Below are positions 1 through 30,277 of a stretch of DNA of 30,277 nucleotides, piece by piece. Position 1 is the first letter of the stretch. Every line of letters starts with the position of its first letter. The notes beneath the pieces are model-generated. The model had not been told where the DNA came from and did no database searches. It saw only the letters and a list, made by a program, of their open reading frames with translations. Made by a program: the position numbers and the translations under genes. The DNA is from a virus: IMG/VR virus record IMGVR_UViG_3300033998_000358, positions 1 to 30,277 of that record; one strand, 5' to 3'.

Positions 1-271
1 TTACAGCAACAGGAACACCGTTTGTCCAAGTGACGCCATTGTCATTGCTGAACCTAACATAAGCATCGCCTTGCTGGTAATCCGTGTGCCAGTTGGCGTT
101 GTCTGGCGAAAACTGTATAAGCACGTTAGGGGCGTCGCCGTTGATAAGCACATTCCCGCCACTTGTCCCAATATATAGTTCATTTGTATCTGTGCAGAAA
201 CCAAATTCTCCTTCACTCAATGTTGGCAGAGAGGCTTTCGCTCCACGTTTGACTTTTATAACATTACTCAT
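1..271 (-). CDS. Tail fibre / receptor-binding protein, N-terminal part (runs off left edge)
   Basis: The ATG at 271 opens a frame that stays open to the window edge (90 complete codons). The first 40 residues (MSNVIKVKRG..., then LPTLSEGEFGFCTDTNELYI) closely match the start of the fibre gene at 825-2042 and resemble the major tropism determinant N-terminal (Mtd_N) domain, which usually attaches a receptor-binding protein to the tail. The rest, up to WTNGVPVAV, looks beta-rich and carries a segment of the 'FSPDNANWHTDYQQGDAYVRF' type common in fibre proteins. The start overlaps the stop of the upstream coiled-coil gene in an ATGA arrangement, with a GGAGG about 10 bases upstream, so translation is probably coupled. 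The receptor-binding end lies outside the window. Confidence 0.72.
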   Translation of the reverse strand, partial: MSNVIKVKRGAKASLPTLSEGEFGFCTDTNELYIGTSGGNVLINGDAPNVLIQFSPDNANWHTDYQQGDAYVRFSNDNGVTWTNGVPVAV

Positions 272-804
272 TCTTGCTCTGCCTCCTTCCTTGTTCGTCT
301 CGACTTCTTCTTTTTTAAAGTTTCCTGTTCAATTTTTTTCACAAGCTGTTCATTTGCTTTCTGAGCCTCAGAAAGCTGTTCTTTGAGTCTTTCGTTTTCC
401 TCTCTTAAAGCAGTCACTTGTTTTGCTAAAGCTTCCTTTTCCTCTTTAAGAATTTTTGTTTTAATGTTTTCTTGCTGGATAAACTCTTTTAAATCTCTTA
501 ATTGGACTCCCAAGTTTTCTAACTTCTGTTGATACCTTTGAATTGAGTTTTTATGTTCTTCGATGTTTTTTTTCTGAACTTCTATCGTTGCCATAAGTTT
601 TGCTATTTCTTCTGTTTTTGCTTTTTCTTTCGCAACAAGTCCCTGGACAACTTTTTCTGCATTGGCTACCTTTAAAACCATCTTCCCTATTTCGAAAACT
701 AAATCTTCACTGCCCAGTACTGCAGGAATTGTTTCTGGAAACAGAGGTTTAACCTGTGGTTCTTCTTTCTTAGAATTTAAGCCTCCGATTTTGGCTTCTT
801 CCAT
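268..804 (-). CDS. Coiled-coil tail-associated protein, function unknown
   Basis: This 178-residue protein starts at an ATG preceded by GGAGGG at an 8-base spacing. After a short N-terminal segment (residues 1-40) nearly everything from about residue 45 to 165 is charged, heptad-like alpha helix (for example EEKEALAKQVTALREENERL), followed by a very basic tail (KKKKSRRTRK). There is no signal peptide or membrane segment. It lies between two fibre genes that share an Mtd_N-like start, and its stop overlaps the start of the next fibre gene. A trimeric fibre shaft, an assembly chaperone or a fibre spacer are all possible. I recognise no specific family. Confidence 0.6.
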   Translation of the reverse strand: MEEAKIGGLNSKKEEPQVKPLFPETIPAVLGSEDLVFEIGKMVLKVANAEKVVQGLVAKEKAKTEEIAKLMATIEVQKKNIEEHKNSIQRYQQKLENLGVQLRDLKEFIQQENIKTKILKEEKEALAKQVTALREENERLKEQLSEAQKANEQLVKKIEQETLKKKKSRRTRKEAEQE

Positions 805-824
805 TTTTTTATCCCTCCTATAAA

Positions 825-2042
825 TTAAAAGGTTCCCCCATCAATTGTTGAGCCACTATGAAGTAAGGTATTTGCTCCTGCACCATGAACTCCTGTTGTT
901 GCGTTCTCATGGTCATAAGCCCAATTGCTTGTGGGAGCCTTACTCATTTCGCTGTCGGTTGGAGTATCTTCAAGCCAGGTGGTAGCAAAATCAACAAATT
1001 CAAGCCCTGTACCGCCAGAATTAACCTTTACTACGTAATTTGCAGTATAAGAACTTGGAGTGTCAGTTAATGCTAAAAAAGTAGAAGATCCAGTATTGTT
1101 TAACACCCAAAATTTTGTCGCAACGTCTTGATCGTCAACAGGATCTGCCACGTTTGTTATTCTTTGAGAATTCATCGAAAATGCAGACGTTGCAGTTCCA
1201 GAAAGAGCAGAAAGTACCTGTGCAGGAGAGAGATATTGGAACGTCCCCGCTCCAGAGCCCTGGATGAATTGCCCTGCTGTTACTTCAGAAAGAGCGGAAA
1301 GATCCTCCAAGGTCCCAGTTACAGATATTGTGTTTCCAGTCTTAGTAAGACCCGTCCCCGCTTCAATATAACTTGCATAACTAAACTGGCTAAAAGTTAA
1401 AGCATCTGTTCCTACTGTATCTGCTTCAGGTTCATTTGTGCAGACCCAACCTGTAGAACCATTTGTTGTTCCTTCTTCAACAAAAACAAAACTACCCCCG
1501 GCATCTGCTCCCGCATCAAGGTCTCCAGCCCTACTCCAAGCCGTCGCACTTACTACATAAATACCATTTTGTGTTGCGTCAGTTTGGTCTTTGACCAAAA
1601 CCCTATCCCCTGCAACAACAGACACCCCATCAATTGTCTGTTCACCACTAAGGGTTATGTTTTCTGTTGTTGCTACTTTCACAGAAGTTAAAACTTTCAA
1701 TCCTTGAGCAACAGAATCTACATAACTTTTATTTACCGCATCGGTACTCGCTGTTGGAGGCGCCAAGTCAGTTATTTTTTGTGAATTCATTGAAAAATCT
1801 GATGTTGCAGTACCCGAAAGTATGCTTAAAACTTCTGCCCTTGTTTTTGCTTCTGGTGTATTATCATCTGTCGCATATAGAAAAGTTCCTGCATCAAAGA
1901 GATCCGCCATCACAACTTGATGATTATTACTGCCATCACCTATAAAAAATTCATAAGTATCAGTACAGAAACCAGGTTCACCTGCATTCAATACTGGTAG
2001 ATTAGCCTTCAGCCCTCGCTTAAACTGAAGTGTTACTGCCAT
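825..2042 (-). CDS. Tail fibre protein with Mtd_N-like start and internal repeats
   Basis: The 405-residue protein begins with an Mtd_N-like segment (residues 1-45, containing GFCTDTYEFFIGDG). Two copies of a repeat follow at about residues 71-110 and 277-315, both of the form LSGTATSxFSMNSQ(K/R)IT. Between them (about 120-220) is a module typical of phage fibres, recognisable by ENITLSGEQTIDGV and DRVLVKDQTDATQNGIYVV. Near residues 326-350 is another common fibre element (LTDTPSSYTANYVVKV). The protein ends in IDGGTF with no obvious adhesin domain, so it may be a shaft or adaptor fibre rather than the receptor-binding tip. It probably forms trimers. It lies downstream of the small collagen-like gene, whose last residues resemble its own. 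Confidence 0.85.
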   Translation of the reverse strand: MAVTLQFKRGLKANLPVLNAGEPGFCTDTYEFFIGDGSNNHQVVMADLFDAGTFLYATDDNTPEAKTRAEVLSILSGTATSDFSMNSQKITDLAPPTASTDAVNKSYVDSVAQGLKVLTSVKVATTENITLSGEQTIDGVSVVAGDRVLVKDQTDATQNGIYVVSATAWSRAGDLDAGADAGGSFVFVEEGTTNGSTGWVCTNEPEADTVGTDALTFSQFSYASYIEAGTGLTKTGNTISVTGTLEDLSALSEVTAGQFIQGSGAGTFQYLSPAQVLSALSGTATSAFSMNSQRITNVADPVDDQDVATKFWVLNNTGSSTFLALTDTPSSYTANYVVKVNSGGTGLEFVDFATTWLEDTPTDSEMSKAPTSNWAYDHENATTGVHGAGANTLLHSGSTIDGGTF

Positions 2043-2066
2043 ATTTCATTCCTCCCTTTTTTATTT

Positions 2067-2246
2067 TTAAAAAGTCCCACAGTCCAAATTCCCTGCTTCA
2101 AAACTTCCTGGTGGGCCAGGCGGCCCTTGTTTCCCGCTTGCTGTTATCTCTATTTGTTTAACTACTTTCTGTAATACAACTTCTTTGTTTGCAGAAACAA
2201 GAACTATTTTCTTTCCTCCTGCATTCGTTAATTCTACCACTCCCAT
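2067..2246 (-). CDS. Small collagen-like protein, 59 residues
   Basis: This short gene starts at an ATG directly after the TAG stop of the upstream gene, with a good ribosome binding site (GAGGTGA, 5-6 bases upstream). The product begins MGVVELTNAGGKK, has a short collagen-like Gly-Pro-Pro stretch (KQGPPGPPGS, residues about 40-49), and ends FEAGNLDCGTF. Collagen-like repeats in phage proteins usually mark trimeric fibre or neck parts. Its start resembles that of the 40-residue gene at 2690-2812 (MGKILFTNEGRK), and its end resembles that of the fibre at 825-2042 (IDGGTF). Each of these two small genes follows one copy of a duplicated tail gene. A minor fibre or fibre-linking role is inferred. 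Confidence 0.7.
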   Translation of the reverse strand: MGVVELTNAGGKKIVLVSANKEVVLQKVVKQIEITASGKQGPPGPPGSFEAGNLDCGTF

Positions 2247-2654
2247 CTAAATCACCTCACACGGACCATAGAAAATAATCTCCGTAGTATTATCCGGGTA
2301 TTGCAGAAGAAACCACCACCAGTAATTCTTATAAGTATGCCCATCACCTGTTGGCTCAAAATCTGTGAATTCACTCCAACTAGTATCTATAGAAAAAGTT
2401 CCTTCTGGGCCTCCTAGTGTCAAATATGCGTTACTATCATTAGAGGTGGTATTAAACAAGATTCCTGTTGTTTCTCCTTTGTCTATGTAATCAACTAAAT
2501 TTTGATACGTATAACCAATAACGAAATAACCTACACATCCTGTAAGATCTATAGGTGTTTCTCCATCTTCATCTTTGTAAACCCCTGAAAGCTGAAGATT
2601 ACTTCCTCGATAGATAACTAGTCTATAATAGATAGGGGTTGTGATTTTTGCCAA
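2247..2654 (-). CDS. Small tail protein, full-length paralog (baseplate/fibre adaptor-like)
   Basis: I place the start at the TTG at 2654 (MAKITTPIYYRL), not the GTG at 2663, because that GTG lies within the GGAGGTG ribosome binding site, and because the TTG start aligns with the paralog at 2790-3059 (MATVATPIYYRL). This gives 135 residues. The first 80 or so (RGSNLQLSGVYKDEDG, PIDLTGC) resemble the beta-sandwich N-terminus of phage upper-baseplate or fibre-adaptor proteins (BppU-like). The C-terminal part is rich in Trp and Tyr (KNYWWWFLLQYPD). No signal peptide is seen. Attachment of fibres to the tail tip is the likely role, inferred from position and resemblance. Confidence 0.7.
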   Translation of the reverse strand: MAKITTPIYYRLVIYRGSNLQLSGVYKDEDGETPIDLTGCVGYFVIGYTYQNLVDYIDKGETTGILFNTTSNDSNAYLTLGGPEGTFSIDTSWSEFTDFEPTGDGHTYKNYWWWFLLQYPDNTTEIIFYGPCEVI

Positions 2655-2689
2655 GTGAAACACCTCCTTCCATTTTAATTATAATGGAA

Positions 2690-2812
2690 TCAATATTCCG
2701 GGGTATAGGTAAATTCCGCCCGTTCCTGTTCTTTTCTGTTATTTTCCATTTGTGTTCCCCCTTCCACTGTTAAGGTTTTCCTTCCTTCATTAGTGAATAG
2801 AATCTTCCCCAT
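2690..2812 (-). CDS. Small 40-residue protein overlapping the truncated tail paralog
   Basis: The ATG at 2812 lies inside the last codons of the gene at 2790-3059, in another frame, and has AGGTGG five bases upstream. The product starts MGKILFTNEGRKTLTV and ends RAEFTYTPEY. The start resembles that of the small collagen-like protein at 2067-2246 (MGVVELTNAGGKKIVLV), and both follow a copy of the same larger tail gene. The parallel order and similar starts suggest a duplicated two-gene unit rather than a chance frame. A shorter internal start (ATG at 2749) is also preceded by a purine-rich stretch. Function unknown. Confidence 0.5.
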   Translation of the reverse strand: MGKILFTNEGRKTLTVEGGTQMENNRKEQERAEFTYTPEY

Positions 2813-3059
2813 TTACACCACCTAAAGTTATATATGGATTGGAATCATCTGAAGCTGTGGCAAAAAGAACACTAGCGCCACTTTCGCCAGCAAAATATTC
2901 TACTAAGTCTTGATTTGTCGGCGCGATGGCAAAAAAACAATTACACCCCGTCAAATCAATGGGATTGTCCTGCTCGTCTTTATATATCCCCGATAATTGA
3001 AGGTTCGCTCCTCTGTTGACTATTAGCCGGTAATAAATTGGTGTGGCAACTGTCGCCAT
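2790..3059 (-). CDS. Small tail protein, C-terminally shortened paralog
   Basis: The 89-residue product aligns over nearly its whole length with the protein at 2247-2654. Both share TPIYYRL, RGxNLQLSGxYKDE, PIDLTGC, NP/NAYxTLGG and an ending of the SIH/SID type. The gene stops where its paralog continues for about 50 more residues, including the Trp-rich C-terminus. The start has a strong GGGAGGTGG site. Its 3' end overlaps the small gene at 2690-2812. It may be a functional truncated adaptor domain or a decaying copy. The intact reading frame and ribosome binding site favour expression. Confidence 0.65.
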   Translation of the reverse strand: MATVATPIYYRLIVNRGANLQLSGIYKDEQDNPIDLTGCNCFFAIAPTNQDLVEYFAGESGASVLFATASDDSNPYITLGGVNGEDSIH

Positions 3060-3077
3060 TGTTCCACCTCCCTTTTT

Positions 3078-3083
3078 ATTATA
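3078..3083 (-). promoter_or_regulatory. Candidate internal -10 box before the duplicated tail genes
   Basis: Minus-strand TATAAT between the tail tip gene and the first small tail paralog, 18 bases before that start. A similar TATAAT (2678-2683) precedes the second paralog. Both are close to the ribosome binding site, so the leader would be very short, and neither has a -35 box. Confidence 0.18.
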
Positions 3084-3096
3084 CTACTGCCTAAAA

Positions 3097-6000
3097 TCAA
3101 TAAGGCTTTGTATAAGAAAATTCTCCTACACCACCATATAAATTATCTGGAACAACATAATCTTCTCTGACCAAAGTAGGATAAACATTAAAAACAATGT
3201 CATAAGGACCCACAAACCCGCAATAGTGTCTGCTACCATCTTCTAACATCACATAAGTTTTATAACGCCTTACTCCTTTTTCGCTGTCCAAATACGTTGT
3301 CCCTTTCAACCCAGATAACATATAGAAGTTTCTTACACACCAATCTTTAGGCACAGGGTTTGTAATTGTATCGTGCCATGCTAACCAAGGATAAATTCTT
3401 TTATAATCCCCATCCCATTCGGAAGTTTTTGTAAAGTCCACCGTTAAAACATCGTCAACATAAACCTTCAAATATTCCCCTGCTGTTTGAACAAGTTTTA
3501 TCGTTATGGGCGCTAAAGAAGAAGGCGTAGTAGGAATAATCAATTTGCCTCTTCCTGTTCCATTGCCAAAAAAGCCTCGGCTTCCTGTTTCTGTCCTTAA
3601 TACATTTACTGATAACGAAATGCCTCCTTCTTCTCTTGCTAGGATAAGAACGTTAAGCATGGCCTCGTCAAAACCATAATCTGGATAATCCGTTTGTTGT
3701 CCTGTAGTTCGATACTTCCTGTGGGAATGAAGGAAAAGATTTGTGGCATCTCCAGCCATAAGGTCGTTCAATGCACCATAAGAAGAACCCGCTGCAATTT
3801 TAAAGGAAATGTCCCAATTAACCAATTGCCCTCCATAGCCAATAGTGTTACCATTTATTTCTCTCAACAAAGTTCCATAATATGGAGCAGCAATAAACTC
3901 ACTCCCTTCTCTTACAACAATAGAACAACTATAATTAAGTTCTCCTCCAACAGGGAAATTGTAGTATTTTTTCTGGAAAACTACAGATTCATAAACCGTA
4001 CCATCTGCTTGAGTAAAGGAAACTTTTGCAGTAACATCTATTTCAGAAGGAATGGAAGTCCAAGTGTGGGCATAAGAATGGTATCCATTGCCATCTACGG
4101 TAAAATAAAAATACCCTTCTTGGTCTCCTGTTCCGTCACCATGGTTAACTCCTACAAGGAAATCAGGGAAAAATTCTGGAACCCTTTCATCTGTTTGAAT
4201 TTCTAAAAGGTATTCTTTATCCTTTGTTATTGCATCTGGAACCGTTAAAAGATTTTCCCAAGAAGGTGCGACAACTTGAATTGGTCTATTTAACGGCATC
4301 GCTTCGGAAGTTACAGTTTCCCCCTCATAAGTCACCCAAAGGGAAATGGTAGGCGTCATTTCACCAATAGTTCCAAACCTTACTTCTGTAGAATTTACAC
4401 CTCCACTAATATTGAGTGGAGCAGAACCGTCACCTAAATCTATCGTTACCCCATAGTCTGCAACAGAAGAAGTATCAAAAACATATTCCCAACTTAACGT
4501 AATTGTCTCTAAAACATCTGTGTAATAACTGCTTGCCATGAAACCCCCAATTCCAAAAGAAGCATCTATTTCGGGGGTTATATTTTCTGAAGTAGTTTGT
4601 ATCTGTATTTCTTCCTCGTTACTATATCCTAAAATAAACCACTTATTTCTTTTTCCTGTTGGCCTGGCTAAAACCACAGTGCTATTTATCGCCTTTGGGA
4701 AGGGGTCAATACTTTTTGCAACAACCTCTTCTGCTTTGTTGTCTACTTTTACGGTATAGCGGTTTTTTCCTCTTCGTGCCACTATTTTGCCTCTGGCAAT
4801 ATTATGATATTGGCCTGTTTTCTTGCTTATGACATTTTTCAAGTCATCTAAAACAGTGATAGGTTCTTTAGGCAAGGACCCTTTAAGCCTCAAAAGTGAA
4901 GAAACCCCGGAAAGTTCTATTGCCTCACAGCAATTGGAAAGGTCAACTACTATGGCATCAATGTGCCAATCTTGCCCCAGCCAATTTATGTTGTCGTGGG
5001 GCGAAAAACCCGTATTAAGATATGTTGAAGCTGTTGCATGTCGCACCCGGGCCTTCTCTCTCAAAACATTTAAAGCAAAATTCTTTATTCCTTCCTCTGA
5101 ATTTAAAGCAATAGCCGTAGTTTCATAAGAAAACTTCCCTAAGAAATCTATGCTTTTTTGGTCAACTGCTTCTGCCCTAAGATGAACCTCGTGGCTATCC
5201 TCTGCCTCATATTTTTCTAACGCCGGGGGTGTGCTTATTCCCCCTGTTGAGCCATCATAAGCCTTCCTCCAACCCAATTTCGCGGCAGGAAAAGAGGAGC
5301 CCATAGGAAGATATAAACCCACCACACCATAAGTAAAATGCTCGGCAACAGAAAAGCCATTAAGGAAATCTGCCTCAGGATTAGTTACCATTGTTCCTTT
5401 CCATTTTTCCTTTGGCCACAAATACGGCCAATCATGCCAATCTTCTTCTGCAAATCCGATTTCATATGCAACATGTTCACCGCTTTCTCCTGTGGTATTC
5501 ATTTTAGAACCGGTCGGCGGGTCTACAGAATATTGAATTTTTTCAAACTTAGAAGAACCCAAAAGATTGACATTCCACGTCACTTCTGTTTTGTTCTGTT
5601 CTATCCACCCAGTGTGCAAACTTCCGCCTTCCCACCAGCTTTCATGAGCCCAAACCCTTGTGACAATTTCTACGTCATATCTGTTTTCATCTTGAATGTT
5701 TTTCCAAACAGTTTCTTTGTAATGCTTTGTTGAACCATCTTCATATTCCTCTACTTTTCTTGTCAAATAGCCATTTGCATCATAGTAATAACGTTCTTCT
5801 GCCTCTCCATCGCCTAAATCCGTTTTAACCCATTCCAATCTTTCCCCAAGCTTCTTTATGGAAACTGTTGCCCCGCCTGCCGAGTAATAATCATATGTAT
5901 AATCTGTTGCAACCGTATAATAAGTATCGTCTAGTGTAGCAACAACTTTGTTTGCATAATCCTGTGGTTTGTCTATTATATTAGGCGAGTCATCAGAAAT

Positions 6001-8121
6001 CACAACATCCGGGGTAAGAGTGTGTGAAGAAGGCAAAGCGTCAATATAATATTTACCGTCCCGGCCATAACGCAAAACAGCATTTAGGCCATAACAAACA
6101 TTGCGTGCAAATTGCCAAAAATCGGGTGGGTCCTCATCCTCGTTGTAGTAAACCGTTATGTTTTCTGAAAGCCAACTAGAGTCTGGACTACTTGCACTGC
6201 TAGGAAATTCTTCTATGGGAATAAGAGCGTTATCTATTTCTACACTTCCCCCATAATATTGAATCGCATCTCTTAACGCATAAATGGCATAACCGGTTGA
6301 GTATATAGCCTGGCCACCACCTGCTGTTATTGGGTCCGCAAAATAAACAGTATAACTATCTGTTGCCACATCATAAGAACGACTTGTTACAACCCCCGTG
6401 GCAACAGTATATTGTTCTTCGTTATCCTGGAACCATTTTATGGTTATCTCCGCTCCTTCACTTATTGCCGTGGCTAAGGAAACAGAACCTTCCATCGCCC
6501 CAAAGGTCCTATATGTTATTCCCCCATCTAAAACAGGTATATCATCATTGACAAAAAAACCATTTTTTATTGTTTTTAACAACGCGGGCCAAGCTTCTTC
6601 TATACCTCTATCATTCCAATTGTCGGGATATGTTGTGCCATCGATGTAAAAAGAATACAGATAGTCATACATTACATTCCAATCGGGATTATTGATATCC
6701 GTGTTAACGTCAACCTCTAGCTTTGCCGTTTGTTTTGCGATAGTGCTTGGACAAGACAGATAATGTCCTAAAATCATATAAGAATAATAATAGAGAGGGT
6801 CTTCTGCTGACATGCTGGCGCTATCCTGTACTTCATAAAACAAATCCCAACTACAAAACCAATTATAAAGAGAATCATGAGGGCCTGCATAAGGTTCTAA
6901 AAAGACAAAGCCAAATTCATAATATGGGTGCTCCGTATATACCCAAGAAGTGCTCAAATTTTCCATAGTAAGAAATAGCTTCCAACTGCCTAACAGCTCT
7001 TCATAAAAGAAACTTCTGTTTTTTCCGTAATATTGATACTGTTCATTAAGGTTGTCTCTAAAATATTCTTGGAAAAGAAACATTGCATAACGGAAGGCAA
7101 AAATTTCATGCAACAACTCTATGGAAATTGGTTCACACAAATAAGCATAATCCCCTAAAGCCCTTGCGACATAAAGCCGGTTGTAAAGGAAATCTAAAAT
7201 TCTATCCCTTTCTTCCTGGCCAATATAAGTCCATACTTTTTCTGGAATATGGAAATTTTCCCAACCTTCCCTTTGACGCAACCTGTCAAACCCCTGCACC
7301 AGATAATTCTGATAAGTTTCGTCTAACTCATAAGTCGCTCCGTACTTTTCTAAAGTAGTTAAAGGTCCGTCCTTTTGCAAATAATAGGAAAAATAATTTG
7401 TCCACCAATAGTCCTGGAAAGCATAGGTGCCTCCCCAATCAGCAGGTGACCCATCTAAGGTTGCTGTTATTGACGGAGTTTCCGCGGAAGGATACAAATA
7501 GTCATAAGTAAAACAATCTATATCTGGTGAGATTCCGCAAGAGAAATCAAAATAATCATATCGTGTTCCTGTTTCAAAATAAAATCTTGTTCGGGCATAA
7601 GTATAATAACCAGTGCCGTAATAATCTAGATAACCTCCTGATATAGAATAGCGGGCATCAGTTCCAGGAGGATTGCAATAAATATAAGCATGAGAAAAAT
7701 CAATGTTGCCATCCGCTTCTATTTCTGCAAGCGTTTTTGTCACTCCTGCTTTTGCTGTTGGTCTTTTAATGGGCATTCCTATATCTGCGACTAAAATCTC
7801 AAAAACATCATATCCAATAGGCTTTTTTCTTGTGGGAGCATTCATCAGCCAAACAGAAAACAAAGCAAGAGTATAAGAATAAGCAAACCACAAATCATGT
7901 TGAATTGTAAGAGCGCCCCTAGCGTCGTAAATGTGTTTTGAGATAGCAATCAAAATGTTATCTCTACTAGTCTGATCTACATAGTCCCAAAAATAAGACG
8001 GAATTTTAAAATTCTCCCACCCTTGATAGGCCCTTATATCAGCAAACCCATTTTGCAATCTTTGCAGGGTGGTAGGGTCTAACCCATCTGTAATTCCACA
8101 TTGTTCTATTCCTTCTGGCAT
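3097..8121 (-). CDS. Large tail tip / central baseplate hub protein (1674 residues)
   Basis: This is the largest gene in the window, starting behind AAGGAGGAGC. It lies where tail-tip or tail-associated hub proteins are encoded, after tape measure and distal tail genes. The N-terminus holds two copies of a segment (about residues 22-68 and 274-321), each containing GWENFxIP, in a Tyr-rich region. Residues about 600-1080 read like a gp27/gpJ-type hub (DKPQDYANKVVATL; INWLGQDWHIDAIVVDLSN). Residues about 1105-1165 resemble an OB-like domain. Two PKD-like beta-sandwiches follow (about 1200-1280 with DLGDGS, about 1290-1385 with NHGDGTGD). The last roughly 250 residues (GNTIGYGGQLVNWDISFKI, TIKLVQTAGEYLKVYVDDV) resemble a concanavalin/LamG-like lectin fold. 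A role in host binding and DNA ejection is inferred. No peptidase or lysozyme motif is apparent. Confidence 0.75.
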   Translation of the reverse strand: MPEGIEQCGITDGLDPTTLQRLQNGFADIRAYQGWENFKIPSYFWDYVDQTSRDNILIAISKHIYDARGALTIQHDLWFAYSYTLALFSVWLMNAPTRKKPIGYDVFEILVADIGMPIKRPTAKAGVTKTLAEIEADGNIDFSHAYIYCNPPGTDARYSISGGYLDYYGTGYYTYARTRFYFETGTRYDYFDFSCGISPDIDCFTYDYLYPSAETPSITATLDGSPADWGGTYAFQDYWWTNYFSYYLQKDGPLTTLEKYGATYELDETYQNYLVQGFDRLRQREGWENFHIPEKVWTYIGQEERDRILDFLYNRLYVARALGDYAYLCEPISIELLHEIFAFRYAMFLFQEYFRDNLNEQYQYYGKNRSFFYEELLGSWKLFLTMENLSTSWVYTEHPYYEFGFVFLEPYAGPHDSLYNWFCSWDLFYEVQDSASMSAEDPLYYYSYMILGHYLSCPSTIAKQTAKLEVDVNTDINNPDWNVMYDYLYSFYIDGTTYPDNWNDRGIEEAWPALLKTIKNGFFVNDDIPVLDGGITYRTFGAMEGSVSLATAISEGAEITIKWFQDNEEQYTVATGVVTSRSYDVATDSYTVYFADPITAGGGQAIYSTGYAIYALRDAIQYYGGSVEIDNALIPIEEFPSSASSPDSSWLSENITVYYNEDEDPPDFWQFARNVCYGLNAVLRYGRDGKYYIDALPSSHTLTPDVVISDDSPNIIDKPQDYANKVVATLDDTYYTVATDYTYDYYSAGGATVSIKKLGERLEWVKTDLGDGEAEERYYYDANGYLTRKVEEYEDGSTKHYKETVWKNIQDENRYDVEIVTRVWAHESWWEGGSLHTGWIEQNKTEVTWNVNLLGSSKFEKIQYSVDPPTGSKMNTTGESGEHVAYEIGFAEEDWHDWPYLWPKEKWKGTMVTNPEADFLNGFSVAEHFTYGVVGLYLPMGSSFPAAKLGWRKAYDGSTGGISTPPALEKYEAEDSHEVHLRAEAVDQKSIDFLGKFSYETTAIALNSEEGIKNFALNVLREKARVRHATASTYLNTGFSPHDNINWLGQDWHIDAIVVDLSNCCEAIELSGVSSLLRLKGSLPKEPITVLDDLKNVISKKTGQYHNIARGKIVARRGKNRYTVKVDNKAEEVVAKSIDPFPKAINSTVVLARPTGKRNKWFILGYSNEEEIQIQTTSENITPEIDASFGIGGFMASSYYTDVLETITLSWEYVFDTSSVADYGVTIDLGDGSAPLNISGGVNSTEVRFGTIGEMTPTISLWVTYEGETVTSEAMPLNRPIQVVAPSWENLLTVPDAITKDKEYLLEIQTDERVPEFFPDFLVGVNHGDGTGDQEGYFYFTVDGNGYHSYAHTWTSIPSEIDVTAKVSFTQADGTVYESVVFQKKYYNFPVGGELNYSCSIVVREGSEFIAAPYYGTLLREINGNTIGYGGQLVNWDISFKIAAGSSYGALNDLMAGDATNLFLHSHRKYRTTGQQTDYPDYGFDEAMLNVLILAREEGGISLSVNVLRTETGSRGFFGNGTGRGKLIIPTTPSSLAPITIKLVQTAGEYLKVYVDDVLTVDFTKTSEWDGDYKRIYPWLAWHDTITNPVPKDWCVRNFYMLSGLKGTTYLDSEKGVRRYKTYVMLEDGSRHYCGFVGPYDIVFNVYPTLVREDYVVPDNLYGGVGEFSYTKPY

Positions 8122-8145
8122 GATTGCTCCTCCTTTTTTCTCAAT

Positions 8146-8274
8146 CTATTTTATGGTATGTTTATATTGAGAATATCGGTAGGGATTAGGCGTACAATAG
8201 TTTTCCGTAGCAAACGCTTGCCACCAATCCACTTGAGCAGATATCGCGCCTGTGTTCTCTTTTTTCCCCCATAT
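8146..8274 (-). CDS. Possible 42-codon gene lacking a standard start codon
   Basis: In the 225-base gap between the distal tail gene and the tail tip gene, an open frame encodes WGKKENTGAISAQ, then VDWWQAFATENYCTPNPY and RYSQYKHTIK. The composition (Trp, Tyr, Asn, Pro) looks like real protein. The only in-frame start next to the ribosome binding site AGGAGG is ATA at 8274 (7-base spacing). The nearby ATG at 8272 is in another frame and gives an unlikely 28-residue peptide (8186-8272). The run GGGGGAAAAAA directly after that ATG could join it to this frame if one G were lost or skipped. A sequencing error, ribosomal slippage, an ATA start or a decayed gene are all possible. Function unknown. 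Confidence 0.4.
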   Translation of the reverse strand: MWGKKENTGAISAQVDWWQAFATENYCTPNPYRYSQYKHTIK

Positions 8275-8346
8275 TTAAATGCCTCCTAGTTTATTTGCAG
8301 TTTGATTTTTAGGCTTGTTTCCAAAGTCTATACAATTATTTATTCT

Positions 8347-8694
8347 TTATTCCTCTTGGAAAGTGACGGTCATTGTTCCCAACTCGTCATAAGGATATGG
8401 GTTGTAATTTGCCCCGCCAATGAAATAAACATTATACGTTGCCCCATCCTTATCTATGAAAGAAACACTGCCACCAGAATTTATAAGTTCTAAAATATTT
8501 TCCAAATCATCTCCTGGACGAAAAGTTAAAGTCCACCTCTTCTTATAAATCAGGTTCAGATTCATTGTTGTTCCTGCCAAAGAAGTGACTTGCCTCCCTA
8601 CAACAGGGACATATTCCACCCTGTAATAGGAATTAGAAACTGATATAGGGAAAGTAAGGGGGTACCCACCCAAACTAATCACAGGGAAAGACAT
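8347..8694 (-). CDS. Probable distal tail / tape-measure-following tail protein
   Basis: The 115-residue protein starts within the stop of the tape measure gene (TAATG overlap), with AGAGGTGATT as ribosome binding site. It is beta-rich with few charged residues: SYYRVEYVPVVGRQVTSLAG, then KKRWTLTFRPGDDLENIL and a C-terminal TMTVTFQEE. The WTLTF element followed by an acidic loop is typical of small phage proteins between the tape measure and the tail tip gene, often distal tail or hub-adaptor proteins. Assignment to that role rests on position and fold impression, not a recognised motif. Confidence 0.55.
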   Translation of the reverse strand: MSFPVISLGGYPLTFPISVSNSYYRVEYVPVVGRQVTSLAGTTMNLNLIYKKRWTLTFRPGDDLENILELINSGGSVSFIDKDGATYNVYFIGGANYNPYPYDELGTMTVTFQEE

Positions 8695-11180
8695 TACAAA
8701 TCACCTCTCATCGTATTTGTTAGGGATTTGTTTTTCACATCTACTGTTATCGTTACCTTTGTGGCTAAATTGCCGATTTCTTTTTTTGCCTCTTCTACTG
8801 CTTTCTTTATCTCTGCCACAACGCCATTATGGAAACTTTTCCCCACATCTGCCCCTGCTTGTGCTCCTACTGTTGCCAAACTTTTCAAAGCCTCTTCAAA
8901 CGTTGCCTTTATTGGAGAAACGCTTTCTTGTACTTTCGCTGCGACATTATTTAAGCTTTGTTCCATCTCTGGAGTAATCCCTAGCTGTGCTTCTCTTTGC
9001 TTCAGTAAAGTAGCTTGTTGCCCTCCCTGTTTCATTATGGTCTGATACCACCAGGGATCTTGTCTCATAGACTCCAGTACAGACCCAACCCCCCATGTTG
9101 GTGAAAGCTCTCCTGTTTTCCAAAGATTCATTTCTTTTATCCCGACAACACTAGAAGTCACTTGTTTCACTTTATCTGGGACGCCTTTTAACTCTTGTGC
9201 AATTGCTGTGAATAATCTATTCCCTGACGTTTTACCTAAGTCTTCTAATGCTTTTATGAACCTGGCTTTAAAATATGGATCATCAAAATCACCAATTAGC
9301 TTACTTATCGTCTCCTCTGCTTTCTGTACTATGTTCTTCTGAAAGACACTACTTGCTTCCTCTGAACTCATGCCTAGTTGTTTAGTCATTTCTTTAGCTT
9401 CAATAACCATATTCTTAACGTAAGCGGCAAACTCAGAGAAAGCTTTGGAGAAAGCTTCTTGTTTAGTCGGTCCTAGTATTTCTTTCTTCCGGGCATCATA
9501 GAGAGCCTTTAGCTCTGGAGTGATGATACCTAATTCTTTTCTCTGTTCTTCAAGCCATTGATCAAGTTTTATGAGGGCAACTTCCTTAGCAGTTTTCCCT
9601 ACAAGTTGAAGCTCTTTTCTGTATTCTTCTGCCGCTTCTTCTACCTTTTTCCACTTCTTCTGATCTTCTTCTATCTGCTTCTTGAAAGCTTCTAAATCAG
9701 AAGTTTCAGTAGTTGATTTACTTTTTTGTACTACTTGTGCAAGTTGTTCATTTCTCCATGCTGTTTCATCGTAATTACCACCAGGCTTTGGTAGAGGAAG
9801 ATCTTTCAATAAACCTCCTCCTGTGCCTAAAACAGAATATGTAGATCTTATCTGTTCTTTAGCTTTCTCACTTAGGGAGTTGAATTTAACAAGTAATGAA
9901 ATGAGAGTTCCAAAACCAACTACTATTGGCCATGTTGCAGGATTCGCCCATAAGGTAGTAAGAGCAATGTTCAATCCTTTTACTGCTACGGTAGTAGTCC
10001 CTATCGCTGAAGCGAAACTCATAAATGACAAAACCAAACCGCCAACTTTTATCCCTGCCCACACAGCGATAAGAGAACCAACAACTTTTATCATATCTTC
10101 CATGTGTTCATTAGCAAACTGAACTGCCTTTGTAAGTGATGGAAGAACTTTCTGTGCAAAGTCAATAATCAAATTCTTAAACTGTGCTTTGAATTCACCC
10201 CAGGTTGCGGCAAAAGTACCTCTATACTCTTTCCAAGCCTTATCCAGAGTACCTGTACTATTGCTCAACTCCTCTATATTCTGAGCTAGGTTCTGGAAGT
10301 TGTTTGCAAGTAAGGCACTGAAAGCGATAAGAGATTCTTGCCTACCGCCTAACAGCGCCGCAACCCCTGCGGCATCTCCGCCTGCTTCTTTTACTCTTCT
10401 CAACCATTCTACTAGTCCTAGTTGTTTCAAGGCATTTGAAACGCTTCCAAACTCTTTGAAAACTTCAACTAATTCATCTGTGGGTTTAACAACCGAGCGC
10501 ATTAGAGCTTTCAACTGTGTTGTGGCTTCTGCAGTAGAACCTGCGGTCTGTGTTATAAGCGCCAGTGCGGCGGCCATTTCTTCAACTCTTGCTCCTGCAA
10601 GATTTGAAATGTTAGCTACATCCCCTATGACAGGAACAAGTTCAGCAACAGAAGTTTGACCTAATTTTTCCGTCTTAAGTAAAAGATTAGCCGCTTGTTC
10701 AGTAGATGTTAAAGAATCACGATACCCGGCCATCAGTTTTGTTAAGGCTCGAACTGTATCTGCTTGTTCAACGTGGGCAACTTTCGAAAGTTTCGATGCG
10801 GTAGTAAGCGTTTCTAATGCTTTATTCGGTTCGGTAACTCCTGCAGAAATTACCTGGTAGTATCCTTTCATAAGTTCTATACTGTTTCCTAGAGATGCAT
10901 CTAAACTCTTTATCTGCTTATCTATTACATCAAAAGACTGGCCAGTAACTTTTCCCATGTCAATCAATGCCGTTTCATATTCTGAAACAGAATTGATGAT
11001 GGAGCGAATAGCCAGCCCGCCTCCTAATGATATGAAAGCACCTCTTAAACTAAAAACTTGTTTCTGTATACTGGAGAAAATAGAGGAGGCTTTTACTCCA
11101 AACCTACTAAGCTGAGTCTCTGCTACCCTCAACCCAGATGTATCTACACCTAACTTGGCAACCAACTCACCTAAAAACAT
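8694..11180 (-). CDS. Tail tape measure protein (TP901-like core)
   Basis: The 828-residue protein has the hallmarks of a tape measure. The N-terminus contains a TP901-core-like helical region (about residues 60-240; YETALIDMGKVTGQSFDVID, LSKVAHVEQADTVRALTKLM, GARVEEMAAALALITQTAG). A hydrophobic stretch lies at about 365-445 (GSLIAVWAGIKVGGLVLSF, PIVVGFGTLISLLV), and a long charged coiled-coil part follows. It sets tail length and usually takes part in DNA ejection. By the usual rule of about 0.15 nm per residue the tail would be roughly 120 nm. It begins immediately after the stop of the frameshifted chaperone gene. No peptidase or lysozyme domain is evident. Confidence 0.92.
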   Translation of the reverse strand: MFLGELVAKLGVDTSGLRVAETQLSRFGVKASSIFSSIQKQVFSLRGAFISLGGGLAIRSIINSVSEYETALIDMGKVTGQSFDVIDKQIKSLDASLGNSIELMKGYYQVISAGVTEPNKALETLTTASKLSKVAHVEQADTVRALTKLMAGYRDSLTSTEQAANLLLKTEKLGQTSVAELVPVIGDVANISNLAGARVEEMAAALALITQTAGSTAEATTQLKALMRSVVKPTDELVEVFKEFGSVSNALKQLGLVEWLRRVKEAGGDAAGVAALLGGRQESLIAFSALLANNFQNLAQNIEELSNSTGTLDKAWKEYRGTFAATWGEFKAQFKNLIIDFAQKVLPSLTKAVQFANEHMEDMIKVVGSLIAVWAGIKVGGLVLSFMSFASAIGTTTVAVKGLNIALTTLWANPATWPIVVGFGTLISLLVKFNSLSEKAKEQIRSTYSVLGTGGGLLKDLPLPKPGGNYDETAWRNEQLAQVVQKSKSTTETSDLEAFKKQIEEDQKKWKKVEEAAEEYRKELQLVGKTAKEVALIKLDQWLEEQRKELGIITPELKALYDARKKEILGPTKQEAFSKAFSEFAAYVKNMVIEAKEMTKQLGMSSEEASSVFQKNIVQKAEETISKLIGDFDDPYFKARFIKALEDLGKTSGNRLFTAIAQELKGVPDKVKQVTSSVVGIKEMNLWKTGELSPTWGVGSVLESMRQDPWWYQTIMKQGGQQATLLKQREAQLGITPEMEQSLNNVAAKVQESVSPIKATFEEALKSLATVGAQAGADVGKSFHNGVVAEIKKAVEEAKKEIGNLATKVTITVDVKNKSLTNTMRGDL

Positions 11181-11929
11181 CTATTTTTTGCCTCCTCCTT
11201 TCTCCTTCTTACTCCCTTTCTGCATCCCTGCTATCGCTTGTAGAATCTGTTTCATCTCTTCTACGCTCTGCTTCTTCTTAGGCTCTACTTTTCTTGTCCC
11301 GTCCCAATCTGGAAGAAAATCAGTTGGTAGAAATTGTTTAGTGTTTCTCTTACCAAAAATAGAAATCGCGATATTCATGATAACAGAGGCAAGCATAGCA
11401 AAACCGTATTCTATTCTATCTACTCCTATAGGTTCCAGTTGATCGTACGCTCTCCACTCTGCTAACTGCTCACCGGTCAACTGCTCTAAAAGATAATCTG
11501 GATGTGGATATCCCAGTTCTTTGCACAACCGAAAAGCAAATCTACGGTTGTGCTGATATCTCAGTTTTTTGCTATGCTCGCCTCTTCAACTTGATTCAGT
11601 CTCTGTGCCACTTCTACAATTTTATCCAACTTGCTAGCTTTCATACTTTCACTAAGTTTCTTATAATCTTCAGGTTTGAGTAAAAGCTCACCTTTTTCAT
11701 CGCATAAACAAGAAACCGCCAGTTTAGCTCTGAAGTCTTCCAGATCTTGCTCTGTTCCTATTATCTGGCCATCACTATTTTTTACAGGCTTCATAAGCGA
11801 CCGCTCAAATATATCTTTTTCTTTCCCAGTCCACTGCCTAACATAAACGTAGTCACCATTGCCTAAATCTACTTTTTCAATTTTAAGCTTATCTCTTTTC
11901 AATAAATCTTCTCTAGTAAGTAATGCCAT
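11181..11929 (-). CDS. Tail assembly chaperone fusion (gpG-T type) made by -1 frameshift
   Basis: Translation from 11929 that slips -1 at 11564-11570 continues in the frame reaching 11181, giving a 249-residue fusion. The joined sequence reads ...EASIAKN then LRYQHNRRFAFRLCKELG. The downstream part has the hallmarks of the 'T' domain of these chaperones (LLEQLTGEQLAEWRAYDQLEPIG), and ends in a Lys/Gly-rich tail. The T part has no ribosome binding site of its own; the only candidate start, TTG at 11528, lies inside the hairpin. The family is known to use a low level of frameshifting to make the long form, which recruits tail tube protein onto the tape measure. The next gene, the tape measure, starts one base after its stop. 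Confidence 0.85.
11523..11570 (-). promoter_or_regulatory. Programmed -1 frameshift signal: slippery A AAA AAC plus hairpin
   Basis: The zero-frame codons GCA AAA AAC TGA contain the canonical heptamer A AAA AAC (11564-11570), directly before the stop. Ten bases further on, a perfect 9-base-pair stem GCACAACCG / CGGTTGTGC (11545-11553 with 11523-11531) encloses a 13-base loop. A slip of -1 enters exactly the frame of the downstream chaperone domain. Both parts of a stimulatory frameshift element are therefore visible. Confidence 0.9.
11561..11929 (-). CDS. Tail assembly chaperone, short form (gpG type)
   Basis: The 122-residue unshifted product starts at the ATG at 11929 (MALLTREDLLKRDKL), with GGAGGTG upstream. 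It is charged and mostly helical, with a central WTGKEKDIFERSLM segment, and sits between the tail tube gene and the tape measure gene, the standard place for this chaperone. It ends at a TGA that immediately follows the slippery heptamer, so most ribosomes stop here and a minority make the fusion. Short and long forms together coat the tape measure during tail assembly in related phages. Confidence 0.88.
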   Translation of the reverse strand: MALLTREDLLKRDKLKIEKVDLGNGDYVYVRQWTGKEKDIFERSLMKPVKNSDGQIIGTEQDLEDFRAKLAVSCLCDEKGELLLKPEDYKKLSESMKASKLDKIVEVAQRLNQVEEASIAKN

Positions 11930-11965
11930 GATTAAGCACCTCCATTATTCTTATTTTCTACTCAC

Positions 11966-12394
11966 TTACACGCTTCCACCAGAACCTAGGCTTACTGTAC
12001 CACTTATCTGAATAGTCACATCTACAGTAACCTTATCATCTGGTGGAATAGTCAGGGGTAGCTCTGTGACTAGCCCTTCAAATTCAAGAGTAGTTTGTTC
12101 TGCATCAGGCAAGATAATCTGGTACTGTTGAGGAGTATCAGACTCAAAATCAGCTTTCAGAAGAGCATATCCTTCTGCTGTGAAGTTCATCGAAAGGGTT
12201 ATCGTCCCCGGGTTTCTAAAACCTGTTATAAAGGTTCGATAACCTCCTGCTGTGTCGAGTGCCGTGGTATCAATAGTATCTCTGCTCATACTAGGTCCTG
12301 TGATAGAATTGATTTCTGCAATAGCCACCCATTGCCCTACGGAACCGCTATCATCCCACCTACTGAATACTGTTCCTACACCTGCTATAGCCAT
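11966..12394 (-). CDS. Major tail tube protein
   Basis: The 142-residue protein (MAIAGVGTVFSRWDDSGSVG) matches small siphovirus tail tube proteins. Typical features are the early WVAIAEINSITGPSMSRDTI, the segment IDTTALDTAGGYRTF, and FRNPGTITLSMNF, followed by a C-terminal beta-rich half ending in Gly/Ser (SLGSGGSV). It would polymerise as hexameric rings around the tape measure. It starts immediately after the stop of the tail terminator gene and uses AAAGGAGGCG as ribosome binding site. No Ig-like C-terminal domain is fused. The absence of any sheath gene next to it argues for a siphovirus tail. Confidence 0.88.
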   Translation of the reverse strand: MAIAGVGTVFSRWDDSGSVGQWVAIAEINSITGPSMSRDTIDTTALDTAGGYRTFITGFRNPGTITLSMNFTAEGYALLKADFESDTPQQYQIILPDAEQTTLEFEGLVTELPLTIPPDDKVTVDVTIQISGTVSLGSGGSV

Positions 12395-12796
12395 TTACAT
12401 TCGCCTCCTTTGATAACTAAAATTTACTACAAATATAAATCTCCCTTGCTCATCAACACCAAGCAAAGCAGGTCCACTTGTGCATTGGATGAGCTCATAA
12501 TGACCTCCGCCCATAGGCTCATGCCCTCTGTTATGGAGGAATTCCATCACTGCTGTTGCTATATTCATGCCGTCTATATATTTTCTATTCCGTACTCTGA
12601 CCTGAAAACTACCGTAATAGTAAACATCATCTGCATTGAATTCAGTAGTTGGCACCACTGCTGAATCGTATATAGTCACACAATTATCAGGTTCAGAAGG
12701 TTCAAACCCTACGAACAAATTCGTTCCAAATTTAAGATCTAAAGTACAATCAGAAGCTAAAAGTAAATCTCTAATATCCTCACTAACTAAACTCAT
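12395..12796 (-). CDS. Tail terminator / minor capsid-type protein
   Basis: This 133-residue protein has the layout of the Minor_capsid_3 / tail terminator family: an N-terminal helix (VSEDIRDLLLAS), a central beta-hairpin with FQVRVRNRKYIDGMNIA followed by a helix (TAVMEFLHNRG), and a C-terminal strand FIFVVNFSYQRRR. These proteins cap the tail tube and join it to the head. Its position between the gp10-like gene (4-base ATGA overlap) and the tube gene is the conserved one. The ribosome binding site GGAGG is unusually far (about 13 bases) from the ATG, so coupling to the upstream gene probably matters. Confidence 0.8.
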   Translation of the reverse strand: MSLVSEDIRDLLLASDCTLDLKFGTNLFVGFEPSEPDNCVTIYDSAVVPTTEFNADDVYYYGSFQVRVRNRKYIDGMNIATAVMEFLHNRGHEPMGGGHYELIQCTSGPALLGVDEQGRFIFVVNFSYQRRRM

Positions 12797-13269
12797 CGAC
12801 TGATTTTAGCCTCCTCCCGTATCAACTTCAATATCGTATTTCTGTTCCTTATAAGAGCACTTTCTAGAAACTTAGGTCCTGAACCTGGTCGTTTCCTTTT
12901 CTTGGTCATGTCTTCATGTACCTCAGTAGCATAGTTTGCTGTAAACCCCATCGATAAAGCTGGGTACTTGCTTCCTAACAACTGACTTAAAACGTCATTT
13001 ATTACTCTGGTGTGTTGTGCCGCCATTTTACCTTTATCATCTTTAAAACTGGGATCGACATTCTGTTTATCACCTTTGCTTGTAACTACAAACCAGCTTG
13101 CTCTCAGATTCCCAGTGTCTACAGGAATGACAGGAGATGTTTTCTCCATGTCACGCCGAATAACGATAGCAGATCGAATCAACCCTTTCAAAGTTCGTCC
13201 CTCAATCTTTGCTATTTCTTTATTAAGTGACATCAAAACTTCCTTCATACCAGCAAGCTGAGGAGCCAT
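12793..13269 (-). CDS. HK97 gp10-like head-tail / tail completion protein
   Basis: The 158-residue protein shows the signature of the HK97 gp10-like family: PVDTGNLRASW near residue 50, a middle ANYATEVHED, and PGSGPKFLESAL before the C-terminal helix. These are small neck or tail completion proteins made just before the tail terminator. The start codon overlaps the stop of the upstream stopper gene (TGATG), and the stop overlaps the next start. Confidence 0.88.
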   Translation of the reverse strand: MAPQLAGMKEVLMSLNKEIAKIEGRTLKGLIRSAIVIRRDMEKTSPVIPVDTGNLRASWFVVTSKGDKQNVDPSFKDDKGKMAAQHTRVINDVLSQLLGSKYPALSMGFTANYATEVHEDMTKKRKRPGSGPKFLESALIRNRNTILKLIREEAKISR

Positions 13270-13631
13270 CAGACATACACCTTCTTCACAAACTCTGTTT
13301 TCGATCTGAACAAAGGCGCCTTATCTACTCTTCTTATCTCATACGCCCCAGGTAAAGTTTTGGGGTCAACTCTGTTTTCATTAGTAAGGCCTGTAAAGTC
13401 ACCCAAATAAATAAAACCTCCAACTTCAAGATCATCTACTACTAGTATCTCAGCATCATAAACTATGATCTGACCATTCTTATCAGTGATAGTTTTTGTT
13501 GTGTCGACCCATCGACATTTGATAAGCCTAGGTTCTTCAAATTCTCTTTGGCCATATCCAGTTATCATTCCTGGAGGCCAATACACGGCATCTTGAACAC
13601 AAACTTTCTTAATGAATTTAGAAATTGACAT
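13269..13631 (-). CDS. Head-tail stopper / head closure protein
   Basis: I choose the ATG at 13631 (MSISKFIKKVCVQDAVYW), which has GAGG six or so bases upstream. The longer frame from 13685 would overlap the previous gene by 50 bases without a binding site. The 120-residue product is beta-rich (EPRLIKCRWVDTTKTI, IIVYDAEILVVDDLEVGGFI) like the small barrel stoppers that plug the head after packaging (head-tail joining family). Its place between connector and gp10-like gene supports this. The exact family is inferred. Confidence 0.68.
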   Translation of the reverse strand: MSISKFIKKVCVQDAVYWPPGMITGYGQREFEEPRLIKCRWVDTTKTITDKNGQIIVYDAEILVVDDLEVGGFIYLGDFTGLTNENRVDPKTLPGAYEIRRVDKAPLFRSKTEFVKKVYV

Positions 13632-13635
13632 AACC

Positions 13636-14010
13636 TCACCACTCCTCAAATGGAACAGCGTACAACTTTGCCTGTTTCCTACCAAGAGCGGCCATCTTTC
13701 CAGTTGAATCTAAAGTCAGAACCATCTGTCCATAAGGCGTAGAAGATAATCCTGAACCATACTGCCCTATATATTTTATCTTAGCTCCTCCTGCTTCTTC
13801 TTGTTCCGCCATTCGTTCTCTAGTAGAAGCTATCATGTGCGCGGCTAACCATTTTTCTATCTCTGCAAGTACGCTTTCTCCTAAAGTTGAACTGCCTAAT
13901 ACATTAGTAACCAAAGTGTTAGCACTATTGATAAACCCTTCTACTACAGCATCAGTGAGTTCCGTATCATCTAGTATGGCTTTCACCTCATTAGCGGTTA
14001 CTCTTGCCAT
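13636..14010 (-). CDS. Head-tail connector / adaptor protein (gp6-like)
   Basis: The 124-residue, mostly helical protein (VTANEVKAILDDTELTDAVV, LAEIEKWLAAHMIASTRERM) with a C-terminal YGSGLSSTPYGQMVLTLD segment resembles small adaptors that bind the portal ring (gp6/DUF4054 type). Its ribosome binding site, GAGGAGG, and its first 20 bases lie inside the 3' end of the sulfotransferase gene, so the last cassette gene is tightly joined to this conserved neck gene. It is the first neck gene after the sugar cassette. Confidence 0.75.
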   Translation of the reverse strand: MARVTANEVKAILDDTELTDAVVEGFINSANTLVTNVLGSSTLGESVLAEIEKWLAAHMIASTRERMAEQEEAGGAKIKYIGQYGSGLSSTPYGQMVLTLDSTGKMAALGRKQAKLYAVPFEEW

Positions 14011-14722
14011 TACTTAACCTCCTCACTTTTAGAAACTTAGGGTCTACGTAGCTAAGTATTTTTGAATCCCATTTTAGCCCAAGCCACTCAATCGTTTCAT
14101 ACATCTGTGAATAATCTCCTCTAACCATTCGCTCTGGCCAGATTACTTTACAATTGAGTCCTTTAGATATCATCTCAATAAGCCTTTCCTCATATTGATG
14201 TACCCACCAGAGCCAAGCTTCCTGTTCATTTTTTGCTCCGATCTCTTTCCAATACTTGTCTGTTTTAAATGCTCTCATAAATGATGTTTTCAAACAGGAA
14301 TTGATGATATCTCCTGTTCGCCTTCTTATGATCAACCATTTCGCATTCGGGAAAGCAAAATGCCACAATGGCCAAGTCAAGACCAACTTATTACTTTTAT
14401 AAGCCCATGGTCTATCATCTTGGTAATGGTCATCATGAAGCGCATCTAAAACATAGTCCTTGAATTTCACAGGAATCGGGAGATCTGACGTTGGTACTAG
14501 TGGATACTGTCCTGCAGGGCACATCCCAACTTCTAAGAGATACGGCTTCATAACTTGTTCGTATATCTCCTTGTTTTCAAACATACTTCTTGAATCTTGT
14601 GCCGTCGGCTTGGGTGTACTTCCAAGAAAAACACCGCAGATTTCAAGAATTCCTGCAACCATACTTGCTCCGCTTCTTGAAGCACCAGTAACCAATATCG
14701 GGGAACTAACAAAGTCTCTCAT
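13991..14722 (-). CDS. Sulfotransferase-like protein
   Basis: The 243-residue protein has both PAPS-binding signatures of the sulfotransferase family: an N-terminal 5'-phosphosulfate loop, PILVTGASRSGASMV (residues 8-22), which lacks the GK(S/T) of kinases, and a 3'-phosphate element, AKWLIIRRRTGDIINS (residues 127-142, with Arg133/134 and Ser142). It would move sulfate from PAPS to a hydroxyl, most likely on a sugar here, since it follows a sugar dehydrogenase and glycosyltransferases. It overlaps the dehydrogenase end by 17 bases and the connector start by 20. The ribosome binding site is AAGGAG. The acceptor is unknown, and host-made PAPS would be needed. Confidence 0.78.
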   Translation of the reverse strand: MRDFVSSPILVTGASRSGASMVAGILEICGVFLGSTPKPTAQDSRSMFENKEIYEQVMKPYLLEVGMCPAGQYPLVPTSDLPIPVKFKDYVLDALHDDHYQDDRPWAYKSNKLVLTWPLWHFAFPNAKWLIIRRRTGDIINSCLKTSFMRAFKTDKYWKEIGAKNEQEAWLWWVHQYEERLIEMISKGLNCKVIWPERMVRGDYSQMYETIEWLGLKWDSKILSYVDPKFLKVRRLSNGKSNR

Positions 14723-15974
14723 GTATTTGTACTCCTTCCCCTAACCGAATATATTGTACCCCATCTACTTCATATTCTTTAGTTACTCGAAATGGGTCTA
14801 TCACAACTGACCCTTTAGGCCAATCGTTTCGTTCAACGCCACTATGCTTACACCCTAGAATGTAGATTGCTTTCATGTTTGGTTTCTTCGATTCAGTGTC
14901 AATCAGAGGGTCCCACAATATAGCTTCTCTTTCTAAGAAATGCGTCATAAGTAAAGCGGCAGAACCAACCGCCATATCAGTATTTGGCTTAAATGCATAT
15001 CCATAAACAACAACTGGTAGATTCAACTGCTTGGCATAAGCATTCGCAATATCAGCTATGTATTTCGCTTGTTTTTCTCGACACAACATAATAGCTTCAA
15101 ATAAATCAAAACTGAGACTGTATTCTTTTGCCAACCAACTCATTGCTATGTTGTCTCTAGGGTGGCAAGCTCCTCCGTCTCCCATGCCTCCTGTCAAGTA
15201 AGCGGGGCTAATTAAACGCCTATATGCACTCTTTAGTGCATCAGTAACATCATCAACATCCGCCTCAGGAAACTTATCACAAATCTCCATTATCGTGTTT
15301 GCAAAACAAATCTTGAAACTTATGAATGTATTGTAAGCTACTTTTGTTAGTTCTGCACTTTCAATACTCATGCCTCTTACCGGAGCATTTGTTATCGTTC
15401 GATAAAATGACTCCAACCGATGAATTGTTTCTTTATCTTCAACGCCAACTAATATAAACTCAGGATTCAAAAAATCTTGCATCACAGTTCCCATGGCAAT
15501 GAAGAAGGGATTGTAAGCGAATTGAACACCATCTGGTAACAATGGTAGAATTCTCTTTCTCATAGTTCCAGGGGGGCAAGTAGAAATCACGACGATAAGA
15601 GTATTTGGCCTAACTACTTTCACCAAATCTTTTATTGCTTGTTCTAAGAAATCGTAACTGAAATCTTTCCTGATATCAGGCAATGGTGTAATACCTTCGT
15701 ATCTAAAATCATGTGGAGTTTGAACAGCAACAAAAATAAGATCACACTTTTCAGCTACTTCTTCAAGAGGGACGAAGAATAACGAATCAACGTTTCTAAG
15801 GTAATCTACAAAAGAGGGGCCTCCTTTTACCAATCCGGCTTCATTAGGATTGCCCGCTAACTTCGACATCCTACCAGAGTCAATATCATAACCATATACA
15901 TTATGCCCTTTCAACGCGATACATGTTGCTACAGGCAGTCCTAGTTTACCTAACCCTACAAATCCTACGTTCAT
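14706..15974 (-). CDS. UDP-glucose/GDP-mannose dehydrogenase family protein with altered active site
   Basis: I choose the ATG at 15974 (MNVGFVGLGKLGLPVA), preceded by AGAGGGG; the ATG at 15995 has no good site. The 422-residue protein has the NAD-binding GxGxxG (G7, G9, G12), STCPPGT (131-137), the central-domain ELTKVAYN (K211, N215), and the catalytic GGACHPRDN with Cys270 and Asp274. Such enzymes oxidise the C6 alcohol of a nucleotide sugar to a uronic acid. Two features are unusual: the normally conserved NPEFLREG-type loop reads NPFFIAMG (155-162), losing both Glu positions, and the Lys after the catalytic Cys (FPKD) is Arg. The nucleotide-sugar substrate, or even dehydrogenase activity, is therefore uncertain. 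The C-terminal domain is retained. Confidence 0.85.
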   Translation of the reverse strand: MNVGFVGLGKLGLPVATCIALKGHNVYGYDIDSGRMSKLAGNPNEAGLVKGGPSFVDYLRNVDSLFFVPLEEVAEKCDLIFVAVQTPHDFRYEGITPLPDIRKDFSYDFLEQAIKDLVKVVRPNTLIVVISTCPPGTMRKRILPLLPDGVQFAYNPFFIAMGTVMQDFLNPEFILVGVEDKETIHRLESFYRTITNAPVRGMSIESAELTKVAYNTFISFKICFANTIMEICDKFPEADVDDVTDALKSAYRRLISPAYLTGGMGDGGACHPRDNIAMSWLAKEYSLSFDLFEAIMLCREKQAKYIADIANAYAKQLNLPVVVYGYAFKPNTDMAVGSAALLMTHFLEREAILWDPLIDTESKKPNMKAIYILGCKHSGVERNDWPKGSVVIDPFRVTKEYEVDGVQYIRLGEGVQIHERLC

Positions 15975-16009
15975 GTGAACCCCTCTCTTTTTCATACCTC
16001 TATGTTATT

Positions 16010-16015
16010 ATTATA
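16010..16015 (-). promoter_or_regulatory. Candidate internal -10 box before the dehydrogenase gene
   Basis: Minus-strand TATAAT in the gap between the large glycosyltransferase and dehydrogenase genes, 35 bases before the chosen start. No TTGACA at the proper distance. Confidence 0.25.
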
Positions 16016-16053
16016 CCTTAAACTATAGTGCGTCTAGTTTGTACAAGTTGATT

Positions 16054-18210
16054 TTATCTATCAAACAACTCTTTCAAAAAAGAATCTAAAACTACAATAT
16101 CTTTATAAGTTGGCAAAAATTGATTTTGAAACCAAACCATTTGTGTTTCTTGATCATGTATTTTTTCTATCGTCCTTTCATTATCTCCTTTATCTCCGCC
16201 CCATTCAATATATGCTTTATAGTGTCGCTGTTCTGGTTTCAATCCCAACGTATAAAAACTAAACCCTGTTACATACAATTCTTTAGGGTGTTTCTGAGCA
16301 AGCATACACATAGCTAGAATTCCAGAATTTGGGTGAGTCTTTATCCAACGATGATAAAATTCCCAATGATAAAGACTAATAACAAAATGATCAACATGAG
16401 GAGCATACTTATCCAATAACCTTAAAAACTTTTGTTGGGCTCCAATGTTTGCAGTATCTTTCCTTCGCTGAACGATAACAAAAGCTTTCAGATTATCTAG
16501 AACATCAGATCTGTTTTCTTTAAGAAAATTCATTGTTTTTTCGAAATTAGTATAGTTTTTCGTATTACATCCATAGAAAACAACATCTGTCTTGGAGCCG
16601 TAATCTTCTTCCATATCGAAAGGATAAATCTCATTTATTCTACAAACAAGATCATAATCATCAATAATCTTCCCCTCACCTTTTCCTTGTAGATGAGGAG
16701 AAGAACCTACCAATGCAATTCTCTTATCTTTCACAAGTTTGGTAAACAATTCATCATTATAATGCTGTTTCATTCTTATGGCCCAAAGAAGCCTGTGGGC
16801 TTGATTTCTTCTAATGTTGTATTGTTTCCTAGACTCAAAAATCTTCTTATCTGCTTCATTCTGATTGCAGTTTCTATTTCTCTTCATTGTAGCATCTTCT
16901 GCTCCTGTCACACTGTGGTGATAATGTTTTATGAGAATATCTGAGAAATAGAGAATTCTTTCTGAAATCCCCATCTGTTTCGCTATTTCAAAAAGCTCTG
17001 TATCATGTCGAAAGAAAGTATAGCACTCAGGCACGAATTGATTCAGTTCCTCTAACCAAGCCCTTCCTACTATAGGAAAGGCACAATGAGCTTCTCCGTT
17101 TATCCCATCATTACAGTAGGCAAGAAAAATGCCATCAGGTATTTTTACAAAAGAGGTGAGAAGTTTAAAATCCCAATCAAAAGTTTCATGAACTAGATCA
17201 TCATTCGCCATCATAAGATATTCACCATCAGACATTCGAGCTAAAACATTCCAAGCTCTACCTACACCAACATTCGGACCTACCACCAACTTACAATTAG
17301 GCCTAGTGCTCAACAGTTCTACATATTGACGCAAACAAGGGTCGTCAGAATCAACATAGAAAAGAACTTCTACATACTCTGGATTCTTAGCAGTGGCGAA
17401 AACACTTTCAAGATATCTTAAAGCCATAGCCGGCCTTTCTCTTGTAGGACACAAAAGACTGAACCAAGGACGCACATATGGAAGAGCATCTACTCTTTCT
17501 TTATTTATTTTTTCAAAAGGAACTGCTTGTCCTCTGACAGGAATCCCTTCATCTATGTATTTGGCAACCCATTGAACACTTTCTGCCGCCTGCCATATTC
17601 TAGGCTGACCATGAAAACAAACAAGACTTGCATTAGAAGGAATTTGTTGGAGCCAATTTTTTCTAGTAGGTTTGAAACTGAATATTCGACCAGGATACTT
17701 CCTCTGAAAATAAAAGTCTGGAGCAACAACCGACTCGATAAAATCTTGGTCACCTCTATAGCGTTTCATTGCATCAACAGAATCTTTTATCCAACAACCC
17801 CATATATGAGACACTTTCTTATTTTCTTTAGGGATCCACATAACCCCAGAAGCAGGTCTACTTGAACGGTGGAAATCTTGAAGCATTCCGAATCCTTTAT
17901 TATCCACATCTAAAAAATCTAAAGAACCAACGCAAGCTGTATCCAGATCTAAATATAAAAAAGGCCTGTATTCTTCTAGCTCTGGAGAAAACAAATTCAT
18001 CTTAGACCACCAGCCAGGCCATTCAGGATTAGTGAAAGGAACAAGTACTAGGTCTTTAAGCTTCATCTCTTTCTCAACTTCAGTCAAACAATATACGTTT
18101 ACTTTTCCTCTATTCTGTTCATACAATCGCTTGGTAAGTAGATCTACGTCCTTAAAAGAGAAATCACCGCCTTTCTTTAAAACAAGAAAAACATTTATCT
18201 TCTGATTCAT
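16054..18210 (-). CDS. Three-domain glycosyltransferase: GT8-like, GT2-like and GT29 sialyltransferase-like
   Basis: The 718-residue protein appears to join three transferases. Residues 1-220 look like a GT-A, GT8-like domain with FLYLDLDTA (D88xD90) and a late HGQPRIWQA. Residues about 248-445 look like a GT2-type domain (LLCPTRERPAMALRYLES, VDSDD at 286-290, ANDD at 335-338). Residues about 495-718 resemble GT29: an L-type sialylmotif (RIALVGSSPHLQGKGEG then DLVCRIN, 497-526), an S-type motif (HPNSGILAMCMLAQ... ELYVTGFSF, 626-652), HY at 663-664 for motif III, and HDQE (685-688) for the VS region. GT29 enzymes use CMP-sialic acid or CMP-Kdo. The start overlaps the previous gene by ATGA. No signal peptide or membrane anchor is seen, so it should act in the cytoplasm. 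Acceptor unknown. Confidence 0.8.
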   Translation of the reverse strand: MNQKINVFLVLKKGGDFSFKDVDLLTKRLYEQNRGKVNVYCLTEVEKEMKLKDLVLVPFTNPEWPGWWSKMNLFSPELEEYRPFLYLDLDTACVGSLDFLDVDNKGFGMLQDFHRSSRPASGVMWIPKENKKVSHIWGCWIKDSVDAMKRYRGDQDFIESVVAPDFYFQRKYPGRIFSFKPTRKNWLQQIPSNASLVCFHGQPRIWQAAESVQWVAKYIDEGIPVRGQAVPFEKINKERVDALPYVRPWFSLLCPTRERPAMALRYLESVFATAKNPEYVEVLFYVDSDDPCLRQYVELLSTRPNCKLVVGPNVGVGRAWNVLARMSDGEYLMMANDDLVHETFDWDFKLLTSFVKIPDGIFLAYCNDGINGEAHCAFPIVGRAWLEELNQFVPECYTFFRHDTELFEIAKQMGISERILYFSDILIKHYHHSVTGAEDATMKRNRNCNQNEADKKIFESRKQYNIRRNQAHRLLWAIRMKQHYNDELFTKLVKDKRIALVGSSPHLQGKGEGKIIDDYDLVCRINEIYPFDMEEDYGSKTDVVFYGCNTKNYTNFEKTMNFLKENRSDVLDNLKAFVIVQRRKDTANIGAQQKFLRLLDKYAPHVDHFVISLYHWEFYHRWIKTHPNSGILAMCMLAQKHPKELYVTGFSFYTLGLKPEQRHYKAYIEWGGDKGDNERTIEKIHDQETQMVWFQNQFLPTYKDIVVLDSFLKELFDR

Positions 18211-18908
18211 GGCAGTTTATCCCCTTTAGGAAAACAGTCGATTCTACTATTCGGACTCAAGTTGATGATTTCAATTCCAGCTTTAGTTGCATCTTTTGCT
18301 ATAGAAGTATATCCTTTCAAATGTCTATCAAATGGAGGTTTTTTAATTTTATTCTTATTTTGGTTCGCATAAAAAGAATGCCAGTGAGAATAATGTTTTC
18401 CATCTATCTCTGTGGTGCACATATCGAAACCAAGAAGATAGATTCTCTTCACACCAAAATGAACCGCTAAGTTGATAGCGGCTCCCCCACTGTGATAGTT
18501 CCAAGTAAGAAAATCAGTATTGAAAGATAATCCTTCCCTCTTACTTGTGTCTCGCTTCATGAATTTTATGCCAGGCACATCAGCATTCTGAAATATTGGG
18601 GCGCAACTAACCTTCAGTTTTGGAAAAGCAAGAATTTCTTTCTTTCGTTTCAGAAACCAAGAATTATCACCAAAAAACAGAACATCGATCCAATGTCCTA
18701 GCATAAGAGCTTCATTTATTCCTATTACATGTTTATCCTTGAAATATTCTAGATAAGAAGAATAAACTTCTTTTGGATCTTGGCTTTTCTCCAATACAGA
18801 AAGAACTTTCTCTTTTGGAACTCCAAGGAGGAAGGGTAATGAAGCTCCACCACCTATAATAAAACAACTCCCATTTCTCCACATGGGAAAAGGAGTCCAC
18901 GGTTTCAT
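18207..18908 (-). CDS. DUF115/GT42-like putative glycosyltransferase-fold protein
   Basis: The 233-residue protein has the Rossmann-like pattern of the DUF115 (MptE/MAF-like) and GT42/GT29-type folds: CFIIGGGASL at residues 15-24, HVIGINEALMLG (60-71), DVLFFGDNSWF (75-85), then HSGGAAINLAVHFGVKRIYL and LGFDM (139-163), followed by HYSHWH (172-177). The last two blocks correspond in order to the S-type motif and histidine motif of the neighbouring GT29-like domain. It may be a CMP-sugar-using transferase or a non-catalytic relative. It opens the sugar cassette and is coupled to the large glycosyltransferase by a 4-base overlap. Ribosome binding site AGAAGG. Confidence 0.65.
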   Translation of the reverse strand: MKPWTPFPMWRNGSCFIIGGGASLPFLLGVPKEKVLSVLEKSQDPKEVYSSYLEYFKDKHVIGINEALMLGHWIDVLFFGDNSWFLKRKKEILAFPKLKVSCAPIFQNADVPGIKFMKRDTSKREGLSFNTDFLTWNYHSGGAAINLAVHFGVKRIYLLGFDMCTTEIDGKHYSHWHSFYANQNKNKIKKPPFDRHLKGYTSIAKDATKAGIEIINLSPNSRIDCFPKGDKLP

Positions 18909-18911
18909 TTT

Positions 18912-19250
18912 TCAACCTTCTAAAGCATACAGTAGTTGATCTGCTTCATCTTCAGTCAGTGGTTCTTCATTCAATATCTTATTCGCCACTTGATCTATTA
19001 CATCGAACAACCCGTCTTCTCTTTCTTGTTTTATGAAAACTGGTTCTGTTTTCTTCTTCTTAGTTCTTACAAAAGCAACCTTATCTGTAGGTGGAGTGAC
19101 ATTCTCTTCTAACAAAATAACACAATCTTTAAACGCTTCAGGGATATCTTCCTCATAGGCAAGAAATATCTCCTTCGGCTTTATTCTCTTTTTATTCTTG
19201 AGCCATAGAACTCCACCACCAATTTTCTGCCATTTACACAGATTAGCCAT
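18912..19250 (-). CDS. Small protein of unknown function after the capsid gene
   Basis: The 112-residue protein (MANLCKWQKIGGGVLWLKNK) starts behind AAAGGAGGAAGGG. It has a beta-like N-terminal half (IKPKEIFLAYEEDIPEAF, CVILLEEN), a basic middle (RTKKKKTEPVFIKQER) and an acidic helical C-terminus (LTEDEADQLLYALEG). It sits 90 bases after the major capsid gene and three bases before the first cassette gene. A minor capsid, decoration or neck role is possible from position, but no family is recognised. Confidence 0.6.
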   Translation of the reverse strand: MANLCKWQKIGGGVLWLKNKKRIKPKEIFLAYEEDIPEAFKDCVILLEENVTPPTDKVAFVRTKKKKTEPVFIKQEREDGLFDVIDQVANKILNEEPLTEDEADQLLYALEG

Positions 19251-19287
19251 GAACCCTTCCTCCTTTGATTAAGAATGCCATCGCCTG

Positions 19288-19317
19288 ATTAGCCCTGGCA
19301 TGGTCCTAAGGTGTCAA
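19288..19317 (-). promoter_or_regulatory. Weak candidate promoter after the major capsid gene
   Basis: In the 90-base gap after the capsid gene the minus strand reads TTGACA, 18 bases, GCTAAT. The -35 is perfect, the -10 matches four of six. It could drive the small unknown gene and the sugar cassette. A 6-base-pair inverted repeat (ATGCCA/TGGCAT) overlaps but lacks a U-run, so it is not a clear terminator. Confidence 0.28.
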
Positions 19318-19340
19318 ACTTAAATGATACTTTCTAACTA

Positions 19341-20426
19341 CTATGCGAGATGAACTATTCCAGAATTACCGTTCTGGTCTGCCCTTATCTGCGGCACCTG
19401 AATCGTCATCACTTTATACTTAGTGATGAAATTACCTTCAGTCTGCCACTCCACGTTCTGCAGGCCCATTCCTCTTACAAGGCGAACAACATCAGAAGTC
19501 ATCTGCACCAAAAGCACATTGTCAGCAGGAAGCGTATCTATTACTTTGACATCCAGAATTCCAGATATCTTCAAGATTCGCTCCCTGATAGTTGTACCAG
19601 GAGTAGTAGAATCATAATCTTCATCAAGTACAGTTTCATAAGCAGTAGGCACGTAAAGCATCCAAGGACCATAGTGCTTCGCATCTATACTGGCCTGTTT
19701 CATCGCAAGAACATCAGCTACTATCTGAGCGCCCGTCTTCGAAGAATCATTCCATGCCGTGGTAAGGGATACCTGATTCCTATGTGGGAAGTTCAGATAG
19801 CTATATATGGTCCCTCCTCCGAAACTATACGTGGTAGCAGTGAAAAGAAGCGATTCTAGTTTCTCAGATACTTTCCTTGCCGCTCTTTCTGCAAGAGTGG
19901 TATCAAGAGGATTCCCCATATTCCTACTGGCCGCAAGAACTCTGGCATTGATCTCATAATCTGCATGGATTATAGGAATAGGCAGATAGTTGGTACCGTA
20001 TATCGGCCTATCACCTTTTGCCCTCGTGACGCCGTCCATGGTCATCTCAGCTTCGAGAGCATCGCTCACATCGTGCCACTCAAGAACAGTTGTCCCCATA
20101 GCGTTTCCAAGATTGTAAACAAGCCCTCTATCAATGAGATCTTGAATTCCATTCAACCTTGTCCGAGCAACGTTCAATACTGCCTCATCTAGCTGTTTCC
20201 ACTCGTCACGCCTAAGCGTTGCATTAGTCTGGATCGGTTTCACTGCATAACTTTCAGGCCGAGTAGGATCGCCACCCTGATAAACAGTAACATATGCCCT
20301 ACCATCAGAACCGATGTAAGGTCGTAAAAGACCAGAGTCAATTCTACCCTGAGAAGCAAGGTAGGTGGCCAACTCACCTTTCGTCTGACTGTTCGCTCCA
20401 ACAAAATCTAACATAACATTCGGCAT
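19341..20426 (-). CDS. Major capsid protein, encapsulin-like HK97 fold
   Basis: The 361-residue protein fits phage capsid proteins of the encapsulin/linocin-like branch of the HK97 fold. Recognisable parts are NATLRRDEWKQLDEAVLNVA and RLNGIQDLIDRGLVYNLGNA near the N-terminus, the middle ERAARKVSEKLESLLFTAT, the peptide GPWMLYVPTAYETVLDEDYD, and the C-terminal NVLLVQMTSDVVRLVRGMGL. It has no long N-terminal delta domain; the scaffold is encoded separately upstream. It starts with AAGGAGGG as ribosome binding site and follows the decoration-like gene, the usual order. Confidence 0.88.
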   Translation of the reverse strand: MPNVMLDFVGANSQTKGELATYLASQGRIDSGLLRPYIGSDGRAYVTVYQGGDPTRPESYAVKPIQTNATLRRDEWKQLDEAVLNVARTRLNGIQDLIDRGLVYNLGNAMGTTVLEWHDVSDALEAEMTMDGVTRAKGDRPIYGTNYLPIPIIHADYEINARVLAASRNMGNPLDTTLAERAARKVSEKLESLLFTATTYSFGGGTIYSYLNFPHRNQVSLTTAWNDSSKTGAQIVADVLAMKQASIDAKHYGPWMLYVPTAYETVLDEDYDSTTPGTTIRERILKISGILDVKVIDTLPADNVLLVQMTSDVVRLVRGMGLQNVEWQTEGNFITKYKVMTIQVPQIRADQNGNSGIVHLA

Positions 20427-20456
20427 TCTATTTTCCCTCCTTCCTTATCTACTTTC

Positions 20457-20909
20457 TTAGATAGCTTTCACAAGTATACGTTTATTGTATCCAAGTGGGC
20501 CACTAGACTCTTCTCCGCTAGAACCGGAGAGATCTACTGCTTCCAATGCAACACCAACTATTGCACCTGTGATATGCTTCCTCAAATATCCGTTACCAGC
20601 ACTCTCAAGATAATCACCTATCGCAACATTTTCTCCGTCTGCAAGCACTCCATAGAACTCATCGCCTCTGTAAGGCACCCAAACCTGTACAGGGTCATCT
20701 GCAGAATAAGAATCATCTATGCCATTACCTTGTAACTCATCTTCTAGAGCTATCATGATAGGTACAGCAGACCCTCCTCCAGTTGAATGAGCTTGGACTT
20801 TTCCTTCAGAGGTGAGTTCAAGAAGCATTCCAGGTACAATAGTACCAGCCGCGATAAACTCTTCAACTACATCAGAATACTTCTTCACCTTGACAGTATT
20901 ATACGCCAT
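20457..20909 (-). CDS. Probable head decoration / capsid cement protein
   Basis: The 150-residue protein lies between the protease-scaffold gene and the major capsid gene, the standard place for a cement protein. It is mostly beta (IVPGMLLELTSEGKVQAHST, DPVQVWVPYRGDEFYGVLAD, ENVAIGDYLESAGNGYLRK), a pattern shared with DUF2190-like and other decoration proteins that stud the capsid surface. A Gly/Ser-rich loop (LSGSSGEESSGPLG) precedes the C-terminus. Its start overlaps the protease stop by one base (TAATG) and shares that gene's internal GGAGG. If the phage head is glycosylated, this and the capsid protein are the obvious candidate acceptors. Confidence 0.72.
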   Translation of the reverse strand: MAYNTVKVKKYSDVVEEFIAAGTIVPGMLLELTSEGKVQAHSTGGGSAVPIMIALEDELQGNGIDDSYSADDPVQVWVPYRGDEFYGVLADGENVAIGDYLESAGNGYLRKHITGAIVGVALEAVDLSGSSGEESSGPLGYNKRILVKAI

Positions 20910-21466
20910 TACTTATCTCCTCCTTTCATCTGAACTTCTACTCCTGGGGGAAGTAAAACTTCTTCATTCACAGTAACATCATTATTGTTGCCCACACCTT
21001 TCACTGCATACACTGCTTTCTTGGGGATCAAGCTAACAAGTTTCTCCAATTCAGCCATGCTCTTGCTTTCCAACTCTTCTTTGGTGAAAGCTTCTGAATA
21101 AGATGTAATGGTAGAAATAAAGGTTTCACGTTTTTCAGCATGCAGTTTCAAGCCTTCTTTCAATGCTTCTTTCATCGTATCAGGAGCCAATTCTAAGATG
21201 TCCTCAGGTTGCTTGATGTTTTCTTTCAATACTTGTATTGCTTGTTCCATATTCACTTGCGGTTTGGCCTCCTTCTCAGGCTCGGCTTTGGCTTCCTCTA
21301 GTTGTTTCTCATACTCTTTCAATTTAACTTCATAATCTTCAACAACTCTAACTATTTTCTCTATCTTGTCCTGTTCAAGACCAGCAAGCCATTCCTTGTC
21401 TTCTTCGTTGAAAACTGCATACTGCACCAACTTCTGTATTATTGGGGCCTTACTGCATTCAGTCAT
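20909..21466 (-). CDS. Nested scaffold protein from an internal start
   Basis: Within the protease-scaffold gene, the ATG at 21466 (MTECSKAPIIQKLVQ, codon 309) is preceded by a perfect GAGGAGGTG with six-base spacing, better than many gene starts in this window. It would yield a 185-residue, mostly helical acidic protein covering exactly the scaffold half. The arrangement equals lambda C/Nu3, in which the scaffold is made in excess from an in-frame internal start. Inferred from sequence only. Confidence 0.7.
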   Translation of the reverse strand: MTECSKAPIIQKLVQYAVFNEEDKEWLAGLEQDKIEKIVRVVEDYEVKLKEYEKQLEEAKAEPEKEAKPQVNMEQAIQVLKENIKQPEDILELAPDTMKEALKEGLKLHAEKRETFISTITSYSEAFTKEELESKSMAELEKLVSLIPKKAVYAVKGVGNNNDVTVNEEVLLPPGVEVQMKGGDK

Positions 21467-22390
21467 TTTTGCACCTCCTCTTGTCCTTATGAATTCAGGT
21501 TCTTTCTTCTCTTCTTGCACAACATATTCTACTTTTCTCTTAACTGGCACCGCCTCCCCTACCAATTCAATTTCTTCTTTCCCAGTTTCTTCATTACTTG
21601 TAACTTTATACTCTTGTTTGTATAGTTGATTATTCTGTTCAAAGATGAAATAAGTGTCAAACACTTCTCCTAGAAATGCTTCATCACCAAACTGGGACCA
21701 AATCAAATCGCTTATTTCTCTGATAATGTCCTGTAAACTAATCTCATGAACGAGCATCGTAGCTCCGTGTTCAGCAAGAATGGTAACAAGCTCTTTTCTA
21801 TTCAATTGTCCTCCTTCTTTCTCATAAGCGCGTACACCGCACCCATCTGCCCAAGAACAAGCACCTACACCACCAGGAAGAAAAGCTAGGTGATCTGGTC
21901 TATGATTTCTAGCAATGGCTCTGTATACTTCACCATTCCATTCACCCTCAACTTGTTCTTCCTCCGTGAATACACCGACACTAACATCAAGAGGTTTCTT
22001 TTTCTCAATGTATTCTAGAATTTCAGGACAAACTTGTTTAACTTTTTCTTCATCAATCCAAGCTTCAGCTTTCAACTTAGTCCCTTCTACTCTTGTATTA
22101 TAGACCCTACCAATTGTTTGAGCATCAATTACCGGCGGTGAATTAGCTGAAATTGGACCTTGTCCATCGGTCGGGTGATTCACTGTAACTGGGATTCCGT
22201 TCCAGGCTTCAGGGAACTTGCCTAGTTCAGATATAGGATGAAAAATAGGACCTGCTGAACCGTTGTGGACCCCTTCAACCATCATAACTACAGGTACAAC
22301 TATGTGCTTCCTGTTTTGATGAACTTCTCTTCGTATAACATAATCATAGGTTTGAATATCATAGTTTTGATAATTACCAGTAGTAGTCAT
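20909..22390 (-). CDS. Prohead protease (DUF2213) fused to scaffold domain
   Basis: The 493-residue protein has a DUF2213 prohead protease domain in about residues 15-190: NHP at 71-73, LDVSVGVF (134-141) and RPDHLAFLPGGVGACSWADG (164-183). A linker follows, and from about residue 310 a long helical, Glu/Lys-rich scaffold-like region (VVEDYEVKLKEYEKQLEEAK, LELAPDTMKEALKEGLKLHA). The protease normally processes scaffold and capsid during head maturation. An internal start at codon 309 can make the scaffold alone. The gene starts behind AAGGAGGTG; a TATAAT box lies 28 bases upstream of the start. Confidence 0.85.
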   Translation of the reverse strand: MTTTGNYQNYDIQTYDYVIRREVHQNRKHIVVPVVMMVEGVHNGSAGPIFHPISELGKFPEAWNGIPVTVNHPTDGQGPISANSPPVIDAQTIGRVYNTRVEGTKLKAEAWIDEEKVKQVCPEILEYIEKKKPLDVSVGVFTEEEQVEGEWNGEVYRAIARNHRPDHLAFLPGGVGACSWADGCGVRAYEKEGGQLNRKELVTILAEHGATMLVHEISLQDIIREISDLIWSQFGDEAFLGEVFDTYFIFEQNNQLYKQEYKVTSNEETGKEEIELVGEAVPVKRKVEYVVQEEKKEPEFIRTRGGAKMTECSKAPIIQKLVQYAVFNEEDKEWLAGLEQDKIEKIVRVVEDYEVKLKEYEKQLEEAKAEPEKEAKPQVNMEQAIQVLKENIKQPEDILELAPDTMKEALKEGLKLHAEKRETFISTITSYSEAFTKEELESKSMAELEKLVSLIPKKAVYAVKGVGNNNDVTVNEEVLLPPGVEVQMKGGDK

Positions 22391-22418
22391 CTAAATATAT
22401 TCACCTCCTTCTACTTAT

Positions 22419-22424
22419 ATTATA
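22419..22424 (-). promoter_or_regulatory. Candidate internal late -10 box before the protease-scaffold gene
   Basis: Minus-strand TATAAT, 28 bases before the protease start, in a 96-base gap. The hexamer 17 bases upstream is TATAGT, not TTGACA. Confidence 0.28.
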
Positions 22425-22486
22425 CAATAAGTAATGAAACAACTATACAGTTGGTAAACAAAAATCAACTTGTTTTATTATTTTCA

Positions 22487-23482
22487 TCAACTTTTCTTCT
22501 TCGTCTTATCAACTGGAAGAGCCATACATCTACAATTTGGGTGATATGGGATCATTTCTTGAATCTCATCTAAAGTATAAACCTTTCCTTCTAAACTTGC
22601 ACAATCAGGACAAACTCTACCATCTCCCGCAGTTGTCCACTCTGCTTGAACCTCTACTCCTTCCGCTCCCCAATTCCTGTATTCTTGTATTATAGCTTGA
22701 TGGTGCGCTCTTATTATTTCTGTTCTGGCAAGCGTTTCTGCTCTCCGTTGGGCACTAACAAATCTACCTAATGAATCTTTTATGGCGATGTTTTCTATTT
22801 CACCTTTGGTTATGCTTTTAACTAATGCATCAGCTATCTCTCTAGGACCTAGCCCTTGTGCCAACCCAGTTGATAAAACTCTAGAAATCTGCACATCCAT
22901 CGTTGCTGTTATCCCTTTGAGCTCATTGAATGCTCTAGTATACAGAATACCTATTCGATCAGCATGAAAAGGTTGCGTAAGAATAGCATCGATTCCGCCT
23001 CTTTCATCAATTGTTGGTACTTGATATCCTGCTTTCCTCAAGTTAGCGTAAGCATTGCCAATTCCTTTTCTATAAGCACTCTGTATATAAGTATCAGTCC
23101 ATCTACTCTGCAAGGCTTTACCTAGTTGTGGGAAGGTGCGAACTTCTAGTATGGTTTCATCAACTTGTTGCTCTAACCATTCCATAAAACCTTCTATCTT
23201 CTGATCAGAAGTTGTGAAAGCAAAAGCTCTATCCCCTGGTAATGCATAAGCACCAAAAGATAGAACCTTGGAAACAAGTTGAGGTTCTTCTTTCAACCCA
23301 AAACAATCTCTATCTATCACCGCCAACTTGATGAGTGCAGTTATCTTTCTAAAACGGCGCCGCATCTCTTTTACGAACGTGTTTCGTATAGTAGTTGTTT
23401 TAGTTGGGTCGTACCTATTACTTAGTACCTTGTTAGCGGCGAATAACAATAGCGTATCATGGTTATGTTTACATTCCCCCAT
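22487..23482 (-). CDS. MuF-like minor head protein
   Basis: The 331-residue protein carries the Phage_Mu_F domain in its C-terminal half: AETLARTEIIRAHHQA (248-263), EWTTAGDGRVCPDCASLEGK (281-300), and HPNCRCMALP (314-323). Cys291, Cys294, His314, Cys317 and Cys319 could bind a metal. These proteins are injected or minor head components next to the portal. In most related phages MuF follows the portal directly; here four genes, including the CMP-sugar synthetase, intervene. The ribosome binding site is AAAGGGAGG. No toxin domain is fused at the C-terminus. Confidence 0.88.
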   Translation of the reverse strand: MGECKHNHDTLLLFAANKVLSNRYDPTKTTTIRNTFVKEMRRRFRKITALIKLAVIDRDCFGLKEEPQLVSKVLSFGAYALPGDRAFAFTTSDQKIEGFMEWLEQQVDETILEVRTFPQLGKALQSRWTDTYIQSAYRKGIGNAYANLRKAGYQVPTIDERGGIDAILTQPFHADRIGILYTRAFNELKGITATMDVQISRVLSTGLAQGLGPREIADALVKSITKGEIENIAIKDSLGRFVSAQRRAETLARTEIIRAHHQAIIQEYRNWGAEGVEVQAEWTTAGDGRVCPDCASLEGKVYTLDEIQEMIPYHPNCRCMALPVDKTKKKS

Positions 23483-23496
23483 AGAATGGCCTCCCT

Positions 23497-24225
23497 TTAT
23501 TCATCAAACCATGAATCAAAAATAATTCCAGGGTCTTCGACAACAAGACGGGCCGCCGTAACATCAGCAAGGGTGTCTATCTTTATTGGAGAGGCATTCG
23601 TCATACAAAAACGTATATCACATTCCCATCTAAGTTGTTCTAGACTTTCATTAACTTCTCTCCATTTTCTTTCTAATCTAGAGTATTCATCAAACTGATA
23701 CTTCCTAGCGACATAAAGACCAAAATGAATTCCTAGTATATTCCAATTGAACCTCAATGTTCTACTGAAATCAATCTTATTATGCTTTTGAAGAACCTTG
23801 ACACAATCATAAGTTCTCAGTTGATAATCATCGTACTGAGTAGAAAATACTGTCACTACACAATCTGAATACTTGTTCATCATACAGATTGGAGCAGTCA
23901 AGAAAAATGAATCTTGCCAACCGAACATATCACCTTGACAATTCACCACTATGGTATCATCATCTAGTTTCAACTTATTACAAGCTTCCGCTACTCTTTC
24001 AGTTCCATTCCTTGGAGAAAGAGACGTTTTGACGTACTTTCCTTTCCAACTCTTAACCTCCTCAATTATCTCGTCATCACTAGTAGCAACCCAAGGTTCA
24101 AACCCGCTCTCCAATACTGACTCATAGCATCGCCGCATCAAAGTTTTACCACAGATATCGATCAGTGGCTTACCTGGCAATCTTGTGCTATCCATTCTAG
24201 CTGGAATAATAACTACTGCTCTCAT
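23497..24225 (-). CDS. KdsB-like CMP-ulosonate cytidylyltransferase
   Basis: I choose the ATG at 24225 (MRAVVIIPAR), with AAAGGAGGG upstream, over a 21-codon extension. The 242 residues match 3-deoxy-manno-octulosonate cytidylyltransferase in order and length (typically about 248): IPARMDSTRLPGKPL (7-21), NGTERVAE (73-80), VNCQGD (94-99, Asp99 as metal ligand), FSR (153-155), GIHFGLYVA (165-173), ESLEQLR (193-199) and IDTLADV (216-222, Asp217). It would join CMP to Kdo or a related ulosonic acid. The usual QGDEP reads QGDMF, so the substrate may differ. It lies between portal and MuF genes and could supply a donor for the GT29-like domain further down the operon. Confidence 0.83.
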   Translation of the reverse strand: MRAVVIIPARMDSTRLPGKPLIDICGKTLMRRCYESVLESGFEPWVATSDDEIIEEVKSWKGKYVKTSLSPRNGTERVAEACNKLKLDDDTIVVNCQGDMFGWQDSFFLTAPICMMNKYSDCVVTVFSTQYDDYQLRTYDCVKVLQKHNKIDFSRTLRFNWNILGIHFGLYVARKYQFDEYSRLERKWREVNESLEQLRWECDIRFCMTNASPIKIDTLADVTAARLVVEDPGIIFDSWFDE

Positions 24226-24262
24226 GCTTACCTTCCCTCCTTTCACGCTCCTTGAAGCTCTC

Positions 24263-24565
24263 TCACTCCTCCTCATCTTGTTCTTCATACTGTATACTTC
24301 CTACAACAAGTTCACTATATCCAAATTTCTTATCAAGTACGCTTTCTACAGATTGACTTAAACTTTCAACGCATGGGAAATATACACCTGGCCAATCAAC
24401 TTTTTTCTCACCACCTAAATCCTCATCTAAAAAACAAGGAGCTACAAAATGGTTAGGCTCAACGCATCTAGCCACTGCTTTATCTTGGCTGGTATAAATC
24501 CCTCTAACAACCATGCCGTAATCAGGTTCAATTGCTCCTGCAACCCACACTTTTGTTTTCTTCAT
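24263..24565 (-). CDS. Small protein of unknown function
   Basis: I use the ATG at 24565 (MKKTKVWVAGAIEPDYG), with GGGAAGGTG upstream; the longer frame to 24604 would overlap the previous gene. The 100-residue product has an alpha/beta N-terminal half (VVRGIYTSQDKAVARCVEPN), a segment with two cysteines (HFVAPCFLDEDLG, YFPCVESL) and an acidic tail (EEQDEEE). The opening resembles small phage proteins of the 'V-x-G-x-Y-T-S-x-D-K-A' type, for which I know no function. It lies directly before the KdsB-like gene. Confidence 0.6.
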   Translation of the reverse strand: MKKTKVWVAGAIEPDYGMVVRGIYTSQDKAVARCVEPNHFVAPCFLDEDLGGEKKVDWPGVYFPCVESLSQSVESVLDKKFGYSELVVGSIQYEEQDEEE

Positions 24566-24593
24566 GATAAACACCTTCCCAGCTTCAGTTGTA

Positions 24594-24929
24594 CTAACAA
24601 CCAAGAATTTCTGAGTTTTGTGTTTCTTCCTCTTGTGCTGTTACTTCAGCCTCTACTAGATCTTGTAAAGGGACAAGACCAAATTCTTCAGTAGTAGGTC
24701 TAATTCCTTTCTTGTCTACTTTGTAAACAATCACTACTTTTGGCTCTTCGTTTGGCTTGAAAACCACCATCAGAGATTCCACATTTTCTTCAGACACTCC
24801 TACTGGAAGAGTGACCCCCATTCTTCTTGCCGCGGAAATTCCTACGATGTCTTTTAGATACTTTCTCCTTTTTTCTCTCAAAAGTTCGACTACTCTATTT
24901 CTGAATCTGTTATTTTTCGAATTAGCCAC
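24594..24929 (-). CDS. Small basic-to-acidic protein of unknown function
   Basis: The likely start is the GTG at 24929 (MANSKNNRFRNRVVELL), a few bases behind GGGGTGG; a GTG at 24938 sits on the ribosome binding site. The 111-residue product has a very basic N-terminal third (REKRRKYLKDIVGISAARRM), a beta-like middle (SLMVVFKPNEEPKVVIVYKV) and an acidic tail (VEAEVTAQEEETQNSE). A nucleic-acid- or DNA-packaging-related role is possible for the basic part, but no family is recognised. Confidence 0.55.
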   Translation of the reverse strand: MANSKNNRFRNRVVELLREKRRKYLKDIVGISAARRMGVTLPVGVSEENVESLMVVFKPNEEPKVVIVYKVDKKGIRPTTEEFGLVPLQDLVEAEVTAQEEETQNSEILGC

Positions 24930-24944
24930 CTGACCCACCCCTTT

Positions 24945-25229
24945 CTAAGGATGTATGCTATAACTTTCATCAAACACATCTTCTCCACCTTCTACCTTTG
25001 GTGAGAAAACGATGTCTAGTATATCTTCATCAAGTATTACCTGCATACTTTTAATGCTTTCAACCTTCCCGTCTTCATCGCAAACAAAATAACTAATCTC
25101 CAACAACGGATTGGAAATTCCATTATACACCGTCTTATGCAAAGAAATAGAAAAAATATCTGCTCTAGTAAGACCAAGTTGCGAAATTTCTGCTTTCTCC
25201 AACAAACAAGATACCCAATCTTTTCTCAT
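24945..25229 (-). CDS. Small protein of unknown function after the portal gene
   Basis: The 94-residue protein (MRKDWVSCLLEKAEISQLGL) starts behind GGGGAGGAG. It looks like one alpha/beta domain (ADIFSISLHKTVYNGISN, LEISYFVCDEDGKVESIKSM, VILDEDILDIVFSP) with an acidic C-terminus. A TATAAT box lies 36 bases upstream in the 72-base gap after the portal gene, so this small gene may begin a sub-operon. No family recognised. Confidence 0.58.
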   Translation of the reverse strand: MRKDWVSCLLEKAEISQLGLTRADIFSISLHKTVYNGISNPLLEISYFVCDEDGKVESIKSMQVILDEDILDIVFSPKVEGGEDVFDESYSIHP

Positions 25230-25265
25230 ACTTACTCCTCCCCTACATTAAAAGGTATTCAACAT

Positions 25266-25271
25266 ATTATA
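25266..25271 (-). promoter_or_regulatory. Candidate internal late -10 box after the portal gene
   Basis: Minus-strand TATAAT in the 72-base gap between portal and the 94-residue gene, 36 bases before that start. The -35 position (TAAGTA) does not resemble TTGACA. Confidence 0.25.
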
Positions 25272-25301
25272 CCCGTGGAACCCCTTTCTACTTAATGTCT
25301 A

Positions 25302-26657
25302 CTATTCCTCAGACTCAACAGATTCACTGATTGCAACCTCCTCTTCCAATATCTGCTGTTCTCTTTCTTGTTCAATAAGTTTAATTTCTTCATCATCCAA
25401 ATTCAATAAGGTACGATAAAATGATTTAAGGGGGAGGATATCAGTCGCCATCGGCACCGCGGCATAGTTTTTCACTATTTCAGACTTGAGCTTACCAACT
25501 TCAGCTTTATCTTTCTCTGAAGGTGTGAAAAGATCTTGCCACATGATAGAGTAAGTTTCATCAATGAGTTCAGGTAAAGCGCCCACTTCAATAAGCCTAG
25601 TTATGAACGGTCGAACGATTCTTGTTTCAGCATACTCTTCTCTCCTGGCCTGAACATAATCAAGCCAATTCTCTCTATCTTGAGTACTGGCAAGTTCACC
25701 TCGTTCAGATCCAACTAGGATTCTCTTTGGTATCCCAGTAGCCGCAGAAATCATCTGTAGTTGTACATCCACTGGCCCTGAAGGATCTGCAACATTAGCA
25801 GAAAGTGCCTCGATATCAAATCCCTGCGTAATCAAGAACCGCCGCAAGTTGTGTTCATACTCTGATAGTTGATCTTTTAGTTTTTCTTCTTGTTCTGGTG
25901 TCAGCATGGTGTCAGCATCAACTTTCCCATGGTAACCTGGCATTCCATTCCGCCAAAACATTTCAGCACTGGCACCAACTATCTTCTCCAAATCAACCAA
26001 TCTATTGAACACTTTTCGTAGAACAGGAGTGCCATAAATTTCACTTTCTAGTAAATCAGTTGTAACATGGAGAACTCTAGAATGGTGGATTCTTAGTGTT
26101 TGGTTTGGTCCATCGCCGCCAAGATCAACATCATAGTATTCAGGCAGGCCAAACCTAGCACTAGTCATGTCGTCATCCAAACTAACTATTTCAGCCCATT
26201 GTTCACTCAGAGGTTTGAGATAGATCAACTTCGCCCCTTTTTCAACTTCACTAGCTAGTTCTTGGGGACTGCTCACATCATCAAATCCCAAGAACAAGAC
26301 ACTATATCTACCAAGACACGCTAACTTATCTAATCGTTTGAATATTGATTTTATCCCAAGCTCATTATACAACTTTTTCCATTCTCTTTCTAATGGCGTT
26401 TCCTCATCATCACTACCTTCAAGTAACCAAAACCCACCTCGCCAAGTCGCATTAACTGGCTTGTCAATAATGGCACTTGCTATGTCTTGTCTATCATATC
26501 TAAGTAGATAGTCATTGTAAGTAAGTTGTTTATTGTACCCCAGAACTTGATAGATATCTCGATTGCCACCAAACGATTGGCCAAGCATCGACGCTAACAT
26601 CGCCCTGCCAAGAACCGCACTATAATCTTGTATCTCTGTTTTCGTACTCTTAGCCAA
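25302..26657 (-). CDS. Portal protein (DUF1073 type)
   Basis: The 451-residue protein begins at a TTG (MAKSTKTEIQ) six or so bases behind AGGAGGGG. It matches DUF1073-type portal proteins: RYDRQDIASAIIDKPVNATW near the N-terminus, LACLGRYSVLFLGFDDVS, the clip/stem part GASAEMFWRNGMPGYHGKVD, and the family-typical ATGIPKRILVGSERGELAST, which leads into QDRENWLDYVQARREEYAE. Twelve copies would form the DNA entry pore. It follows the large terminase as usual. The C-terminus is acidic (SESVESEE). Confidence 0.9.
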   Translation of the reverse strand: MAKSTKTEIQDYSAVLGRAMLASMLGQSFGGNRDIYQVLGYNKQLTYNDYLLRYDRQDIASAIIDKPVNATWRGGFWLLEGSDDEETPLEREWKKLYNELGIKSIFKRLDKLACLGRYSVLFLGFDDVSSPQELASEVEKGAKLIYLKPLSEQWAEIVSLDDDMTSARFGLPEYYDVDLGGDGPNQTLRIHHSRVLHVTTDLLESEIYGTPVLRKVFNRLVDLEKIVGASAEMFWRNGMPGYHGKVDADTMLTPEQEEKLKDQLSEYEHNLRRFLITQGFDIEALSANVADPSGPVDVQLQMISAATGIPKRILVGSERGELASTQDRENWLDYVQARREEYAETRIVRPFITRLIEVGALPELIDETYSIMWQDLFTPSEKDKAEVGKLKSEIVKNYAAVPMATDILPLKSFYRTLLNLDDEEIKLIEQEREQQILEEEVAISESVESEE

Positions 26658-26683
26658 TTCTTTCCCCTCCTATCTCTTAACTT

Positions 26684-28204
26684 CTAACCAATCACTTTTG
26701 CTTCTTTTCTCCTTGCCAGTTTTGCAAATGCTCCACTACTAGCATCTACTTGATCTTTGTAAGTTCCATAAGGGAAAAATCTATGCTCCTCAATATACTT
26801 TTGATTCCAGTCACCTTTCAGTAGATAAACATTCCCATTATTCACCTGGACTGACCAAGGATCTGCTCGATAAACTTTATCTCCTGATGGCCTATCTCCA
26901 TAAACTGTAAAACCGACCAAGTTCCTAATCGAACTCTCAAGACTTTCTTTCCCACCGCTACCTGGCTCCTGCTCTAGATAGATGACCACTTCAGGTCCGT
27001 CTGCCTCTGCAGTTTCACGAATGATAGCTTCTCTTTCTTCAGTGGCCCATTGTCCTCTTTTTACATCCATTACAACCCATTTCTTCGACTTGAGTTTGGC
27101 AAGCTTCACGCCTACTGTATATGCTCCACCTCCCTCAGTCCCGGCCTTGTCCCAATACCTAACAATACTCTCAATATTCACTGAAGGGGGCATTCTATCA
27201 ATAATTTGAAAATGGTCAACTTTAAACATGCCTCCACCAGGAGGAACAGGATTCTGGCCCACCTGGCCCGCATAACCATATTGACCAAGCTCTTCTTGCA
27301 TATTTTTCAATACTGGCCAAGATAATCTTACCGGGTCCATCAAACCATCTACATACTTATCTACTAGTTCTTTTGGTGAAACTTTATCAAGAAAACCTTC
27401 AGTTCTAATTTCTCCCGGTATACATATATGAAAAATATTTGATTTTCTAGATAGTAGATATCCTGTAGGGTCATTCTCATGTAATCTCTGCATTATGAGA
27501 ATCATCGGGGTTGTTTCCTTATTCACTTTTCTAGTTGAAAGCGTTTGAGAGATCCATCTATTAGCTTTATTAAGCTCAACTTCAGAAGCAGCTCTGTTAG
27601 GGTCAAGCGGGTCGTCAACTATCAATATGTGAGCATGGAACCCGGTCAACGTACCACCAACAGAAGTACTGTATCTATTCCCTCCGATTTCAATACTACC
27701 ATCAGGAAGAACTTTTGTAATCTTGAAATTGGACTTGGTGTCTTTATCTTGTTTTATCTTGAGGTAAGGGAACCATTTTTGAAACTTTTCAGACCGTATC
27801 AAATCCCGACTATATTCTGCATGTTCCAGTGACAGAGCCCCAGAATAAGAACCTACGATGAACCTCATCCAATGCCAATTCAACCAGCACCAAACAGGAA
27901 ACATGATAGTGCAAGTGATCGATTTAGTTGAACCTGGAGGGATATTGATAATCAAATCATGTTGTTTTGGTAATCCATTAGCAACGCGAGTGGCAAGATG
28001 TTGTAGTTGAGTAGCAAGATACTCTATGTGCCAATTCCACCTAGGTGCATCAGAACTAACACATTCCCAGAATTGTTGCATGAAATAATAGAAAGAACGG
28101 CGACACCTCTCAGCCCGCACGGCATCAAGAGCAAACAGAGCTTTCTGTATACGATATGGTTTTGGTTTCCTAGTCCTGACCATCGTTGGCATTTTATTGC
28201 CCAT
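26684..28204 (-). CDS. terL: Terminase large subunit (TerL)
   Basis: The 506-residue packaging motor has an ATPase domain with a variant Walker A loop, INIPPGSTKS (86-95), and Walker B HILIVDDPL (192-200), followed by ILIMQRLHENDPTG (coupling motif region, 235-248). The C-terminal RNase-H-like nuclease (Terminase_6C) is marked by VRYWDKAGTEGG (Asp352), VIYLEQEPGSGGKES (Glu411) and KDQVDASSGAFAKL (Asp487). It cuts concatemeric DNA and pumps it into the prohead. The start lies two bases after the small subunit stop; the ribosome binding site is weak, so coupling is likely. Confidence 0.95.
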   Translation of the reverse strand: MGNKMPTMVRTRKPKPYRIQKALFALDAVRAERCRRSFYYFMQQFWECVSSDAPRWNWHIEYLATQLQHLATRVANGLPKQHDLIINIPPGSTKSITCTIMFPVWCWLNWHWMRFIVGSYSGALSLEHAEYSRDLIRSEKFQKWFPYLKIKQDKDTKSNFKITKVLPDGSIEIGGNRYSTSVGGTLTGFHAHILIVDDPLDPNRAASEVELNKANRWISQTLSTRKVNKETTPMILIMQRLHENDPTGYLLSRKSNIFHICIPGEIRTEGFLDKVSPKELVDKYVDGLMDPVRLSWPVLKNMQEELGQYGYAGQVGQNPVPPGGGMFKVDHFQIIDRMPPSVNIESIVRYWDKAGTEGGGAYTVGVKLAKLKSKKWVVMDVKRGQWATEEREAIIRETAEADGPEVVIYLEQEPGSGGKESLESSIRNLVGFTVYGDRPSGDKVYRADPWSVQVNNGNVYLLKGDWNQKYIEEHRFFPYGTYKDQVDASSGAFAKLARRKEAKVIG

Positions 28205-28206
28205 TA

Positions 28207-28773
28207 CTATTCACTACTTTCTTCTTGTTGGGCATTCTGTTCTTTTCGCTTGGTCCGTGTCCGTAAGGTGACGCCAAGTTTTTCTAACATTTCTAATTCC
28301 TCATCCGTCAAGTCTGATAGATCAATATCAACTATGGCATGTTCATGTTTTATTGGACCACCATCCTCACCTGAAATTCTGTGGTGGCGAACATCTCTCC
28401 AAAATTCTTTCTGCCTATTCTGTAACCAGAAGATTGCGGCTGTTGTATCAGGTGGATAATATTTAGTAGTTTGAATCTTCACTGGTTCACCTTTGATAAC
28501 AAGTACTTTCTCTTCAGGGCAACTATACCCAACAGCCCTGTGATACAAGGAATGAGCCACCTGTGCATCAGCCTCTGCCCTGCCCCTTTTAACCGCTTCT
28601 CTGAACTCCTCATGCTTGGCCAACCAATCATTCAACGTCCCCTCAGCAACACCGAAGGCCACTGCCAAGTCTTCATTCCTTAAGCCCAACAATGCCAATT
28701 TATAAGCTCTCTCAACCAATGAGTGGTGGTATCGAGTTGGTCTACCAACTTTCTTTTTCGGTATTTCAAACAT
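28207..28773 (-). CDS. terS: Terminase small subunit (TerS)
   Basis: The 188-residue protein has an N-terminal helix-turn-helix (VERAYKLALLGLRNEDLAVA, then FGVAEGTLNDWLAKHEEFRE), the conserved RGRAEADAQVAHSLYHRAVG and the element YYPPDTTAAIFWLQNRQKEF, all typical of phage small terminases that recognise the packaging site. The C-terminal part is acidic then basic (LSDLTDEELEMLEKLG, RTRTKRKEQN). It is the first gene of the late minus-strand block, with AAAGGAGGG as ribosome binding site. The packaging site is often near or inside this gene. Confidence 0.92.
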   Translation of the reverse strand: MFEIPKKKVGRPTRYHHSLVERAYKLALLGLRNEDLAVAFGVAEGTLNDWLAKHEEFREAVKRGRAEADAQVAHSLYHRAVGYSCPEEKVLVIKGEPVKIQTTKYYPPDTTAAIFWLQNRQKEFWRDVRHHRISGEDGGPIKHEHAIVDIDLSDLTDEELEMLEKLGVTLRTRTKRKEQNAQQEESSE

Positions 28774-28812
28774 GTTATCAACCCTCCTTTATCTACTACT
28801 CTTGTTATTGTT

Positions 28813-28818
28813 ATTATA
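28813..28818 (-). promoter_or_regulatory. Candidate late promoter -10 box before terminase genes
   Basis: TATAAT on the minus strand, 39 bases before the terS start. There is no TTGACA at 16-18 bases; the hexamer at 17 bases is AGTGTA (28836-28841), part of AATAGTGTA, which also occurs just after the -10 box of the early promoter at 28947. A phage activator could act here. The remaining 212-base divergent region is AT-rich and shows no further gene. Confidence 0.35.
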
Positions 28819-28923
28819 TGTTACTACATGTTAGATACACTATTTTCTTTTGTTTTCTTGTAGATAGATTTGAAATGAATATATATCAAACTAAAAAATT
28901 TTTGATTTTTGCTATTTTCGGGG

Positions 28924-28966
28924 TTGACAGAATCAGTATTATACTCTATAATAATAGTGTAATAAG
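28924..28966 (+). promoter_or_regulatory. Early promoter 1 with inverted repeat over the -10 box
   Basis: TTGACA (28924-28929), a 17-base spacer and TATAAT (28947-28952) form a perfect sigma-70-type promoter. The inverted repeat TATTATA/TATAATA with a 3-base centre covers the -10 box. The whole 43-base block through TAGTGTAATAAG matches the block at 30027-30069 at 39 positions. It drives the gene at 28986. Confidence 0.85.
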
Positions 28967-28985
28967 GAAGAAGGAGGCGAAGAAA

Positions 28986-29384
28986 ATGAAAAACAAAAAC
29001 AGAGAAAAAGCAGAAAAAATAATCAAGAGAAAAGGCGTATGCCTTCTCGGAGCGCATGTCTCAAGAGACTTTCACAGTGTTCGTAGAGACGTCGATGATT
29101 GTTCTCGTAGTAGACTTCTTCTACTAAGCAGTGCTTATTCCACCGACGTCGTAGAAATTACACAGTGGAAAGAAAGCGAGCTATACTTAGAGTCAAGGAA
29201 GCGCATAGAAGCGCTCATCGATACTAGTACAGATTACATAATAGCATTCGTCTACATAGAAGAACGTTATCATAACAACGGACTGTACGAGAAAATCTCA
29301 TATGTTTATAACGACGAGAAACATGCAGTAGAAATGCTCCTTGAAAAAGAAATAAGAAAAGCTCTACCAAGAATAACAATATAA
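28986..29384 (+). CDS. Early protein of unknown function, 132 residues
   Basis: The start is the ATG at 28986 (MKNKNREKAEKIIKRKGVCL), eight bases behind AAGGAGGCG and about 30 bases after the likely transcription start; a longer frame upstream would run through the promoter. The protein is alpha/beta with a basic N-terminus and segments LLLLSSAYSTDVVEITQW, TSTDYIIAFVYIEERYHN and KHAVEMLLEKEIRKALPR. No family recognised. As the first gene under a strong promoter divergent from the late operon, an early host-takeover or regulatory role is plausible but unproven. Confidence 0.7.
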   Translation: MKNKNREKAEKIIKRKGVCLLGAHVSRDFHSVRRDVDDCSRSRLLLLSSAYSTDVVEITQWKESELYLESRKRIEALIDTSTDYIIAFVYIEERYHNNGLYEKISYVYNDEKHAVEMLLEKEIRKALPRITI

Positions 29385-29408
29385 AGAAAACAAAAGGAGG
29401 AGTCAAAA

Positions 29409-29597
29409 ATGACAGTAAGATTTAAAACCGAACAATACGAATTCAGCCACGGAAAGAAGCCAAGAGGTTTTGGGTGGTGGATGGTAGAAGTAGATGGGGA
29501 GGTGGTTGAATTTAGAGGAACGATAGCAGAACTTAAAAAGCATTTAACTCAAATTTACAAAGACAAAACGGCAATAGAAGCAAAAATACTATCATAA
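29409..29597 (+). CDS. Early small protein of unknown function, 62 residues
   Basis: The ATG at 29409 follows AAAAGGAGGAG at ideal spacing, 24 bases after the previous stop. The product (MTVRFKTEQYEFSHGKKPRG) has a small beta-like core (FGWWMVEVDGEVVEFRGTIA) followed by a helix (ELKKHLTQIYKDKTAIEAKI). Co-transcribed with its neighbours. No family recognised. Confidence 0.68.
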   Translation: MTVRFKTEQYEFSHGKKPRGFGWWMVEVDGEVVEFRGTIAELKKHLTQIYKDKTAIEAKILS

Positions 29598-29631
29598 AAA
29601 AGTTGTGTTAGAAGAAAGGGGGGAGAGAAAG

Positions 29632-29940
29632 ATGATAAGCACAAAAGCAACAGTTCAAAAAACGAAAGAAGCTCTAAAGAAAATAACTGGTGAAAAAGTT
29701 CACCAGAAAGGGAACACCCTTTGGTTTTTCGACGACCAAAGGGAAAAATGGGTGGTCGTCTACCTTTTCGTAGACAGCCAGGACAAAGCAATCATCTGGA
29801 CAGATTGGTACAGTTTGGCAGAGGAGGAATTCTCCGAAGCCAAGAAAGATGGATTCTGGACCTTGACTACTCAAGGGGTGCCTGAAGAATCCATCATGTT
29901 TCTTGAATGGTACACAAAAGTGATGGATACACAAAAATAA
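29632..29940 (+). CDS. Early small protein of unknown function, 102 residues
   Basis: The ATG at 29632 (MISTKATVQKTKEALKKITG) follows AAAGGGGGGAG; the upstream TTG at 29605 lacks a binding site. The product has an alpha helix, then WFFDDQREKWVVVYLFVDSQ and a Trp-rich C-terminal half (IIWTDWYSLAEEEFSEAKKD, FLEWYTKVMDTQK). The fold looks like a small alpha/beta protein of acidic character, a type common among early phage inhibitors, but no family is recognised. It is the last gene before a strong terminator. Confidence 0.68.
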   Translation: MISTKATVQKTKEALKKITGEKVHQKGNTLWFFDDQREKWVVVYLFVDSQDKAIIWTDWYSLAEEEFSEAKKDGFWTLTTQGVPEESIMFLEWYTKVMDTQK

Positions 29941-29965
29941 TGGACACTGGTTTAAAGATATAAAT

Positions 29966-30008
29966 ATGGCAGGGGCAAAGACAAAATGCCCCTGCCATTT
30001 TATTTTAA
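29966..30008 (+). terminator. Rho-independent terminator
   Basis: A perfect 12-base-pair stem ATGGCAGGGGCA / TGCCCCTGCCAT (29966-29977 with 29987-29998) with a 9-base loop is followed by a T-rich tract (TTTTATTTTA). It ends the first early operon and isolates it from the next promoter. Confidence 0.93.
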
Positions 30009-30026
30009 ATTCAACTAGATTCGGAC

Positions 30027-30069
30027 TTGACAAATTCAGTATTATATTCTATAATATTAGTGTAATAAG
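30027..30069 (+). promoter_or_regulatory. Early promoter 2, near-identical copy of promoter 1
   Basis: TTGACA (30027-30032), 17 bases, TATAAT (30050-30055), with the same TATTATA/TATAATA inverted repeat and the same downstream TAGTGTAATAAG as promoter 1. Four differences in 43 bases. It drives the zinc-ribbon gene at 30090. Confidence 0.87.
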
Positions 30070-30089
30070 AAAAAAAGGGGGAGAATAAG

Positions 30090-30277
30090 ATGCCGATGTA
30101 CAAAGTAAAATGCGAGAAGTGTGGTAAGGAGTTTAAAACACTCCTTACCGGAAAGAATTCAAATTGGGTAGCTGAAAACGGCTACCACATCTGTCAAGAA
30201 TGTAAACAAAAAGAAATAGAACAGAAAGCCAAAGAAGCGGCTGAGAAAGCGAAGAGAGAAGGTCTGCCAGAGCTTAG
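30090..30277 (+). CDS. Zinc-ribbon protein, N-terminal part (runs off right edge)
   Basis: The ATG at 30090 follows AAGGGGGAG and opens a frame with no stop before the window end. The product (MPMYKVKCEKCGKEFKTLLT) has a CxxC pair at residues 8-11 and a second pair in YHICQECKQKE, forming a likely four-Cys zinc site, then a charged helix (EIEQKAKEAAEKAKREGLPE). A start at the second Met (30096) is equally possible. Such small zinc-ribbon proteins occur in early phage operons, and nucleic acid binding is plausible. Confidence 0.7.
   Translation, partial: MPMYKVKCEKCGKEFKTLLTGKNSNWVAENGYHICQECKQKEIEQKAKEAAEKAKREGLPEL

Follow-up and report, generated by a model that had tools for sequence, protein, structure and literature searches.

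Maf proteins attach nonulosonic acids to flagellin, and the Maf of Clostridium botulinum transfers both Neu5Ac and Kdo to serine or threonine (PMC11339370). In the mycobacteriophage Che8 and its relatives, phage transferases covalently glycosylate the major capsid protein (Freeman 2023, as cited in PMC11256854). GT29, the family that builds animal sialosides, has a bacterial member published in 2018 (PMC5811610) and includes the plant protein RCKT1, which is likely a CMP-Kdo transferase (PMC11288761). The reach of GT29 into phages is undescribed in the open-licence papers searched: our searches, the last of them coarse, turned up nothing published on GT29 in phages or on capsid genes with Maf-like neighbours.

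The window analysed here is a 30,277-nucleotide stretch of viral DNA, in which an earlier note, made from the letters alone, had pointed to a protein at 16054-18210 that appeared to fuse three glycosyltransferases. The coordinates hold and the strand is minus, as for all window features given below: read from 18210 to 16054 the frame gives 718 residues without a stop, while the plus-strand translation is full of stops. Translation, Pfam, PHROG and motif searches identify this protein, P0001, as a three-domain glycosyltransferase. Profile searches run segment by segment placed its domains almost at the boundaries that had been proposed and assigned them to three families, GT8-like, GT2-like and GT29, with D88-L-D90, DSDD (within residues 285-291) and ANDD (335-338) where the note had put them. 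Domain 1 (residues 1-222; 17545-18210) matched PHROG 1962, the relatives of P1 PmgQ, at 2.5e-38. Its profile of 44 sequences found the solved structures of Skp1 galactosyltransferase (6mw5, 3.8e-8) and glycogenin (2.5e-6), and the columns of D88 and D90 are invariant, giving both GT8 similarity and a conserved DxD. Domain 2 (residues 248-452; 16855-17469) matched Pfam Glycos_transf_2 (PF00535) at 30.2 bits against a cut-off of 23.3, again with invariant aspartate columns, and its profile found the structures of TarP and chondroitin synthase, both GT2 enzymes. The family assignments of P0001's domains are strong.

Domain 3 (residues 454-718; 16057-16851) had been described as sialyltransferase-like, and both its sequence signature and its predicted fold are those of GT29. 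It matched PF00777 at 37.5 bits (cut-off 23, E=2.2e-9), and as 14 control genomes contained no match, this is far beyond chance. The PF00777 match stops at motif III, and the VS histidine is backed by the multiple alignment, in which it is conserved. A phage-family profile found ST3Gal-I at 1.4e-23, together with ST6Gal-I, ST8SiaIII, ST6GalNAc2 and, more weakly, the GT42 enzyme CstII. Because this profile contains strong jumbo-phage GT29 members, that E-value is a property of the family as a whole; domain 3 by itself, as a single sequence, reached ST3Gal-I at only 0.008. The predicted model, made from 12 sequences, is fair (pLDDT 75, pTM 0.77). Its 30 best Foldseek matches (E < 0.001) were all GT29 sialyltransferases, and VIA-align superposed it on ST3Gal-I (2wml) with a Z of 13.9 over 199 residues (3.2 A), with CstI and CstII close behind and Maf at 10.0; neither method pointed to a fold other than GT29. 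Residues 673-684, just before the VS histidine, are modelled below pLDDT 50, which counts against the explanation we favour below. The name sialyltransferase, as used for this domain, is a statement of GT29 membership and not proof of sialic acid.

The earlier note had also read L-, S-, III- and VS-like sialylmotifs in this domain, in that order. The order and the VS histidine stand, but key residues of motifs L and VS depart from the usual forms. GT29 enzymes usually carry VGNS in motif L and H-x4-E in motif VS, and other phage members, by alignment, also show these forms. P0001 has VGSS in motif L (about residues 497-546; 16573-16722) and H685-DQET-Q, an H685-x4-Q690, in motif VS (16141-16158), with the S region, NSG ... 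GFSFY (about residues 626-653; 16252-16335), and the III-like H663-Y664 (16213-16224) between them. Its nearest GT29 family, found in eight IMG/VR contigs at 27-32% identity, has VGPA or VGPS and HDQxxQM, and NSG and GxxFYxxG are strictly common to P0001 and this family. As the nearest phage relatives depart in the same way, the changes look like the mark of a subfamily and not of decay. They could also reflect a changed donor or acceptor, which weighs against the favoured explanation.

The note knew GT29 best from animals, but the family is not confined to them: besides the bacterial enzyme (PMC5811610), GT29 domains occur in Stenotrophomonas phage DLP_6, in two uncultured jumbo phages and in several IMG/VR contigs. 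One scan of genome contigs for GT29 returned a single Methanosarcina locus. The note also knew of no GT8-GT2-GT29 fusion in a phage, and among the phages searched we found the full order only in P0001, in scans that reach close relatives and do not prove uniqueness. No INPHARED record covered more than 32% of P0001, and single-sequence scans of viral contigs with domain 3, domain 2 and P0005 (described below), which can detect close relatives only, found no relative. Partial fusions do occur. L177 joins a domain 1 homologue to GT2, and L125, L160, L162, L185 and L189 probably do the same, judging from length and the domain 1 match. L029 has a domain 1 homologue and a GT29 domain after a region that is methyltransferase-like by eye, and in the L102 family GT29 is fused to another region.

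Two other clusters deserve mention. In the 484-kb uncultured jumbo phage LR756508 (L085 and L093, about 308-327 kb), seven GT29 matches fall in about five ORFs, which adjoin a NeuB-like synthase (Pfam NeuB, 4.9e-68) and a NeuA-like cytidylyltransferase; this is possibly a phage pathway of the sialic-acid type. In L102 (3736-13648), a GT29 of the nearest family is clustered with a GDP-mannose dehydratase, an SDR, a PseF-like synthetase, a GT2, a HAD-nucleotidyltransferase fusion and a methyltransferase, with an MptE/CST-I-like gene upstream (3736-4455).

The start of P0001 is overlapped by 4 nt by P0002 (18207-18908; 233 residues), which PHROG labels alpha-2,3-sialyltransferase and which has a Maf (MAF_flag10)/GT42-like fold. 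Its predicted model is very confident (pLDDT 95) and best matches the catalytic domain of the Magnetospirillum Maf, aligning to residues 256-510 of 5mu5 (Z 14.9, 189 residues, 3.8 A), as a MAF_flag10-type catalytic domain should; CstII and CstI (Z 12.0), MptE (10.7) and mammalian GT29 (8.8) follow. Its score against PF01973 (MptE-like) is 19.7 bits, under the curated cut-off of 34.6, and the N- and C-terminal domains that flank the centre of Maf are missing from P0002. We therefore call P0002 Maf-like on the strength of its fold, without counting it among the Mafs. An MptE pterin enzyme is less likely, as MptE ranks below CstII, and CstII below Maf, and the setting is one of glycan genes. A P0002 homologue, gp10 of Pseudomonas phage PAJU2 (L190), lies amid head and tail genes, and AP009624 calls it a structural protein. 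The PmgQ-type proteins of P1 (pmgQ) and P7 (hdmD) are homologues of domain 1, and in Citrobacter phage phiNP (L083:4481-5666) such a protein follows directly after a gene annotated as alpha-2,3-sialyltransferase, a pair that echoes the order of P0002 and P0001.

P0001 sits in a variable glycan island that runs from the major capsid protein gene (19341-20426), recognised by similarity to annotated capsid proteins, to hc1 (13636-14010), a head-completion-type gene called by position only. Between the capsid gene and P0002 lies P0006 (18912-19250; 112 residues), a small protein conserved in most relatives at 31-46% identity, which could be an acceptor or a helper. On the other side of P0001 is P0003 (14706-15995), a nucleotide-sugar dehydrogenase of the UDP-glucose type with the catalytic-cysteine motif GGACHPRD; it scores 200 bits against TIGR03026 (cut-off 189.8). 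P0004 (13991-14722) is sulfotransferase-like, at 26.7 bits against the cut-off of 27 for Sulfotransfer_3 (PF13469), and in relatives its counterpart usually lies towards the island's far end. P0006 and P0002 are 3 nt apart and, in addition to the overlap of P0002 with P0001, P0003 overlaps P0004 by 17 nt and P0004 overlaps hc1 by 20 nt. These overlaps suggest one transcription unit.

A scan with the capsid protein gave 80 related viral contigs (61-73% best-segment identity), and island genes were counted in the 48 of them in which the capsid gene and hc1 are both present. The spacing between the two boundary genes ranges from 7 to 9,448 nt. A P0002 homologue lies near the capsid end in 44 of the 48, a P0004-like sulfotransferase is present in 35 and homologues of domain 1 in 25. 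In three contigs (L169, L173 and L188) the site is empty, with no island and hc1 following the capsid gene after 7-75 nt; as the capsids of L169 and L173 are near-identical, these represent about two independent cases. The genes in the middle of the island vary widely. GT2 is matched by 16 of the 111 scanned, and others match methyltransferases, a GDP-mannose dehydratase, epimerases, GT11, sulfotransferase, radical SAM and UDP-GlcNAc 2-epimerase genes. Two contigs have, in the same island position, a 1268-residue fusion of two methyltransferase and two GT9 stretches that ends in a domain 1 homologue (L149:9022-12825 and L150:15627-19430). Alignment of capsid sequences from island-bearing and island-less phages showed no obvious acceptor loop or sequence, which speaks against the explanation favoured below. 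The nearest named capsid relatives are those of Brevundimonas phages, at 39%. Elsewhere in the window, a 1674-residue ORF (3097-8121) downstream of a tape-measure-like gene is probably a large tail protein.

Outside the island, P0005 (23497-24288) is a KdsB-like CTP:sugar cytidylyltransferase, or CMP-sugar synthetase. Like the island with its P0002, P0003 and P0004, it lay outside what the note had taken in. It matched the cytidylyltransferase family at 6.8e-26 with KdsB as the best match, was aligned to solved KdsB, and carries the IPARMDSTRLPGK N-terminal signature, NGTERVAE, CQGD (the QGD motif) and KIDT; against TIGR00466 it scores 97.5 bits, below the curated cut-off of 155.2. No Kdo synthesis genes were seen in the window, and a Gram-negative host would supply Kdo. 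The presence of P0005 makes a CMP-sugar donor for domain 3 more likely. As RCKT1 is likely a CMP-Kdo transferase, Kdo is a reasonable donor for a GT29 protein beside a KdsB-like gene, and Kdo or another ulosonic acid seems more likely than sialic acid. The score of P0005 below the curated cut-off and its distance of about 5.3 kb from P0001 count against this.

In the nearest GT29 family (L101-L108), a CMP-sugar synthetase gene lies 23-1,164 nt from the GT29 gene in all eight contigs, and those of L102, L103 and L107 resemble PseF. None was found in 35 capsid-related control contigs not known to carry GT29, whose fetched loci had been screened for GT29 with the window's domain 3 family. The P0002-bearing relatives are thus mostly without such a gene, and would need a donor from the host or a different donor, a point against the favoured explanation. 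By Fisher's test, 11 of 16 differs from 0 of 35 at 9e-8, with the eight contigs forming one lineage, the two groups being different phages and some contigs being fragments. There are also capsid relatives that bear GT29 without a synthetase (L147 and, weakly, L141 and L143). For these reasons the association of synthetase and GT29 is context and not a clean test.

The explanation we favour, and in which we place about half our confidence, is a pathway expressed late that would attach an acidic glycan to a protein of the virion and lengthen it, the GT29 domain drawing on CMP-Kdo or on a similar ulosonic acid donor. The donors, acceptors, order of addition and virion target that we infer are as follows. 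P0002 probably initiates the glycan by linking a sugar to a virion protein, and gene position alone makes the neighbouring major capsid protein its favoured target. P0001 would be the soluble three-domain glycosyltransferase of this late, capsid-linked island: its first two domains, GT8-like and GT2-like, probably transfer sugars sequentially from nucleotide-diphosphate donors, and its GT29 domain would use a CMP donor to add an acidic ulosonic acid, for which Kdo, after activation by P0005, is the likeliest candidate. P0001 may plausibly build an oligosaccharide and cap it. P0003, perhaps by making UDP-glucuronate, and P0004 would make the glycan more acidic.

When weighing this pathway, it is important to consider that the virion might be glycosylated while the GT29 domain uses something other than a CMP-ulosonic donor, or serves as a non-catalytic, sugar-binding part. 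The departures from VGNS to VGSS and from H-x4-E to H-x4-Q fit such a role, and there are plant GT29 proteins without discernible sialyltransferase activity (PMC11288761). We nevertheless think it unlikely: HDQxxQM and NSG are strictly kept at only 27-32% identity, which argues for a working site, and CMP-sugar synthetase genes accompany the eight-contig family. Modification of the host surface seems doubtful to a similar degree. The enzymes would alter LPS or capsule, perhaps to exclude superinfecting phages or to keep progeny from sticking to debris, and the GT29 domain would place Kdo or a sialic acid on an LPS acceptor. Kdo is indeed an LPS sugar, O-antigen modification by phages is known, and a nucleotide-sugar dehydrogenase with sugar-modifying enzymes would suit work on polysaccharides. 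The island, however, is embedded among the head genes and coupled to them, P0002 resembles a protein glycosyltransferase, and a GtrA-type flippase is absent from 21 of the group's contigs, many of them fragments. Far less probable than either is DNA hypermodification, in which the transferases would assemble a glycan on modified bases as a defence against restriction: DNA-hypermodifying glycosyltransferases encoded by viruses have been published (Pyle 2024, as cited in PMC12619734), but the site is capsid-adjacent, the first enzyme is Maf-like, and no thymidylate-synthase-family enzyme that could make hydroxymethyl bases was found in 21 of the group's contigs, although some of these are fragmentary and there are other routes to such bases.

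The acidic virion glycan thus stays our preferred reading, and it allows a broader, tentative proposal. A large group of tailed phages may carry an exchangeable island adjoining the capsid gene, where a Maf-like enzyme of one domain would start an acidic, protein-linked glycan on the capsid; here the GT8-GT2-GT29 protein would extend it and cap it with Kdo by means of the phage's own synthetase, giving a variable, sulfated, Kdo-bearing coat. The near-constant Maf-like gene and the exchangeable middle suggest variation of the virion glycan comparable to that of bacterial surface antigens. Virion glycosylation in these phages becomes directly testable by mass spectrometry, and P0001 could serve as a useful soluble reagent in Kdo or sialic-acid chemistry.

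Set beside known systems, domain 3 is like the GT29 sialyltransferases ST3Gal-I (2wnb) and ST8SiaIII (5bo9) in its PF00777 match, its fold, the order of L, S, III and VS and the VS histidine, and like the bacterial GT29 (PMC5811610) in being without an apparent anchor or disulfide cysteines. It differs from them as the third part of a phage fusion, in its VGSS and H-x4-Q variants and in that its sugar is probably Kdo or some other ulosonic acid, not Neu5Ac. Arabidopsis RCKT1/MGP2, a putative CMP-Kdo transferase (PMC11288761), is also a GT29 protein with Kdo as its likely sugar, but is an unfused Golgi pectin enzyme from outside phages. P1 PmgQ and P7 HdmD (PHROG 1962) share about 30% identity with domain 1, but are stand-alone genes. 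The mycobacteriophages offer the parallel of phage-encoded transferases and capsid glycans, the latter a proposal in the present case; the published account consulted mentions neither Maf-like nor GT29 proteins, and the present island is variable and capsid-adjacent. P0002 shares the catalytic-domain fold of Maf (5mu5; CbMaf, PMC11339370) and, by analogy, may share its protein target and CMP-ulosonic donor. In contrast to Maf, it is a protein of 233 residues with the central domain only, linked to a capsid gene rather than to flagellin.
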